Part shown: in pieces, positions 1 to 64,000 of the stretch
How positions within the stretch are numbered: position 1 is the first letter of the stretch
Layout: each line of letters begins with the position of its first letter
Assembly: GCF_014652695.1 (NCBI RefSeq)
Contig: NZ_BMZH01000001.1
Coordinates: 124,001 to 188,000, forward strand
Direction of reading: 5' to 3'
DNA: 64,000 bases
From: Algimonas arctica
Lineage (GTDB): Bacteria > Pseudomonadota > Alphaproteobacteria > Caulobacterales > Maricaulaceae
Notes under the pieces: model-generated
What the model saw: only the letters and a program-made list of their open reading frames with translations
Databases searched by the model: none
Told to the model about the DNA's origin: nothing
Position numbers and translations under genes: made by a program

Positions 1-1
1 G

Positions 2-358
2 CTCGCCAATGTAATCGCGCAAGCGATACAGCGCAACGGACCGCAAGCCGCCCCACAGGCCATCGTCGATTTTCGTCGCCATCATATTGCGCGCGAACGT
101 TACGCACGGCTGCTCAACCGAATGTTTTTCTGTGCCGCTGAGCCGGCTAAACGCTATCTCGTTTTGCAACGCTTCTATGGGCTTGGAGACCGATTAATCC
201 GTCGCTTCTACCGCAACGATTTGTCGCTGCGTGACAAGGCGAGAATTCTCATCGGAAAACCGCCCGTGCCCGTAAGCAAAGCGATTGCAAATTTTAGTGA
301 GACCGCCTTTATCCGGCGGCAGCGCGACCAAGCCCGCGCAAAGGGACATGATACATGA
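2..358 (+). CDS. crtY: Lycopene beta-cyclase, C-terminal part (cut by window edge)
   Basis: The reading frame is open from base 2 and runs to a TGA, so only the last 118 or so residues are present and the start lies outside the window. The tail contains LNRMFF, YLVLQRFYGL, IRRFYRNDLSL and ILIGKPPVPV, the pattern of the C-terminus of bacterial CrtY lycopene cyclases, which close the ends of lycopene into beta-ionone rings at the membrane. Its stop overlaps the crtI start as ATGA, so the two carotenoid genes are probably translated from one message. The NAD(P)-binding N-terminal half cannot be checked here. Confidence 0.8.
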   Translation, partial: LANVIAQAIQRNGPQAAPQAIVDFRRHHIARERYARLLNRMFFCAAEPAKRYLVLQRFYGLGDRLIRRFYRNDLSLRDKARILIGKPPVPVSKAIANFSETAFIRRQRDQARAKGHDT

Positions 359-1914
359 CTGCAACCCTCGATCCGCTCGACGTCGCTGCCGCCAAACAGG
401 GGGCGGGCACGAAGCCAACGGCTATCGTTATCGGCGCGGGCTTTGGCGGCATCGCTTTGGCCATTCGTCTGCAAAGCATGGGGTTCGCGACCACCATTAT
501 CGACAACCGGGATAAGCCCGGTGGCCGCGCCTATGTCTATGAAGAAGCGGGTTTCAAATTCGATGGCGGGCCAACCGTTATTACGGACCCGGATTGCCTG
601 CGCGAACTGTGGACGCTCACGGGCCGAAACATGGATGATTACGTCACTCTGCTGCCGGTTGACCCGTTTTACCGTTTGCAGTGGGAAGATGGCGACACAC
701 TCGATTATTGGGCCAGCCAAGACACGCTCGAAACCGAAATTGAAGCCCGTAATCCTGACGATGTGACAGGCTACCGCCGCTTCCTCGCCTATAGTCAGGA
801 GCTCTACCGCGAGGGCTATGAGAAACTCGGCACCACCGCCTTTCTCAAAATGCGGCAAATGTTCCAAGCCGCGCCGCAGTTGATCCGTTTGCGCGCCGAT
901 AAGAGCGTTTATTCGATGGTCAGTAAATTCGTGAAAAACGACCGCGTGCGGCAATTGCTCAGCTTTCAGTCGCTGCTCGTCGGCGGCAATCCGTTTAAGA
1001 CCAGTTCGATCTATGCGCTGATCCATGCCCTGGAACGCAAGGGCGGGGTTTGGTTTGCGAAAGGCGGCACGGGCGCACTGATCGACGGCATGATCCGTCT
1101 GTTCGAGGACATGGGCGGGACACTCCGCTTGTCGACCGAGATTACCGATATTCACACAGATGGCGACCGAGTGACGGGGGTCGAGGCGGCTGACGGCTGG
1201 TCCCTGACGGCAGATTTGGTCGCGTCCAACGCCGATGTGGTGCATACCTATAAACAGCTATTGCGGGGCCATGACCGGGGCAAATCCTATGGCAACCGTT
1301 TGGCCAAGAAGAGCCACTCAATGTCGCTTTTCGTGCTCTATTTCGGCTTGAAAACCACCCATCCGGAGATGAAGCACCACATCATTTTGCTCGGGCAGCG
1401 GTATCGTGAACTCATTGCCGAGATTTTTGGCAAGGGCCGAAAACTGCCCGATGATTTCTCTCTCTATCTTCACGCGCCTTGCGTTACGGACCCGTCTATG
1501 GCGCCAGACGGGTGCAGCTCTTATTATGTGCTTTCCCCCGTACCTCATTTGGGTCACGCCGATGTTGATTGGGACAATGTCGGGCCGCAATATGCCGATA
1601 AAATTCTCGACTATCTCGAACAACATGCGATCCCGAACCTGCGCCGCGATCTTGTTGTGCAGAAGACGCTCACGCCGTTTGGATTCCGTGATGAAATGAA
1701 TACACATCACGGCAGCGCCTTTTCGATTGAGCCGATCCTGACGCAATCCGCTTGGTTTCGCCCGCATAACCGCGATGATGTGCTGGATAATATGTATATT
1801 GTCGGGGCGGGGACGCACCCGGGCGCAGGGGTTCCCGGTGTTGTCGGTGCAGCAAAAGCGACAGCGGGTGTCGTGGCGGATGATTTTCAAGAGAGCTTGA
1901 AGCAGATAGCTTAA
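355..1914 (+). CDS. crtI: Phytoene desaturase (CrtI type)
   Basis: This 519-residue flavoprotein introduces the double bonds that turn phytoene into lycopene. The N-terminal dinucleotide-binding loop GAGFGG is at residues 27-32, followed by DKPGGRA and the DGGPTVI segment typical of CrtI. The C-terminal FAD-contact region GAGTHPGAGVPG lies at about 487-498. Length and motifs match bacterial CrtI throughout. The ATG overlaps the crtY stop (ATGA), which fixes the start. No crtB follows: the next gene is unrelated and starts 69 bases downstream. Whether it performs three or four desaturation steps cannot be told from sequence. Confidence 0.95.
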   Translation: MTATLDPLDVAAAKQGAGTKPTAIVIGAGFGGIALAIRLQSMGFATTIIDNRDKPGGRAYVYEEAGFKFDGGPTVITDPDCLRELWTLTGRNMDDYVTLLPVDPFYRLQWEDGDTLDYWASQDTLETEIEARNPDDVTGYRRFLAYSQELYREGYEKLGTTAFLKMRQMFQAAPQLIRLRADKSVYSMVSKFVKNDRVRQLLSFQSLLVGGNPFKTSSIYALIHALERKGGVWFAKGGTGALIDGMIRLFEDMGGTLRLSTEITDIHTDGDRVTGVEAADGWSLTADLVASNADVVHTYKQLLRGHDRGKSYGNRLAKKSHSMSLFVLYFGLKTTHPEMKHHIILLGQRYRELIAEIFGKGRKLPDDFSLYLHAPCVTDPSMAPDGCSSYYVLSPVPHLGHADVDWDNVGPQYADKILDYLEQHAIPNLRRDLVVQKTLTPFGFRDEMNTHHGSAFSIEPILTQSAWFRPHNRDDVLDNMYIVGAGTHPGAGVPGVVGAAKATAGVVADDFQESLKQIA

Positions 1915-1983
1915 TCAAAAGCCTGTCGCTGGACACACGCGGTTTTGTGACCTAGTCAATTTAACTAAACAGGGGTCGTATTC

Positions 1984-2424
1984 ATGAAACGCATTATTCT
2001 CGCATTCATTTTCATTTTTTTAGCCGCGCCGACGCAAGTGCATGCTGCGGACATTCTGAAAAATCTTTCGGCAAATGAGGTCGAATCACTACTTGAAAAT
2101 GAGGGGTATTCGGCGGTCGAAGTTTTATCAGACTCTAGTCTTAGGGTTCGTGTCGATGGGCGCGGGTATCTGATTACGATTTTTGACGATGGGGACCTTT
2201 AGCTCTATTACGGTATCACGGGCTCGAATGCTGATACTGACGACATGAACACATGGAACAGAACGAAAAGACTGTCGCGCGCTTACATTGATCTCGAAGG
2301 CGATCCTGTTGTGGAAGCCGATCTGCTGGCAGACCGCGGCATCACGCGCGTGCAATTCGCAAACTTCATGACCGTTTTTCAAACTACAGTCTCTCAATTC
2401 AGAGATTTTGTTTCAGACTTATAG
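1984..2424 (+). pseudogene. YbjN-family secreted protein gene interrupted by an in-frame TAG
   Basis: The frame opens with ATG after AGGGGT and encodes a signal peptide (residues 1-21, ending VHA-A). It runs 72 codons to TAG at 2200-2202. The same frame then stays open for 73 more codons to a TAG at 2422-2424. The downstream half reads LYYGI, then MNTWNRTKRLSRAY, then DLEGDPVVE, which is the conserved YbjN/TY-chaperone-like core. The stop sits where family members usually have Gln in a Leu-Gln-aromatic-Tyr stretch, so one C-to-T change (CAG to TAG) explains it. It may be a recent pseudogene, a sequencing error or a readthrough site. If the stop is real, translation gives only a 72-residue N-terminal piece. 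YbjN function is not settled. Confidence 0.75.
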
Positions 2425-2535
2425 CGCCTGCTCTTTGGCGTGTTTCACGCGGACGTGACCTGTGATCACAACAGAGTGTCACATGTTGCGATGAAGCTTT
2501 GCTAAGGGGCGCCTAGTTTTCACTGGGAGGCTTTC

Positions 2536-2928
2536 ATGCCGAAACTTCGTTTGCCGTTGCTTCTGACGCGGCTGTCTATCTTTTACTTCCTGCTGCCATG
2601 GCAGTTGATGCGCTTTATGAGCCCGGGCGCAGCAGACGGGATTGCCAAGAAATATTACCATATGCCGGGCCTCAATGAGACCGTTGGCTACGCGATTGGG
2701 GCGTTCTGGATTATTTTGCTGATCGCGTTTCTGCTCGGGTTCAAGAAACGGATCAGCTACGGTCTCGTCTTTCTGCTGCACACGGGCGCGATTTTTGTAG
2801 TCTTGCCCGCTTACATCATGGGTACGGATAACTTTAATCAGCTTTTCCTTGCCGCTATTCCGGCGGCCGCAGCGATGGGACTTCTCTATGCTCTTCGCGA
2901 TCAAGACACATTGCTGTCGCTTAAATAG
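2536..2928 (+). CDS. Small four-helix membrane protein, DoxX-like in outline
   Basis: The gene encodes 130 residues starting at an ATG preceded by a strong GGGAGG ribosome site. Hydropathy by eye gives four membrane segments, roughly residues 8-28, 48-68, 72-92 and 102-120, with basic loops. Size and layout resemble DoxX/DUF4267-type integral membrane proteins, but I see no diagnostic motif and assign no function. It stands alone, with a rho-independent terminator directly after it. Confidence 0.7.
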   Translation: MPKLRLPLLLTRLSIFYFLLPWQLMRFMSPGAADGIAKKYYHMPGLNETVGYAIGAFWIILLIAFLLGFKKRISYGLVFLLHTGAIFVVLPAYIMGTDNFNQLFLAAIPAAAAMGLLYALRDQDTLLSLK

Positions 2929-2950
2929 AGACAGAACTCTGCAAGTTATT

Positions 2951-2986
2951 AAGCGCCCCGGCGATCACCGCCGTGGGCGCTTTTTA
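2951..2986 (+). terminator. Rho-independent terminator
   Basis: The repeats AGCGCCC (2952-2958) and GGGCGCT (2975-2981) form a stem that is followed by TTTTATTT. It ends the 130-residue membrane protein gene. It sits at the 3' end of the convergent minus-strand gene, so it may also serve that gene. Confidence 0.8.
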
Positions 2987-2987
2987 T

Positions 2988-3182
2988 TTATCGGCGCCGC
3001 GAGAACAGCTGCCGCAGTAAGAACAGCCATGTTCGGTCGACCATTAAAACGACGACCATGACCGCCACGCCCCAGACGGCAGGTTTTCCCGTCCACCAAA
3101 TCCAGATCAGGGCCGCAAGGGCGAGCGGGTAGAGCAAAACCGCGACGCTGAGCCGCCAGATCGCGCGCAATTTTTCATTCAC
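2988..3182 (-). CDS. Small inner-membrane protein of unknown function
   Basis: The 64-residue product starts with GTG that overlaps the TGA of the upstream phosphatase gene (GTGA). Two hydrophobic helices, about residues 10-30 and 34-56, are followed by an Arg-rich cytoplasmic tail (SRRR). The translational coupling to the SixA-like phosphatase suggests shared expression. No family was recognised. Confidence 0.6.
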   Translation of the reverse strand: MNEKLRAIWRLSVAVLLYPLALAALIWIWWTGKPAVWGVAVMVVVLMVDRTWLFLLRQLFSRRR

Positions 3183-3673
3183 GCGTCCAACTCACGCGGT
3201 CGAATAAAGTCGATCAAGCGCCAGTTTTGCGGGGACAACCAGTCGCCATCATCAATGCGTTCCAACACGGAACAAGCCCCCGTCGGGAAATCATCATGAT
3301 GTCCGCTCATCAGGCTGTGCAGTTCGGACCAACCCGGATTGTGTCCAAGCCACATCAACCGCTCAACATCGGGCTCACCGTGTTTTTTCGCTAGCGTGAA
3401 TACATCGGACGGGGAGGCGTGGTAAAACTCGCTGAAATAATCGACGCGCTGCGCGCCCGGGATCGCCCGGATGAGACGCATGGCGGTTTCGCGTGTGCGT
3501 TTGGAATCACTGCTCCAGATCGTCTGCGGCGCATACCCGCGAGCCGTCAGCGCCTGACCGACAGCTGTAGCGGCCTTTTGGCCGCGTCCATTGAGCGGCC
3601 GTTCATGATCGGATTGCACGTCGCTATTCCAGCTTGATTTGGCGTGACGCATAAGCAGGAGATGGGTGAGCAT
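3179..3673 (-). CDS. SixA-like histidine phosphatase
   Basis: At 164 residues this is a compact histidine-phosphatase-superfamily protein. The N-terminal RHAKSSW carries the Arg-His pair that accepts phosphate, ERPLNGRG follows as in SixA, and LGHNPGW supplies the second histidine region. SixA removes phosphate from phosphohistidine proteins such as HPt domains or NPr. Which protein is the substrate here is not shown. The gene ends in a GTGA overlap with a small membrane protein gene. Confidence 0.85.
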   Translation of the reverse strand: MLTHLLLMRHAKSSWNSDVQSDHERPLNGRGQKAATAVGQALTARGYAPQTIWSSDSKRTRETAMRLIRAIPGAQRVDYFSEFYHASPSDVFTLAKKHGEPDVERLMWLGHNPGWSELHSLMSGHHDDFPTGACSVLERIDDGDWLSPQNWRLIDFIRPRELDA

Positions 3674-3731
3674 GATCGCAGCTTAACGGTATGTCCGTCT
3701 GGGCTCAATGCTAGGGACACTCAATCCCACC

Positions 3732-4475
3732 CTAATTCATTGTATAGACAATCCCGATCCGTGAAATCGTGTCTGTCTGTTCCCGACCTGCCGGGACGTC
3801 CGTGTGGCTTTCGACGCGGAAACTGGCGCGCAGGGCAAACGCACCGAACATATCCGATGTCAGAGCAGATTCGTTTATGACATAGGTGTCGATGTCGGAG
3901 TAAAGGAGTTCTGTGTCGTTGCTGACCGAAACTTTATCGTTGAAATCATGCTCGAGTTCCGAAAACAATCGGGTCGAGGCGAAGCTTTCCTGCTGACTAA
4001 TAGGGTCGGTGGGCGTGGTGACACTCAGCCGAGATTTTTGTGACCGGTAACCGGCTCCGGCTTCTAACTTCCAAAGCGTCGGTCCGTCGGCTAAAATTGT
4101 GTGACCATAGCCTCCGCCAGCAAAGTAGCCATTCTTATACGCGCCGAAATCATCGCTATAATAATCAGAGTTCAAATAGAGGTAGCTTTGCTCGCTGAGG
4201 TCACGCCCAACCTTGTAACTGACGCGAAACCGCTGCTTGTTCGTATCGCCGGACGCTTCGCCATATTCTGCGGACCCTGCGAAGTCATGCCGCCAATCAT
4301 AGCCCCGCCGCTTTAACTTGACCTTCGTGCCGACATTGGTTGTTTCATTATTGCCCGTACTGGTTGCCCCGTTCAATTCGACCTCGCCCGTCCAACCGAT
4401 ATCCGCTTCATTTTGCGCGAAACTCGCAACCGGCAGGATGGATATGAGAGAGGCTAACAGGGCGCGGCGAAACAT
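3732..4475 (-). CDS. DUF481 outer-membrane protein (YdiY-like)
   Basis: The start chosen is the ATG at 4475, which follows a GGAG ribosome site and gives a clean signal peptide (MFRRALLASLISI through SFA-Q); the frame extends 32 codons further upstream without protein-like sequence. The mature part alternates polar and aromatic residues in beta-strand fashion (GWTGEVELNG, WRHDFAGSAEY, SYLYLNSDYY), matching DUF481, a beta-barrel family called salt-induced outer-membrane protein. The length of 247 residues is normal. The C-terminus is YTMN rather than a terminal Phe. The role is unknown beyond outer-membrane location. Confidence 0.8.
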   Translation of the reverse strand: MFRRALLASLISILPVASFAQNEADIGWTGEVELNGATSTGNNETTNVGTKVKLKRRGYDWRHDFAGSAEYGEASGDTNKQRFRVSYKVGRDLSEQSYLYLNSDYYSDDFGAYKNGYFAGGGYGHTILADGPTLWKLEAGAGYRSQKSRLSVTTPTDPISQQESFASTRLFSELEHDFNDKVSVSNDTELLYSDIDTYVINESALTSDMFGAFALRASFRVESHTDVPAGREQTDTISRIGIVYTMN

Positions 4476-4611
4476 GCGGAGACTCCGAAAAAGATGCGAT
4501 ATCGCCTTTTGATAAAATTGGGTTAACGTCACCTTACGAAGCTCACGCTTTACGCCTGCTATTCCCGCCATTATGGCGGCGTCGAAACTCTCTCACTGAT
4601 GAAACAAACTC

Positions 4612-5880
4612 ATGTTCGACCTTAAAGCCATTCGCGAAAACCCCGCCGATTTCGATGCAGGGTGGGCCCGCCGCGGTCTCGATCCGCAAACGGAGAAAAT
4701 CCTCGAAAAGGATATCCTGATCCGGAAGTGCAAGACGATGGTGCAAGAGGCCGAAGCGGCCCGCAACAAAGCGTCTAAGCAAATTGGCGCGGCCATGGGA
4801 CAGGGCGACAAGGTTGAGGCCGAACGGTTGAAAACCGAAGTCGCAGGCGCGAAAAACGTCATTGCGGCGCTCGGCGCGCAACTCGACAGCGAAACTGCCG
4901 TTCTCAATGATCTGCTCGCGAGCCTCCCCAATATTCCGAATGAGGATGTGCCGCACGGCGAAAGCGAAGACGATAATGTTGAAATCGCTAAATGGGGTGA
5001 ACCCCGCGCGTTTGATTTCACGCCAAAGGCGCATGATGATCTCGGCGAAGCGCTTGGGATGATGGATTTTGAAACGGCCGCCAAGATGAGCGGCTCACGC
5101 TTTGTCGTGCTTCGCGGCGCGCTGAGCCGGATGGATCGCGCCTTGGCCGCGATGATGCTGGATATGCAGACCGGTGAGGGGTTTGAGGAAACGAGCCCGC
5201 CCTTACTCGTTTGGGCAGACGCGCTTATGGGCACAGGCCAGCTCCCTAAATTTGAAGAAGATCTCTATAAAACGACAGGTGATCATTACCTCATCCCGAC
5301 CGCTGAAGTGTCCCTGACCAACACGGTCCGTGAGAGCATTCTCGACGCCGACACACTCCCGCGCCGCTTAACCGCGCATACGCCGTGTTTCCGGAGCGAA
5401 GCCGGGTCTGCCGGACGGGATACCAAGGGGATGATCCGTCAGCATCAATTCAATAAGGTTGAGATGGTGTCGATCGCGACGCCGGAGACCAGCGATGATG
5501 AGCATAAGAATATGCTCCGTTGCGCCGAAGCGGTCTTGCAAAAGCTGGAGCTGCCTTATCGCGTCGTTGAGTTGTGCACGGGTGATCTCGGGTTTGGCGC
5601 ACGCAAGAGCTACGACATTGATGTGTGGCTACCGAGCCAAGAGACCTACCGCGAGATTAGCTCGATTTCGAACTGCGGCGACTTCCAAGCGCGCCGGATG
5701 AATGCGCGTTACCGGGCGGGCGAGAAGGACAACCGCTTTGTCCACACGCTCAATGGCAGTGGATTGGCCGTGGGTCGGACACTCGTCGCAGTGCTGGAAA
5801 ACTATCAGAATGAAGACGGTAGCATTACCGTGCCGACCGCGCTCGTGCCTTATATGGGCGGTGTTGAGCGGATTGGCTGA
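4612..5880 (+). CDS. serS: Serine--tRNA ligase
   Basis: The 422-residue class II synthetase charges tRNA-Ser. It begins [11 protein letters not shown], the usual SerRS start, followed by the long helical tRNA-binding arm (residues 30-105, rich in Lys/Glu/Ala). Motif 2 appears as [15 protein letters not shown] and motif 3 as [16 protein letters not shown] near the C-terminus. Length and order of motifs are standard. It is monocistronic, facing an ABC transporter gene on the other strand. Confidence 0.98.
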
Positions 5881-5898
5881 GGCACGGCCTAACCCAAT

Positions 5899-5935
5899 AC
5901 TCCGCTCTCCCGACGATTGTCGGGAGAGCGGGAGT
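5899..5935. terminator. Long inverted repeat between convergent serS and ABC transporter genes
   Basis: CCGCTCTCCCGAC (5902-5914) pairs perfectly with GTCGGGAGAGCGG (5919-5931) over a 4-base loop, and ACT/AGT extends the stem past one bulged G. It lies between two convergent genes, where a bidirectional terminator is expected. There is no U-run on either side, so it may act with Rho or protect 3' ends instead. Confidence 0.6.
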
Positions 5936-6023
5936 GTAGAGGGGCCAGCTCTCTCGGTCCCTTTTCGCCGACTTGATCGGGGGTCCATGCTGCGATGTTC
6001 AATTTGGTGGCGATGGTCGCGCG

Positions 6024-7883
6024 TTACGACCCTGCCGTGAATTGCAACTCAGCCAATCGCGCATAGAGCCCGCCTTGGGCGCTCAATTCATCATGGGTCC
6101 CGGTTTCGACGACGCGGCCTCCATCCAAAACAATAATCCGGTCGGCTTTCAACACTGTGGCGAGCCTGTGCGCGATAACAAGCGTCGTGCGGCCTTGGCG
6201 CAGCGTCTCAAACGCCAGTTGCACAGCGCGTTCGCTTTCCGAGTCCAGCGCCGACGTGGCTTCGTCGAGCAGCAAGATCGGCGCATCACGCAAGATCGCG
6301 CGGGCGATGGCGATGCGTTGGCGCTGTCCGCCGGACAGGGTCGCGCCACGTTCGCCAATATCTGTGTCATAGCCGGATGGCAGCGCGTCGATGAATTCAT
6401 GCGCGAAAGCAGCTTTGGCGGCGGCGATGACGTCGTCGCGGGACACGCCTTCGCGACCATAGGCAATATTGTCAAAAGCCGTGCCGGAGAAGAGCGGCGC
6501 GCCCTGCTGCACGACCGCGATTTGCGCGCGTAGACTTTCCGGATCAAGCGTGCGCGTATCCGCATCACCGAGCCGGATTGTCCCGCCTTGCACATCATAG
6601 AAGCGCAGCAGCAGTTGGAAAACGGTGGTTTTACCTGCACCGCTTGGCCCGACTAGAGCAATCGTTTCGCCGGCGTTCACAGTGAAACTGACATCGCTTA
6701 GCGCGGATGTATCCGGTCGGGTGGGATAGGTGAACGTGACATCATCAAACGTGATCGGATCGACGTTTTTGGGCGTGTCATTGCCCGTTATCGTCGGGTT
6801 TTCATCCAGAATATCGATTAACCGTTCGGACGCGCCCGCTGCGCGCAGCAGGTTGGTCCAAGTTTCGGTTAAGGAGGAAAGGCTCGATACGCTCATCATC
6901 GCAAAAAACGTGAAGGCAACTATGTCGCCACCGCTCATGGTGCCCGCCATGACTTGTCGCGCGCCATTCCAGAGAATCCCGGTAATTCCGACCATGCTAA
7001 TGGCGAACAGGATTGCCGTCAGCCAAGATTGAACTGTGATCCGCTTGGCCTGAACATCATAAGTCCGTTCAATGGCAGCACCGAACAGTCCACGCTCTAG
7101 GGCTTCGCGCGTATAGGCCTGTACCGTTTGAATTGACCCGATGGCTTCACTCGCCCGGCCCGAAGCTTCAGCTAAGCGGTCCTGTCCATCACGAGAGAGG
7201 CGGCGGATAACTGGTGTTACGAGAACAACGATCACAAAAATGATTCCGCCGACACCGACGACCAACAGGCCGAGCTGCCAACTGACGACGAACATCATGA
7301 TCAACGACCCAAGAATGATCGCAACAGACCGCAAAGCAAAAGAAATCGATCCTGTCACCACGGTTTCGACCAAAGTCGTATCCGTCGTCAGGCGCGATAA
7401 GACTTCACCGGTCCGGACGCGTTCGAAATATTGTGGGCTGAGACTTGTCAGTCGATCAAACACCGCCCGACGCAAATCCGCAACGACGCGTTGGCCAAGC
7501 GTTGTGATAAAGTAAAATCGTAATGCGCCGAATATGGAAAAAATCAGTGCGAAACCCATGACGAGAACGAAATAGCTATCCAGTGCTCCGTTCTGGGCAA
7601 AGGGTAATGCGGCGCAATAGTCTGGGGCTTTGTCACCACCAAATCCGCAATCCACAATGAGTTTAAGAATGCCGCCGAGCGATAATGTCCCGATAGACGA
7701 AAAGATCAACGTAATCAGAAAGCCGACGAGCCGTCCCGGATAGCGCAATACGAAGGGCCACAGCGCGGCGAGCGGGCGGAGCGAGCGGGATCGGTCACGG
7801 TGACCTTTGTCCTGTTCGATCTGGGCCGCGAAGGCGGCGCCTGTTGAACGGGCAAAGTCTTTGGAATCGGGAGAATGAGCCAT
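6024..7883 (-). CDS. Exporter-type ABC transporter (fused membrane and ATPase domains, MsbA/ABCB-like)
   Basis: The 619-residue half-transporter has about six membrane helices between residues 40 and 330, then an ATPase domain. That domain has Walker A GPSGAGKT at about 410, the signature LSGGQRQR at about 511 and Walker B ILLLDEATSALD at about 535. It would work as a homodimer in the inner membrane, exporting lipid, drug or peptide. The substrate cannot be read from the sequence. It stands alone and diverges from recQ. The long cytoplasmic loop between the first helices (QNGALDSYF region) is typical of the alphaproteobacterial subgroup. Confidence 0.93.
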   Translation of the reverse strand: MAHSPDSKDFARSTGAAFAAQIEQDKGHRDRSRSLRPLAALWPFVLRYPGRLVGFLITLIFSSIGTLSLGGILKLIVDCGFGGDKAPDYCAALPFAQNGALDSYFVLVMGFALIFSIFGALRFYFITTLGQRVVADLRRAVFDRLTSLSPQYFERVRTGEVLSRLTTDTTLVETVVTGSISFALRSVAIILGSLIMMFVVSWQLGLLVVGVGGIIFVIVVLVTPVIRRLSRDGQDRLAEASGRASEAIGSIQTVQAYTREALERGLFGAAIERTYDVQAKRITVQSWLTAILFAISMVGITGILWNGARQVMAGTMSGGDIVAFTFFAMMSVSSLSSLTETWTNLLRAAGASERLIDILDENPTITGNDTPKNVDPITFDDVTFTYPTRPDTSALSDVSFTVNAGETIALVGPSGAGKTTVFQLLLRFYDVQGGTIRLGDADTRTLDPESLRAQIAVVQQGAPLFSGTAFDNIAYGREGVSRDDVIAAAKAAFAHEFIDALPSGYDTDIGERGATLSGGQRQRIAIARAILRDAPILLLDEATSALDSESERAVQLAFETLRQGRTTLVIAHRLATVLKADRIIVLDGGRVVETGTHDELSAQGGLYARLAELQFTAGS

Positions 7884-7985
7884 GATCGGGTGCGGCTATG
7901 TCATAGCGAAGCACGTGTGGAAAGCTGTGCTTTGCGCGAAATCTGGGGCTTGTTGCTTTTACCGAACCACCCCAGTGAGCCTTTC

Positions 7986-9782
7986 ATGCCGCAACGCTTT
8001 TCCAATATGCACTCCGCATTGAAAACCGTCTTTGGTCACGATGCTTTCCGACCCGGTCAGGAAGAGGTGATCGACGCGATTATGGCTGGACGGAATGTGC
8101 TCGCCGTGATGCCGACGGGCGCTGGGAAGTCGCTTTGCTACCAAGTGCCGTCGCTGATGTTGGACGGGGTTAGCATTATTATCAGCCCGCTCGTCGCCTT
8201 GATGGATAACCAAGTTGCGGCCTTACGCGCGAATGGCATTGCGGTGTCCTGCCTTCATTCGGGCCAAGATCGCGCCCGCAATGTTGAGGAATGGAAACGG
8301 GTCGCTCGCGGCGAAGTCAGCATGCTTTACATGTCGCCAGAACGGCTGATGACGCCGCGCATGCTGTTGGCGATGGAACAGATCAACCCGCCCTTATTTG
8401 TCGTCGACGAAGCGCATTGTGTTTCCAAATGGGGACCCGCGTTCCGGCCCGAATATGGCATGCTCTCTGGCTTGAAAGCCAAGTTCCCGGACGCGCGGAT
8501 TGCAGCCTTCACCGCGACAGCGGATGCAGGCACCCGGACGGATATTGCGGCGCAATTATTTGGCGGCAAGGGCGACGTGATTGTGCAGGGGTTTGATCGT
8601 CCGAACCTGTCCCTGACGGTGAAGCCCAAAATCAATCGGTCGTCCCAACTGCTCGATTTTATGAAAGATCGGCAGGGAGAAAGCGGGATCGTTTATGCGC
8701 TGTCGCGCAAAAGCACTGAAGAACATACGCGCACGCTCGTCGCAGCGGGTTATACCGCGCTGGCGTATCACGCGGGGATGAGCGCGGAACAACGGTTTGA
8801 AAATCAGGAACGGTTTATCGCCGAGGACGGCATCGTCATGGTCGCGACGATCGCGTTTGGCATGGGGATCGACAAGCCGGATATCCGCTTTGTTTTTCAC
8901 GTCAATCTGCCCAGTTCGCCCGAAGCTTATTATCAGGAAATCGGCCGCGCGGGCCGCGATGGTCAACCGGCCGATACGGTTCTCCTTTATGGGCTCGACG
9001 ACATCCGAATGCGCCGTCAATTCATCACGCAGGAAGACTCGGACGCGGATCATCAGCTCCGCGAACATAAGCGGCTTGATGCATTGCTCGGCTATTGTGA
9101 GGCATCGACTTGTCGGCGTCAGGTGTTGATGGCGTATTTCGGTGAAGATCTACCGCCGTGTGGGCAATGTGATGTGTGCGAAAACCCGCCGGAGCGGATC
9201 GATGCGACGGACGCCGCAATTGCGTTCATGCGCGCGGCACAGGACACGGGAGAGCGTTTTGGCGCCAACCATGTCATCGCGGTCGCGCGTGGTGCCGACA
9301 CGGATAAAATTCGCCAATTTGGACATGATCAACTGCCGAGTCACGGCACAGGCCAACGCTGGGGGGATCCGTTCTTCAAATCCCTCGTGCGTCAGGCCAT
9401 CGCCACGGGCTACCTCAGCGTCGATATGGAACGCTACGGCCGGATTGTCGTTAATGCGCCGGGCCAAGCCTTGGTCGCGGGTCAGGGCGCGTTTTTAATG
9501 ACTGAGCCCAAAGCGCCTCAGACTTCAAAAACGCGCAAGCGCAAAGTCGCGCCGGAATTAATGGGGGAGGCGGATCATGATTTGCTCGTGACTTTAAAAA
9601 GTTTGCGCCGGGATATGGCCCGCGAGATGGGGAAACCCGCCTATATTATTTTCTCTGACGCGACTTTGATTGATATGGCGCAGAAGCGGCCTAAAAATCG
9701 TGGGCAAATGTTGGGGGTCTCCGGGGTCGGCGAAACGAAATTCGAACGCTTTGGCACCGTCTTTTTAGAGGCGATTAATTAG
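7986..9782 (+). CDS. recQ: ATP-dependent DNA helicase RecQ
   Basis: Taken from the ATG at 7986, the protein has 598 residues. The frame is open 37 codons further upstream, but that part overlaps the divergent gene and looks non-coding. Walker A MPTGAGKS is at about 42, the DEAH box at about 140, and the helicase C-domain arginine finger region EIGRAGRDG follows. The four zinc-binding cysteines of the RQC domain lie near residues 373-400 (CxxC spacing, CGQCDVC). A C-terminal HRDC domain ends in GVSGVGETKFERFG. RecQ unwinds DNA at stalled forks and during recombination. The aromatic-rich loop reads SKWGPAFRPEY rather than the SQWGHDFRPEY known from E. coli. Confidence 0.96.
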   Translation: MPQRFSNMHSALKTVFGHDAFRPGQEEVIDAIMAGRNVLAVMPTGAGKSLCYQVPSLMLDGVSIIISPLVALMDNQVAALRANGIAVSCLHSGQDRARNVEEWKRVARGEVSMLYMSPERLMTPRMLLAMEQINPPLFVVDEAHCVSKWGPAFRPEYGMLSGLKAKFPDARIAAFTATADAGTRTDIAAQLFGGKGDVIVQGFDRPNLSLTVKPKINRSSQLLDFMKDRQGESGIVYALSRKSTEEHTRTLVAAGYTALAYHAGMSAEQRFENQERFIAEDGIVMVATIAFGMGIDKPDIRFVFHVNLPSSPEAYYQEIGRAGRDGQPADTVLLYGLDDIRMRRQFITQEDSDADHQLREHKRLDALLGYCEASTCRRQVLMAYFGEDLPPCGQCDVCENPPERIDATDAAIAFMRAAQDTGERFGANHVIAVARGADTDKIRQFGHDQLPSHGTGQRWGDPFFKSLVRQAIATGYLSVDMERYGRIVVNAPGQALVAGQGAFLMTEPKAPQTSKTRKRKVAPELMGEADHDLLVTLKSLRRDMAREMGKPAYIIFSDATLIDMAQKRPKNRGQMLGVSGVGETKFERFGTVFLEAIN

Positions 9783-9790
9783 CCTAGATT

Positions 9791-10252
9791 TTAGAGAGAC
9801 TGGCAAGGGAGCGCGGCTGGCACAAAAGAGACTTGCTCGAAGCTGATGTCGGGCGTCTCGCCGGCGTCATAGGTCACAGTAACAAATAGCGTTGCAATCG
9901 GGGCGTCTGGATTGCCCGGCGCGTCAATCGTCTTGATGACCCTTGGATTTGCGCTGAGAAAATGCACGCAGGATGACGATATATCACGCTCAGACTTCGC
10001 GTCTTCGATGATAATGTTGACGTCATTTTTAGCTCCACTAACCAGAACGTCGAACGGTACAGAGTGGGTGACAAGATATTGCGCCAACCCCGGCTCGGTC
10101 GTCTCAACGGGTTCAGCAACCAAAGGGGCGGTTTTCCCTGTGATCGAAAACGCCACGCTGGCCGCGGCCGGTAAACTGATCAACTCAATCATGATCCATA
10201 ACCCGATCAGGATTTTATATCGCGGTTTTGCATTTTTGAGGCGTTTGAGCAT
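9791..10252 (-). CDS. Membrane-anchored protein of unknown function
   Basis: The 153-residue product starts at an ATG preceded by AAGAG. It has a short basic N-terminus (KRLKNAKPRYK) and one membrane helix at about residues 13-35, and the rest is a predicted periplasmic domain of mixed beta character with two cysteines (C-V-H-F and LPCQSL). I recognise no family. It converges on recQ with only 8 bases between stops. Confidence 0.6.
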   Translation of the reverse strand: MLKRLKNAKPRYKILIGLWIMIELISLPAAASVAFSITGKTAPLVAEPVETTEPGLAQYLVTHSVPFDVLVSGAKNDVNIIIEDAKSERDISSSCVHFLSANPRVIKTIDAPGNPDAPIATLFVTVTYDAGETPDISFEQVSFVPAALPCQSL

Positions 10253-10320
10253 GTACTCTTACATGCATGTCTTGGGCCAGAGGCCTTGAGCCTGACGTAT
10301 CCGGCGCTTAAGTGCGGCCT

Positions 10321-11037
10321 ATGACGACGACCCCACCCTATAAGCCGACAAAAGCTGGAGTGCTGTTTTCAGGCGGACAAGACAGCGCGACGGTGCTCGC
10401 GTGGGCGCTCACCCGGTTCGATCATGTCGAAACGATTGGGTTTTCCTATGGCCAACGCCACAATGTTGAGATGACAGTGCGAAAAGCGCTACTGGAACAA
10501 ATGCGGACGGAATTCCCGCAATGGTCTGACCGTCTCGGCGAAGACCATGTGATTGATTTGGCGGGCTTTGGCGCAATTAGCGAAACGGCGCTGACGCGAG
10601 AGCGAGAAATCGACACGCTGGAATCCGGTATGCCCAATACATTCGTTCCGGGGCGCAACCTGATCTTTCTAACCTATGCGGCGGCTCTCGGTTGGCGGCG
10701 TGGGTTTTCAGACCTCGTTGCCGGTATGTGCGAAGCCGATTTTTCTGGCTATCCGGATTGTCGTAAGGAAACATTGGACGCACAGATGCTGGCGATATCA
10801 TTGGGGCTAGAGCGGACGTTCACATTGCATTCGCCGCTCATGACACGGTCCAAAGCACAAGCCTGGGAGTTGGCGGAGACGCTCGGCGGGAACCCGCTGG
10901 TCGAGATGATCCGAACGGGCACCCACACGTGCTATATGGGCGTACGCGACACGTTGCATGCCTGGGGCTATGGCTGTGGTACGTGCCCCGCTTGCGACTT
11001 ACGCGCTAAAGGATGGGCGGATTACGCCGGATCATGA
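10321..11037 (+). CDS. queC: 7-cyano-7-deazaguanine synthase QueC
   Basis: QueC converts 7-carboxy-7-deazaguanine to preQ0 with ATP and ammonia, a step of queuosine synthesis. The PP-loop SGGQDS is at residues 17-22. The C-terminal zinc cysteines appear as [17 protein letters not shown]. The start used is ATG 10321; a GTG three codons upstream (10312) is also possible, and neither has a clear ribosome site. The stop overlaps the queE start as ATGA, coupling the two consecutive pathway enzymes. Confidence 0.96.
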
Positions 11038-11663
11038 GCTACGCTGTCAAAGAACTTTATCTCACCGTTCAGGGGGAAGGCGGCCAAGCGGGTCGCGTCG
11101 CCGTATTCCTGCGCTTTGCGGGCTGCAACCTATGGAGCGGACGCGAACAAGACCGCGCCACGGCTGTTTGTTCGTTTTGTGACACGGATTTCATCGGTAC
11201 GGATGGACCAGGCGGGGGTCGGTTTGACGCCGAGGGATTGGCCGAAGCCGTTTTGGCCGCATGGCCGGCCGGGCAGCAGGACCGATGGGTCGTCTGTACG
11301 GGCGGGGAGCCGCTCTTGCAGTTGGACGCCGCCCTCATTGCCGCGCTTAAATCAAAGGGCTTTAAAATTGCCATTGAAACGAATGGCACAATCGTCGCGC
11401 CAGACGGTATCGATTGGATATGCGTGAGCCCGAAGGCGAATGCACCCGTGGTGCAGAGGTCCGGTCAGGAACTAAAACTAGTCTATCCGCAGAAAGAAAA
11501 TCAGCCCGATCAATTTGTTGATCTCGACTTTGAAAATTTCTTCTTACAGCCGCTCGATGATCCGTCGCGGCAGCTGAATACGGACGCAGCCTTCCAATAT
11601 TGTTTGGCCCACCCGCAGTGGCGACTGAGCGTGCAGGCGCATAAATATATTGGCGTGGCTTAA
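11034..11663 (+). CDS. queE: 7-carboxy-7-deazaguanine synthase QueE (radical SAM)
   Basis: The 209-residue enzyme makes the 7-deazaguanine ring from 6-carboxytetrahydropterin by radical SAM chemistry. The cluster-binding cysteines are at 31, 46 and 49, giving the C-x14-C-x2-C spacing known for one branch of QueE rather than the usual Cx3Cx2[11 protein letters not shown] before it and [10 protein letters not shown] after it bind substrate and SAM. The ATG at 11034 overlaps the queC stop and is preferred over the frame-open start at 11013. QueD, the enzyme that supplies its substrate, is 21 kb downstream. Confidence 0.95.
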
Positions 11664-11679
11664 TCCCGACGCTCAACCG

Positions 11680-12297
11680 CTAAGAGAGGCTTTTGGCCGT
11701 TTGATTGGAGAAGCGGGAAATGGCCCGGTGCGCATCCGACCAGATACCATTGGCCTGTGGGGACCCAAATTGGTCAATGCCTGTTTCAAACCATTTGTAA
11801 GACACAGTGCCGAGGCTTTCGCCGGACAGGCGCAATAATTCGCCACTTAATTCCGCCCCGCCGGTACCAAAGCTCTGAAAGCTCAGGCTGGGTTCTCGTG
11901 AGAGCTGCTCAAAGGTCGGACGGTTGTTTTTGGCGTCTTCCAACGTCACGCGAAGGACAATGTCCGCGTCATCAGAGACGAGAATGCCTTTTTTCGCAAA
12001 GTCCCGGTTAAGCTCTTCATAGACCTCGTCGACCAATGAGTTCAGGGCTCTATCGCCATAAAATCCATTGCCAGAAAATCCGGATCGCAAGCTACGAATG
12101 CCAGACCCGCGTTCACTCATTTTCTTTGGGAGATTATTGGCCCGATAGGCCAATTGCTCGGACAGAACGACCTCGATTTTTACGGGCGCTTGCACAGGCG
12201 CGCTGATGGTGCTGTCAAATCCGCGCGATTTGGCTACGGCGCTCATCGGCGCGAGGATCAGGGCAGTGGAAGCAAGAATGAGGGCAGTGCGGCGCAT
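11680..12297 (-). CDS. Exported protein of unknown function
   Basis: The 205-residue product has a clear signal peptide (residues 1-22, LILAPMSAVA-K) and a strong AAGGAG ribosome site 8 bases before the ATG. The mature part has a lipoprotein-like periplasmic layout with a stretch DADIVLRVTLEDAKNNRP. That recalls small periplasmic DUF families that bind envelope components, but I cannot name one. A good promoter with a palindrome sits directly upstream. Confidence 0.65.
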   Translation of the reverse strand: MRRTALILASTALILAPMSAVAKSRGFDSTISAPVQAPVKIEVVLSEQLAYRANNLPKKMSERGSGIRSLRSGFSGNGFYGDRALNSLVDEVYEELNRDFAKKGILVSDDADIVLRVTLEDAKNNRPTFEQLSREPSLSFQSFGTGGAELSGELLRLSGESLGTVSYKWFETGIDQFGSPQANGIWSDAHRAISRFSNQTAKSLS

Positions 12298-12314
12298 GGT
12301 CAGTCTCCTTTATT

Positions 12315-12350
12315 ATGCTACATTATAGCATTTTTAGGCGACGGAAACAA
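12315..12350 (-). promoter_or_regulatory. Promoter with palindrome over the -10 box
   Basis: Read on the minus strand, TTGTTT (12350-12345) is followed after 17 bases by a perfect TATAAT (12327-12322). The inverted repeat ATGCTA-N5-TAGCAT (12315-12331) straddles the -10 box, so a dimeric regulator could act there. It would drive the exported-protein gene beginning at 12297. The -10 is strong and the -35 is weak (TTG only). Confidence 0.5.
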
Positions 12351-12391
12351 ATATCGAAAGCGTGAAGAGGGCTCGCAGAACCATTAAGCCG

Positions 12392-12793
12392 TTATGCGAA
12401 CGCGTCGATGACAACGGAGAGTACATTCGTGGCGCGCTTAAATTTCATGAGTTCGGAGTCTAACTGGCTTGCATGAAACTTGCTGGAGACCGTAAAAACC
12501 TTACCGGACAGATCGACGACTTGGGTCGTCATGACCAAGATTTTCGTTGATGTATCCATCGCCTGATCCGTAATTTTGACCGGAACGGACCCAACGTAAT
12601 AGACCCCTTTGCCGGTGGCATAGGCGCCTTTGCCAACCATTTTGGTTGTGCCGACGACGCCTTTTCCAACGGTCTTGCCCGTAAAATAAGTGGCTTTGAA
12701 CGGTAATGCTGCTGCTTTGCCCGTTGTCTTTGCGACGGTCATGCATCCGGACAGGCTGAAGGCCGCTAGCCCAATGATCACAAACTGACGCAT
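12392..12793 (-). CDS. Small repetitive lipoprotein
   Basis: The 133-residue product has a lipobox LSGC at residues 14-17, so it should be lipidated at the cysteine. Residues 25-70 repeat TGK/VGKG units (for example TGKTVGKG and ATGKGVYYVG), giving a Gly/Lys-rich segment somewhat like glycine-zipper lipoproteins. The C-terminal half has no recognisable domain. It follows the MoxR operon on the same strand after a 64-base gap and could be read from it. Confidence 0.65.
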   Translation of the reverse strand: MRQFVIIGLAAFSLSGCMTVAKTTGKAAALPFKATYFTGKTVGKGVVGTTKMVGKGAYATGKGVYYVGSVPVKITDQAMDTSTKILVMTTQVVDLSGKVFTVSSKFHASQLDSELMKFKRATNVLSVVIDAFA

Positions 12794-12857
12794 CGAAATC
12801 CCCTTAAAGTCGCAGCCCCTTTATCAGCCGAGCCTGAACAGGCGCTTAATCGACAGA

Positions 12858-14957
12858 CTATTTCGCTTCACGCCACCAGCCCCAGGCTAAGGCCGCGAAA
12901 AATGCGAGGAAAAATGCGAATGGCGGCGCCAGCGGACGACGTTTCGATCGAGTGACCGTATAGGCGTCATTATCCCGCACCCCGATCCAATTCCTGCCCG
13001 TCAATGCTCCGGTTTTAATACGACGCACGTCGGGCATATAATCCATCGACAGGCCAATCATCCGTGTCGTGCCGCCTGTGGCGTCTGACAGCGGCGCCAA
13101 GACGTCGACGGTGGGAAGAAGTTCAGCATATTCGATAGGATTGAGCATACCGACCGCGGCGATAGTGGAGAGGCTCCCGTGACTGAGCCGGTACGCACCA
13201 AGCCCGCCGAGCGGCATCGCGCCCGTATAATATCCGGCCTCGACTTCGGTCATGACGATCTCAGACGCGGTTCCGTCAGGCAAGATGATTTGCGCCGTAT
13301 CAGGGGCGCTATCAAGCGTGCGCCGTTCGACAATGAGCTGTTCGTTTTCAGCGCGCGCCGACAGGGTTTCGGCATCAAGATCTGGTTCTCCCAAAAGCCA
13401 ATGCGCGGTGCGGCGGAACATTTCTTGATAGGGTCCACCGCCTTCATAGCCTTTGGCCCAGAGCCACGCTTGATCGCTCATCAGCATTGCAACGCGCCCC
13501 TCACCAACCCGGTCGATGATGAATAACGGCGTCCCGTCCGGGCCTTCCATCAAAACATTGCCGGCGAGCGGATCATTTTCAATCGCGCGGAACCACGGTC
13601 CCCATGTTTGGTCATCGCGCCCCGCAAACGACCGTGTGATCGGATGCAAGCGACCTTTATCATTAAGTTCAGCCCGGAACGGCTCTGTCGTTGTTTGTCC
13701 CGTTGGCCGCGTCGGTAAAACGCTGACCAAAGGTGTCAGATAGAGGCTGTCTTCCGACGCAAACGCAGGACCCGCCGCGACGAGTAGCGCACCGCCATCT
13801 TCAACATAACGCGCAATATTAGAGAAGTAGCGCGACGGAATCGTCGGCTCTCGCATGCCATTTTGACGAGGAATATCGCGGCGCTGATATTGATCGAAAA
13901 TGATGAGATCGAAGTCGTCGAGCCGCTCTTCAAATAATTGTCGCCGTGGGAATTGGATGAGGGACAGCTCAAGGTCGCCCGCATTGGTGTTCTTCACCCG
14001 GGGCTGGGTTAGGATTGTGAACTGTACCAAATCGATTGAGGGATCGGATTTCAAAAGGTTGCGCCAAGAGCGTCCGCCAATATGCGGCTCGCCCGTGATG
14101 AGCAGCACTCGCATGCGGTCACGAATACCGGAAATTTCCGCGATGAAGAGATTATTATTGAGCGTTAACTCGCCCGTCTCTGCAGGCACGACACTCATTT
14201 CGATCGTGTTGCGGCCACGCCGTTCAATCTCGAGCGGGACAGATAGGGTTTGGCCAATGGTGATCGGGAAGCGGGCTTTACGTTCACCGTTGAGGCGGAC
14301 TTCGATTTGGGCGCGCTCCCCCTCATGACCGGGATCATCGACACGGAGTTCGAAACTTGCGAGTTCGCCGACCACACCAAATTTTGGGGCTGTCACAGCG
14401 GAAATTCGGCGGTCGCGCGCGTCGGGGTCACCGATGATGAGGGCATGAAACGGAACGCCCTCGGGCATGACGGTAGCGGTGGCCGCGCTGACATCATGCG
14501 CTTGACCATCGGTCAGTGCGATCACGCCGCCAAGCCGTCCAGACGGGACCGAAGCGAGCGCGTCTGTCAGCGCCAAGGCGACCCGTGTGCCATCAGCATT
14601 CGGCGGAATAGTGACGCTGACGATGTCGATCGGTCCGTCCGCGGATAGGCGCTGCCTCAAGGTAATCTCGGCCTCATTGGCGACATCGGATCGGTCGCCC
14701 AATTGCATGGAGTCAGATGCGTCCTTCAGGATCAAAACTGTGTCGGGTAAGGGGCGGCGATCTTCGCTGACGAGTTGCGGCCCTGATAAGGCCAAGCCCA
14801 AAAATAGAGCCGCGAGCAAACGTTGAAAGTCGGACCGCAGCCGCGTTGCCGTCGCGAACAACGCCGCTGCGGTTGCGAGACCGACCAATAGGATAACCCA
14901 GAGCCACGGCAGCAGCGGATCAAAAGCGATGCGGGAGAGCCAGTCGTCAAACATCAC
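12858..14957 (-). CDS. Large membrane protein with vWA and glutamine-amidotransferase-like domains (last gene of MoxR operon)
   Basis: This 699-residue protein has two N-terminal membrane helices (about 17-37 and 46-62) and a vWA-like domain whose metal site DASDS is intact at residues 79-83, with LTDGQ as a further loop. The middle (about 285-540) resembles a class I amidotransferase-like fold: LLITGEPHIGG, LIIFDQYQ, YVEDGGALLVAAG. A C-terminal helix (about 675-693) ends at WWREAK. Such proteins always neighbour MoxR, DUF58 and DUF4159 genes in alphaproteobacteria. Their molecular job is unknown, and envelope assembly or chaperoning is the usual guess. The ATG overlaps the upstream gene as ATGA. 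Confidence 0.85.
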   Translation of the reverse strand: MMFDDWLSRIAFDPLLPWLWVILLVGLATAAALFATATRLRSDFQRLLAALFLGLALSGPQLVSEDRRPLPDTVLILKDASDSMQLGDRSDVANEAEITLRQRLSADGPIDIVSVTIPPNADGTRVALALTDALASVPSGRLGGVIALTDGQAHDVSAATATVMPEGVPFHALIIGDPDARDRRISAVTAPKFGVVGELASFELRVDDPGHEGERAQIEVRLNGERKARFPITIGQTLSVPLEIERRGRNTIEMSVVPAETGELTLNNNLFIAEISGIRDRMRVLLITGEPHIGGRSWRNLLKSDPSIDLVQFTILTQPRVKNTNAGDLELSLIQFPRRQLFEERLDDFDLIIFDQYQRRDIPRQNGMREPTIPSRYFSNIARYVEDGGALLVAAGPAFASEDSLYLTPLVSVLPTRPTGQTTTEPFRAELNDKGRLHPITRSFAGRDDQTWGPWFRAIENDPLAGNVLMEGPDGTPLFIIDRVGEGRVAMLMSDQAWLWAKGYEGGGPYQEMFRRTAHWLLGEPDLDAETLSARAENEQLIVERRTLDSAPDTAQIILPDGTASEIVMTEVEAGYYTGAMPLGGLGAYRLSHGSLSTIAAVGMLNPIEYAELLPTVDVLAPLSDATGGTTRMIGLSMDYMPDVRRIKTGALTGRNWIGVRDNDAYTVTRSKRRPLAPPFAFFLAFFAALAWGWWREAK

Positions 14958-17710
14958 GGACGCTCCCGCGTCTGGTCGAGTAAGTCCTGAATAGACCCTA
15001 TTTCTGGCTGCTCTTGGCTTCGGTTGCGTAAGTCTTGGATCGAATCGAGACCTGAGCCGTCGCCTGCATCCGGATCGCCCATGCGCCGGATCAGTTCTGC
15101 CGCGTGGACTTGGTCCGCTTTATAATTGCCGGACAGCGCATACATGGCGACATTGACGCCAAAGCGGATCGCGAATTCACGTTGGCGCGGGATTTCGTTG
15201 GCCAGATCGACCAGCGTACCCGTATCGGAGTCAATCGCCCAAGCGGCCGCCCAATCGTTAGAGCCGATAATCACCGAAGAGACACCGTCGCGGCCGCCTT
15301 TGGTCGCGCCTTCGCCTTCGACATAGACCGGACCATTGGCCCAACGACCCGGAAAGACCTGCGTAAGATAAAAAGATTTGGTGAGAACGTGATCCTCAGG
15401 AACCCGGGCTAAGCGGCCAATGTTCAATCCGCTGGTGACGCGCGATAGCCCCGGATGTGCCGCGCCCGCACGGAAAGACCGTTCCGCCTCATCGGCGGTG
15501 TCGAGCATGAGTGTCCCCCCCGCGGCGATATAAGTATTGAGTGAGACGCGCTCAGCCTCCGTCAGGGCCGCCGTATTGTTGCGGACAGGCCAATAGAGAA
15601 ATGGATACATTTCGAGCCCCACGCTGTCCGGGCGGACAGCATGAACGCCAACAGGCTCAATCGTGGTTCGAAGGGTCAGTTGGCGCTTTAAACTTTCCAG
15701 CGCTGTCATGCTAAGCCCATCGATGCGCGCGTCTCCTGTTTCGATGTACGCTAAGTGCAAACCGAGGGCGGCTTCGCGCACACGTTCATTGGTTTCGCTT
15801 TGGGCGTCCGCGTGTCCGGGCAGGATCGTGAGCCCGATGAGAACGGCGCTGGTCGCCGCGGCTCCGAACCGGCGTAACCGCCCGGTCAGGCTCGCAGACA
15901 TAATCATATCAAGCGCGAGCATAAACATCGCGATCCCGAGCAGGACGCCCGCCAGCGATCGGGGTTCGCGTCCATCCATACGCTCAATGGTCAAACCTTG
16001 CGTGGGAAACATTGCAATCGCTTCGGGGTTGGACACGGCTTGAACTGCGCGTTGCCGGGTTCCGGACCGATAATAGCCGGGCGGAAGCGTAGCATTATTC
16101 ACGGCCCAATCTGCGTCGGGGACAGTCACGGGACGAGGGGGCGGCGGTCGCAGCTCCCCGAACGGACCGAGGACACGGTCAAGCGTCCATGCGCCGCCTT
16201 CCGCCGAAGACACGACGCGCCGTGATTTCGCGAGCGGTAGAATGCGCTTCAACATGTCGACATATAGTCCAGAGATGGCCAAATTCGACCATTCCGGTCC
16301 GGCTGTAACATGAAAGAGAACGATGCGGCCTTCACCGCGCACGGATGAGGTCACGATCGGCGAGCCGTCTTTCAAGCGCGCCCACGTCCGTGCATCTGTC
16401 TCTGCGCCGGGGCGCGCCATAACTTGACGTGAGACGGTAATGTCCGCCGGGACGGCCAATCCAACGAACGGTGATTCAGACGCAAAGGGCGCGAGGGCTT
16501 GCGGTGTTTCCCAGGCCAGCGCTCCGCCGATTGAGCGACCGCCCCGCCGCAAGGGCACAGGGACGAGCGTATCAGACGTGGCGGCCAATTGGGGACCGGC
16601 AAAGCGTATCAACACGCCACCATTTTCGACATAGTCGATAATCTCTGGGGCGTCAGATCGCATCGAATCCGGCATGACAAGCACCGTCGGATTGAGCGGT
16701 AGTACCGTCTCACTATTGCCGATGAACAGATCAGCAAACGGGCTCAGCGCTTGCTCCGTGTAGAAATTTTCGGACAAAAGCGGGCTGGAAGACCCTGACG
16801 GCGGGGCGAGGACACCGACCAGAGGGCGTCCAAAGCTATCGTCGAGCAGTTTCGTCGCCGCACCGGCCCGCATTCCGGTCACACGCAGGCGCGTGACTTT
16901 GGCGCGTAATTGCGGCGGCAGTGATATGGACACCGTTGAGAGCGACGCACCCGGCGCAAAGAGGAGCGGTTCAACTGCCAGAATGTCGCCGCTTTGTGAC
17001 AGGGCCTCGACGGTCGTGCTGCGTGGGCTTAGCGCACTGAACCAATCGGCCTCGAACCCGTCCGCCGTCTCGCGGACATCGCCAGGAACGATCACCGTGT
17101 CTAAGGCTTCGGGAAGCAGCACGGTCGCGCCCACGTCGCGCAGTGATGACAGAAGGGCCGTGTCATCGCCAAAGCTAACACCAGACGAGAGGAAAACGGT
17201 ATTATTGTCACGCGAAAGTGTCGGGATTTGCACGGATCGCGCTTGGAACACGGGGGTGGCAGAGCGAAGTCTCAGCAGCGCCTCGGCGGCCGGAATGGGG
17301 GTCGGGTCAGGATCATCTCCGAGAATTAAAACGACGTCTTGATTATTGCGCTGGGCGTCGCGAACCCGGCGGCGGGCATCATCTGTCAGATCATCCCAGA
17401 TTGGGGCGGCGGCGGCGCTATCATCAATGATAAGGGTTAGCGGGCGCTCGGGCGGGGCATCATTGCTTTGCAACAAGGGTTGGCTCAGCGCGAAAACCGC
17501 CAGTGCGACCATCAATAGCCGATAGAGCAGCACCCAAATCGGCGTGGCGTTGGGCGTTTCTTCATCTGTTTCCACACCTTGCAGGATCGCAAGCGGAGGG
17601 AATATCCGGCGTTTGGGCGAGGGGGGGCTAATTTTGAGAATCCACCACACTAACGGCAAGGTCAGCAGGCCTAACAGGGTCAGCGGCGCGAGCAGGGACA
17701 ATGATCCCAT
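14954..17710 (-). CDS. BatA-like N-domain and DUF4159 membrane protein
   Basis: The 918-residue protein opens with the two-helix BatA/aerotolerance N-terminal module (LLAPLTLLGLLTLPLVWWIL; second helix about 58-78). It continues into a vWA-type region whose metal motif is only partial (DDSAA at 96-100) and carries another helix at about 610-650. It finishes with DUF4159 (about 680-880, with YIETGDARIDG and FLYWPVRNN). The tail repeats SIQDL twice about 16 residues apart. It begins with a TGATG overlap after the DUF58 gene and ends with ATGA, so the operon is tightly coupled. The biochemical function is unknown. Confidence 0.88.
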   Translation of the reverse strand: MGSLSLLAPLTLLGLLTLPLVWWILKISPPSPKRRIFPPLAILQGVETDEETPNATPIWVLLYRLLMVALAVFALSQPLLQSNDAPPERPLTLIIDDSAAAAPIWDDLTDDARRRVRDAQRNNQDVVLILGDDPDPTPIPAAEALLRLRSATPVFQARSVQIPTLSRDNNTVFLSSGVSFGDDTALLSSLRDVGATVLLPEALDTVIVPGDVRETADGFEADWFSALSPRSTTVEALSQSGDILAVEPLLFAPGASLSTVSISLPPQLRAKVTRLRVTGMRAGAATKLLDDSFGRPLVGVLAPPSGSSSPLLSENFYTEQALSPFADLFIGNSETVLPLNPTVLVMPDSMRSDAPEIIDYVENGGVLIRFAGPQLAATSDTLVPVPLRRGGRSIGGALAWETPQALAPFASESPFVGLAVPADITVSRQVMARPGAETDARTWARLKDGSPIVTSSVRGEGRIVLFHVTAGPEWSNLAISGLYVDMLKRILPLAKSRRVVSSAEGGAWTLDRVLGPFGELRPPPPRPVTVPDADWAVNNATLPPGYYRSGTRQRAVQAVSNPEAIAMFPTQGLTIERMDGREPRSLAGVLLGIAMFMLALDMIMSASLTGRLRRFGAAATSAVLIGLTILPGHADAQSETNERVREAALGLHLAYIETGDARIDGLSMTALESLKRQLTLRTTIEPVGVHAVRPDSVGLEMYPFLYWPVRNNTAALTEAERVSLNTYIAAGGTLMLDTADEAERSFRAGAAHPGLSRVTSGLNIGRLARVPEDHVLTKSFYLTQVFPGRWANGPVYVEGEGATKGGRDGVSSVIIGSNDWAAAWAIDSDTGTLVDLANEIPRQREFAIRFGVNVAMYALSGNYKADQVHAAELIRRMGDPDAGDGSGLDSIQDLRNRSQEQPEIGSIQDLLDQTRERP

Positions 17711-18588
17711 CAGAGGGAGCCTTCAAAGGCTTGATAAAGCGCTGTTAGGGCTGGGCCGGGAGGTTGGTCGGTGCGGTGACGAATGACGGTAAAGCCCAAA
17801 TGGCGGGCGCTGGTCTCAATCCACTCGCAGTGAGCGGCAAAGCGCGCCTGATAGTCTTCTTTCGCTCGTTCGGCGCGGCCCATCAGATAGGGTTTGAGCC
17901 AACCGCCAGGTGTTTGAAATTCGACACGCCCTTTGAAAGGAAAGCTTTCTTCTGCGGGGTCAATAATATGCAAAATAACCCCGGATGCTGGGCGCGCCGC
18001 TAGAGCCGCGAGTTTGGTCGGCCACGCGCCAGGTTCGGTTAGAAAGTCGCTGCAGAGTAAGAGTTTTGCATAGGCCGGAATTTTGCCGGTCAAGTTCACC
18101 ATGTCGCCGTCTGATCGCGCCAAGCGTTGTGCCAAACGTTCATAACCGACGCGCCCAGATCGCGGACGTTCGCTTTCCCCCAACACGGCGCAGCGTTCCC
18201 CGCCGCACATCAATAGCGAGGCTAGAGCGAGGGAAAGAACACTGGCCCGGTCCCGTTTTGTCGGGAGGGATTTATCGGATCGCCAGTCCATGCCCGGACC
18301 GCCGTCTCGCCAGAGATAGACGGAATTGGCTGCTTCCCATTCATTGTCGCGCACAAAAACCGCATCCCCACGGCCAGATCGCCGCCAGTCAATACGGTTG
18401 GCCGGATCGGACACATCATAGGGGCGGTATTGCCAGAAGCTCTCCCCCTGTCCGGCGCGGCGACGGCCATGCACACCCGCCGCGACCAATGCCGCCACAC
18501 GGTCGGCCTCGGCCAGCAACGCCGGATAGCCAGATGCTAAACGATCGGCGTCTTGTCTTAATGTGTGTGCAGCCGTCTGAACTGGCAT
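17710..18588 (-). CDS. DUF58 protein, MoxR partner
   Basis: At 292 residues it matches DUF58: the hallmark segment FWQYRPYDVSDPANRIDWRR is at 51-70, followed by a vWA-like fold. The metal-site position that usually reads DxSxS (DASPS in many relatives) here reads D-G-G-P-G at 95-99, so both serines are gone. DUF58 proteins are thought to present clients to the MoxR ATPase. It begins 5 bases after the moxR stop. Confidence 0.9.
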   Translation of the reverse strand: MPVQTAAHTLRQDADRLASGYPALLAEADRVAALVAAGVHGRRRAGQGESFWQYRPYDVSDPANRIDWRRSGRGDAVFVRDNEWEAANSVYLWRDGGPGMDWRSDKSLPTKRDRASVLSLALASLLMCGGERCAVLGESERPRSGRVGYERLAQRLARSDGDMVNLTGKIPAYAKLLLCSDFLTEPGAWPTKLAALAARPASGVILHIIDPAEESFPFKGRVEFQTPGGWLKPYLMGRAERAKEDYQARFAAHCEWIETSARHLGFTVIRHRTDQPPGPALTALYQAFEGSL

Positions 18589-18593
18589 GATAT

Positions 18594-19598
18594 CTATCTG
18601 ATACGATCCACAAGGCGCGCGACAGTGTCGTCAATCGTCGCCCCCTCGGCGCGGGCCGCAAAGCTCAACGCCATCCGGTGTCGCAAAACGGGTCCGGCCA
18701 GATCAATCACGTCATCAACGGACGGCGAAACACGTCCATCAATCAAGGCCTTGGCGCGTGTGGCGAGCATCAAGGCTTGTCCTGCGCGCGGCCCCGGGCC
18801 CCAAGCGACAGTCTTGCGGATGACTTCATCTTCTGATTGATCCGGACGGGCATTGCGCACGAGCGTCAGGATTGCGTCCAGCACAGTTTCACCGACTGGC
18901 AATTGCCGAACGAGTGCCTGCATATCCATAAGGGCTTTCGCCGTCATCGCTTTCTTAGCGGCTGGCAAAGTCGATCCGGTTGTGGCGATCAAAATATCGC
19001 GCTCGGTTGCAAGTTCTGGGAAGCCGACATCAATTTGAAATAAGAAGCGGTCAAGCTGGGCTTCGGGCAGCGGGTATGTGCCTTCTTGCTCAATGGGGTT
19101 TTGTGTCGCGAGAACGTGAAAGGGTTTGGGCAGCGCGTGCGGTTTGCCTGCGATGGTTACGGAGCGTTCTTGCATCGCTTGCAGCAGCGCGGATTGGGTG
19201 CGCGGGCTGGCGCGGTTGATTTCGTCCGCCATCAGCAATTGCGTGAAGACCGGGCCTTTGATGAAACGGAAATTGCGTTTTCCATCTTCATCCTGTTCGA
19301 GCACCTCAGACCCGAGAATATCGGCGGGCATAAGGTCAGGGGTAAATTGGATGCGCGAATCTTTGAGACCCAAAACGGTGCTAAGGGTTTCGACAAGCAA
19401 TGTTTTCGCCAATCCCGGAACCCCGACGAGCAGCGCATGTCCGCCTGACAGGATGGCTGCGAGGGCGAGATCAACGACTCGATCTTGACCATAAATGACC
19501 TCGCCAATATTCGTTCTCACGCTATTGAGAGTCTGCACAGCGTCTTGTGCCGCCTTTTCTGTGGCGGAATCGACTGCGGTGTCGAGGATTTGGCCCAT
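18594..19598 (-). CDS. moxR: MoxR-family AAA+ ATPase
   Basis: The 334-residue AAA+ protein has Walker A GVPGLAKT, Walker B LLMADEINRASPR with the downstream LLQAMQER, and the ATQNPIEQEGTYPLPEAQLDRF segment found in all MoxR proteins. MoxR ATPases act with vWA proteins as chaperones that activate enzymes or mature envelope complexes. It is the first gene of the four-gene minus-strand operon and diverges from the DUF1285 gene across 67 bases. Confidence 0.96.
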   Translation of the reverse strand: MGQILDTAVDSATEKAAQDAVQTLNSVRTNIGEVIYGQDRVVDLALAAILSGGHALLVGVPGLAKTLLVETLSTVLGLKDSRIQFTPDLMPADILGSEVLEQDEDGKRNFRFIKGPVFTQLLMADEINRASPRTQSALLQAMQERSVTIAGKPHALPKPFHVLATQNPIEQEGTYPLPEAQLDRFLFQIDVGFPELATERDILIATTGSTLPAAKKAMTAKALMDMQALVRQLPVGETVLDAILTLVRNARPDQSEDEVIRKTVAWGPGPRAGQALMLATRAKALIDGRVSPSVDDVIDLAGPVLRHRMALSFAARAEGATIDDTVARLVDRIR

Positions 19599-19665
19599 TG
19601 TGCGTGTCCGTGCGTAACCTATCTGTTAGACCGCGTAACAATGCACTCGCCGACGGGAAAGGCCC

Positions 19666-20259
19666 ATGACCATCGAAAACACGTTAAATGAAGGTAAGTC
19701 GCCCTTTTCTCTCCAAGATTTGATGGAGGCGCTGGCGGATACGTCGGGCGGCGAGCGTCCGGTTGAACGCTGGAACCCTGATTATTGCGGTGAAATGGAC
19801 CTCATCATCAAGGCAGATGGGAGTTGGTGGCACGAAGGCTCACGGATTACCCGCCGGGGCATGGTCGATCTGTTCGCGTCTGTCCTGCGCAAGGATGAAG
19901 ATGGTCGAACGTATTTGGTCACACCAGTTGAGAAGTTGGGTGTGCAGGTCGAGCGCGCGCACTTCTTAGCGATTCGGGTTGATGCAACAGGTGAGGGTGA
20001 GGCGCAGCGCTTGTTTTTCAAAACCAACCTCGGCGAAACTGTTGAAGCCGGATCGGACCACCCGATCCGTGTGGAAACCGATGAAAAGACTATGGAGCCG
20101 GATCCTTACGTTGGAGTGCGCGGGCGGCTCGAGGCCGCTATTACGCGCGCCGTGTTTTATGAGTTAGTCGATTTAGCGGTCGAGACCGACGGCACGCTCG
20201 GCGTTTGGGCGGGCGGTCAATTCTTCCCATTGGGGCCAAAAGGGGCGCATGCCGCGTGA
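19666..20259 (+). CDS. DUF1285 protein
   Basis: The 197-residue protein carries the DUF1285 signature RWNPDYCGEMDL, GSWWHEGSRITRRGMVDLF and YLVTPVEKLGV. The family is common next to moxR and the NUDIX/CCA genes in alphaproteobacteria and has no assigned reaction. The stop overlaps the NUDIX gene start as GTGA. Confidence 0.9.
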   Translation: MTIENTLNEGKSPFSLQDLMEALADTSGGERPVERWNPDYCGEMDLIIKADGSWWHEGSRITRRGMVDLFASVLRKDEDGRTYLVTPVEKLGVQVERAHFLAIRVDATGEGEAQRLFFKTNLGETVEAGSDHPIRVETDEKTMEPDPYVGVRGRLEAAITRAVFYELVDLAVETDGTLGVWAGGQFFPLGPKGAHAA

Positions 20260-20861
20260 GCGATTGGATTGAAGAGAAGCTGCGCGACGCATTTTTGCCG
20301 ATCCGCATCACGGATGGCACGGACGCGATTACACGTGATACGCAACGGGTTGCCGCTGTCTTGCTCCCGTTCGTGAAACGCGAGAGCGGCTGGCATTTGA
20401 TCTACACCCAACGCCCCGAAACCATGCCCAATCATGCCGGACAGATTAGTTTTCCGGGGGGGAAGGCGGAAAAAGGAGAAACTGTTCTCACCGCCGCCTT
20501 GCGCGAAACACAGGAAGAAATCGGTCTGCTGCGTGACGCGATCGAGATTATCGGCCGTCTGCCGTCATTTGATGCAACGGGACATTTTCGTATCACGCCC
20601 TTTGCCGCCATTATCGATCCGGATGCGGCGTTGATTATTGACGAACACGAAGTCGCTGAAGCGTTTGAAGTGCCGCTCGAGTTCCTTATGAATCCCGACA
20701 ATCATGTTGCCAAACCCGTCACGTTCGACGGGGAAACCTTCATCGTATATTATATGCCCTATACAGGGGAGGATGATGTTGAACGGAACATTTGGGGCAT
20801 GACGGCCGGGATGACGCGGCGCGTATGGCACCGCGGGTTTAATCCGTCAGGCGTCGAGTAG
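20256..20861 (+). CDS. NUDIX hydrolase, CoA pyrophosphatase-like
   Basis: The 201-residue protein starts at GTG 20256, which overlaps the DUF1285 stop. The NUDIX box is GGKAEKGE then about 8 residues and RETQEEIGL. Just before it lies QISFPGGKAE, and upstream LIYTQRPETMPNHAGQ matches the UPF0035 extension of CoA pyrophosphatases (YeaB/NudL type). These split CoA and acyl-CoA into 4'-phosphopantetheine and 3',5'-ADP. The exact substrate is inferred from the family. Confidence 0.9.
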   Translation: MSDWIEEKLRDAFLPIRITDGTDAITRDTQRVAAVLLPFVKRESGWHLIYTQRPETMPNHAGQISFPGGKAEKGETVLTAALRETQEEIGLLRDAIEIIGRLPSFDATGHFRITPFAAIIDPDAALIIDEHEVAEAFEVPLEFLMNPDNHVAKPVTFDGETFIVYYMPYTGEDDVERNIWGMTAGMTRRVWHRGFNPSGVE

Positions 20862-20897
20862 CCGCATTGCGATCTTGTCGCGCTCTGTCGCTGGGGT

Positions 20898-22139
20898 ATG
20901 AACGCTGTAATGTCTGATCCGAGCCAAACCTTCCCATTTTTAACTGACGCAGGCGCGAACGCCATATTGGCGGCGCTGCCAGAGGGCTCGACCCGGTTTG
21001 TCGGCGGCTGCATTCGCAATGCGCTGTGGGGGCTGCCGGTCGCCGATATCGATATGGCCACGCAATTGTCGCCCCAAGAGGTGCAGACGGCGCTGAAAGC
21101 GGCGAAGATTAAAACGGTTCCAACCGGAGTATCTCACGGCACATTGACGGCGGTTGTGTCCAGAAAACCCTATGAAATCACAACCTTGCGCCGCGACGTT
21201 GAAACCGATGGGCGCCGCGCCGTCATCGCCTATACCCAAGATTGGGCCGAAGATGCGCAGCGCCGCGACTTCACCGTCAACGCGCTTTACGCCGATGCTG
21301 CGGGAGAGATTTACGATCCGACAGGCGAGGGGCTTAAAGATATAAAGGCGCGGCGCTTTCGTTTTGTCGGAGATGCGGATGCGCGCGTGCGTGAAGATTA
21401 TTTGCGAATCTTACGGCTGTTTCGCTTTGTCGCTTGGTATGGCGATGACGCCAAGATCACTAAAGAAGCGCTGTCGGCCTGCCGCGAAAACCGACGCGGG
21501 TTGAAATCCTTGTCGGCAGAGCGCGTCTGGTCAGAGACCAAAAAACTTCTGTCGGCCCCCGACCCCGTCCGCTCAATTCGCATCATGTTGCAACAAGAGC
21601 TGCTCGACACGCTGCTGCCCGAAGCCAGCAATGTTGATGGATTGGTGGCGCTCATTGCGTTGGAAGCCCGCGAAGGGATCAAGCCTGATCCACTCTTGCG
21701 CTTAATGGCCATGATGGGGCGGGACGCGCTGTCGGCTGCCTTACTGGCGAAACGGTTGAAATTGTCGAACAAAGAAGCCGCGAGGATCAAAGACTGGGCG
21801 TCAAATGCCGAAAACTTGTCGCATGATATGCCAGAGCGCGCTCAGAGGCAGGCTATTTACCGCGCGGGCCAACAAGTGATTATAGATCGCGCGCGTTTGC
21901 GGGCCGCCGGGGCTGAAGATGCGATTAAATCTACGCAGTGGATGGGGCTGGCTGATCTCGCGATGGGCTGGACGCCGCCGACATTCCCGGTGCGCGGGGC
22001 AGACCTCCTCTCGGCAGGCGTGCCCAAAGGCCCGAAACTCGGGAAAGCCCTCACAGCGCTAGAAGCGCTCTGGGTTCGGTCAGGATTTTCAACGGCAAAG
22101 CCGCAGCTTCTCGCGGCTCTCAAACTACTAGGCTATTAA
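20898..22139 (+). CDS. cca: CCA tRNA nucleotidyltransferase
   Basis: The 413-residue class II nucleotidyltransferase shows FVGGCIRNALWG (the phosphate-binding GG), DIDMAT (metal aspartates), RRDFTVNALY, and VREDYLRILRLFRF, in the order of CCA-adding enzymes/poly(A) polymerases. It builds or repairs the 3' CCA end of tRNAs. A second ATG four codons in (20910) is possible. It follows the NUDIX gene by 36 bases and is followed by the GST gene after 1 base. Confidence 0.93.
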   Translation: MNAVMSDPSQTFPFLTDAGANAILAALPEGSTRFVGGCIRNALWGLPVADIDMATQLSPQEVQTALKAAKIKTVPTGVSHGTLTAVVSRKPYEITTLRRDVETDGRRAVIAYTQDWAEDAQRRDFTVNALYADAAGEIYDPTGEGLKDIKARRFRFVGDADARVREDYLRILRLFRFVAWYGDDAKITKEALSACRENRRGLKSLSAERVWSETKKLLSAPDPVRSIRIMLQQELLDTLLPEASNVDGLVALIALEAREGIKPDPLLRLMAMMGRDALSAALLAKRLKLSNKEAARIKDWASNAENLSHDMPERAQRQAIYRAGQQVIIDRARLRAAGAEDAIKSTQWMGLADLAMGWTPPTFPVRGADLLSAGVPKGPKLGKALTALEALWVRSGFSTAKPQLLAALKLLGY

Positions 22140-22140
22140 T

Positions 22141-22785
22141 ATGGCGCTGAAGCTTTTCATCGGGAACTATAATTATTCCAGCTGGTCGCTGCGGCCTTGG
22201 CTAATTCTGCGAAAAATGGAGGTTCCGTTCCAAACTGAATTGGTCGATCTCGACGTGCCGGGCTACAAAGAGCGCTTACTGGAAATCAGCCCGATGGGTA
22301 CGGTCCCTGTGCTAGACGTGAATGATGAGCGCATTCCCGACAGTCTCGCAATCGCTGAGTTTTGCGCCAAAATGGTCCCGAATCTCTGGCCAAGAGACGA
22401 AGTCGATCGCGCCGAAGCGCGCCGCGTCACGCATTTAATGCATGAAGGCTTCGATGCACTACGTCGCGAAGCCCCAATGAATTTGAAACGCCGCACAGAG
22501 GGGCCAATGCCTCAGGCTTGCCTTGAGGACGCGGCGACCATCGTAGAAATGTGGGATGACCTGTTATCGAAGCATGACGGGCCTTATCTGTTCAATGAGT
22601 GGTCAATTGCGGATGCGTTTTACGCGCCTGTGGCGACGCGATTCGAAAGCTACGGCTTGCCGCGTTCGCACCGCTCAGACACATATATCTCCGAGCTGAT
22701 GAGTGATGGGCATTTCCAAGACTGGGAAGCGCTCGCCTTTGCTGAAACTCACGTCTTGCCAGACACGGATGCCGTCAATGCGTGA
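22141..22785 (+). CDS. Glutathione S-transferase family protein
   Basis: The 214-residue protein has the thioredoxin-like N-domain with YNYSSWSLRPWL (a Ser near the usual catalytic position), SPMGTVPVL (the cis-Pro that holds glutathione) and DSLAIAEF, then an all-helical C-domain. It belongs with the GstA/Zeta-like soluble GSTs. The substrate is unknown. Its last 8 bases overlap the apt start. Confidence 0.88.
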   Translation: MALKLFIGNYNYSSWSLRPWLILRKMEVPFQTELVDLDVPGYKERLLEISPMGTVPVLDVNDERIPDSLAIAEFCAKMVPNLWPRDEVDRAEARRVTHLMHEGFDALRREAPMNLKRRTEGPMPQACLEDAATIVEMWDDLLSKHDGPYLFNEWSIADAFYAPVATRFESYGLPRSHRSDTYISELMSDGHFQDWEALAFAETHVLPDTDAVNA

Positions 22786-23308
22786 TCTAAAAGCGGCCAT
22801 CCGAACGGTGCCGAACTTCCCTAAACCGGGCGTCCAGTACCGAGACATAACAACTTTGCTCGCGGATCCTGAGGCGCTTGCTGAGTCGGTCAAACGCCTC
22901 GCCGCGCCTTACCGTGATGCGGGGTTGACCGCCGTCGCGGGGATTGACGCGCGCGGCTTTATCTTTGGCACAGCTGTGGCGATAGAATTAGGCGTTGGTT
23001 TCATTCCTGTTCGTAAGGCCGGAAAATTGCCGTTTGAGACGTTAGAGCAGGATTATGCGCTCGAATATGGACGCGACACGCTACAAATTCACGCCGATGC
23101 GGCGGATGCAGGCGATAAAGTCCTGCTGGTCGATGATTTGATCGCCACAGGCGGCACGGCGGGCGCAGCTGTATCTTTGCTGCGCCGGACGGGCTGTGAG
23201 GTTGTCGGGGCTGCGTTCCTCGTGGACCTGCCGGATCTGGGCGGCGCAGATTTGATTAAGGCGATGGACGTTCCGGTGACGTCCTTAGTCGCATTCGAGG
23301 GCGACTGA
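22778..23308 (+). CDS. apt: Adenine phosphoribosyltransferase
   Basis: The 176-residue enzyme salvages adenine to AMP with PRPP. The start ATG 22778 overlaps the end of the GST gene and gives the standard MRDLKAAIRTVPNFPKPG. FRDITT-like YRDITTLL, GIDARGFIFG, and the PRPP loop VLLVDDLIATGGTA are all present. It converges on ychF with 2 bases between stops. Confidence 0.97.
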   Translation: MRDLKAAIRTVPNFPKPGVQYRDITTLLADPEALAESVKRLAAPYRDAGLTAVAGIDARGFIFGTAVAIELGVGFIPVRKAGKLPFETLEQDYALEYGRDTLQIHADAADAGDKVLLVDDLIATGGTAGAAVSLLRRTGCEVVGAAFLVDLPDLGGADLIKAMDVPVTSLVAFEGD

Positions 23309-23310
23309 CT

Positions 23311-24408
23311 TTAGACGTTAAACTTGAACAGCATGATGTCGCCGTCTTTGACAATATAGGTCTTGCCTTCTTGGCGGACTTTGCCGGCGTCTTTTGCGCC
23401 TTGTTCGCCGCCATGAGCGATATAATCGTCATAGGCTGTCGTTTCGGCTTTGATGAAACCTTTTTCAAAATCGCCGTGAATGACGCCCGCACATTTCGGT
23501 GCGGTCCAGCCATCGATAAAGGTCCAAGCACGGGCTTCTTTCGGCCCGACGGTGAAATAGGTCTGGAGGCCGAGTAGGGCATAGCCCGCACGGATGAGGC
23601 GGTTAAGGCCGGGTTCTTCGAGACCGATCGCGTCCAAATATTCAGCCTGCTCTTCATCTTCTAGAACAGCCATTTCCGATTCGATTTGCGCCGAAATGGC
23701 GACCGCTTGCGCGCCTTCGGATTTGGCATGGGCCATGACTTTGTCACTAAACGCATTGCCCGTCGCGGCGCTGTCTTCATCGACATTGGCGACATAGAGC
23801 ACGGGTTTGGATGTGAGCAGCTGGAGCATGGCCCAAGCTTTCTTGTCGTCTTCGTCAATTTCGACCGTGCGCGCGGGTTTGCCGTCTTCGAGCACCGCAA
23901 TGGCCGTCTCAATGAGACGCATCGTCTGGATGGCCTCTTTGTCGTTTTGCTTGAGCTTCTTATCCAGACCGGGTTTGCGCTTCTCAAGGCTTTCCAGATC
24001 CGCCAGCATTAGCTCTGTTTCAATGGTCTCAAAATCTGACATCGGGTCGATGCGACCATCGACATGGGTGATGTCATCATCTTCGAAACAGCGCAGGACA
24101 TAGACGACGGCGTCGGTTTCGCGGATGTTGGCGAGGAACTGGTTGCCCATGCCTTCACCCTTGGAGGCACCCTTTACGAGGCCCGCAATATCAACAAAGT
24201 TCATACGCGCAGGGATGATCGACGCTGATCCGCCGATTTTGGCGATAATGTCGAGGCGCGGTTCAGGCACAGCCACGTCGCCGACATTAGGCTCAATGGT
24301 GCAGAACGGGTAGTTCGCCGCCTGTGCATTGGCAGTTTTGGTCAACGCATTGAAAAGCGTTGATTTTCCGACGTTGGGCAAGCCAACAATGCCGCATTTG
24401 AAACCCAT
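23311..24408 (-). CDS. ychF: Redox-regulated ATPase YchF (Obg family)
   Basis: The 365-residue P-loop protein starts [17 protein letters not shown]. The NVGKST P-loop, [15 protein letters not shown]3 region and C-terminal TGS domain ([12 protein letters not shown]) match YchF/OLA1, which hydrolyses ATP, binds ribosomes and has a role in oxidative stress. It is the last gene of the prs-rplY-pth-ychF minus-strand group. Confidence 0.97.
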
Positions 24409-24414
24409 GATGAG

Positions 24415-24987
24415 CTACCTTGCTATATATTCTGCGACTCGGTTCTGAAACAGATCCGTCGCGCCACTCGCTAATTTATCGGCATAACGGCCAATGCCGT
24501 TGCACATATCATCGCGTAAATTGATTTCGTCTTTGGCAAATCCTGAGAGGACGTAGCCGGAGACGCGGTCCTTATGTCCCGGATGGCCGATACCGAGGCG
24601 GATACGTTGAAAGTCGGGGCCGCCGCACATTTGGTTGATCGATTTCAGGCCGTTATGGCCCGCTAACCCGCCGCCCATTTTGACGCGCACTTTTCCCGGG
24701 GCAATGTCGAGCTCGTCATGAAAGACAGTCACGTCGGATAAGGGGATTTTATAAAAGGCCATCGCCTTTTGTACCGACAAGCCAGACTTGTTCATAAATG
24801 TCGTGGGTTTGAGGATGAGGACTTTTTCGTCCCCAATCATGCCGGTTCTTGCGAGACCCGAAAACTTGGCCTGTTCAGGGCCAAATTTATGGTCGTCAGC
24901 AATCGCGTCGACGACCATGAAGCCGATATTATGACGGTCGAGCGCGTGTTTCGCGCCCGGATTGCCAAGGCCGACCCAGAGCTTCAT
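24415..24987 (-). CDS. pth: Peptidyl-tRNA hydrolase
   Basis: Pth frees tRNA from stalled peptidyl-tRNA. The start at 24987 (MKLWVGLGNPG) is preferred: it has a strong TAAGGAG site 9 bases upstream and gives 190 residues, the usual size. An upstream ATG at 25041 overlaps the rplY stop (TAATG) and would add 18 residues, a possible coupled start. RHNIGFMVVDAI holds the catalytic His, and KPTTFMNKSG and FHDELDI complete the site. Confidence 0.95.
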   Translation of the reverse strand: MKLWVGLGNPGAKHALDRHNIGFMVVDAIADDHKFGPEQAKFSGLARTGMIGDEKVLILKPTTFMNKSGLSVQKAMAFYKIPLSDVTVFHDELDIAPGKVRVKMGGGLAGHNGLKSINQMCGGPDFQRIRLGIGHPGHKDRVSGYVLSGFAKDEINLRDDMCNGIGRYADKLASGATDLFQNRVAEYIAR

Positions 24988-25040
24988 GGTCTGGGTCTCC
25001 TTAAGCGATGGCTCCGCTTTGCGGCGTAGCCAGCCGAACA

Positions 25041-25685
25041 TTACTCAGAGTCAGCTTCGTCAGTCTGCCCAGTTGCAGGAACGGCAGCCGCATCGACTTC
25101 GTCTTCATCAGTCGCTTCGACTTCAACACGTGACGCAATCATAGTCGCGATGGTGAAATCGCGGTCCGTGATTGTTGGTTTGACGCCTTTTGGCAACGTG
25201 ATGTCTGAAATGTGGATCGCATCACCAATATCAAGTTTGGAGATGTCAGCTTCGATGCTGTCCGGAATGCTACCCGCCGGGCATTTCACTTCGATGCTGT
25301 AACGCACGACGTTCAATGTGCCGTTGGCTTTCATGCCTGGTGACTCTTCTTCGCCGATAAAGTTCACTGTGACTTCAACGTCGATCAGGGTCTTATTGGT
25401 CACGCGGTAAAAATCGACGTGAACAGGGAAGTCTGTGACAGGGTGGAATTGAACGTCTTTTGTAAAGACCTTCTGGTTTTTGCCTTCGTGGGACAATTCG
25501 ATCATGGAGCCGAGGAAGTCGCCGGTGTTCAGCGCTTTCAAAACTTCATTCATTTTCACGGCTACAGAAACAGCGGCTTCATCGCCACCATAGATGACGC
25601 CGGGAACTTTACCGTCGCGGCGTGCCGCGCGGGCATTCCCGGTTCCAGTTTCTTCGCGAACGACAACGTCAAGAACAACGCTCAT
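25041..25685 (-). CDS. rplY: 50S ribosomal protein L25 (Ctc-type)
   Basis: The 214-residue protein has the L25 RNA-binding domain at about 1-95 (ARRDGKVPGVIYGGDE) and the C-terminal TL5/Ctc domain with SIEVKCPAGSIP, ending in an acidic tail (TDEDEVDAAA). It binds 5S rRNA. The acidic low-complexity tail is common in the long form. It lies downstream of prs with a terminator between, so it likely also has its own promoter. Confidence 0.96.
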   Translation of the reverse strand: MSVVLDVVVREETGTGNARAARRDGKVPGVIYGGDEAAVSVAVKMNEVLKALNTGDFLGSMIELSHEGKNQKVFTKDVQFHPVTDFPVHVDFYRVTNKTLIDVEVTVNFIGEEESPGMKANGTLNVVRYSIEVKCPAGSIPDSIEADISKLDIGDAIHISDITLPKGVKPTITDRDFTIATMIASRVEVEATDEDEVDAAAVPATGQTDEADSE

Positions 25686-25699
25686 GGGTCTATCCTAGT

Positions 25700-25743
25700 A
25701 ATTTAAAAAATGAACCGCCCCCAGAGATATCTGAACGGGCGGT
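25700..25743 (-). terminator. Rho-independent terminator after prs
   Basis: On the minus strand ACCGCCC (25743-25737) pairs with GGGCGGT (25720-25714), and the stem is followed by TCATTTTTTAAA. It lies between prs and rplY and points in their direction, so it can limit readthrough from prs into rplY. Confidence 0.7.
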
Positions 25744-25826
25744 CACGAATAGCGATTACGCTATCCAAATCCGGTTGCGCGCGGCCATACCCAACGAGTC
25801 GAGCCGACGCAAGTGTTTGCGTCAGC

Positions 25827-26768
25827 CTACTCAAACAGTTTTGATACGGATTCATCATTCGCAATACGGCGAATGGCTTCTCCGAGAAGTTTTGAGGAGG
25901 ATAATTCGCGAATCTTGTCGCACGCCTTGACGGCATCAGGTTGTGCAATCGTGTCGAGAATGACGACTTCTTTCAATTCGCTATTGGTAATGCGCTCGAC
26001 AGCCGGGCCAGACAGTACACCATGCGTAATGTAGGCTGAGACAGAACTGGCCCCATGATCCTTTAAGGCGGCGGCCGCATTGCTGATCGTGCCACCTGAG
26101 TCGATAATGTCATCATAAATGATGCAATTGCGTCCTGCGACGTCGCCGATGATGTTCATAACTTCGCTTTCGCCGGCTTTGGGACGGCGTTTGTCAACGA
26201 TGGCAATGTCAGCGTTGAACATTTTCGCGATGGATCGCGTCCGCACCACGCCGCCTGTATCAGGGGAGACAAACATAATGTCTTTGCGGGTTTTGGCAGA
26301 ATATTGTTCTTTAATGTCACTGATAAAGACGGGCTGGGCGAACAGGTTATCCGTTGGGATATCGAAGAAACCCTGAATTTGTCCGGCGTGAAGATCAACG
26401 GTAAGAACACGGTGAGCGCCCGCTTTGCTAATCAGGTTCGCGACTAGTTTTGCTGAAATCGGGGTGCGACCGCCTGTTTTTCTGTCCTGACGGGCATAAC
26501 CAAAATAGGGGATGACCGCTGTAATCCGCTGAGCCGAGGCGCGAACAAGCGCATCAATCAAGATGAGCAGCTCCATCAAATGGTCATTTGCCGGGGCGCT
26601 CGTGGGTTGGATTAGAAAGATATCCTCGCCGCGCACATTCTCATTGATCCGTGCGAATATTTCTTGATCCCTGAACCGTTCGATATCGATATCGGTTAAG
26701 GGGACATCGAGGACGTCGGCAATATCCCGCGCGAGCGCGACATTCGCTGTTCCGCTGATGAGCTTCAT
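25827..26768 (-). CDS. prs: Ribose-phosphate pyrophosphokinase
   Basis: The 313-residue enzyme makes PRPP from ribose 5-phosphate and [48 protein letters not shown] and the PRPP loop [12 protein letters not shown] are all conserved. PRPP feeds apt nearby as well as nucleotide and histidine synthesis. The length is standard. Confidence 0.98.
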
Positions 26769-26905
26769 GGCGGTCCCTTCCCAAGGACTGAGTGAGCGCT
26801 CCCCTAGCGCCCCACATGCGGGCTGTAAATCACGGGGGGCAAAAATTCGTGGGGTTATGTAGGGTTATCGAGTCTGTGAGGCCCCTGAGCCAATCGTATC
26901 TGACA

Positions 26906-27655
26906 TTAGTGAGGTAAGACGATTGCGGAGATATTTCGCCCATAGCCTTCCAAACCCTGATGGGTGTTGCGGCGGTACGAAAAGAATTTCGCCTCATCGG
27001 CATATGTACACTGTCCGACCCAATTCCGGTTTTCGACACCGCAATCCGCGAGCCGTGACAGGATAAAGGCAGGTAGGTCAAAGTGGGGGATGCCCGAAGG
27101 GCCAGAGACGAAATATTTGGCATAGTCTGCGTTTACGTCGGTGAACTCCGCCATAAAGGCGTCTCCGGCTTCATAATTCGGTTGGCTAATGCAGGGGCCA
27201 AGAACCGCAGAAATGTTGTCTGGGTGTGCGCCCACCTCACACATCGCGGCAATCGTGCTCTCGACAATGCCGGACAGCGCCCCCCGCCATCCAGCGTGAC
27301 AGGCCGCAATCACGCCTGCGTCTGTATCCTCTAATAGAAGAGGTCCGCAGTCAGCCGATTGCGCGGATATCGCGAGACCGGGTGTTTTTGTGACCAACCC
27401 ATCAGCGCGGATCGGCTCTGTCGGTGGCGATTCGATGATTTCGACATCGTCGCTATGGATTTGACGCAGGCTTACCAAGTGACCGGCGCCTAAGGCCTCG
27501 CACACGAGGGCGCGGTTCTGGTTCACGGCCTCTGGGTCATCGCCGGAATACAAGCCTGTGTTCAAAGAGGCATAGATTCCCGTGGAGACGCCCCCTTGCC
27601 GACCCGCAAATAGGTGGCGTGATTTTAGGTTTGGGTGAGTAGTAAATATGGTCAC
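26906..27655 (-). CDS. pgeF: Polyphenol oxidase/purine nucleoside phosphorylase family (YfiH, laccase domain)
   Basis: The 249-residue protein has the zinc/copper site residues of the DUF152 family: QIHSDDV, SAQSADCGPLL and CHAGWRG, then GPCISQPNYE. Family members phosphorolyse or deaminate purine nucleosides, and a peptidoglycan-editing role has been reported for E. coli YfiH. It overlaps midA by 4 bases and belongs to the lgt-midA-pgeF group usual in alphaproteobacteria. Confidence 0.92.
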   Translation of the reverse strand: MTIFTTHPNLKSRHLFAGRQGGVSTGIYASLNTGLYSGDDPEAVNQNRALVCEALGAGHLVSLRQIHSDDVEIIESPPTEPIRADGLVTKTPGLAISAQSADCGPLLLEDTDAGVIAACHAGWRGALSGIVESTIAAMCEVGAHPDNISAVLGPCISQPNYEAGDAFMAEFTDVNADYAKYFVSGPSGIPHFDLPAFILSRLADCGVENRNWVGQCTYADEAKFFSYRRNTHQGLEGYGRNISAIVLPH

Positions 27656-28776
27656 GCGTTAAATCCAAGCGGTGTGGGAAGGCCGGGCGCTGACAGGCAA
27701 ATGGCTTTGAACAACAAACCCATTTCATCCTCATCCAGCAGGCGGTGGAGCTGTCGTAGCAATTTAGGCCGGGCCTTTGGGTTGCCCCGGAGCAAGGCCA
27801 TCGCACGTACTTCGACTCCAAGCCGAGATAGAAAGGTTCGCTGCGCCAAAGGGCCGACCGTGTCCAAGCCTACAGCATCGGCAAGGGCCTTCAGACCCTC
27901 GAAGTCCACTCGTGCGGTGAGGTCCGTATCCCCGGGCGCACTGAACACGCCGACCTTCTCGTGGCGTTTGAGCGCTTGCAAAGTATCGCCGAATTCGGTC
28001 GTTTCAGGTCCATAATCAATGAAGAGCGCGCGGCCGGGCGTGGCCGCGAAACGCGCGTACAAGTGATCCGCAAGCTGCGCGCTCGCGGGACATATTTCGA
28101 GCAGATCACCTTGGCGCGGATTGTCATGTGTGCCGGGGAATGTTGATGTGAGAGACGGGGCTGCGGCTTGGCCATCGGTTTCAAAGCGCAAACCATCATC
28201 CGCGACGCCGACACGCCGTTCGCTCCAGCCTTTTTCGCCCGCAAACGGATCTGTGCAAACAAATTGCCGAATCGGAAGGCAGTCGAGGAATTCATTGCCG
28301 ATGATGAGGCACGGCGCGTCGTCCACAGTTTCCAAACGGTCGGCCCAACTGACCTGCGCGCCGCTTCGTCCTAATGTCTTGGCCTGAACGGCTTGTAGGG
28401 CGGACGAGGCTTCGACAAGGATGATTTGCGCGGCTTTGAGGCAATGCGGCTCAAGCGCGACCGCTTTTAGGATGTCGGCCATCATGACGCCGCGGCCGGG
28501 GCCAAGCTCAATCAGGTTAAACCGCGACGGGCGCCCCAGATCGACCCAGCTTTGCACAACCCACAGGCCCAAGCATTCGCCGAACATTTGGCTGATTTCA
28601 GGCGCGGTAATGAAGTCACCCTCTGACCCCAATGGATCGCGTGTCGGATAATACCCATCAACCGGGTCAAGCAGGCATAGCGTCATATATTCTGCGACGC
28701 TCATGGGCCCCGTATCGCGGATACGCGCTTTGAGGCGCTTGGAGAGCGCTGTTTCAGAGACCGCGTTTTCAGACAT
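27652..28776 (-). CDS. MidA/NDUFAF7-family SAM methyltransferase
   Basis: The 374-residue protein starts at ATG 28776, five bases after the lgt stop; in-frame ATGs at 28800 and 28803 inside lgt are alternatives and none has a clear ribosome site. MSVAEYMTLCLLDPVDGYY and DFITAPEISQMFGE open the family, and IELGPGRGVMMADIL binds SAM. The mitochondrial homologue NDUFAF7 methylates an arginine of complex I subunit NDUFS2. A similar role for the bacterial protein is inference. Confidence 0.92.
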   Translation of the reverse strand: MSENAVSETALSKRLKARIRDTGPMSVAEYMTLCLLDPVDGYYPTRDPLGSEGDFITAPEISQMFGECLGLWVVQSWVDLGRPSRFNLIELGPGRGVMMADILKAVALEPHCLKAAQIILVEASSALQAVQAKTLGRSGAQVSWADRLETVDDAPCLIIGNEFLDCLPIRQFVCTDPFAGEKGWSERRVGVADDGLRFETDGQAAAPSLTSTFPGTHDNPRQGDLLEICPASAQLADHLYARFAATPGRALFIDYGPETTEFGDTLQALKRHEKVGVFSAPGDTDLTARVDFEGLKALADAVGLDTVGPLAQRTFLSRLGVEVRAMALLRGNPKARPKLLRQLHRLLDEDEMGLLFKAICLSAPGLPTPLGFNA

Positions 28777-28780
28777 TAGA

Positions 28781-29713
28781 TCAGGTCTTTTTTGAGACAT
28801 CATCGGTGACGGACGCCCGGTCTGCGACGTCCGCAGTACCCGCATAGGCCGGATCAACCGCCGCACGTCGGGCGGCCCAGACCACAACAATCAAACCGAT
28901 GATGACCATTGGCAGGCTATAGGCCATCCCGCGTGTCAGCAGTCCAAACTGCGCAATATTCGCATCGGGCGTTCTGACAAATTCGACACCAAAGCGGAAC
29001 AGACCATACCCGAGAACGAATGCACCAGTGACCAGTCCCGGTTTGCTCATCGCTTTGAACCGTGTCGTGAGGATGCGTAGGATGAGCCAGAGGATAAAGC
29101 CTTCGAGAAAGGCTTCGTAGAGTTGGCTGGGGTGCCGGGGCAGGCTGTCGGGGGCTTTCTGGAAGATAACGCCCCATGCGACCTCGGTCGGACGACCATA
29201 GAGTTCTTGGTTCATGAAATTGGTGATCCGAACCAAGCCCAGACCAATCGGCGCGCCAATGGCGGCGAAATCTGCGATCCGCATGTAGGATGTCTTTTTG
29301 CGCCAAGCCGTATAACCGATTGCGGCGCAGACCCCGAGGAACCCGCCGTGAAAGCTCATGCCGCCGCCGCGAATGCCGAGCACGATGTCTTGCGGCGCGG
29401 TCCAAAGCATGTCCGTTGAATAGAGAATAACCCACCCCAACCGACCGCCAACGAAAATGCCAATGAACGCGTAGAACATCAAATCCGAGAGGTCGTCGCG
29501 GGTTGGGACAATCAGCGAGCCGCGTGTCGGGCCGGACGCCAGCCAGTATTTCTTTACCTCTGCGACCCGCGCCGCATAAAGATACGCGCCAAAAAGCCCG
29601 ACAACATAGGCAATGCCGTACCATTTTACGGTAAGTGGCCCGATCGAGAAGGCGTCCTCGCTGATCCACGTCGGAAAGATGATCGCGCTAATAAGGTCGA
29701 TAAAACTAATCAT
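28781..29713 (-). CDS. lgt: Prolipoprotein diacylglyceryl transferase
   Basis: The 310-residue inner-membrane enzyme adds diacylglycerol from phosphatidylglycerol to lipobox cysteines. It has seven hydrophobic segments, with SFHGGFLG and RITNFMNQELYGRP as the catalytic and lipid-binding signatures. Several lipoproteins in this window (12392, 30132, 55027) would be its substrates, and pgsA supplies its lipid donor. A hydrophilic C-terminal tail of about 25 residues is unusual but plausible. Confidence 0.97.
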   Translation of the reverse strand: MISFIDLISAIIFPTWISEDAFSIGPLTVKWYGIAYVVGLFGAYLYAARVAEVKKYWLASGPTRGSLIVPTRDDLSDLMFYAFIGIFVGGRLGWVILYSTDMLWTAPQDIVLGIRGGGMSFHGGFLGVCAAIGYTAWRKKTSYMRIADFAAIGAPIGLGLVRITNFMNQELYGRPTEVAWGVIFQKAPDSLPRHPSQLYEAFLEGFILWLILRILTTRFKAMSKPGLVTGAFVLGYGLFRFGVEFVRTPDANIAQFGLLTRGMAYSLPMVIIGLIVVVWAARRAAVDPAYAGTADVADRASVTDDVSKKT

Positions 29714-29810
29714 GTGGCCTCTCTAGCGAAGGGGGACGTATGATTAAAGCGGCAACTGGCAATCGCCCTGTCGGTTTCCTAAATAAGACAAGAACACATT
29801 GGAGACGATT

Positions 29811-30041
29811 ATGCAGTCGCGAAACAAACCTCTTGCCGATATCTCAAACTTGATGGCCAATGCCGTGGGTGCCGCCAAAGGTGTCGGCGATGAACTCAAA
29901 GCCGTTACACGGTCACAAGCGGAGAAATTTATTGCCGATATGGATTTGGTGACGCGCGATGAATTTGACGTGCTTAAGGCCCGTCTTGATGCGGCTCTCG
30001 GTGAAATCGAAGTTCTCAAAGCCAAACACGACGAGACTTAA
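29811..30041 (+). CDS. ubiK: UbiK-family accessory factor (BMFP)
   Basis: The 76-residue protein starts at ATG 29811 with GGAG six bases upstream; a TTG at 29799 is less likely. It is an amphipathic N-terminal helix (PLADISNLMANAVG) followed by the coiled coil VTRDEFDVLKARLDAALGE, the BMFP/UbiK layout. UbiK helps assemble the aerobic ubiquinone-synthesis complex at the membrane. Confidence 0.88.
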   Translation: MQSRNKPLADISNLMANAVGAAKGVGDELKAVTRSQAEKFIADMDLVTRDEFDVLKARLDAALGEIEVLKAKHDET

Positions 30042-30131
30042 AGACGTTGCAGATTACGATTTTTACGCACAGCTCGCAGTCATATCTAAAGTCTGCTACA
30101 TAAGGGGCTCCACTATAACGAGGAGTCCGTC

Positions 30132-30584
30132 ATGACACGTCCCCTAACGCTGATTAGCTTGTCTGCCATTACGCTCATGGCCTTCGCGGGCTGTACGACG
30201 GACGGACAGCCGACGCGCAGTGACGCGATTGCCGAAACGCTCGCCGATGCCCGTGTGGGCGAAGAAGTCGATAAGATCTGCTTCACGCGCGGGATCGACA
30301 GTTTTTCAGAGGAAAAACGCAATTCAGTCGTCCTAAGGCGCGGTGTGAATGATGAGTATCTTGTCGTGACGCAAAGCTGCACCAATCTTGATATGGCGCA
30401 AAGTCTCCGGTTGGATAGCGCGCTCGGATGCCTGCGACGTCAGGACTATATTCGGGTCTATCAAAGTGCGTTTGGCCCGTCGGACGCAGATCGTTTTGCC
30501 TTTGACCGCTGCCAGATCGACGCGATCTACAAATGGGATGATGCGCTAGACGCTCTCGTCGATGATGAGCCTGACGCTGATTGA
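30132..30584 (+). CDS. DUF6491-type lipoprotein
   Basis: The 150-residue product has a signal peptide with lipobox FAGC (residues 18-21) and follows an AGGAG ribosome site. The mature part has paired cysteines (KICF, SCTNLD, GCLRRQDY, RCQID) and the DUF6491-like pattern CFTRGIDSF. The role is unknown. A bidirectional hairpin terminator follows. Confidence 0.75.
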   Translation: MTRPLTLISLSAITLMAFAGCTTDGQPTRSDAIAETLADARVGEEVDKICFTRGIDSFSEEKRNSVVLRRGVNDEYLVVTQSCTNLDMAQSLRLDSALGCLRRQDYIRVYQSAFGPSDADRFAFDRCQIDAIYKWDDALDALVDDEPDAD

Positions 30585-30624
30585 CCCCCAAAGGGGCATT
30601 CATAAAAAAGTGACAAGCATAAAG

Positions 30625-30660
30625 AAACCGGCGCGAACAAGTCGCGCCGGTCAAATTTTA
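30625..30660. terminator. Bidirectional terminator
   Basis: ACCGGCGCGA (30627-30636) pairs perfectly with TCGCGCCGGT (30642-30651) over a 5-base loop. AAAG precedes the stem and CAAATTTT follows it. It separates the DUF6491 lipoprotein gene from the convergent BON/LysM gene. Confidence 0.8.
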
Positions 30661-30676
30661 CAAACTGTGGAACAGC

Positions 30677-31126
30677 TTAGGCTGTTTTGATGTCCGGGAT
30701 ACGCAGGACTTGACCCGGATAAATTTTGTCCGGATCGGATAACATCGGCTTGTTGGCTTCGAAAATCTCTGGATAGAGTTTCCACGTCCCGTAGTAGGTT
30801 TTTGAGATTGCTGACAATGAATCGCCGCTTGCAACCGTGTGAAAGCGTGACTCACGGCCGACCAAACGGGTTGAGGCTTCGTCCTTAACGCCGCCAATGC
30901 CTTCGACATTGCCGACTGCGAGGATGATTTTCTCTTTCATTTCTTGGCTGACGGCTTCGCCTTTGACTGTGACAACACCATCGTCATCAACCTGAATGTC
31001 GAGGCCATCTGTATCGAGATCGTAGCTCTTAATCTCTTTTTGCAGCTTTTCGTCGGCCTCCTTGCCCCCAAAGAGTTTCCCCAAGCCCCGGCCTGCGGCT
31101 TTTACAAACGGTATCATTCCAAACAT
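30677..31126 (-). CDS. BON and LysM domain protein (Kbp/YgaU-like)
   Basis: The 149-residue protein has a BON domain (about 28-88, VDDDGVVTVKGEAVS) and a C-terminal LysM (about 95-146, HTVASGDSLSAISKTYYG to PGQVLRIP). This is the architecture of E. coli Kbp, a cytoplasmic potassium-binding protein. There is no signal peptide, in line with Kbp. The potassium role is inferred from the architecture. Confidence 0.9.
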   Translation of the reverse strand: MFGMIPFVKAAGRGLGKLFGGKEADEKLQKEIKSYDLDTDGLDIQVDDDGVVTVKGEAVSQEMKEKIILAVGNVEGIGGVKDEASTRLVGRESRFHTVASGDSLSAISKTYYGTWKLYPEIFEANKPMLSDPDKIYPGQVLRIPDIKTA

Positions 31127-31153
31127 AATTTTTTTCCCTTAAATGTGATGCAC

Positions 31154-31168
31154 TGTTACGTATTGTAA
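31154..31168. promoter_or_regulatory. Short palindrome upstream of BON/LysM gene
   Basis: GTTAC-N5-GTAAC forms a dyad 28 bases before the BON/LysM start, in the region shared with the divergent 43-residue gene. It could be an operator, but nothing else supports it. Confidence 0.3.
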
Positions 31169-31350
31169 CGTGCTGCGCCAAGGAAAGTTTCATCGCGCGC
31201 TATATTTCATCGAAATCCGTCCTTTGGGGAGACAAGCGCATTCAGGTGTTGGCGAAGGGCAGGGGGTTCGCTATTGGCGCGCAAAGTATAGACTCTCGTT
31301 CGACGCGGAATAAGTTCCTGCGCGATATTCGATTTTTAAAGGATGTTCCT

Positions 31351-31482
31351 ATGGCCAACCTCATTCAAGCTGGCGTTAGTGTCTTTGGCCTGTTCACCAT
31401 TGATCCGGCTCTGCTCGCTTTCATCATGATTTTTGTTGCGTTTGCGACGCTGAATTACATCGACAAAAAGCGGATCGACTAG
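31351..31482 (+). CDS. 43-residue single-helix membrane protein
   Basis: The ATG at 31351 follows AAAGGA with proper spacing; the frame extends 35 codons upstream without a better start. The product is one hydrophobic segment (about 8-33, LFTIDPALLAFIMIFVAF) with a basic C-terminus (DKKRID). It ends 13 bases before the CaCA antiporter gene and may be its small partner. No family was recognised. Confidence 0.55.
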   Translation: MANLIQAGVSVFGLFTIDPALLAFIMIFVAFATLNYIDKKRID

Positions 31483-31495
31483 GGTTTAGACCGCC

Positions 31496-32470
31496 TTGGC
31501 GCTTCTCGCCCCCATTTTATTGCTGACTGTCGGTCTCGTCATCCTTGTGGTGGCGGGGGACATACTTGTGCGCGGTGCTGCGGCCTTGGCCCGTCATTGG
31601 GGTGTTCCGGCACTGATCGTCGGTCTCACGGTTGTCGCGTTTGGGACGTCGGCGCCTGAGCTTGTCGTGAGTGTCAGTGCTGTGCTCGACGGTGTTGGTA
31701 ATATGGCCGCCGGTAATATCGTCGGGTCGAATATTGCCAACGTCCTGCTGGCGCTGGGTCTGCCCGCGCTTATTATGGCAATCCCCACGAATTTGAGCGG
31801 CGTCGCCCGCAATACATTCGTCTGTGTTGTCGCGACGGTTATGCTGATTGTCCTCGCCTTTCTCGGCAATCCATTGATTTGGTGGCAAGGGGGCATCCTG
31901 TTCGCGGGGATCGTTATCTACCTCATCTGGATGGCGATGTTAGCGCGTGCGGGCGTGGATGAGTCCATATTGGAAGAAATGGCGGAAATCGAAGAAGGCA
32001 AAAGTGGCCTTCCAAAATCGGTCTTTTGGGACATAGTTTATGTCGTTGCCGGATTGATCGGTTTGTTCCTGGGGGGCGAGTTGATCGTCACCAATGCGGT
32101 AAAGCTGGCATCCGGATTGGGTGTGTCGGAAACGATCATCGGCCTGACGATTGTCGCCATTGGGACATCACTACCTGAAATAACAACAGTTATTGTCGCG
32201 ACATTGCGCGGTCATTCCGAAGTCGCGATTGGCAATGTGTTGGGCTCCAACGTGTTCAACATTTTTGCTGTCATGGGTGCAGCGGGACTGGCTGGACCGG
32301 TTTATTTTGAGGATAATCTCTTCCAATTCGATCTGTGGGTGATGTTAATTGCGACCATCGTGTTGATGATGTTCGTGATGACCCGAAAGCCGATTGGCCG
32401 CAAAACTGGTGCGATCTTCGTGTTGGCCTATATCCTTTACATGCTCGCCGTCGTTTTCGGATTTAAGTGA
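31496..32470 (+). CDS. Calcium/sodium antiporter (CaCA family, YrbG-like)
   Basis: The 324-residue protein has about ten membrane helices and the two alpha-repeats of the family: VAFGTSAPELVVSVSA near residue 50 and VAIGTSLPEITTVIVA near 222, each followed by GN-GSN (AAGNIVGSNIANV, AIGNVLGSNVFN). It exchanges Ca2+ or another cation for Na+ or H+ across the inner membrane. The start is a TTG at 31496, the only start after an in-frame stop, so expression may be modest. Confidence 0.93.
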   Translation: MALLAPILLLTVGLVILVVAGDILVRGAAALARHWGVPALIVGLTVVAFGTSAPELVVSVSAVLDGVGNMAAGNIVGSNIANVLLALGLPALIMAIPTNLSGVARNTFVCVVATVMLIVLAFLGNPLIWWQGGILFAGIVIYLIWMAMLARAGVDESILEEMAEIEEGKSGLPKSVFWDIVYVVAGLIGLFLGGELIVTNAVKLASGLGVSETIIGLTIVAIGTSLPEITTVIVATLRGHSEVAIGNVLGSNVFNIFAVMGAAGLAGPVYFEDNLFQFDLWVMLIATIVLMMFVMTRKPIGRKTGAIFVLAYILYMLAVVFGFK

Positions 32471-32477
32471 CACGGCC

Positions 32478-32843
32478 ATGCTGTTTGAAATTGAAAAAGA
32501 CTTTCAGTTCGAGGCGGCGCATTATTTCGGTCATGCCGATGCGAATGATCTGTTTAAAAAAATTCACGGCCATAGTTTCTCAGGCCGGGTAACCTTACGC
32601 GGTCACGCGCAAGCGGAAAAAGGCTGGGTCCGGGATCTGTGGAAGATCGAACAGGTCATCAAGGACGTCGTTGAGCCGCTGGATCATAGTTTGCTCAATG
32701 AAGTCGAAGGGTTGGAACAGCCTTCACTTGAACAAATTGCGATGTGGATTTTTGAACGGCTTGCGCCGCGTCTTGACGGTCTGCACTGTGTCGAAGTCGG
32801 CCGCCCGTCATGTGGCGAACGGGCCAGAGTCTGGGCCGAATGA
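32478..32843 (+). CDS. queD: QueD/6-pyruvoyl-tetrahydropterin synthase family, lacking the catalytic Cys
   Basis: The 121-residue protein starts at ATG 32478, 7 bases after the antiporter stop. The zinc histidines are His15 (FEAAH) and His30/His32 (HGHSF), and the LDHSLLNE segment carries the Asp/His pair. Where E. coli QueD has its catalytic Cys27 (C-x-x-L-HGH), this protein has Phe26 (F-K-K-I-HGH). QueD makes 6-carboxytetrahydropterin for QueE. With queC and queE present it is the natural candidate, but the missing Cys leaves open a different pterin reaction. It is followed by SDR and folB genes. Confidence 0.85.
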   Translation: MLFEIEKDFQFEAAHYFGHADANDLFKKIHGHSFSGRVTLRGHAQAEKGWVRDLWKIEQVIKDVVEPLDHSLLNEVEGLEQPSLEQIAMWIFERLAPRLDGLHCVEVGRPSCGERARVWAE

Positions 32844-32860
32844 GGGTCTGGGCCGAATGA
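32829..32860 (+). repeat. 17-bp tandem duplication at the queD/SDR junction
   Basis: The 15-base string GTCTGGGCCGAATGA occurs at 32829-32843 and again at 32846-32860. Copy one holds the queD stop and copy two the SDR start. Each copy contains ATGA. Starting at the first ATGA gives ATG-AGG-GTC-TGG-GCC-GAA-TGA, a six-codon ORF (32840-32860) whose stop overlaps the SDR ATG. Confidence 0.95.
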
Positions 32861-33597
32861 AGACGGTTCTGATTACCGGCGGTGCAGCGCGTATCGGCGC
32901 GTTTATCGCGCGCGCTTTAGCAGCAGATGGCTGGAAAGTTTGTGTGCACTACCGCACCTCGTCGGGCCCTGCGGACGCCTTGGCGGCAGAAATCGGCGGC
33001 GTGGCGATCAAAGCAAATTTAAGAGTGCCGGGGGATTTGGCTGGCCTTATCGAATCCGCGCGGCAAGCGCTCGGCAGTCCGATTCACGCGCTCATCAATA
33101 ATGCCTCGACATTTGATCCCGATACGGTCGAAGATTTCACCAACGGCACTTTTGACCATCACATGGACGTCAATTTGCGCGCGCCACTCACTTTGTCACG
33201 GGATTTTGCCGCGCAAGCACCGGGACAGGGCTGTATCATAAATATCGTCGATCAGCGCGTGCTGCGTCCGGATCCCAGCTTCTTTACGTATAGTATAGCT
33301 AAAGCGGGGCTCTACTGGGCGACCCAGACGATGGCGCAGGCGTTTGCCCCGGATGTGCGCGTGAATGCCGTCGGTCCCGGCCCAACGCTTCGTAATCATA
33401 CGCAATCTGTTGATGAATTTGAGCGTGAAAAACGCCTGACGCTGCTCGGCAATGGCTCGCCCCCCGATCAGATTGTCAACGCTGTCCGCTATTTCCTGGG
33501 CGCGACCTCTGTCACGGGACAGATGATCGCTGTCGATGGCGGCCAACATCTAACGTTCGACGATACGACCACCGAATGGGGACCTGACCATGAATAG
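32857..33597 (+). CDS. SDR-family oxidoreductase, pteridine reductase/FolM-like
   Basis: The 246-residue protein starts at ATG 32857 (MKTVLITGGAARIG). It has the TGGAARIG cofactor loop, an HYR after strand 2 suggesting NADPH, NNAST, and the catalytic YSIAK. The run DQRVLRPDPSFFTYSIAKAG resembles pteridine reductases and FolM, which reduce dihydropterins or dihydrofolate. Position between queD and folB agrees. Its end overlaps folB by 8 bases. Confidence 0.85.
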   Translation: MKTVLITGGAARIGAFIARALAADGWKVCVHYRTSSGPADALAAEIGGVAIKANLRVPGDLAGLIESARQALGSPIHALINNASTFDPDTVEDFTNGTFDHHMDVNLRAPLTLSRDFAAQAPGQGCIINIVDQRVLRPDPSFFTYSIAKAGLYWATQTMAQAFAPDVRVNAVGPGPTLRNHTQSVDEFEREKRLTLLGNGSPPDQIVNAVRYFLGATSVTGQMIAVDGGQHLTFDDTTTEWGPDHE

Positions 33598-33991
33598 CCG
33601 TCCGATCCTCCGACGCTTTGGCCGCAAGCCAAACGCCTCAACCCGCATTTTTGTGCGTGGCCTACTTATTCAAGCCAGCATCGGCGTACATCCGCATGAG
33701 CATGAACAAACCCAACCCGTTATCATCGACATAGAGCTTGATATGGGTGGCATGGTTTTGCCCAAGGATGACCGCCTACACGAAACGTTGGATTATGGTT
33801 TAGTGGCGGAAAAGGCGGAAGAGCTAGCACTCGAAGCGCATGTGCAGCTGGTCGAAACGCTGGCGGAACGGATTGCGGATTGGGCGCTCTCAGCGGACGC
33901 GCGGGTTCAACGTGTCGCTGTCTCTATCGCGAAACCTCAAGCCCTGCTGAAAGCAGAAATGGCCGGGGTGGAAGTGGTCAAGTCGCGGTGA
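33590..33991 (+). CDS. folB: Dihydroneopterin aldolase
   Basis: The 133-residue protein has the FolB core after a roughly 16-residue basic N-terminal extension: GLLIQASIGVHPHEH (substrate loop), LDYGLVAEKAEELAL, LVETLAERIADWAL (active-site Glu) and SIAKPQAL with the catalytic Lys. It converts dihydroneopterin to 6-hydroxymethyl-dihydropterin for folate. It is coupled to both neighbours by overlaps (8 bases with the SDR; GTGA with the next gene). Confidence 0.93.
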   Translation: MNSRPILRRFGRKPNASTRIFVRGLLIQASIGVHPHEHEQTQPVIIDIELDMGGMVLPKDDRLHETLDYGLVAEKAEELALEAHVQLVETLAERIADWALSADARVQRVAVSIAKPQALLKAEMAGVEVVKSR

Positions 33992-34371
33992 CGACGTCGC
34001 TTTCGCTCAACGTCTATGGCACGCCATTGCAGCCGTGTTCGACGGATCCGGTGACGGGATATTTTCGCGACGGCTGTTGTGAAACGGGGCCGTCTGATCG
34101 TGGACGGCATATTGTTTGCGTCGTGATGACGGACGATTTTCTTCGCTACTCTAAGGCGCAAGGAAACGATCTCTCCACGCCGCGCCCTGAGTTTCGCTTT
34201 CCCGGATTGAAGGCCGGGGATCGCTGGTGTCTCTGTCTTGAGCGGTGGCGCGAAGCCCATGCGGCGGGACACGCCCCTAAAGTCGTTCTGGAAGCCACTC
34301 ACCAGATTACGCTTGAGCGTTTGCCACTTTCTACACTGAGAGCGTTTGCAGTGGATGCGCGCGACACCTAG
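33988..34371 (+). CDS. DUF2237 protein
   Basis: The 127-residue protein starts at GTG 33988, overlapping the folB stop. The family signature is strong: LNVYGTPLQPCSTDPVTGYF, RDGCCETGP, VCVVMTDDFL, GNDLSTPRPEF, PGLKAGDRWCLCLERW. Conserved cysteines suggest metal binding or a redox role, but no activity is established. Confidence 0.93.
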   Translation: MTTSLSLNVYGTPLQPCSTDPVTGYFRDGCCETGPSDRGRHIVCVVMTDDFLRYSKAQGNDLSTPRPEFRFPGLKAGDRWCLCLERWREAHAAGHAPKVVLEATHQITLERLPLSTLRAFAVDARDT

Positions 34372-34380
34372 CTAGGGTGT

Positions 34381-36273
34381 GTGAACCCGCACGAATCGAT
34401 ATCTCCCGCGAAAGATCCGACCCTCAACCGACGCGGTAAGGGTGAATACGGCCCGGACCGGATCAAACATTACGTTAAACGCTTGCCGAATAAGCCGGGC
34501 GTTTACCGCATGACGGACGAACACGGTACAGTGCTTTATGTCGGTAAAGCCAAAGATCTGAAAAAACGGGTTTCGGCCTACACGAAATATGATCGCCACC
34601 CGACGCGTTTGCGCCGGATGATCCGGGCGACGACGAATATGGAATTTGTCGTGACGGAGAGTGAAGTCGAAGCACTGTTACTCGAAGCGCAACTGATCAA
34701 AAAACTCAAGCCGCGCTACAACATCCTCCTACGCGACGACAAAAGCTTTCCTTATATCCTCGTGCGGAAAACCCATCCGGCGGCGCAGGTCGTCAAACAT
34801 CGGGGCGCGCGCAAAATCAAAGGGGATTATTACGGCCCGTTCGCGAGTGCTGGCGCGGTCAACCGCACGCTCGACACGCTGCAACGGGCGTTCATGCTGC
34901 GGAATTGCTCAGACAGTTATTATGAGGGACGGTCGCGCCCCTGTTTGCAACATCAAATCAAGCGTTGCTCCGCCCCGTGCACGGGGGTGATTGGGTTGGA
35001 CGATTACGGCAAACTGGTGACGGATGCCGAGGATTTCCTCAAGGGGCGTTCCGATAATCTCCGTCAACGCTTGAAAGCTGATATGGACATCGCGTCAAAA
35101 GCGATGAATTTCGAGAAGGCGGCGGAACTTCGGGATCGTCTCCGTGCGCTGGCCAAAATCAACAATAGTAATCTCGGCAAAATCAACCCGCAGACCTTTA
35201 GCGATGGCGATGTCATCGCGGTGCATACGGCAGGCGGGCAGAGCTGTGTGCAAGTATTCTTTTTCCGTGCGGGGCAGAACTGGGGCAATAGCGCCCATTT
35301 CCCGCGTCACGACAAAGACCACGGCCCGGAAGATGTGCTCGATGCGTTTCTGGCGCAATTTTATGCGGATAAGCCCATTCCGAAGGAGATTTTCATCTCA
35401 CACGATCTGCCGAGCTTGGATTTGATCGAACGGGCCTTATCGGAACGGGCGGACCGCAAGATACAAATTTCAGTGCCGCAGCGGGGCGAGAAGAAGAAAC
35501 TTCTCGATACAGCGCAGCGCAATGCCCAAGAAGCGCTCGGTCGGCGTTTGGCAGAGACGCAAAACCAAACCAAACTTCTGGCGGAGGTCTGTGAACTGTT
35601 CGGGATGGACGCGCCGCCGAACCGGATCGAAGTTTTCGATAATAGCCATAATCAAGGCACTAACGCGATTGGCGCGTTCGTTGTGGCTGGACCGGAAGGT
35701 TTCCGTAAACGCGACTACCGCAGTTTTAACATCCAAGACGTGACCATCACCAATGATGATTTCGGCATGATGCGCGAAGTGCTGACCCGCCGTTTCTCAC
35801 GATTGGTCAAAGACGACACGCTCGAATGGCCCGACCTTGTGTTGATTGATGGCGGCAAGGGACAGCTCTCGGCGGTCACGGGTGTGTTGACAGACATGGG
35901 CATCTTGGGCCGGATTACGCTGGTCGCAATTGCCAAGGGGCCAGACCGGAATGCCGGACGCGAAACCTTTTACATGAATGGGCGAGACCCGTTCACCTTG
36001 CCGCCCCGGAACCCGGCGATGTATTATTTACAGCGTTTACGGGATGAGGCGCACCGCTTTGCAATTGGCACGCACCGGGCGCGCCGAAAGAAAGATATGA
36101 AATCTAACCCGTTGGATGGTATCCTTGGTGTAGGACCCGGCAGAAAGCGCGCGCTTCTTGCGCATTTCGGCTCGGCTAAGGCTGTGAAGAATGCGGCATT
36201 AGACGAGCTATCCGGTGTAGAGGGTGTCAGCGGGAAACTGGCGCAGCAAATACATGACTACTTCCATGAATGA
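34381..36273 (+). CDS. uvrC: Excinuclease ABC subunit C
   Basis: The 630-residue repair nuclease starts at GTG 34381. It has the GIY-YIG domain ([10 protein letters not shown] ... [14 protein letters not shown]), the CxxCtG segment RCSAPCTG, the UVR motif ([13 protein letters not shown]), the RNase H-like nuclease domain ([27 protein letters not shown]) and a C-terminal helix-hairpin-helix ([16 protein letters not shown]). It cuts on both sides of UvrB-marked damage. Confidence 0.97.
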
Positions 36274-36319
36274 TAAGTCCGGTATGAATAAAAAATCTGG
36301 CATGAATGATGAGGCTAGC
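36266..36319 (+). repeat. Three 18-base imperfect tandem repeats, each starting with ATG
   Basis: Units at 36266-36283, 36284-36301 and 36302-36319 encode [12 protein letters not shown] and MNDEAS. Each begins ATGAAT and lies across or just after the uvrC stop, giving three stacked candidate starts for the downstream membrane protein. Confidence 0.8.
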
Positions 36320-36982
36320 CCTCGCGATCAAGGGAATGCACTGCCCCCGAGTGGTTTGGGCGGGGCGTTTGCTGACGGTCTAACTCTGGTCCGCTTTGCG
36401 GCAACGCCGGTCATCATGGCGTTGATCTTATGGCAATGGCCGGACCCGCAAGTCGCGATCTTGGCCAGTGTCTTATTTATTGTCGCCGCCGTGACCGATG
36501 TTTTCGACGATTGGTTTGGCGGGGCCTCGCGCAGCGTGATGCGACGCTACGGCTATCTCGATGATATTGCTGATACGGTTTTAATCGTCGGGGCGCTGCT
36601 TGCACTTACGCTCGTACTCTATCGCAACGGCCTGATGCATTGGGCCTTTTATATCCCTGTTTTCGGGCTGATTGGACGTGAAATTCTGGTCGGTTTACTC
36701 AAAGGGTTCGAGCTGTCGCGTTATGGTTGGCCGGATAACCCTATCTCAAATGCCAAAGTCGCCTTTGCTATGCTCGGCACGACGTTGCTTGTGGGATCCC
36801 CGTGGCTGACGCAGTTATTTGATCGGGTGCGGGCAGGCGACGATCGGGCTATGGAAGTTTATAGCGCCGGATCACCGTTGATTTGGATTGCCGGACAGGC
36901 TTGCCTATGGCTCGCTGCGGTGTTTTCTCTGATCTCGGCTTATAAAATTCTGACGTTTAAACGCGATAAGGGGACGACATGA
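36266..36982 (+). CDS. Divergent CDP-alcohol phosphatidyltransferase-family membrane protein
   Basis: The start is uncertain: ATGs at 36254, 36266, 36284 and 36302 are all in frame, the last three in an 18-base repeat. Numbered from 36266, the 238-residue protein has about six membrane helices. The family motif DxxDGxxAR-x8-GxxxDxxxD is partly kept: Asp78, Asp81, Asp99 and Asp103 are in place, but the glycine at 82 is Asp, the Ala-Arg at 85-86 is Gly-Gly and the glycine at 95 is Tyr. The four metal-binding aspartates argue for activity on an atypical substrate. It overlaps uvrC and joins pgsA by ATGA. Confidence 0.75.
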
Positions 36983-37605
36983 CTGACCTGAGCCTTTCTT
37001 CCCGTCATCCGCTTTATTGGGTCCCCAATGCGCTGACTGTGCTGCGGATGCTTGTGATCCCAGTTTTTATAATTGGAATTCTATCGCTTGAATTTGGCTG
37101 GGGCAGTCCTTTTGGGCAAATGATGGTGCTTGGTCCGGTCTTTGCGCTGGCCGCGTTGACCGACTGGCTTGATGGGTTTTTAGCGCGACGCTGGCGTGTT
37201 GTGAGCGGATTTGGACGGATGATCGACCCGATCGCGGATAAGCTGCTCGTTGCAGGCTGTTTGATCGCCTTTATGATTGCGTCCAAAGGGCAATGGGTGT
37301 TCCTCATCCCCGGCCTCGCGATTATTTTCCGGGATATTTTAGTCAGTGGCGCGCGCGAACATGCGGCGCTGACAGGTCGGGTTATGTCCCCGACCAAACT
37401 CGCGAAATGGAAAACCGCCTTCGAAATGCTCGGCATTGCCGTACTGATCGTCTGGATGTTGGCGCGCGCCTATCTACCCATCGACTCGATTATCCCTGAT
37501 ATTGTCAACGTGTCACGGACTGCGGGTTTGGCCCTGATCTGGCTGGCGGCGATATTGTCAGTCTATACGGGCGCGCTCTATTTGCGCGATGCGGTCCGGG
37601 ATTAG
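36979..37605 (+). CDS. pgsA: CDP-diacylglycerol--glycerol-3-phosphate 3-phosphatidyltransferase
   Basis: The 208-residue inner-membrane enzyme makes phosphatidylglycerol phosphate. The full motif is intact: Asp62, Asp65, Gly66, Ala69, Arg70, Gly79, Asp83, Asp87 (DWLDGFLAR ... GRMIDPIADK). It opens with YWVPNALTVLRML, the usual PgsA N-terminus. The ATG overlaps the upstream paralogue's stop. Position after uvrC is conserved in many proteobacteria. No moaD/moaE follows. Confidence 0.95.
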   Translation: MTDLSLSSRHPLYWVPNALTVLRMLVIPVFIIGILSLEFGWGSPFGQMMVLGPVFALAALTDWLDGFLARRWRVVSGFGRMIDPIADKLLVAGCLIAFMIASKGQWVFLIPGLAIIFRDILVSGAREHAALTGRVMSPTKLAKWKTAFEMLGIAVLIVWMLARAYLPIDSIIPDIVNVSRTAGLALIWLAAILSVYTGALYLRDAVRD

Positions 37606-37665
37606 CGGCCCACCCATGAAGCTGTAAGGTGTTTAAACTGACTGTTTCCAAAACCTAATCCCATC

Positions 37666-37827
37666 ATGGACATCAAGCCTACAGCTGTCGCGATTATTCC
37701 GTATCATGACCTAGAGGCGATACGGCACGGTGTCGTCTCGTTTCCTGCCATTCAGTTTTATCGAACCATCGAAATTGACGCCGCGCACGTGTCACTACTC
37801 ACGAAACGCATGTTAGCCAGCGCCTGA
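37666..37827 (+). CDS. Possible 53-residue protein of unknown function
   Basis: In the 293-base gap between pgsA and surE one ATG opens a 53-codon frame (MDIKPTAVAIIPYHDLEAIR to LLTKRMLASA). There is no clear ribosome site and no recognised family. It may be a small gene, the relic of a longer one, or chance. Nothing else is evident in this gap. Confidence 0.25.
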   Translation: MDIKPTAVAIIPYHDLEAIRHGVVSFPAIQFYRTIEIDAAHVSLLTKRMLASA

Positions 37828-37898
37828 ATGCACGGCCGAGTATAAACGGCTGCAACAATCACATTACAAATCAACCCCAATCAGAATAGGGAAATCGC

Positions 37899-38654
37899 AT
37901 GAGAATTCTTCTGACGAATGATGATGGTGTCCGGGCGACGGGGTTGCAAGTTCTGCGGCGAATTGCGGCTGAACTATCCGATGATGTCTGGGTCTGCGCG
38001 CCGGAAACGGAACAGTCAGCCGCGTCACGCGGGGTCAGCCTGCATAATCCCGTCCGGCTGCGTCATCTCGAAGATCGTGTTTATTCTGTCACGGGCACGC
38101 CGACGGATTCCGTCATTGTGGCGATGCGCGACCTCTTGATGGATCACCCACCGGACCTGATTTTATCGGGCGTTAATCGGGGGCAAAATTTAGCTGAAGA
38201 TGTGACGTTCTCGGGGACAGTCGCGGGGGCATTGCAAGGCATGCAGATGGGCATTCCGTCGATTGCGATGAGCCTGGCGCGCGGCTTCCAAGGCGCGACC
38301 TCGCTGCCCTGGGAGACAGCCGAAGCCCATGGCGCCAAAGTGGTTCGGGATTTGTTAGACAAGGGGTGGCCGACGGATGTCGTATTGAATGTAAATTTCC
38401 CGGATACGGAACCGGGTGACGTGCGCGGGGTACAGTTCACGCGCCAAGGCAAGCGTGACTTTGCCATGAGCCATATCGACAAACGCGATCACCCTCGCGG
38501 CGGCGATTATTACTGGCTGACCTATGGCGCGAAGAAATCGAATCCCGATCAAGGCACGGACTTACGGGCGATTTATGATGGCTTTATTTCCGTGACCCCG
38601 CTGCACACGGACCTGACACATGCCGACACGCTGGCGAAGCTTAGTCAAACGTGA
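37899..38654 (+). CDS. surE: 5'/3'-nucleotidase SurE
   Basis: The 251-residue metal-dependent phosphatase begins [13 protein letters not shown] with the metal-binding Asp-Asp, followed by [20 protein letters not shown] and SGVNRGQN. It dephosphorylates nucleoside monophosphates and is linked to survival in stationary phase. The stop overlaps the pcm start as GTGA. Confidence 0.96.
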
Positions 38655-39277
38655 GCTTCGATCCGCGTCTTGTTGATATGGTGATGCGGCTGCGGTCGCG
38701 CGGTATTAGTGATGCGTCGACATTGCGGGCGATGGAGTTGGTGCCGCGTAAGCGCTTTATTGCGGCTGAATTATCAGAACGCGCCTATGAGGAAATCGCC
38801 CTGCCGATTGCCTGTGGGCAGCAGGTCAGCGCGCCAATGACGACGGCCCTGCTGGTGCAAATGCTGGCTCTAACGGATCGCTCAAAAGTGCTGGAAATCG
38901 GCAGTGGGTCCGGCTGGATGTCTGGGGTGATGGCACAGCGCGCGCGGCGTGTTTACGCGGTTGAACGCTATGTCGGGCTAGTCGAAGCGGCGGAAGACAG
39001 ATTACGAGAATTCGGCATTCACAATGTTGAAATACGGCATGGGGATGGTCGCTATGGCTGGGCGGGCCAAGCGCCGTTTGACCGAATTGTGCTGGGTTGC
39101 GCGGTTCGCGCTGTGCCGCAAAAAGTGCTGGATCAACTGGGGCCAAATGGTCGCTTAGTGGCGGTTGTGGACGGGACGCTGACGTTAATAGAACGGGCGC
39201 GAAAGCACCTCACAGAGAAAGAATTTGTGCCGCTTGCCCTACCGATGATCGAAGCCGGTAAGTCCAAAACGCTCTGA
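38651..39277 (+). CDS. pcm: Protein-L-isoaspartate O-methyltransferase
   Basis: The 208-residue SAM enzyme repairs isoaspartyl residues in aged proteins. It starts with GTG overlapping sur[16 protein letters not shown] is SAM motif I, VYAVERY the acidic loop, and [18 protein letters not shown] the later motifs. Its [18 protein letters not shown] replaces the more usual GHGQTISQPY substrate segment, as in other alphaproteobacterial forms. surE-pcm is a common stationary-phase pair. Confidence 0.93.
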
Positions 39278-39292
39278 TTTTGAGGGCGCTAC

Positions 39293-40291
39293 CTATTCGA
39301 TTTCCAGTCGATGCTCCCGTGTCATCAAATCGACCACGGCGTCATTGACGCTAATCTGTCCGGCCAATATGTCGGCTAAAGCCATGCTGATTGGCATGTC
39401 GACATCATGTTCCAGCGCCATCATTTTAAGGGCCGGAGCAGTCGCGACGCCTTCGGTCACGGCGAGGCGGCCTTGCATGATCGTCTCAAGGCTTTCACCC
39501 CGTCCAAGAGCCAGACCGCAGCTCATATTGCGGCTCATTTCAGAGCTACACGTCAAGACTAAGTCGCCAAGACCGCACAGACCCGTCAGTGTTTCAGGGC
39601 GCGCCCCGAGCGCTTTGCCAAGGCGAGTCATTTCCGCGAAACCACGCGTCATGATGGCGGCGTGCGCGGACCGACCCAAGCCTTTGCCAAGAACAATACC
39701 GCAAACAATCGCGAGGACATTTTTGACGGCGCCGCCAATCTCCGCGCCGATTACATCGTCAGTCAGGTAAGGACGAAAAGTGGGGGCCGCGCAAGCGGTC
39801 ACGAGGTCTGCGCCAATCGTCGCGTCTTTACAGGCGAGCGTGACAGCGGTCGGTAAGCCGCGCGCCACGTCGGCGGCAAAAGACGGTCCCGACAGGACGG
39901 CCGGAACTGCGTTCGGGAGAACGTCCCGCAAGACATCGGCCATGAAAGCACGGCTGCTAATTTCGATGCCTTTGGAGCACAGTAAGACGGGCGTGCCAGC
40001 GGCAATATGAGGGACGAAGGCTTGCAATGTGCCGCGCGTGTGTTGGGCCGGGGCGACGGACAAAATAGCATCCGATCCGGCGAGGTCTGCGGGATTGGAC
40101 GTGGCGCGCAATGATGGGTCGAGCGGGACGCCGTCGAGATAGCGCGTGTTCATATGATGATCATTGATCGCGGCGGTGCAGTCGGGCTCAAAGCTCCAAA
40201 TCGTGACATCGCGGCCAGCGCTGGACAGGCTTTGGGCGAGCGCCGTGCCCCATGCGCCAGCACCGATAACGCCGATGGTTTGATAGCTCAT
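39293..40291 (-). CDS. gpsA: Glycerol-3-phosphate dehydrogenase [NAD(P)+]
   Basis: The 332-residue enzyme makes sn-glycerol 3-phosphate for phospholipids. It has [48 protein letters not shown] (catalytic Lys) and [13 protein letters not shown]. Its ATG overlaps the tsaD stop by 4 bases, so the two are cotranscribed, an arrangement common in this class. Confidence 0.97.
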
Positions 40292-41388
40292 GATTTGGGT
40301 CCCTTTCGACCTGATCCTGACGCAGGGGCCGTGCGCGCGGCTTCGCGGTCTAGTGGCCAGCGCGGACGGGCAGGCGCGTTTAATGAATCAACGCGTCCCG
40401 CCTGTAGCCGTTCCAGTCCCGCTTGAGCAATCATAGCGGCATTGTCGCCGCAAAATTTTAAGGGTGGAAAAATCGGTGTGAAGCCGTGCGCCTTCGCGGT
40501 GTCGATTAAGTGCGCGCGTAAGGTTTGATTGGCGGCAACGCCGCCCGCAACCACGAAACGGTGAGGCCCGTCATAGTTTTCTGTGAACAGGCGCATGGCG
40601 CGAGCCGTTCGGTCTGTGAGGCAATCGGCGACGGCGGCTTGGAACGACGCGGCGAGGTCGGCTTTCGCCCTGTCGGTTTTGTCGGAGTTTTCATAGGCGC
40701 GGGCTACAGCGGTTTTTAGACCAGCAAAGGAAAAGTCGCAATTCTCGCGGTCGAGCAACGGACGCGGCAATCGCACGGCCCGATCATCGCCGTCCTTGGC
40801 CCAGCGTTCGACATTGGGACCGCCCGGAAAACCAAGGCCCATCACTTTCGCTGTCTTGTCAAAGGCTTCCCCCGCGGCATCATCAATGGTGGAGCCTAGC
40901 CGTTCATAGTCACCGAGCCCGTGAACCGCGAGCAATTGAGAGTGACCGCCGGATACGAGTAAAAGCAAGTAAGGGAAGGGGCACACGTCGGTCAGGCGCG
41001 GCGACAGGGCGTGGCCTTCTAAATGATTGACCGCGATTAACGGGATGTCGAGGCTGGCTGACAGGCCTTTAGCCGCCATTAATCCGGTAATGACTCCGCC
41101 GATGAGACCCGGGCCGGCCGTGGCCGCGATTGCGGATAGTTCCGCGTAGTCAACGCCGGCTTCGCTCACGGCTTGATCTATAATTGTATCAATCTTGCTC
41201 ATGTGAGCGCGCGCCGCAATTTCCGGGACGACGCCGCCAAACGGGCGATGGGCCTCATCCTGTGAGGCAACGATGTTGGACAATAAGCCGCGCTCGGAAC
41301 AGAGCACAGCCGCCGCGGTTTCATCGCAGCTGCTTTCAACGCCCAAGACGAGCCCATGCTTAATAGCTAGAGTGGGCGCATTGATCAT
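40288..41388 (-). CDS. tsaD: tRNA N6-adenosine threonylcarbamoyltransferase TsaD
   Basis: TsaD transfers the threonylcarbamoyl group to A37 of ANN-decoding tRNAs. I use ATG 41388 (366 residues), which puts [15 protein letters not shown] near the N-terminus and leaves 62 bases to hemC; a GTG at 41430 would add 14 residues. HMSKID holds the metal histidines, [10 protein letters not shown] and [11 protein letters not shown] the ATP site, and [12 protein letters not shown] the C-terminal motif. Confidence 0.96.
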
Positions 41389-41450
41389 TTGCGTCGGAGT
41401 GTCTGTAGCGGGTATGGGCACAGCGCTCACCTAGGGAAGGCCTGCATCAG

Positions 41451-42374
41451 TTGCAACAGACCCGACATATTGGCACGCGTGGCAGCCCTTTGGCGCTCTA
41501 TCAAGCGAACTGGGCTAAAGACCTGCTCGAAGCCCGTGACCCTGAGACGGATTGGCAAATTAAAGTCCTGAAAACGACGGGCGATCAGATCAAAGGTGAG
41601 CTTAAAGATTTTGGCGGCAAAGGCTTGTTCACGCGGGAACTCGAAGATGCCTTGCTGGATGGCCGAATCGATCTTGCGGTTCATTCGATGAAAGATGTTC
41701 CAACTGTCGGGCATGAACGCCTCATCATCCCCGCTTTGTTGCCGCGCGAAGATCCGCGCGATGCCTTTATTTCGCTCAATCACGCGTCGATTGATGAGCT
41801 GCCGCAGGGGGCCCTTGTTGGATCGGCGAGTTTACGTCGGCGAGCGCAACTGGCGGCGCTCCGTCCGGATATCCGCTTTTGCCTGTTGCGCGGAAATGTC
41901 CAGACGCGACTGCGAAAGTTGGAAGAAGGCCTATGCGACGCGACATTCCTCGCGGTGGCCGGTCTTAACCGTCTGGGCCAAAGCGCGCGGATCACGCAGG
42001 CCGTGCCGACAGAGCTGATGCTGCCCGCACCGGCTCAGGGTGTGGTTGGTATCGAAACGCGGCGCGACGAAACGGACCTTCTGGAGACCCTTAAAACCCT
42101 CAATAATTCTAATTCTGAGATTGCGATAACGGCGGAACGCGCTTTTCTTCGGGCGTTGGATGGGTCTTGTAAAACACCGATTGCGGCACTCGCGGACAGA
42201 GCCGGAACAATGCTGGGCTTTCGCGGTGAAGTGCTGGCGAAGGACGGGCGCCTGCGGTTTAGTTGTGCCGAGGGGCGCGATGTGACGACTGTCGGGGAGG
42301 CCTATGATTTCGGTTATAGTTTGGGCGACGAGCTGAGGACCGAAATTGACGGACGCATTACCTTTGACGACTAA
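41451..42374 (+). CDS. hemC: Porphobilinogen deaminase (hydroxymethylbilane synthase)
   Basis: The 307-residue enzyme joins four porphobilinogens. It starts at a TTG with no ATG nearby, reading RHIGTRGSPLALYQA. GKGLFTRELEDALL, AVHSMKDVP and the cofactor-cysteine segment LDGSCKTPIAA are all present. Its end overlaps the hemD start by 29 bases. Confidence 0.96.
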   Translation: MQQTRHIGTRGSPLALYQANWAKDLLEARDPETDWQIKVLKTTGDQIKGELKDFGGKGLFTRELEDALLDGRIDLAVHSMKDVPTVGHERLIIPALLPREDPRDAFISLNHASIDELPQGALVGSASLRRRAQLAALRPDIRFCLLRGNVQTRLRKLEEGLCDATFLAVAGLNRLGQSARITQAVPTELMLPAPAQGVVGIETRRDETDLLETLKTLNNSNSEIAITAERAFLRALDGSCKTPIAALADRAGTMLGFRGEVLAKDGRLRFSCAEGRDVTTVGEAYDFGYSLGDELRTEIDGRITFDD

Positions 42375-43020
42375 AATTTGGGTCACCCGAACCGAGCCTG
42401 CCGCGACGCTGAGCGCCGAGGCCTGGACCAAAGCGGGTTTTTATCCAATTGTCGCGCCTTTGCTTTCCGTCGAAAAACTGGATTCAAAATCGATTATTCC
42501 CGACGATGCGACGCTGATTTTTACGTCCGCCAACGGCGTTCGCCACTGCGGCTTGATAGGCGATGATCGACAAGTTTATTGTGTCGGTGATGCGACCGCT
42601 CTTATGGCCAAAGCGCTGGGGTTTACATCGGTTACATCCGCCGATGGCGATTGGAAAAAACTCACGAACATCATCGCCAAAACATCGGATCCGATCGTCC
42701 ATATTTCAGGGTCGATTGTGAGAGGACAGATTGTAGACACACTCCGCGCCCAAGGTTTTGATGCCCGACGGGAAATTGTTTACCAGACGCGGGCTGTGAC
42801 ATCATGGCCGATGGATGTGAACCAGATTGATGCTGTTGCGTTATATTCACCAATGGCGGCAGACATATTGATGGCTTTACCGCCGCGCTATCTCGGTCAT
42901 CTGACAGCCTATTGCCTTTCTGAAAATATTGCGGCGCCATTGAGTGGTATGACTATTCGGATTGCGCACGCTCCAAATGAACGGGCGTTGATCGCTTGCA
43001 GCGAGACGCCAGAGCCTTAG
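42346..43020 (+). CDS. hemD: Uroporphyrinogen-III synthase
   Basis: The 224-residue protein follows hemC and shows the weak HemD pattern: WVTRTEPAATLSAEAW at the N-terminus, TLIFTSANGVRH, CVGDATALMAKALGF, and VYQTRAVTSWP. It closes hydroxymethylbilane into uroporphyrinogen III. Start TTG 42346 has GAGGA about 6 bases upstream; a TTG at 42364 is the alternative. Identity rests on context as much as sequence, as usual for HemD. Confidence 0.88.
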   Translation: MTDALPLTTKIWVTRTEPAATLSAEAWTKAGFYPIVAPLLSVEKLDSKSIIPDDATLIFTSANGVRHCGLIGDDRQVYCVGDATALMAKALGFTSVTSADGDWKKLTNIIAKTSDPIVHISGSIVRGQIVDTLRAQGFDARREIVYQTRAVTSWPMDVNQIDAVALYSPMAADILMALPPRYLGHLTAYCLSENIAAPLSGMTIRIAHAPNERALIACSETPEP

Positions 43021-43029
43021 AATGCGCTT

Positions 43030-43866
43030 ATGACCGACTCTGACGAAATTCTGGTTTTGCCGTCTGATGAAACTGAGGGTGATGACGACTATGTCGATGT
43101 GGCGTATGAGGATGTTGGCGATGATGGGGCCGGCGAAGACGCACCCAAACGGCGCTTACTCTGGCCGCTGTTGATTGGGGTGGGCGTGCTAATTGGATTT
43201 GCAATTGCCTTTGCTGCAAGCTGGTACACGCGCCCAGCGCCCTTTGACGCCAGCGCCTTAGAGGCCCGGATCGCAGATTTACAGACAGAGGTGACTGCGC
43301 TGCAAAATCGTCCGGAGCCAGTCATGCCAAAGGTGAATTTGGCGCCGCTGACACAGCGTATCGTGGCTTTGGAAGCGCGTCCTCGGGTTGATCCACTGAG
43401 CGAGGAAATTGTCGCGCGGATGGAAGCCTTACAAGCGGATGGGTTTCAAGTGCCAGTGATGCCGGACCTCCCGGACTTTGACGCGGTTGAAGCCCGATTA
43501 AATGGTCTAGAGGATCAAGTTCAGGCGCAAGCTTTGACGATCGCGGCCTTACCGGTTGGTGGGACTGTCGTCGTCGCGCCAGAAACAGAACCGTTCATCG
43601 ACGCGGACACATTGCCGCGTTTTCCGGCGCAAATCCTCAGAGAGGGCGCGTCGGAGTTAGTCGGTAGCGGCTTTATACGGCGGACATTCTCTCGCCATGT
43701 TCGTGTGCGCGGATCAAATGCCCCGGATGTCCTTATTAGCGGCATTGAAGACGATCTCGCGAATGGTAAGCCGCGCGCGGCGTTGGCGAAGTTTGACCGT
43801 TTACCCCCCCAAATTCGCTCGCTTGCGCGGGCTTGGCGCGCCAATATGGAGGACGCCCTGCTATGA
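43030..43866 (+). CDS. Membrane-anchored coiled-coil protein (mitofilin/HemX-like)
   Basis: The 278-residue product has an acidic cytoplasmic N-terminus (about 1-38), one helix (about 44-65, LLIGVGVLIGFAIAFAAS) and a periplasmic coiled coil (about 74-175) with repeated Leu/Glu heptads and Pro-rich breaks. The C-terminal domain (about 195-278) carries DDLANGKPRAALAKFDRLPP, like the mitofilin-related region in proteins that occupy this hemD-hemY slot. It may shape the membrane or hold haem enzymes. Coupled to hemY by ATGA. Confidence 0.75.
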   Translation: MTDSDEILVLPSDETEGDDDYVDVAYEDVGDDGAGEDAPKRRLLWPLLIGVGVLIGFAIAFAASWYTRPAPFDASALEARIADLQTEVTALQNRPEPVMPKVNLAPLTQRIVALEARPRVDPLSEEIVARMEALQADGFQVPVMPDLPDFDAVEARLNGLEDQVQAQALTIAALPVGGTVVVAPETEPFIDADTLPRFPAQILREGASELVGSGFIRRTFSRHVRVRGSNAPDVLISGIEDDLANGKPRAALAKFDRLPPQIRSLARAWRANMEDALL

Positions 43867-45335
43867 CAAAATATATCATTACCTTCTTGCTGTTCGTCGC
43901 AATTTTAGCCGGCGCGCTACTGTATATCGGCGACGATGCGATGCTGACGCTCAGCAGTTCCGGCGCAAAATGGCCGATCGCTTTTCCTGATTTGGAAATG
44001 AGTTGGCAGGCAGTGATTTTCCTCGGCACGCTGCTGATGATTGGCACGATTACACTATGGTCTTTGCTGCTCTGGATTTGGCGTCTGCCGCGACGGCTGA
44101 AATCTGGCGTCGGGATGCGTAAACGCAACCGCGCGATTGATGCGATGGAAGAGGCCCTGATCGCGGGGGCTGAAGGCGATATGGACCGGGCCCGCAAAGC
44201 CTCTGCTCGCGTGCGCGATTTGGCTGGGTCAACAGACCTTGGCCATATTATCAGCGCAACCGCCGCAGAAGCTTGTGGTGATCAAGAACAAGCCATCATT
44301 CATTACTCGGCCATGCTGGACAGCCCAAAGACGCGCCCAACCGCGCAACGCGGGTTGGCTCAGGCGAAATTAGCTAAGGGTGATCTGCCGGGTGCCGTTG
44401 AAGCCGCCCGCGAAGCGTTTGATCAAAATGTGCAAGCCCGGTGGGCGTTTGATACCTTGTTTAAGGCGCTTGTGGCGGATTACCGCTGGACCGAAGCGCG
44501 CGACGTTTTGGAAAAAGGTCGCGCCGCGAAACATATTTCCGGTGTCGTGTTTAACCGTCGTCGGGCTGTCTTGCTCACGGCTGAAGCTGACTATTGGATG
44601 GATCATGGACAGCACGACAAGTCACTGGAACTGTCTCAAGCCGCGCTGAAGGATGCGTCCGATTTTGCCCCGGCGGTTGCGATCGCCGCCTATGAGTTGG
44701 CGCGAACAGGCGGGCAGAAGAAGGCGGCCAGCCTGCTTGAGAAAGCGTGGAAGACGGCGCCGCATCCCGCGATTTCGCTCGCCTATTTTGATCTCTACCC
44801 AGGGGAAAGTGACGCCACCCGCTCAAAGCGGTTAGAGCGTTTTATTGCGTCTGACCCTGAGGACCGCGAAGCCAGACTCTTGATGATTTCGCATGATTTG
44901 CGGTCCGGGCGTCCGGTTGACGCTCTGTCGCTTCTGGCTCAAATTCTAGATGAGGAAGAGCCAACGGCGCGTTTGTGTTTACTGGCGGCTGAAGCGGAAC
45001 GTGCCTTGGGCAATCCAACAGACGCGGGCATGTGGACTGAACGCGCGGCGACGGCGCCGCATGAACGCGATTGGTCAGATCTTGATCCTGAAGGGCCGGG
45101 CTTTGCCTATGAGTCGCAAGATTGGCGGCGATTGGTCTTTTCTTTCGGTGACACCGGCGAGCTTGTACACCCACGGGCAGAGCGCCAAGATGCGATCCGT
45201 CGTCCGACTCCAGAGGCGAAATTAGAACCCTTGCGTCTCGCCGCGCCTGAAGATGAAGCGGCGCCAGACGGTGACTTAGCGCGTCGGTTCGATGATCTTA
45301 TGGACGCTCAGCCGGGCGATAAAGACGCCGAATAA
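43863..45335 (+). CDS. hemY: HemY-type TPR membrane protein
   Basis: The 490-residue protein starts at ATG 43863 on the previous stop. Two N-terminal helices (about 5-23 and 47-69) are followed by TPR-like repeats (for example QRGLAQAKLAKGDLPGAVEA and LLTAEADYWMDHGQHDKSLE), matching the HemY N-terminal family. It is not protoporphyrinogen oxidase, despite the shared name. It sits in the inner membrane and is thought to support late haem synthesis. The region after it (45336-45466) holds two small hairpins, at 45346-45369 and 45370-45390, without U-runs. Confidence 0.9.
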   Translation: MTKYIITFLLFVAILAGALLYIGDDAMLTLSSSGAKWPIAFPDLEMSWQAVIFLGTLLMIGTITLWSLLLWIWRLPRRLKSGVGMRKRNRAIDAMEEALIAGAEGDMDRARKASARVRDLAGSTDLGHIISATAAEACGDQEQAIIHYSAMLDSPKTRPTAQRGLAQAKLAKGDLPGAVEAAREAFDQNVQARWAFDTLFKALVADYRWTEARDVLEKGRAAKHISGVVFNRRRAVLLTAEADYWMDHGQHDKSLELSQAALKDASDFAPAVAIAAYELARTGGQKKAASLLEKAWKTAPHPAISLAYFDLYPGESDATRSKRLERFIASDPEDREARLLMISHDLRSGRPVDALSLLAQILDEEEPTARLCLLAAEAERALGNPTDAGMWTERAATAPHERDWSDLDPEGPGFAYESQDWRRLVFSFGDTGELVHPRAERQDAIRRPTPEAKLEPLRLAAPEDEAAPDGDLARRFDDLMDAQPGDKDAE

Positions 45336-45466
45336 TCGGGCTAGAGCGTTAGGATTGGAGCCGTAACGCGCAGGTGTTTCAAAGACCTGCATCGACTTTA
45401 AGGTGGTTTAGGCCTGCATTCGCTGACTGTTATACGGGCCTTTTCTAGCCAGTCTCTGTCAGACGT

Positions 45467-45781
45467 TTAGCCTAGCAAGTCCCACAAGAACGATCCGATT
45501 AACCAGCTCTGGATCCACCAAATTGCGATCAAGGCGAAGACGTAGGACAAGTCGATCTGCTGCATTTGCGGCATGATCTTGGCTTGGAGGTCACGGAATG
45601 GCCTTAGGATCGGGGCATTAAAAGCGCGAAGCGAATTATAAATCTGTGACGCCATCCCGCCTCCCGGGTTCAATATCCCGAACATAAAGAGGTAGGACAT
45701 GACGATCTCAATGATCAGCAAGAAGCTGATCGCGCTGAGAACCATGGAGACGATTTGAAGGATAGATTGGGCAAAGCTCAT
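45467..45781 (-). CDS. YggT-family membrane protein
   Basis: The 104-residue protein has two hydrophobic regions (about 10-35 and 78-100) around ILRPFRDLQAKIMPQM, the YggT/Ycf19 signature. The family is linked with osmotic tolerance and with division or respiratory assembly in various bacteria. The specific role here is unknown. Confidence 0.9.
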   Translation of the reverse strand: MSFAQSILQIVSMVLSAISFLLIIEIVMSYLFMFGILNPGGGMASQIYNSLRAFNAPILRPFRDLQAKIMPQMQQIDLSYVFALIAIWWIQSWLIGSFLWDLLG

Positions 45782-45835
45782 AGGCTTGCCCTAACTATCC
45801 CGCGCATAATCGACAAGACCCTTAACGCTGTAACT

Positions 45836-47236
45836 TTAGCCCCGCTGACTGACGCGGTAGATCGTTGGGACATTGGCTTCGATACATTCGATGATTGCTC
45901 CGGCGATGTCTTTTTTGGTCGCCTCCTCAATCCCTTGTAGGCCGGGTGAAGAGTTCACCTCGAGGATCTTCGGGCCAGTTGCGGAGCGTAAAATATCAAC
46001 GCCGGAGACATCCAGACGTAGGATTTTGGCGGCGCGAATGGCGGCGCGGCGTTCTTCTTTAGTGAGCTTCACCGTTTTGACGCTGCCGCCTTGGTGGACA
46101 TTGGAACGGAAATCACCGGGCGCCGCTGTCCGCATCATGGACCCGACGACTTTGCCATTGACGACAAAAGCGCGAATGTCGCTACCGGCCGCTTCTTTGA
46201 CAAACTCTTGGACCAGAAAGTGTGCGTTCAACCCGCGAAATGCGTCGATCAGGGCTGAGGCTGATTTCCGCGTTTCAGCCAAAACAACGCCGCGTCCCTG
46301 TGTGGATTCGAGTAATTTGACGACGGCAGGGCTGCCCCCGATGAGATCAAGAATATCATTCGTGTCACGTGCGCTTTTCGCGAAAGCTGTGGTCGGCATG
46401 CCGAGTCCATGTCGCGCCAAAAGCTGGTGCGCCAACAGTTTATCGCGGGACTTCCCGATACTGTCCGCCGTGTTGAGAACATAGACGCCCATGGCTTCGA
46501 ATTGGCGAACCACAGACATGCCGTAAAACGTAATTGAGGCGCCAATCCGGGGAATGATCGCATCGTAACTGACGAGGGGTTTTCCCTTGTAATGCACTTC
46601 AGGCTTATGACCGTTGATCGCCATGTAGCAACGGGACGTATAGATGGTTTCAATGGTGTGGCCGCGGGCTTCAGCCGCTTCGATCATCCGCTTATTGGAA
46701 TAATTGTTTGGACTTTGGGTGAGGATGCCAATTCGCAAAGGACGGTCTTGAACCGCGGATTTGCGCCGTTTTTTATAGACGGAATAAGACAGTGTCGTCT
46801 GGATGAAGCTTTCTGTTGGCCGGACGCTCATATCATCGGCAATCGCGGAGCGCCCCAATAACATGCGGTAACCCATCGTCTCACGATTGGTCAGGCTGAT
46901 TTCAATGGGCATGACTTTATCGCCAACTTTCGCCGTCGATTCGATGACGTAGCGAAGTTCTTTCTGGCCATTTGAGGATGTAATCATCCGTTTGTCTTTG
47001 ACCGGTGCGGAACAGACGACCTCGATAGAATGGTCATCTGGGTTTGGATGCATAATAAAGCGCACTTGCGGTTTTGCCTCAGACCCAAACGGTTCGACTC
47101 GAATAGCATGCAATGCGGAGGTTTTTGCTCCCGTATCGACCTTGGCCTTAATTGCGGGCAAGCCTAAATCAGGTAAAGCGATCCATTCTTCCCAACCGAG
47201 TGGGAATTTTGGGGCGGAAAATGTGTCGGAAGTCAT
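45836..47236 (-). CDS. rimK: Fusion of RimK-associated aspartyl-type protease domain (RimB-like) and RimK ligase
   Basis: The start taken is ATG 47236 (466 residues); the frame is open to 47317 but the extra part is not protein-like. Residues about 8-150 form an ATP-dependent zinc protease/RimB-like retropepsin domain (PAIKAKVDTGAKTSALHA, MGYRMLLGRSA). From about 165 onward is an ATP-grasp ligase: IGILTQSPNNYSNKR, TQGRGVVLAET, ILEVNSSPGLQGIEEAT. RimK adds glutamates to ribosomal protein S6 C-terminus and RimB trims them. Both activities in one chain would let one protein write and erase the tail. Function is inferred from the domains. Confidence 0.88.
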   Translation of the reverse strand: MTSDTFSAPKFPLGWEEWIALPDLGLPAIKAKVDTGAKTSALHAIRVEPFGSEAKPQVRFIMHPNPDDHSIEVVCSAPVKDKRMITSSNGQKELRYVIESTAKVGDKVMPIEISLTNRETMGYRMLLGRSAIADDMSVRPTESFIQTTLSYSVYKKRRKSAVQDRPLRIGILTQSPNNYSNKRMIEAAEARGHTIETIYTSRCYMAINGHKPEVHYKGKPLVSYDAIIPRIGASITFYGMSVVRQFEAMGVYVLNTADSIGKSRDKLLAHQLLARHGLGMPTTAFAKSARDTNDILDLIGGSPAVVKLLESTQGRGVVLAETRKSASALIDAFRGLNAHFLVQEFVKEAAGSDIRAFVVNGKVVGSMMRTAAPGDFRSNVHQGGSVKTVKLTKEERRAAIRAAKILRLDVSGVDILRSATGPKILEVNSSPGLQGIEEATKKDIAGAIIECIEANVPTIYRVSQRG

Positions 47237-47329
47237 GCGGGGTCTCTCTGGTGCGTCATAGCGTAGCTTGTCGAGCGGCCCTTTAGGCAGTAGTCTGGGC
47301 ATCGAATAGTAAAACAATAATAATGCGGA

Positions 47330-49027
47330 ATGGTCTTTTTCATGGATAGTAACGACTCAAGCGGCGCAAACGATCCCATCGAACGCGAAAGCATGGAATA
47401 TGATGTGGTTATCGTGGGGGCAGGCCCGGCGGGCCTCGCAGCGGCGATCCGCTTAAAGCAACTTAATCCAGAGACGTCCGTCGTGCTACTCGAAAAAGGC
47501 TCAGAAGTCGGCGCGCATATCTTGTCTGGGGCTGTGCTCGACGCAGTCGGATTAGAAAAGATTTTCCCAAATTTTCGCGAGGACCCATCTTGTCCGGTAA
47601 AGCAGGAAGTGACGTCAGATCACCTGACCGTCTTGGGGAAAGCGGGTTCGATCCGCGTCCCGAATTTCGTCATGCCGCCGCTGATGAGCAATCACGGGAA
47701 ATATATCGTTTCCATGGGGGCGGTGGCGCGTTGGATGGGCGATCAAGCTGAAGCGCTGGGCGTTGAGATTTTCCCCGGCATGTCATGTTCCAAGTTGATC
47801 TACCGTGAAGACGGGAGCCTCAAGGGCGTTGTCGCTGGTGAGTTTGGCTATGAAAAAGACGGCTCAAAGGGGCCGAACTATGAGCCGGGAATGGAACTGC
47901 ACGGAAAATATGTATTTCTAGCCGAAGGCGCGCGCGGATCACTCTCTCAAATCGCGATGGCGACTTACAATCTGCGTGATGGCGTTGATCCCCAAAAATT
48001 TGGTCTTGGGATGAAAGAAATCTGGGACGTGAAGCCTGAAAACCATGAGCTTGGCAAAGTCTATCACTCGGCGGGTTGGCCCTTGGGCATGAAACGTGGC
48101 GGCGGGTCATTCCTCTATCACGCTGAAAACAATCAGGTTTACCTCGGCATGATTGTCGACTTGAACTATGAAAACCCGCATGTTTATCCCTATATGGAAT
48201 TCCAGCGCTGGAAACATCACCCCGATATTGCGGCTGTGCTCGAAGGCGGTAAGCGCGTGTCTTATGGCGCACGCGTCGTGACGAAGGGCGGATACCAGTC
48301 TATGCCGCAAGCGGCCTTCCCCGGCGGTGCGCTGCTCGGATGTTCGGTGGGGCTTGTGAACCTTCCGCGGATCAAAGGCAATCATAACGCGATGCTATCG
48401 GGCGTCGCAGCTGCCGAGGCCGCAGACGCGGCGCTTAAATCCGGACGGTCAGGCGACACCCTGTCGGATTATGATCGCGAGATTCATGAGGGCGAGATTG
48501 GCGCAGACTTGAAACCCGTCCGCAATGTTGCGGCGCTCAATGGCCGGTTTGGCCCCTTCCTGGGCGGCATGGTTCTGGGCGGCATGGACATGTGGATGCA
48601 AACGCTGTTCAAATTCAGTCCCTTCGGCACGCTGTCACATCGCAAGAATGATGCAAAATCGACGGGGAAAGCGAAAGACCACAAACGAATTGATTATCCT
48701 AAACCTGATGGCGTTTTATCATTCGACCGTCTGACCAATGTTAGCTTCACCAACACGTATCACGGTGAAAACCAACCGAGTCACCTCAAACTGATTGATG
48801 CGAGCATCCCGATCGCCGTCAATCTACCCGAGTTTGATGAACCGGCGCAGCGGTACTGCCCCGCCGGTGTGTATGAAGTTGTGGTCGAAGAGGGGGGCGA
48901 GCCCAAATTCGTCATCAATTCGCAAAACTGCATTCACTGTAAAACGTGTGACCTCAAAGATCCGTCAGAGAATATCGTCTGGACTGTGCCCGAAGGCGGT
49001 GGCGGCCCAAATTACGCGGGCATGTAA
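47330..49027 (+). CDS. etfD: Electron transfer flavoprotein-ubiquinone oxidoreductase
   Basis: The 565-residue enzyme passes electrons from reduced ETF to ubiquinone at the inner membrane. The FAD loop VVIVGAGPAGLAAAIRL is at about 25-41, the quinone-binding middle contains GWPLGMKRGGGSFLYH, and the C-terminus has [4Fe-4S] cysteines in YCPAGVYE and NCIHCKTCDLKDP. ATG 47330 has weak GCGGA before it; ATG 47342 is possible. It diverges from rimK. Confidence 0.97.
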   Translation: MVFFMDSNDSSGANDPIERESMEYDVVIVGAGPAGLAAAIRLKQLNPETSVVLLEKGSEVGAHILSGAVLDAVGLEKIFPNFREDPSCPVKQEVTSDHLTVLGKAGSIRVPNFVMPPLMSNHGKYIVSMGAVARWMGDQAEALGVEIFPGMSCSKLIYREDGSLKGVVAGEFGYEKDGSKGPNYEPGMELHGKYVFLAEGARGSLSQIAMATYNLRDGVDPQKFGLGMKEIWDVKPENHELGKVYHSAGWPLGMKRGGGSFLYHAENNQVYLGMIVDLNYENPHVYPYMEFQRWKHHPDIAAVLEGGKRVSYGARVVTKGGYQSMPQAAFPGGALLGCSVGLVNLPRIKGNHNAMLSGVAAAEAADAALKSGRSGDTLSDYDREIHEGEIGADLKPVRNVAALNGRFGPFLGGMVLGGMDMWMQTLFKFSPFGTLSHRKNDAKSTGKAKDHKRIDYPKPDGVLSFDRLTNVSFTNTYHGENQPSHLKLIDASIPIAVNLPEFDEPAQRYCPAGVYEVVVEEGGEPKFVINSQNCIHCKTCDLKDPSENIVWTVPEGGGGPNYAGM

Positions 49028-49060
49028 TCACTCAGTCGTTACTGTCTGACCGAAACGTAA

Positions 49061-49087
49061 AGTCACGCGCCCTGTTGGGCCGTGACT
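49061..49087 (+). terminator. Hairpin after etfD
   Basis: AGTCACG-C-GCCC and GGGC-CGTGACT form an 11-pair stem with one bulge over a TGTT loop, between etfD and the TPR gene. There is no U-run, so it may act only with Rho or as a processing site. Confidence 0.4.
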
Positions 49088-49107
49088 GATCCTGCTAGGG
49101 CCACTTT

Positions 49108-50814
49108 ATGAATTTTCGCGCTCTTTTCCTCACTGCGGCACTCCTCATTGTTCCGTTTGGCCAATCTATGGCCGCAGACACGGCGGTTGATGATCAACGA
49201 GCGCGTATGCTGGGCGACTATTTGTCTGGCAGCTACGCGCGCTATCTCGGCGACCCAAGAGCGCAGTCAAAATTTTTCCAAGACGCGTTTACACTCGCCC
49301 CCGAAGACAAACGGCTTGGTCGTTTAGCGCTATATTCGGCCCTGTTTTCGGATGACCGAAAGCTTGCGAAGGATACGGCCGAGCGACTTTATGATCAGGA
49401 TAAAACAGAAAGCATGGCCCGCGCCGTCCTCGCTGTTGATGCCTTTTCCAAGGGCCGGACGGCGCGTGTCCGCAAATATGCGACGGACCCGACGGCTGAC
49501 TTCACAATGGGCCTGGTTTTGAAGATTTTGCTTGGATGGACGCGAGTTGATGAAGGAAAATATGAAGCAGCGCGAAAAACCTTCGTCTCAATGGGCGAAA
49601 GCGAATATTTCAAAGTATTAGGCGAGCTTCAAATCGCTAAATTGGAAGGCCGGCGGGGGAATGTCGAGGCGGCGAACGCAATGTTTGACCGTGTTGAGGC
49701 CAGCGGAATTCCGGCATTGGAATATAATCTTGCCCGGGTTCGGTTCGAAGCCTCGAATAAGATGACAGATGCTGCGATTGCCCGACTAGAGGCGATGATT
49801 GAAGAGAATGCCGCCGCTGAAATCGGTCCTGCGGGCGCGTATTTGGATCGCTTGAAAGCGGGAAAACGGCTGCCCAAACTCTCGGAACGCGCCGAGGCGG
49901 CTCGGGCTTTGACGGATCCGTCATTTGCGTTTTTTGTCCGCAATCAATCGGTTGATGGCGCGGAAACGTTCTTGCGTTTCGCCCGCTGGGTTGAACCGGA
50001 TTTTGATCGGGCTGCGATCTGGCTCTCAGGATTGTTGGAAGAAACCCATCCAGAGATGGACCCGGTCACGCGGAGTGAAATCATCGCGCTTTATGACTCG
50101 GTGAACGACGGCAGCCCTTATTACGTCAATGCGCGCATGGGACTGGCCAATCAGTTGTTTGATGAAGAACAAGACGACACGGCGATTGCAATTCTCGAAG
50201 GACTTTCAGACACTCACCCATCTTATTTCACACGCGAAGCGCTTGGACGGGCGCGTTTTTTCCGGGAAAACTGGGACGAGGCATTGCCGTTCTATACGGA
50301 ATTAGTCGAGAGCCTGTCCGAAGCTGAACTGACCGCTAACCCGGAGCCGTTGCGCCTCCGCGGTATTATTTATGAGCGGCTTGAACGCTGGGATGAAGCG
50401 GAAGCCGATTTCCTACGTGTTTTGGATTATAAACCGGATGATACCGATACGCTTAACTATCTCGGTTACACGTGGGTGGACCGGGGAGAGAACTTGACAC
50501 GGGGCTTCGAAATGATCGAAAAAGCCGTTGCTTTAGAGCCAAATTCCGGGGCCATTGTCGATAGTTTGGGCTGGGCGCATTATAAATTAGGACGGTATGA
50601 CGAGGCCAAAAAACATCTTGAAAATGCTGTCGTCCTGACGCCCTATTCTGCCACGATTATCGATCATCTCGGGGACGCCTATTGGCGCGTTGGTCGGAAA
50701 CGCGAAGCGACCTACCAATGGAAAAGAGCACTGGAATTTGATCCGACTGAGGATGAAATCGTGGCCATTCAAGCCAAGCTTGAGGCCGGACCTGACGCTG
50801 TTCCTGCGTCTTGA
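49108..50814 (+). CDS. Exported TPR protein
   Basis: The 568-residue product has a signal peptide (residues 1-22, QSMA-A) and is otherwise alpha-helical repeats. The clearest TPRs are at about 415-530 (AEADFLRVLDYKPDDTDTL, MIEKAVALEPNSGAIVDSLG, AKKHLENAVVLTPYSA). It should act as a periplasmic scaffold. Position between etfD and ispE is conserved in alphaproteobacteria. Its partners are unknown. Confidence 0.85.
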   Translation: MNFRALFLTAALLIVPFGQSMAADTAVDDQRARMLGDYLSGSYARYLGDPRAQSKFFQDAFTLAPEDKRLGRLALYSALFSDDRKLAKDTAERLYDQDKTESMARAVLAVDAFSKGRTARVRKYATDPTADFTMGLVLKILLGWTRVDEGKYEAARKTFVSMGESEYFKVLGELQIAKLEGRRGNVEAANAMFDRVEASGIPALEYNLARVRFEASNKMTDAAIARLEAMIEENAAAEIGPAGAYLDRLKAGKRLPKLSERAEAARALTDPSFAFFVRNQSVDGAETFLRFARWVEPDFDRAAIWLSGLLEETHPEMDPVTRSEIIALYDSVNDGSPYYVNARMGLANQLFDEEQDDTAIAILEGLSDTHPSYFTREALGRARFFRENWDEALPFYTELVESLSEAELTANPEPLRLRGIIYERLERWDEAEADFLRVLDYKPDDTDTLNYLGYTWVDRGENLTRGFEMIEKAVALEPNSGAIVDSLGWAHYKLGRYDEAKKHLENAVVLTPYSATIIDHLGDAYWRVGRKREATYQWKRALEFDPTEDEIVAIQAKLEAGPDAVPAS

Positions 50815-50826
50815 AGACCGCTGAGC

Positions 50827-51636
50827 ATGCTCTGTCGCGCCAAGGTTAATCTTACGCTGCACGTCGGAGCCCCCATCGTCTCTGGACGTTGGTCTGGTTA
50901 TCATCCGGTCGAAAGCCTTGTCGTCTTCGCCAACTTTGGAGACGATATTGTTTTTGCGCCTGACAGCGAAAGTTCGCTCACGATTTGCGGACCTTTCGGG
51001 GCGGGCCTAACAGCGGGACCGGATAATTTGATCACGAAAGCGCTGAGAGCGTGTGACGCGCCACCGCAGTCTGTACGTTTGACAAAACGGCTTCCGGTGT
51101 CGTCCGGCCTAGGTGGAGGGTCGACAAATGCAGCAGCGGTTTTGCGGGTGTTTGATCCGGGGCAACGGGTCGATGATGTGTCTTTAGGCGCCGATATTCC
51201 GGTCTGTCGGCTGTCGAAAACGTCGTTGATGGAAGGCATAGGGGAGGTCGTCAGTGCGGTGCCACACTTGGGGTCAATGTCGGCGGTTTTGGTAAACCCC
51301 GGTGTTCCGGTCAACACTGGCGATATATTCAGGGCCTATGACAGCACACATCCGCCTGTGGTGCCTCATAAAACGGCACGACAGGGTAGTCTGTTAGAAC
51401 GCGCCCTATCCGGGACAAATGATCTTGAAGCCCCAGCGATCGCTGCCGCCCCCGTCATTGGGGCTGTCCTGACAATTCTCCGCGCTCAGCCTGAGTGTAA
51501 CTTAGCGCGAATGAGCGGGTCTGGCGGAACGTGTTTTGGCCTGTTTTCCAGTGACGATGCGGCCACACGCGCCGCCGACGTCCTGTCCCAGCGGGGATGG
51601 TGGGCCGTTGCAACACGCTTAGGCGAACCGTCATGA
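50827..51636 (+). CDS. ispE: 4-diphosphocytidyl-2-C-methyl-D-erythritol kinase
   Basis: The 269-residue GHMP kinase carries out a mid step of the MEP isoprenoid route. RAKVNLTLHV near the N-terminus, PVSSGLGGGSTNAAAVLR as the ATP loop, LGADIPVC, and ARMSGSGGTCFGLF at the C-terminus are all in place. Its products feed ispB and the crt genes in the window. The stop overlaps the next gene (ATGATG). Confidence 0.94.
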   Translation: MLCRAKVNLTLHVGAPIVSGRWSGYHPVESLVVFANFGDDIVFAPDSESSLTICGPFGAGLTAGPDNLITKALRACDAPPQSVRLTKRLPVSSGLGGGSTNAAAVLRVFDPGQRVDDVSLGADIPVCRLSKTSLMEGIGEVVSAVPHLGSMSAVLVNPGVPVNTGDIFRAYDSTHPPVVPHKTARQGSLLERALSGTNDLEAPAIAAAPVIGAVLTILRAQPECNLARMSGSGGTCFGLFSSDDAATRAADVLSQRGWWAVATRLGEPS

Positions 51637-52682
51637 TGGCGCTCAATAGCCTCATAGCGCTACAGATTGCAGGCGTTGCCTTTTGTGTCTCACTGGCCGT
51701 TACGGCGTTGGCCAAATTGAGCGGGTTGGGCGATATTCCCGATCACCGCTCCAGCCATGCCAGAGTCACGCCCACAGGCGGTGGGCTTGGGATTATAGCG
51801 GGGATTGGAGCCGCGATTTTGCTGGCAGGATTATTTTATCAGGACCGTTTATTGTCCCACCCAGGCAGTGCGCAGAAGCTCGCAACCTTGTTGTCGTTGA
51901 GCTTTGCGGTCGCCTTTCTGGGCTTGCTGGATGACCGATATGTCGTGTCATCAAAACTAAAATTTGGATTGATCCTTGTGATTTCGATCTTCGGCGCGCT
52001 TGCAATTGGACCAATCACCCGGCTGCCCTTTGGCGCGGATCATCTTTATCTGGTCTGGTGGATTGGACTGGGGGGCTCTGCTTTATGGCTCTTTACGGTC
52101 TCCAATGCCGTCAATTTTATGGACGGGATTAATGGCTTATTCGGGCTCTCTATGGCTATTGCCAGCGCGGCACTTTGTGCCTTGGCTTTGAAAGTCGGTG
52201 CGCCGGTGACAGCGCTCATCACCCTGTCATTAGCGGCCAGTTTACTGGGCTTTCTCCCGTATAATTTGCGGTCTAAGGCGTCCGTGTTTTCAGGCGATTG
52301 CGGCTCGCTCGGAGCGGCCTTTCTCTACGCCGGGGCTGTTTTGTTTCTCGTCAATGAACAGCCCGAATTGAAGTTGCTCTATGCCGGTCCGCTTCTGATT
52401 TTACCGATTTTGACGGATGTTCTTTTGACCCTTGTGCGCAAGCCTCTCAAAGGGATCGCCGTGCTTGCGCCACATAACACGCATATTTATCAACGCTGGG
52501 CACGTCATCGCGGCAGTCATGTCAGGATATCATTGATTTATGGAATCTTGGCCGCGCTGATGGCGACTGCGGTCCATGAAGCGTATGTCCGAGGCGGGCT
52601 CGGATCGTTGTTAGGGCTTGGCTTGATTGTTGGTGTCTTCGTCTGTCTTTATCTTGTGCGTTCGGCCAGCCTGCCGGATTAG
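51633..52682 (+). CDS. Polyprenyl-phosphate sugar-1-phosphate transferase (WecA/MraY-like)
   Basis: The 349-residue polytopic membrane protein begins at ATG 51633 inside the ispE stop. About ten helices alternate with the family's cytoplasmic loops: DHRSSHARVTPTGGG, LGLLDDRYVV (metal/substrate Asp-Asp), NAVNFMDGINGL and SGDCGSLGAAFLYAG. HNTHIYQRW is the His-rich loop of the WecA side. It would put a sugar phosphate on undecaprenyl phosphate to start a surface glycan. The sugar cannot be told. Confidence 0.9.
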   Translation: MMALNSLIALQIAGVAFCVSLAVTALAKLSGLGDIPDHRSSHARVTPTGGGLGIIAGIGAAILLAGLFYQDRLLSHPGSAQKLATLLSLSFAVAFLGLLDDRYVVSSKLKFGLILVISIFGALAIGPITRLPFGADHLYLVWWIGLGGSALWLFTVSNAVNFMDGINGLFGLSMAIASAALCALALKVGAPVTALITLSLAASLLGFLPYNLRSKASVFSGDCGSLGAAFLYAGAVLFLVNEQPELKLLYAGPLLILPILTDVLLTLVRKPLKGIAVLAPHNTHIYQRWARHRGSHVRISLIYGILAALMATAVHEAYVRGGLGSLLGLGLIVGVFVCLYLVRSASLPD

Positions 52683-52690
52683 CGAGGCGA

Positions 52691-53716
52691 TTAGGACGCG
52701 CGTGACACAACGTAGGCGGCGAGGTTTTGCAGACAATCCCGTAGAGGTGACGCTTCAAACACATCCATCGCTTCAATTGCTTCGACGGAAAAACGTCGGG
52801 CCATTTGGATCGTTTCTTCCAGTGCTTCCGTGCGTTTTAGAATCGAAATTGCGCGTTGCAGGTCCAAATCATCTTGTTCGCGATCAACAATGACTTTGCG
52901 CCAGAAAGCGGTTTCCGCATCAGTGGCTTTCCCAAGAGCGCGAATGACGGGCAGGGTCATTTTGCCTTCACGGAAATCATCGCCGAGGGATTTTCCCAAC
53001 GCGCTTTGCTGTCCGTCATAATCCAGTGCGTCATCAATTAGTTGAAAGGCGAGGCCGAGTTTCATGCCATAATCGCGGAGTGCGGCTCGTTTTTCCGCAT
53101 CTTGGTCTGCGATTACGGGAGACACTTCGGTGGCTGCGGCGAACAGGGCGGCCGTTTTTGCCTCAATCACGCTCATATATTCGGCTTCGGTCATGGCGAT
53201 ATTGCGTAGGCTTGCGAGCTGCCTCACTTCGCCTTCCGCAATCACAGACGCCGCATTAGACAGAATGCCAAGTGCTTCCATTGATCCGGTTTCAACCATC
53301 AAATTGAACGCGCGCGCAAACAGGAAGTCACCAACCAAGATTGAGGCGCTATTGCCCCAAATCAGGTTTGCGGGTTTCTTTCCGCGCCTCAAATTCGATT
53401 CGTCGACCACATCGTCGTGGAGAAGCGTCGCGGAATGAATAAATTCCACAGCCGCGGCTAATTTATGATGAGCTGTGCCGCCGTGAGCGGTCGTGTAACC
53501 GCAAAGCTGCGCCGTCGCGACAGTCAAAAGGGGGCGGAGCCGTTTGCCACCCGCGCCAACTAAATGCTGCGCAAGATCGGGAATCATGCCGACAGGCGAA
53601 TGCATCCGCTTAACGATCAGCGCGTCTACCGCCGCCATATCGTCTTCGCAGAGAGCCCAGAGATTTTGGGCTGGGGAAAGCGCGTTGTCGCGTTGAATCT
53701 GTGCCGGAGCGATCAA
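52691..53716 (-). CDS. ispB: Polyprenyl diphosphate synthase (ubiquinone side chain type)
   Basis: The 341-residue trans-prenyl synthase starts at a TTG preceded by AAAGGA at 8 bases. It has GGKRLRP, the first Asp-rich motif LLHDDVVDES and the second LIDDALDYDG. Residues ahead of the first motif are small (HSAT), which fits a long-chain product. It most likely makes the ubiquinone tail (octaprenyl or decaprenyl). Confidence 0.93.
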   Translation of the reverse strand: MIAPAQIQRDNALSPAQNLWALCEDDMAAVDALIVKRMHSPVGMIPDLAQHLVGAGGKRLRPLLTVATAQLCGYTTAHGGTAHHKLAAAVEFIHSATLLHDDVVDESNLRRGKKPANLIWGNSASILVGDFLFARAFNLMVETGSMEALGILSNAASVIAEGEVRQLASLRNIAMTEAEYMSVIEAKTAALFAAATEVSPVIADQDAEKRAALRDYGMKLGLAFQLIDDALDYDGQQSALGKSLGDDFREGKMTLPVIRALGKATDAETAFWRKVIVDREQDDLDLQRAISILKRTEALEETIQMARRFSVEAIEAMDVFEASPLRDCLQNLAAYVVSRAS

Positions 53717-53831
53717 AACAGGGTCCTTTGTTCTTGAGCATAGTTACGAGGGGGACCGCTCTCGCACAAGTGACAATGGCGTATCGCAGGGCAGGCTTGC
53801 ATTATTGTCGCGGTAAGCCGACATAATTTTC

Positions 53832-54050
53832 ATGATCTCACTTATTATTACGACCAACCCCGCCACATTATCCTTTGCCGAGGCCGTACTTCGCGACGCA
53901 CAGATCGAATGTTTCGTCATGGACCAGAATATGAGCGTATTGGAACCCGGAATTATGATCCCGAAACGGCTCATGGTGCTTGATGACGATGTCGCGGATG
54001 CCCGAGACGTGTTGACCGATGCGGGGATTGGGAATGAGTTGGAACGCTAA
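53832..54050 (+). CDS. DUF2007 protein
   Basis: The 72-residue protein matches DUF2007: [35 protein letters not shown]. The small ferredoxin-like fold is often described as a putative signal-transducing domain. No function is established. It precedes glyQ by 68 bases. Confidence 0.85.
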
Positions 54051-54118
54051 GCTGCAAACCGACCTCAAAACAGGGCATTCGGGTTGAACTTCGCGCGCGA
54101 ACAGCTAAAGCCCCGCCC

Positions 54119-55030
54119 ATGACGAAGACAGTCGCTAAACCAGCCTCCTTTCAGGATTTCATCCTCGCCCTGCAAATCTATTGGTCGCAGCAAGGCTGCG
54201 CGATCTTGCAGCCGTTTGATACGGAAGTCGGGGCGGGAACGCTGCACCCAGCAACGGTCCTGCGCTCGCTCGGGCCAAAGCCGTGGAATGTGGCTTATGT
54301 ACAGCCGTCGCGCCGCCCAGCCGATGGGCGTTACGGCGAAAACCCAAACCGCTTGCAGCATTACTATCAGTTTCAAGTCATCATGAAGCCGAACCCGGTC
54401 AATTTGCAGGAGCTTTATCTCGGCAGTCTTGATGCGATCGGGATCGACCGCACCATGCATGACATCCGCTTTGTTGAGGATGATTGGGAAAATCCGACGG
54501 TTGGCGCATGGGGATTGGGCTGGGAAGTCTGGTGCGACGGGATGGAAGTCAGCCAATATACCTATTTCCAACAGGTCGGCGGTCTCGATGTTGACCTTGT
54601 CTCTGGCGAGCTAACCTACGGGCTAGAGCGCTTGGCCATGTATGTGTTCGGCGTTGATAATGTCTACGACCTGCCATTCAATGCGCCCGGCACGCCGCAC
54701 AGCCTGACTTACGGCGATGTGTTCCACCAAAATGAAGTGGAACAAAGCACCTATAATTTCGAATATGCCAATACGGATAATGTTTTGAAGCGGTTCGAAT
54801 TTGCCGAAGAAGAATGCAAAGCGCTGCTCGCGCTCGACACACCGTTGCCGTTGCCCGCCTATGAACATGCGCTCAAGGCCTCGCATAATTTCAATATTCT
54901 CGACGCGCGCGGCGTTGTGTCCCCGACTCAACGACAAGAATATATCAAGCGGGTGAGGGATTTGGCCAAAGGTTGCGCGCAAAGTTGGGTCGAGGGCGAA
55001 AAAGCCCGCGCTGAAGGAGCGTCAGCATGA
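54119..55030 (+). CDS. glyQ: Glycine--tRNA ligase alpha subunit
   Basis: The 303-residue subunit carries the catalytic class II core: [68 protein letters not shown]. It forms the bacterial alpha2beta2 GlyRS with glyS. Its stop overlaps the start of a small lipoprotein gene (ATGA) rather than glyS. Confidence 0.98.
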
Positions 55031-55455
55031 GTCTGAGAGCTTTATTTCCCGTCGCGACCATGGCGGCGCTTGTCGCTCTATCCGCATGCAATCGCCCTTC
55101 GGGAGATTTGACAGGGACGTTCGAGACCTTGTTGCTCGCCACGATTGAAAACCCGGGATGCGTGTTTCGGTCCGCTGAGACGCCTGAGGATGATGAGGCC
55201 GTCATCTTTGCAACTTACGCCGGAAACCTCGATTATATTGCTGTCACCCGTTTCAAGGGCGAAACGATTAAGTTGGTCCCGAAAGAGGTGCCAGACATGT
55301 CGACCGATACGTTCGATGTGACCTATGAAGTGATTGATTATCTGCGCTGGCAAGTGCGGGCCGTGGTCGACAATGGAATTGGCGAATTGCGCCTGATCCA
55401 AAACGGGGAACCCACGGATATTGTCTCACCGATGATCGGGAGCTGCGAGACATAA
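55027..55455 (+). CDS. Lipoprotein of unknown function between glyQ and glyS
   Basis: The 142-residue product has a signal peptide with lipobox LSAC at residues 18-21 ([13 protein letters not shown]). The mature part has two further Cys (GCVF, GSCET) and mixed beta-strands. It overlaps glyQ by ATGA at its start and glyS by TAATG at its end, so all three are translationally linked. No family was recognised. Confidence 0.75.
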
Positions 55456-57641
55456 TGTTTGAACTTCTCTTAGAAATTTTCTCCGAAGAAATTCCGGCGC
55501 GGATGCAAGTTCGGGCAGGCCAAGACCTCGTCAAGGCGATGGACGCTGGACTCAAAGCGGCGGGCTTGTCGCCCAAGGACAGCCATGCGCTGACCGGGCC
55601 GCGGCGGTTGACTTACGTGACACAGGTTGAGCTTCGCTCGCCGGATGTGTCGGAAGAACGCAAAGGCCCGCGCGTCGGCTCACCGGAGCGCGCGCTCGAA
55701 GGCTTTATGCGCGGCGCAGGGATCACGGATATCTCCCAAGCCGAAACCCGCAGCGATAAAAAAGGCGAATACTATGTCGCCGTTCTCCAAAGCGAAGGCC
55801 GCGATACGTCGGATATACTCACGGCGTTGATTCCTGAAGTCATGACCGGATTCTCTTGGCCGAAATCAATGAAGTCCGGCGATAGTGATTTCCGTTGGGT
55901 GCGTCCCCTGCGCGGTTTGACCGTATTATTGGATGGGCAGAGCCTGGACGGCATCACCGTCGGTGGCATCACGTCTGACGCAATGGTTCATGGTCACCGC
56001 CAAATGGGGCCGGGACCGTTCCCGGTTACGACCCTCGCAGACTACCGCGCAGCATTAGAAACCGACGGTCACGTCATGATCTACCGTTCTGCGCGGCGCG
56101 CACGCGTGCTGGAACAGGCCAAAGCTGCCTGCGCCGAGGCCGGATTGGAACTGGTCGAAGATGAAGGCCTGCTCGACGAAGTTACGGGATTGGTCGAATG
56201 GCCCGTCGCGCTGCTCGGCGATATGGACCCAACGTTTTTGGAATTGCCAGATGAAGTCATTCGCCTGACGCTGAAAAGCCACCAAAAAACATTCACTGTG
56301 CGCGACGCTGACGGTAATCTTGCGCCGAATTTCGTCATCATGGCGAACTTGGAAACGCCGGATAACGGCGCGACGATCAAGGCCGGGAATGCCAAAGTCA
56401 TTTCTGCGCGCCTGTCCGATGCGCGTTTTTTCCAACAGCAAGATCGTCAGAAAAACCTGATCGATTATTATGATCAGCTGGACGAGGTTGTGTTCCACAA
56501 AAAGCTTGGTTCTGTGCGGGATAAAGCGGACCGCGTCGCGGCGCTGGCCCGCGAAATCGCGCCACATGTCGGCGCTGATCCAGACTTGGCAGAACAGGCC
56601 GCGAAACTCGCGAAGTGCGATCTCGTGACCCAAACGGTGATCGAGGCGACGTCTCTCCAAGGCCAAGTCGGGCGGTGGATGTATGAGGCCGAAGGCGGCA
56701 ACCCCGACATCGCCGTCGCCATTGAAGATCACTATAAACCCCAGGGACCAAGCGACGCCGTGCCGACAAACCCTGTCGCGATCGCTGTGGCGCTGGCCGA
56801 CAAGATAGATACTCTAGTGGGTTTCTGGGCGATTGGTGAAAAACCGACGGGAAGCAAAGACCCATTTGCGCTGCGGCGGGCGGCGTTGGGCGTAGTGAGG
56901 CTTATTTTAAGTAGAAATTTAGCATCTAATTTGAATTTCTTCGCGATGTTATCATTTTACCATCTTAATGCTCAATTCCCTGACGATGATAGGATGGCTA
57001 GTTTTGTCCATAAACTTGGTGGGGTAGGTGACTTATGGAAAATAGTAGGTCACGCGAAAGCGGACAATTCGTTTGATGCTTTTTCGGCGCTAGGAGATGG
57101 TTTTTCAAAAACAATCGTAGATACTCTCCTGTCTTTCCTTCTCGACCGTCTCCGCGTTTACCTCCGTGACCAAGGCCAACGTCATGACGTCATTGACGCG
57201 GTGATCGCGCAGGGCGGAGACGATCTGCTCGCGATTTCTCAGCGTGTTGAAGCGCTCGGCGCCTTCTTATCCAATGCTGATGGTGAAAACCTTGTCCAAG
57301 GTTACAAACGTGCGGCGAATATTCTGCGAGCGGAGCGCAAAAAGGGTAAGCTCGACTTAGCGTCCTTTGACACGCTCTCTGGCTTCACAGCTGATCCGGC
57401 TGCGGCGCTGGCCAAAGCCCTCGCTAACACACGCCCGTCCATTGATGCGGCGCTCAATTCCGGTGATTATCCGGCGGCTTTGTCGTCGCTCGCCGATCTC
57501 CGCGAACCCATTGATGCGTTCTTCGAAGATGTTGTCGTTAATTCCGACGATCCGGATGAGCGCGCACGGCGCTTGGCGTTATTGTCGGCTGTGGTCGAGA
57601 CGTTCCACCAGATCGCGGACTTCTCGCGTCTTGATGGGTAA
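55455..57641 (+). CDS. glyS: Glycine--tRNA ligase beta subunit
   Basis: The 728-residue subunit binds tRNA-Gly. It starts ELLLEIFSEEIPARM, has LTGPRRLTY, KGPRVGSPERA, FRWVRPLRG and DPFALRRAALGVVRLIL, and ends in the DALR-like anticodon region. A stretch of about 68 residues at roughly 487-555 (Asn/Phe/Ser-rich, e.g. NLNFFAMLSFYHLNAQFP) is longer than I expect in this place and is encoded by low-GC DNA. The rest is standard. Confidence 0.96.
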   Translation: MFELLLEIFSEEIPARMQVRAGQDLVKAMDAGLKAAGLSPKDSHALTGPRRLTYVTQVELRSPDVSEERKGPRVGSPERALEGFMRGAGITDISQAETRSDKKGEYYVAVLQSEGRDTSDILTALIPEVMTGFSWPKSMKSGDSDFRWVRPLRGLTVLLDGQSLDGITVGGITSDAMVHGHRQMGPGPFPVTTLADYRAALETDGHVMIYRSARRARVLEQAKAACAEAGLELVEDEGLLDEVTGLVEWPVALLGDMDPTFLELPDEVIRLTLKSHQKTFTVRDADGNLAPNFVIMANLETPDNGATIKAGNAKVISARLSDARFFQQQDRQKNLIDYYDQLDEVVFHKKLGSVRDKADRVAALAREIAPHVGADPDLAEQAAKLAKCDLVTQTVIEATSLQGQVGRWMYEAEGGNPDIAVAIEDHYKPQGPSDAVPTNPVAIAVALADKIDTLVGFWAIGEKPTGSKDPFALRRAALGVVRLILSRNLASNLNFFAMLSFYHLNAQFPDDDRMASFVHKLGGVGDLWKIVGHAKADNSFDAFSALGDGFSKTIVDTLLSFLLDRLRVYLRDQGQRHDVIDAVIAQGGDDLLAISQRVEALGAFLSNADGENLVQGYKRAANILRAERKKGKLDLASFDTLSGFTADPAAALAKALANTRPSIDAALNSGDYPAALSSLADLREPIDAFFEDVVVNSDDPDERARRLALLSAVVETFHQIADFSRLDG
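56893..57120 (+). other. Low-GC segment inside glyS
   Basis: By hand count about 38% G+C over 228 bases (about 25% in the first 48), against clearly GC-rich sequence on both sides. The frame is intact. Codons such as TTA, AAT, ATA and AGT cluster here and are rare in the flanks. It looks like a late insertion or recombined block. Confidence 0.75.
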
Positions 57642-57665
57642 TTTACCGGGATGACAACAATGGCG

Positions 57666-57685
57666 GTCTGACAACGTTGTCAGAC
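57666..57685. promoter_or_regulatory. Perfect 20-base palindrome upstream of ppdK
   Basis: GTCTGACAAC is followed directly by its reverse complement GTTGTCAGAC, with no spacer, 84 bases before the ppdK ATG and 24 after the glyS stop. A loopless perfect dyad fits an operator for a dimeric repressor or activator better than a terminator. The protein that would bind is not known. Confidence 0.5.
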
Positions 57686-57769
57686 TTGAAGTAGGGTGGG
57701 TCATGCCTATTGGCAGGGTCTAATTACTCGGTGTCGAAACCGGGGGCGCAATGACGAAGGACTGAATAA

Positions 57770-60424
57770 ATGAGCCAGTGGGTTTACAAATTTGGCGGTG
57801 GATCAGCCGAGGGCAATACCTCGATGAAAAACTTGCTGGGCGGCAAGGGGGCCAATCTGGCCGAAATGGCGAGCCTGGGTTTGCCTGTCCCACCGGGCTT
57901 CACGCTCACCACTGATGTCTGCACCTATTATTACGATCACGGCGAAAAATATCCCGATGATATGGATGCCCAGATCGAAACGGGCTTAGCCCATATCGAA
58001 CAGCTGACCGGCAAAGTTTTTGGCGATGCGGTCAATCCGTTGCTCGTCTCTGTGCGCTCCGGCGCGCGCGCGTCGATGCCGGGCATGATGGATACGGTCC
58101 TGAATTTGGGCCTAAATGATGAAACCGTTGATGGCTTGGCGAAACTGTCCGGCGACCGCCGTTTCGCGCTCGATAGCTACCGCCGCTTCATCACCATGTA
58201 TTCTGATGTCGTCATGGGTGTGCATCACCATACGTTTGAAGACATCCTCGAAGATGCCAAACTCGACAATGGCTATAATCTCGACACGCAAATGACTGCG
58301 TCCGATTGGGAAGCGGTCATTGTTCTCTATAAGGCCGCTGTGCGTGACGCGCTCGGTCGGGACTTTCCACAAGATGCGCGCGAACAGCTCAAAGGCGCTG
58401 TTGATGCGGTCTTTGGCAGCTGGATGAATGACCGCGCGGTCGTCTATCGTAATCTCAACGACATTCCGGCGGCTTGGGGCACAGCGGTCAATGTGCAGGC
58501 TATGGTGTTTGGCAATATGGGCGATACATCGGCAACGGGCGTTGCCTTTACCCGCGATCCCAGCACAGGCGAGAACCGTTATTACGGCGAATTCCTCATC
58601 AATGCGCAGGGCGAAGATGTCGTCGCGGGAATCCGCACGCCGCAAACACTGACCAAAGAATCCCGTCTTGAAATGGGCGATGATGCGCCATCGATGGAAG
58701 AGGCGCTGCCCGAGGTCTATGCGCAACTGGCTGAGACCTTCGTCGCGCTTGAAGGCCATTACCGCGATATGCAAGACATCGAATTTACCGTTGAACGCGG
58801 CATGCTTTGGATGTTGCAAACTCGGACAGGTAAACGCACGGCTCGTGCCGCGATTAAGATCGCCGTCGATATGGCCGAAGATGGCTCTATCACCACGGAC
58901 GAGGCCTTGATGCGGATTGAACCGCTCTCGCTGGATCAACTGTTGCACCCGACACTGGACCCGAACGCGGTGCGTGATCTTGTTGCCAGCGGACTTCCGG
59001 CGTCTCCTGGCGCCGCCATTGGGCAGGTTGTGTTCTCATCAGACGAAGCCGAGACTTTGGCGAAAGCTGGTCATAAAGTGATTTTGGTGCGGATCGAAAC
59101 ATCGCCCGAAGACATTCACGGCATGCACGCGGCGGAAGCGATTGTGACAGCGCGGGGCGGGATGACCTCCCACGCTGCTGTGGTCGCGCGTGGCATGGGT
59201 ACGCCATGCGTCTCTGGGGCGGGTACAATCCGGATTGATTATGCGGCGGGGCAGTTCACCTGCGCTGGACGCGTAGTCAAAGCGGGCGATATTATCACGG
59301 TTGACGGTGCGACAGGGCAAGTCTTTGCGGGCGAAGTTGCGATGGTCCTGCCGGAAATGTCCGGTGACTTTGCCAAGGTCATGCAATGGGCCGATGATGC
59401 CCGGACAATGGCCGTGCGTACGAATGCTGAAACGCCGCTCGATGTACAGACCGCCCGGGATTTCGGTGCCGAAGGTATTGGTCTGTGTCGGACGGAACAT
59501 ATGTTCTTTGAAGCCGACCGTCTGGCGCATTTCCGTGAGATGATCCTTGCGGATAATGAAGAGGCCCGGCGCGATGCGCTGGCGAAAATCCTGCCGGTTC
59601 AACGCGAAGACTTTGCGGCTATTTTCCGGGTTATGGAAGGCCGTCCGTGCACGATCCGCCTGTTGGATCCGCCGTTGCATGAATTCCTGCCCCATGCGGA
59701 AGCCGACATTGAAGCCTTAGCGGAAACATTGAAACTCCCCGCGAGTGAGTTGATGGCACGGGCCCGGGAACTGGCGGAAACTAACCCGATGCTAGGCCAT
59801 CGTGGCTGTCGCTTGGGCATCTCCTATCCGGAAATCTACGAAATGCAGGCGCGCGCCATTTTAGAAGCGCAAGCCTTGGTCTCCAAAGAGAGCGGCATTA
59901 ATCCGATTGCGGAAATTATGATCCCCTTGGTGAGTAGCGAAAAAGAACTCGAACTGCTCAAAGCGCATATCGACGCTGTAGCCGCCGATATTGATGTGTC
60001 TGACTATACGGTCGGCACCATGATCGAATTGCCTCGTGCCGCGCTTCGCGCTGACCGGATCGCGGAGTTTGCAGCGTTCTTTAGCTTCGGAACCAATGAT
60101 TTGACGCAAACGACATACGGTCTGTCCCGCGATGATGCTGGCAAATTCCTGCCGGATTATGTTCGCGCGGGAATCATGGAAAAAGACCCGTTTGTGACGC
60201 TAGATCAAGACGGTGTCGGTGATTTGATCCGAATCGCGGTGGAGCGGGGACGGGCGACGAAGCCAGACTTAAAGCTTGGTATTTGTGGCGAACATGGCGG
60301 CGATCCGGCGTCGATCGATTTCTGTCAACGTGTCGGTCTGAACTATGTTTCTTGCTCACCTTACCGTGTCCCGATTGCGCGCTTGGCTGCGGCCCAAGCC
60401 GCAATTCGCGCTAAGGGCTTATAA
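57770..60424 (+). CDS. ppdK: Pyruvate, phosphate dikinase
   Basis: The 884-residue enzyme interconverts pyruvate, ATP and phosphate with PEP, AMP and diphosphate. The order is an ATP-grasp N-domain (LLGGKGANLAEMASLGLPVPPGF, SVRSGARASMPGMMDTVLNLG), the swivelling phosphohistidine domain with GGMTSHAAVVARGMG (catalytic His, regulatory Thr two residues before it), and a TIM barrel with GLCRTEHMFF, FFSFGTNDLTQ and GICGEHGGDP, whose Cys is catalytic. It supports gluconeogenesis or PEP balance. Confidence 0.98.
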   Translation: MSQWVYKFGGGSAEGNTSMKNLLGGKGANLAEMASLGLPVPPGFTLTTDVCTYYYDHGEKYPDDMDAQIETGLAHIEQLTGKVFGDAVNPLLVSVRSGARASMPGMMDTVLNLGLNDETVDGLAKLSGDRRFALDSYRRFITMYSDVVMGVHHHTFEDILEDAKLDNGYNLDTQMTASDWEAVIVLYKAAVRDALGRDFPQDAREQLKGAVDAVFGSWMNDRAVVYRNLNDIPAAWGTAVNVQAMVFGNMGDTSATGVAFTRDPSTGENRYYGEFLINAQGEDVVAGIRTPQTLTKESRLEMGDDAPSMEEALPEVYAQLAETFVALEGHYRDMQDIEFTVERGMLWMLQTRTGKRTARAAIKIAVDMAEDGSITTDEALMRIEPLSLDQLLHPTLDPNAVRDLVASGLPASPGAAIGQVVFSSDEAETLAKAGHKVILVRIETSPEDIHGMHAAEAIVTARGGMTSHAAVVARGMGTPCVSGAGTIRIDYAAGQFTCAGRVVKAGDIITVDGATGQVFAGEVAMVLPEMSGDFAKVMQWADDARTMAVRTNAETPLDVQTARDFGAEGIGLCRTEHMFFEADRLAHFREMILADNEEARRDALAKILPVQREDFAAIFRVMEGRPCTIRLLDPPLHEFLPHAEADIEALAETLKLPASELMARARELAETNPMLGHRGCRLGISYPEIYEMQARAILEAQALVSKESGINPIAEIMIPLVSSEKELELLKAHIDAVAADIDVSDYTVGTMIELPRAALRADRIAEFAAFFSFGTNDLTQTTYGLSRDDAGKFLPDYVRAGIMEKDPFVTLDQDGVGDLIRIAVERGRATKPDLKLGICGEHGGDPASIDFCQRVGLNYVSCSPYRVPIARLAAAQAAIRAKGL

Positions 60425-60470
60425 ACTAAGCCAAAATTTGTCGCTTTAGTCATGACTTTCTAGTGAATTA

Positions 60471-60494
60471 GCCGTCCCTTGTAAAAGGGGCGGC
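60471..60494 (+). terminator. Hairpin after ppdK
   Basis: GCCGTCCCTT (60471-60480) pairs with AAGGGGCGGC (60485-60494), including one G-U pair, over GTAA. It is followed by CTTGCCCT rather than a run of T. It probably helps end ppdK transcription. The rest of the 278-base gap holds the putative promoter of the next gene and no ORF I trust. Confidence 0.5.
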
Positions 60495-60543
60495 CTTGCC
60501 CTACATGGGGCTCATCGAACAGTTATCGACCGTCAGTGATAGT

Positions 60544-60573
60544 TTGACGGCCCCGCGGGATGCGGGCTAAACT
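60544..60573 (+). promoter_or_regulatory. Putative promoter of the SleB-type hydrolase gene
   Basis: TTGACG (60544-60549), an 18-base spacer and TAAACT (60568-60573) resemble a sigma-70 type promoter 130 bases upstream of the start. The spacer itself is an imperfect GC-rich dyad (GCCCCGC / GCGGGC). Confidence 0.4.
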
Positions 60574-60702
60574 AAAATTTAACCTTACATCGTGAAACAC
60601 AGTGGCAGATCGGTCACACTCGACGTTCATCTAATTGTATGTGTCCTCATGCTTGGGCGCAGGACTTGCAGAAACGACACGATGAGATGAAGGAGCGACG
60701 GT

Positions 60703-61449
60703 ATGAGACCGAAGCGTCAGATTTTTGCGGGATGGGCCACCGGCCTCGTGGCTGTTGCTGCGGGCGCTTTGGCGTTACCTGCGGCTGCTGAAAAAGCATC
60801 CAGCCAGCGCGTTGAGGTCGTCATGACCCAAACCGCGACAGATTTCCGAAATATGCCAGAACCTAATACGGATAGCGCGTCTATTCGTCGTCTTGTTGCC
60901 CTCTATGGCCCTGATTCATTGGGTGAAACACCGCTTCAGCGCGTCTCTTATGATCTTGGCGTGATTGATCCAGACACATCTGCTCTGCGCAAGCAGAGCC
61001 ACGCGACAATGCGCGAAGCGAATTGCCTCGCCGAAGCGATCTATTACGAAGCCCGCTCTGAGAGCCGCTCCGGACAGGTCGCCGTCGCACAGGTCATCCA
61101 GAACCGGGTCTACTCAAAACATTTCCCAGATTCGATCTGTGGCGTTGTCTATCAAGGCTCAGAACGCACAACGGGTTGCCAGTTTAGCTTTACCTGCGAC
61201 GGATCAATGGATCGGTCGCCTAAAGGGAAGTCTTGGGACCGGTCTGCCGATGTTGCTCGCTATGTGCTGACAGAATCGCCGCGTGGCCTTGTCGGGCGCT
61301 CGACGCATTATCACACCACACAAATTGTCCCGCATTGGTCTGGATCGCTGCAAAAGACCGCTCAGGTCGGAAGCCATGTTTTTTACCGCTTTCCGTTCCG
61401 TGAACGTCCGGTCGCCAGCGTTTCATTGCGCGTCGCGCCGCCAAGCTAA
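60703..61449 (+). CDS. SleB-type cell wall hydrolase
   Basis: The 248-residue product starts after AAGGAG and has a signal peptide (about 1-29, LALPAAA-E). The C-terminal two-thirds are the SleB/Hydrolase_2 domain: ANCLAEAIYYEARSESRSGQVAVAQVIQNRV with the catalytic Glu, GCQFSFTCDG with the paired cysteines, and STHYHTTQIVPHW. It would cleave peptidoglycan in the periplasm, probably during growth or division. Confidence 0.92.
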   Translation: MRPKRQIFAGWATGLVAVAAGALALPAAAEKASSQRVEVVMTQTATDFRNMPEPNTDSASIRRLVALYGPDSLGETPLQRVSYDLGVIDPDTSALRKQSHATMREANCLAEAIYYEARSESRSGQVAVAQVIQNRVYSKHFPDSICGVVYQGSERTTGCQFSFTCDGSMDRSPKGKSWDRSADVARYVLTESPRGLVGRSTHYHTTQIVPHWSGSLQKTAQVGSHVFYRFPFRERPVASVSLRVAPPS

Positions 61450-61470
61450 GGGCTTAGATATTTATTTTAG

Positions 61471-61500
61471 AAAGGCGCGCCCATGGGTGCGCCTTTTTTG
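61471..61500 (+). terminator. Rho-independent terminator
   Basis: AAAGGCGC-GCCC and GGGTGCGCCTTT pair (61471-61482 with 61485-61496), followed by TTTTTTG. It ends the cell wall hydrolase gene. Confidence 0.85.
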
Positions 61501-61570
61501 TTTGGGTTAACCGCTCTTGTTGGGGCTGCTCCCGTCCCTCTTCCCCAGCGTGATGGTTGCACAGGTCAGT

Positions 61571-61599
61571 TTGACAGTGTGGAGGCAGCCACTTAGCGC
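61571..61599 (+). promoter_or_regulatory. Possible promoter of the monooxygenase-esterase pair
   Basis: A perfect TTGACA at 61571-61576 lies 65 bases upstream of the monooxygenase ATG. A 17-base spacer leads to TAGCGC, a poor -10. The -35 match is the only strong evidence. Confidence 0.3.
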
Positions 61600-61640
61600 A
61601 GTAACAAGACAGCCGCAGGCTGCAACGGGGAGACGGGCCT

Positions 61641-63089
61641 ATGGGGCCGGAACGCTTTGAAACGATTATTATTGGGACAGGATTCGCGGGGCTCGGTCTT
61701 GGCGCGAAGCTAAAGGAAGGCGGGCAGGAGGACTTTGTCCTGCTGGAAAAGGCCGATGCCATCGGCGGAACATGGCGCGAAAACACCTACCCCGGTGCGG
61801 AATGTGACGTGCCGAGTGCGCTTTATAGCTATTCCTTTGCGCCCAATCCGACATGGGATTTCAAGTGGGCGAAGCAAAAGCAAATCCTGGATTACATCAA
61901 TGGGTTTGCAGATAATCACGGATTGCGCCCCCATATTCGGCATGGCGCACATGTTGTCAGCGCGGAATTTTCCAACGGCGAATGGGTTGTGACTTTGGCT
62001 GATGGCATAAAGATGGAGTGCCGGTATTTAGTGTCCGGAATTGGTCAGCTTCACCATCCTCGCACGCCTGATTTTGACGGGTTGGAAACCTACCAGGGTC
62101 CCACTTTTCATTCTGCCAAGTGGGACCATTCGGTTGAACTGGAAGGCAAAGACATTGCGTGCGTTGGCAATGCGGCCTCTGCAATCCAGTTGATCCCTGA
62201 AGTGGCCAAAGTTGCGCGTAAGCTGACCGTTTACCACCGCAGCCCGAATTGGATCATCGACAAAGGGGATCGCCCTTATAGCCGTCTTGAAAAATGGATT
62301 GGGAAAACGTTTCCGGCCTTCTCAAAGCTCTACCGCGCGTCAATCTGGGCGCAGGGTGAATATGGGCTTTGGCCCGCCATACAAGGTAAAAAACTGCAAG
62401 GTGTGGTGTTGCGAAAACAGCATGAAAAAAAGCTCAAAACCCATTTTCCAACCGATCCGGACATGCGCGACAAATTAACGCCGGATTATCCCATTGGCGC
62501 GCGTCGCATCCTCTTGTCCGACAAGTATATCGAGGCGCTGGCCCGCGATAATGTCGAGGTTGTTTTTGACCCGATTGAGCGGTTCACCAAAACCGGAATT
62601 GTCGCGGGCGGTGTGGATCGCGGTCACGACGCCGTCGCCTTCGCCACAGGCTTCATTACGAACCCCTTCTTGATGGAAATTGATGTCAAAGGGGAGGCCG
62701 GTTTGAGCCTCAAAGAGCGTTGGGCCGATGGTGCAGAAGCTTACTTAGGCGTCATGACGGCGGGCTTCCCCAATCTGTTCATTCTCTATGGCCCGAACAC
62801 GAATACGGGCCACACAAGTATCGTTTATAAGTTGGAACAACAGTTTGAGATGGTGATGAAGCTTATGACTGAGTCAGATCACGGCGTTGTCTCAATTAAG
62901 CCTGACGTTGAGGCGACTTATAATGCAGAAGTCCAAGGTCGGCTTCGCAATACGGCTTGGGATAAGGTGGATGCGTCCTGGTACAAGGACGGGGACAAAA
63001 TCACGAATAATTGGCCGGGTTCCAGCAAAGAATTCAAACAGCGTTTGACGCATCCGATTTTCGAGCATTTCAATTTTTCAAAGGGGTAA
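61641..63089 (+). CDS. Flavin-dependent (Baeyer-Villiger type) monooxygenase
   Basis: The 482-residue protein has the FAD loop IGTGFAGLG at about 11-19, then GGTWRENTYPGAECD as in class B monooxygenases. The Baeyer-Villiger fingerprint appears as YQGPTFHSAKW (about 150-160), with Tyr in place of the leading Phe. The second dinucleotide loop is VGNAASAIQ, with one glycine changed to Ala. It would oxidise a ketone to an ester with NADPH and O2, or act as a related N/S-oxygenase. An esterase gene starts 7 bases after it. Confidence 0.88.
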   Translation: MGPERFETIIIGTGFAGLGLGAKLKEGGQEDFVLLEKADAIGGTWRENTYPGAECDVPSALYSYSFAPNPTWDFKWAKQKQILDYINGFADNHGLRPHIRHGAHVVSAEFSNGEWVVTLADGIKMECRYLVSGIGQLHHPRTPDFDGLETYQGPTFHSAKWDHSVELEGKDIACVGNAASAIQLIPEVAKVARKLTVYHRSPNWIIDKGDRPYSRLEKWIGKTFPAFSKLYRASIWAQGEYGLWPAIQGKKLQGVVLRKQHEKKLKTHFPTDPDMRDKLTPDYPIGARRILLSDKYIEALARDNVEVVFDPIERFTKTGIVAGGVDRGHDAVAFATGFITNPFLMEIDVKGEAGLSLKERWADGAEAYLGVMTAGFPNLFILYGPNTNTGHTSIVYKLEQQFEMVMKLMTESDHGVVSIKPDVEATYNAEVQGRLRNTAWDKVDASWYKDGDKITNNWPGSSKEFKQRLTHPIFEHFNFSKG

Positions 63090-63096
63090 TCGATCG

Positions 63097-63969
63097 ATGG
63101 GAACGTCACTCGGATATAAAGCATTGCAAGGATTCTTTCGGATCACGCGCTACCGCAATAATATGATCAAAGATGCGGCCAATGGGGAACAACGCAATGC
63201 GCTTCCTAAAGGCAAACAAGCCGCGCGCTGGGAGCGATCAGAGTTTGACGGGCGAGCCGTCTGGACCTGTCCCCCGAAGGACGGTGCGACGGACCGGGTT
63301 TATGTGCATCAACATGGCGGGGGGTATATTTATGGGATTGCGGCGATCCATTACATGTCGCTGCAAGAACTAGCCAATCACGCGGAAATGACGGTGATTA
63401 TGCCGGATTATCCTCTGCCGCCGCAAGCCAGAGCGCCCGAAATTCTCGAATGGGCAGATCGCCAGTTCTCCGCCACTATCGAACAGTATGGACTAGAGAA
63501 TGTGGCTCTGGGCGGCTGCAGTGCGGGCGGTAATTTGACGCTCGCCTTATTGCAGCGCAGAGCGGCACGCGGAGACGATAATCCGTCCAAAATTAGCCTC
63601 TGGTCGCCGTGGGTCGATCTGACGCCTGCGGACGCCCCTCCGACCAAAGCCGATGATACCGAAGCCCTGATTACACCCTTTGGTTTGGAACCCGCCGTTG
63701 GCGCCTATATCGGCGATAGCGGCATGGACCGCGCGGACCCGGTTATTAGTCCGCTCTTCGCCGACCTCTCCGCCTTGCCGACCCTGAATATTGTCACGGG
63801 ACAACAGGATATTCTTTACCCGTCGATTTGTGACTTCGCGGATAAAGCCAAAGCGGCGGGCAAGCTCGGTGAATTTACCGCCGAACCGGATTACGGCCAC
63901 TATTGGATGTTCTATCCCGCCCCGGATCGACACCGGACGTTGAAACAGATCGCCGCTTTGTTGGCATAA
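63097..63969 (+). CDS. Alpha/beta hydrolase, HSL-type esterase
   Basis: The 290-residue hydrolase has the oxyanion motif HGGG at about 73-76, the nucleophile elbow G-C-S-A-G at about 139-143, the acid in GQQDILYPS and the His in DYGHYWMFYP. These define the hormone-sensitive-lipase family of esterases. Following a Baeyer-Villiger-type enzyme by 7 bases, it could hydrolyse the ester that enzyme makes. That pairing is inference. Confidence 0.92.
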   Translation: MGTSLGYKALQGFFRITRYRNNMIKDAANGEQRNALPKGKQAARWERSEFDGRAVWTCPPKDGATDRVYVHQHGGGYIYGIAAIHYMSLQELANHAEMTVIMPDYPLPPQARAPEILEWADRQFSATIEQYGLENVALGGCSAGGNLTLALLQRRAARGDDNPSKISLWSPWVDLTPADAPPTKADDTEALITPFGLEPAVGAYIGDSGMDRADPVISPLFADLSALPTLNIVTGQQDILYPSICDFADKAKAAGKLGEFTAEPDYGHYWMFYPAPDRHRTLKQIAALLA

Positions 63970-63996
63970 AAAAGGCCGCCTCGAAGGCGGCCTTTT
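63970..63996 (+). terminator. Rho-independent terminator
   Basis: AAAAGGCCGCC and GGCGGCCTTTT form an 11-pair stem over TCGAA directly after the esterase stop, ending in CTTTTCATT. The symmetric A and T tracts would let it work in both directions. Confidence 0.85.
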
Positions 63997-64000
63997 CATT

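Follow-up and report, generated by a model that had tools for sequence, protein, structure and literature searches.

Introduction

Among NTGA termination-reinitiation gene pairs, a -4 nt overlap of stop and start codons is the commonest arrangement (PMC10666635). The cost of widening such a junction is reported in different ways. Reinitiation in three native E. coli pairs fell by 40-80% at +14 nt (PMC10666635), and one study that a review cites for coupling without loss from -4 to +25 nt (PMC12548453) is given in PMC10666635 as showing a tenfold drop at +3 nt. Small reading frames placed at a junction can take part in coupling. Mycobacterial interspersed repetitive units (MIRUs) at start codons are insertions whose open reading frame couples with -4 nt spacing (Supply et al. 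1997, via PMC12548453), and a synthetic short upstream frame, the 'nonsense peptide' nfORF, lost its boost when start or stop was removed (PMC13255528). A natural two-codon minigene in the axe-txe operon positively affects its downstream gene, with distance and frame both of consequence, and its authors propose mRNA protection besides coupling (PMC8708949).

Here, we describe a tandem duplication in Algimonas arctica at the junction of a queD-like gene and the gene of an SDR family oxidoreductase (hereafter the SDR gene). The window, the whole stretch of 64,000 nucleotides analysed, is G000:C1:124001-188000, where G000 is the A. arctica assembly (3.25 Mb in 49 contigs); other genomes carry corresponding numbers. 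Features are listed in Table 1.

Table 1. Features at and around the queD-SDR junction (window positions).
Feature	Positions	Strand	Remarks
Sodium/calcium exchanger gene	31496-32470	+	Just before the queD-like gene in the row
queD-like gene, PTPS family, 121 aa	32478-32843	+	TGA stop 32841-32843; PF01242 E 4.2e-26
Duplication copy 1	32826-32842	+	AGAGTCTGGGCCGAATG; final queD codons and first ATG(A)
Mini-ORF MRVWAE*, candidate (geometry only)	32840-32860	+	ATGA overlap with queD stop and with SDR start
SD-like GAGG	32842-32845	+	Formed via the copy-2 G; 11 nt before the SDR ATG; standard anti-SD assumed
Duplication copy 2	32843-32859	+	AGGGTCTGGGCCGAATG; ends in SDR start codon; one mismatch (G32845)
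SDR gene, 246 aa	32857-33597	+	NF006597/PRK09134 SDR family oxidoreductase; NF006597 289.3 bits, cut-off 281
folB	33590-33991	+	TIGR00525 84.8 bits, cut-off 72.15
ORF with DUF2237 domain	within 33880-34371	+	After folB

Results

Genes of the locus

The spacing of the exchanger, queD-like, SDR and folB genes and the DUF2237 frame suggests a single operon, in which the SDR gene and folB overlap by 8 nt on the same strand. The queD-like protein belongs to the PTPS family, the family of QueD (6-carboxytetrahydropterin synthase), by its PF01242 match, which is the only one found in the genome. Against the equivalog model TIGR03367 it scores 83.8 bits (E 8.5e-24), under the cut-off of 89.25. Four residues before the HGH motif, it has Phe in place of the Cys of 2oba and 4ntm, a cysteine that we take to be catalytic in QueD. 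This Phe occurs together with a C-terminal [ST]CGE motif in 30/30 of the family sequences listed. The protein may thus be a PTPS whose cysteine has moved, or it may serve some other pterin function next to the SDR gene and folB. A queC homologue lies elsewhere in the window (10360-11004, that is G000:C1:134360-135004; TIGR00364 171.3 bits, cut-off 150.3).

The duplication and the mini-ORF

The 17-bp tandem duplication that was originally proposed for this junction is present. Its two copies, spaced by 17 nt, are identical at 16/17 positions (94%) and differ at A32828 versus G32845; the stretch first pointed out, 32829-32860, covers the exactly repeated part. Relatives encode the arginine at the mismatch with either CGG or AGA, which is compatible with a base change in either copy. 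A 464-kb sample of the A. arctica assembly, with low-complexity pairs taken out, holds 20 tandem pairs of like identity with periods between 10 and 40, 19 of them with period 10-15. One Markov-shuffled copy of the same 464 kb, the comparison used here, yields 14 pairs in total, so that short-period tandem pairs are mostly the product of chance. The queD-SDR duplication is the only one of the 20 with a period above 15, and its 15-base core has exact matches at its own two copies only in the whole assembly. A chance repeat was rejected on these two grounds. The same uniqueness sets the repeat apart from MIRUs proper, which form a dispersed repeat family: no further exact match of the core was found in the assembly.

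The geometry agrees with the original prediction to the base. A gap of 13 nt separates the queD stop from the SDR start, and the first copy's ATGA opens a frame, ATG AGG GTC TGG GCC GAA TGA, whose stop (32858-32860) overlaps the SDR ATG (32857-32859) in a second ATGA. The mini-ORF thus shares bases with the upstream stop at one end and with the downstream start at the other, in a frame that differs from those of both neighbouring genes. Alternative starts of the SDR gene were considered and set aside: in-frame candidates occur at gaps of +13, -32 and -56 only, and none falls between the queD stop and 32857.

The junction in relatives

The comparison covered 70 loci that contain an SDR ortholog, comprising that of the window, 29 relatives and 40 further stretches, seven of which came from outside the family and held queD in none. 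In 28 of the 70, queD was absent from the stretch (including L194 of G055, where the stretch is too short to hold it), which left 42 readable junctions, those of the window and 41 relatives. L032, whose SDR protein is 78% identical, and L033 appear to duplicate L004 and L193 and were excluded from the final count; G024 stands outside it with a match that begins at a contig edge. Under a rule that takes the overlapping in-frame start where several exist, and that therefore gives a favourable reading of overlap, queD and the SDR gene overlap in 37/41 relatives (-4 in 26, -8 in seven, -11 in two and -1 in two). The remaining four have gaps of 0, +2, +24 and +69, one each. Two junctions, L101 and L197, combine a -4 overlap with a second in-frame ATG at +11, which appears to be an in-frame N-terminal extension and no relay.

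Neither the duplication nor the MRVWAE mini-ORF occurs at any of the 41 readable junctions, and the prospect raised at the outset, that all relatives might share the repeat, is not borne out. Of the relatives closest by SDR identity (76-79%), G004, G007 and G015 have a single-copy TTGA overlap, the overlapping state that a comparison with sister species was expected to reveal, and G002 has the +24 gap. Because it is absent from these 41 junctions, the comparison supports a duplication that is derived and lineage-specific and that would have split an ancestral stop-start overlap. The predicted ancestor holds insofar as a single-copy overlap is the usual state among relatives; its start codon may have been TTG and not the ATG first supposed.

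Relay geometry and chance

Relay frequencies were estimated from co-directional gene pairs in 1.66 Mb from four genomes, with genes called by a simple custom program that rewards SD motifs and with spacers shuffled while their flanks were kept. For relays with -4 links and gaps of 5-60 nt, the count was 6/244 versus 4.63 expected (sd 1.15), and it includes two junctions, those of the window and G002, that were placed in the sample deliberately (4/242 without them). Gaps of 5-30 nt gave 5/141 versus 3.42, and the addition of -1 links gave 6/141 versus 4.40 and 7/244 versus 6.63 for the shorter and wider ranges, respectively. These stretches of four genomes therefore show no relay enrichment over short gaps, and the relay is neither commoner than chance nor conserved, the mini-ORF being found in 0/41 relatives and the tile of G002 being a different one. 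With the flanks and 13-nt gap of the window itself, 85% of shuffled spacers are still relays. Gap phases 1, 2 and 0 were represented by 5, 3 and 2 of ten NTGA...NTGA pairs, a small sample.

Simple arithmetic shows that any stop-free duplication whose length is 2 modulo 3 must convert an ATGA overlap into a relay, which applies to about one length in three. Since the present duplication is 17 bp long, spans an ATGA site and contains no stop, the relay arises automatically.

Shine-Dalgarno pairing and RNA structure

With the copy-2 G, the SD duplex before the SDR start reaches -6.1 kcal/mol, versus -2.7 with the copy-1 base (standard tail assumed); corresponding values in G004, G007 and G015 are -3.9, -2.7 and -6.2 kcal/mol. 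Ahead of the mini-ORF start, SD pairing is weak (-2.6 kcal/mol). An energy of -6 is reached by 27% of 397 called genes, a figure inflated by a gene caller that itself rewards SD motifs, versus 8% of 1600 random places. Where GAGG precedes genes in the sample, it stands at 5-8 nt in 35/56 cases and at 11 nt, its spacing here, in 3/56. An exact-pattern search for the anti-SD GGATCACCTCCTT and the 16S 3' end found no match in the assemblies of G000 or G002, in which it may be a variant; G015, G016 and G022 carry CCTCCTTTCT.

In free RNA, opening of 32852-32869 costs 12.5 kcal/mol. The cost drops to 4.5 when 32826-32855 is held open to mimic a ribosome positioned on the queD stop; part of this drop is built in, because the two regions have four bases in common. 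In free RNA, the mini-ORF start takes 15.95 kcal/mol to open, versus 10.07 for the start when the junction has a single copy. A stable RNA structure at the junction was rejected (z -0.61 versus shuffles).

Other split junctions

The 24-nt queD-SDR gap of G002 (L005), a one-contig genome, is tiled by two mini-ORFs, MSDAA* then MSIGQ*, and the tiling runs into the GTGA at the SDR start. When this spacer is shuffled, such tiling appears in 5.6% of cases. Within A. arctica, a second junction (L240, G000:C3:130964-130980) has its stop at 130966, its start at 130977 and a +10 gap tiled by MRDTV*. By name, we take this pair to be sbcD/sbcC-like. The downstream gene is present in 13/18 genomes including its own, and its start lies at -4 in 12/12 relatives where it was found; this junction, too, reads as a split of the overlap seen in relatives. 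The G002 and sbcD/sbcC-like splits are encouraging parallels to the queD-SDR relay. A third relay in the A. arctica sample spans a +37 gap in a pair that is presumably pheS-pheT. It was rejected as a clean split, for gaps in relatives are too variable (-1 to several hundred nt).

More broadly, we compared junctions whose gap is 5-80 in one genome and lies between -11 and +2 in another; the 17 rows represent 15 distinct junctions. An in-frame start retains the overlap in 4/15, and in four of the other 11 the counterpart has a gap of 0 to +2, which is not an overlap. True overlap-to-gap cases include 3/7 relays (queD-SDR in G000 and G002, and the sbcD/sbcC-like pair in G000) versus about 1.7 expected; from a small and partly chosen sample, we claim no relay excess. 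The four non-tiled cases comprise three in which the stop is TAA or TAG in place of the relative's TGA, and one with uncertain starts.

Discussion

Our analysis describes a duplication that is real and derived and a relay that is mechanistically plausible and statistically ordinary. We see the relay as a mechanical outcome of the duplication, and selection is no part of our claim. Regarding the proposal that a relay preserves coupling, the derived duplication, the usual overlap in relatives and the exact mini-ORF geometry stand; a special or selected status of the relay finds no support, given its chance frequency.

We propose that coupling across the split overlap is explained by a relay together with SD-assisted initiation, a reading to which we assign a probability of roughly 0.55. 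In copy 1, the queD stop remains joined to an ATG, and the SDR start stands in an identical ATGA context 17 nt further on. A ribosome ending queD could restart at 32840, as at the old junction, read the six codons MRVWAE, terminate on the SDR start and restart there. In parallel, the same ribosome would unfold the RNA near the SDR start, and the copy-2 GAGG would permit direct initiation at 32857. Coupling is thus probably kept by two redundant routes, and the mini-ORF relay itself is a plausible one, as far as the geometry goes. In its favour, the weak SD of the mini-ORF resembles that of the SDR start in G004 and G007, unlike that in G015. Counting against this explanation, relay geometry occurs at chance level, the junction fold is no stronger than in shuffles, the mini-ORF start is harder to open than the single-copy start, and the GAGG lies off the 5-8 nt peak. 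The study cited for undiminished coupling up to +25 nt (PMC12548453) also weighs against it, although PMC10666635 gives that study otherwise. As +14 nt reduces reinitiation in the E. coli pairs, there would be room for a relay to help (PMC10666635).

Since copy 2 carries GAGG, translation of the SDR gene could persist without the mini-ORF, and a tentative alternative, which we hold to be distinctly less probable, is that the duplication gave this gene its own ribosome-binding site and left the mini-ORF as an unread by-product. The gain in duplex energy over the copy-1 base, the excess of such energies at called genes (inflated as noted) over random places, and the chance frequency of relays are all consistent with SD-assisted initiation only. 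It would nevertheless have to act from an 11-nt spacing and, without an upstream ribosome, to pay 12.5 kcal/mol at the SDR start; moreover, the first ATGA retains a reinitiation site of the ancestral type, so that some ribosomes should start there. Alternatively, queD-SDR coupling may be unneeded in A. arctica and the duplication simply tolerated. The range of junction geometries in the family (-11, -8, -4, -1, 0, +2, +24 and +69) would fit such neutral drift, but we consider it unlikely, as overlap is retained in 37/41 relatives under the overlap-favouring rule and, of the three gaps above 2 nt, those of the window (+13) and G002 (+24) are mini-ORF-tiled and only +69 is untiled. That the second copy is an assembly artefact seems very improbable: the evidence comes from the assembled sequence, in 49 contigs, but the copies differ by one base, a usual read is much longer than the repeat, and the queD-like and SDR genes are each intact.

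The relay with SD-assisted initiation, our preferred reading, could be extended to the genus, where insertions at overlaps would be kept preferentially if they chain mini-ORFs or stay in frame, and stepping-stone mini-ORFs (queD-SDR, sbcD/sbcC-like and G002) would be a general route for preserving coupling. We regard this extension as doubtful at present. The junctions nonetheless provide a natural before-and-after set for coupling: a 4-nt overlap in relatives, a six-codon relay in one species and two mini-ORFs in series in another. If the mini-ORFs do carry ribosomes across, they would reveal how an operon can absorb a small insertion at an overlap and would help to separate nearest-start reinitiation from scanning in native genes.

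Finally, the open-licence literature searched yielded no published relay made by tandem duplication, and the queD-SDR architecture is a variant of a known principle, a mini-ORF inserted at a stop/start overlap. Each end of MRVWAE is a -4 nt overlap of the NTGA type, of which 26/41 relatives have exactly one at this junction; NTGA pairs consist of a single overlap, whereas the window chains two via six codons. Like the axe-txe minigene, MRVWAE would be a natural mini-ORF within an operon, although the former does not tile the space between two stop/start overlaps. The nfORF and bicistronic designs raise translation of a target through a short frame with an internal SD that ends next to the target start, but they are engineered with strong SDs, whereas at queD-SDR the internal SD is only modest and queD would supply the ribosomes. 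With MIRUs, the junction shares a frame inserted at a stop/start overlap and -4 nt links; MIRUs appear to be mobile repeats, whereas the insert described here is private and arose by tandem duplication of 17 bp of the junction's own sequence.
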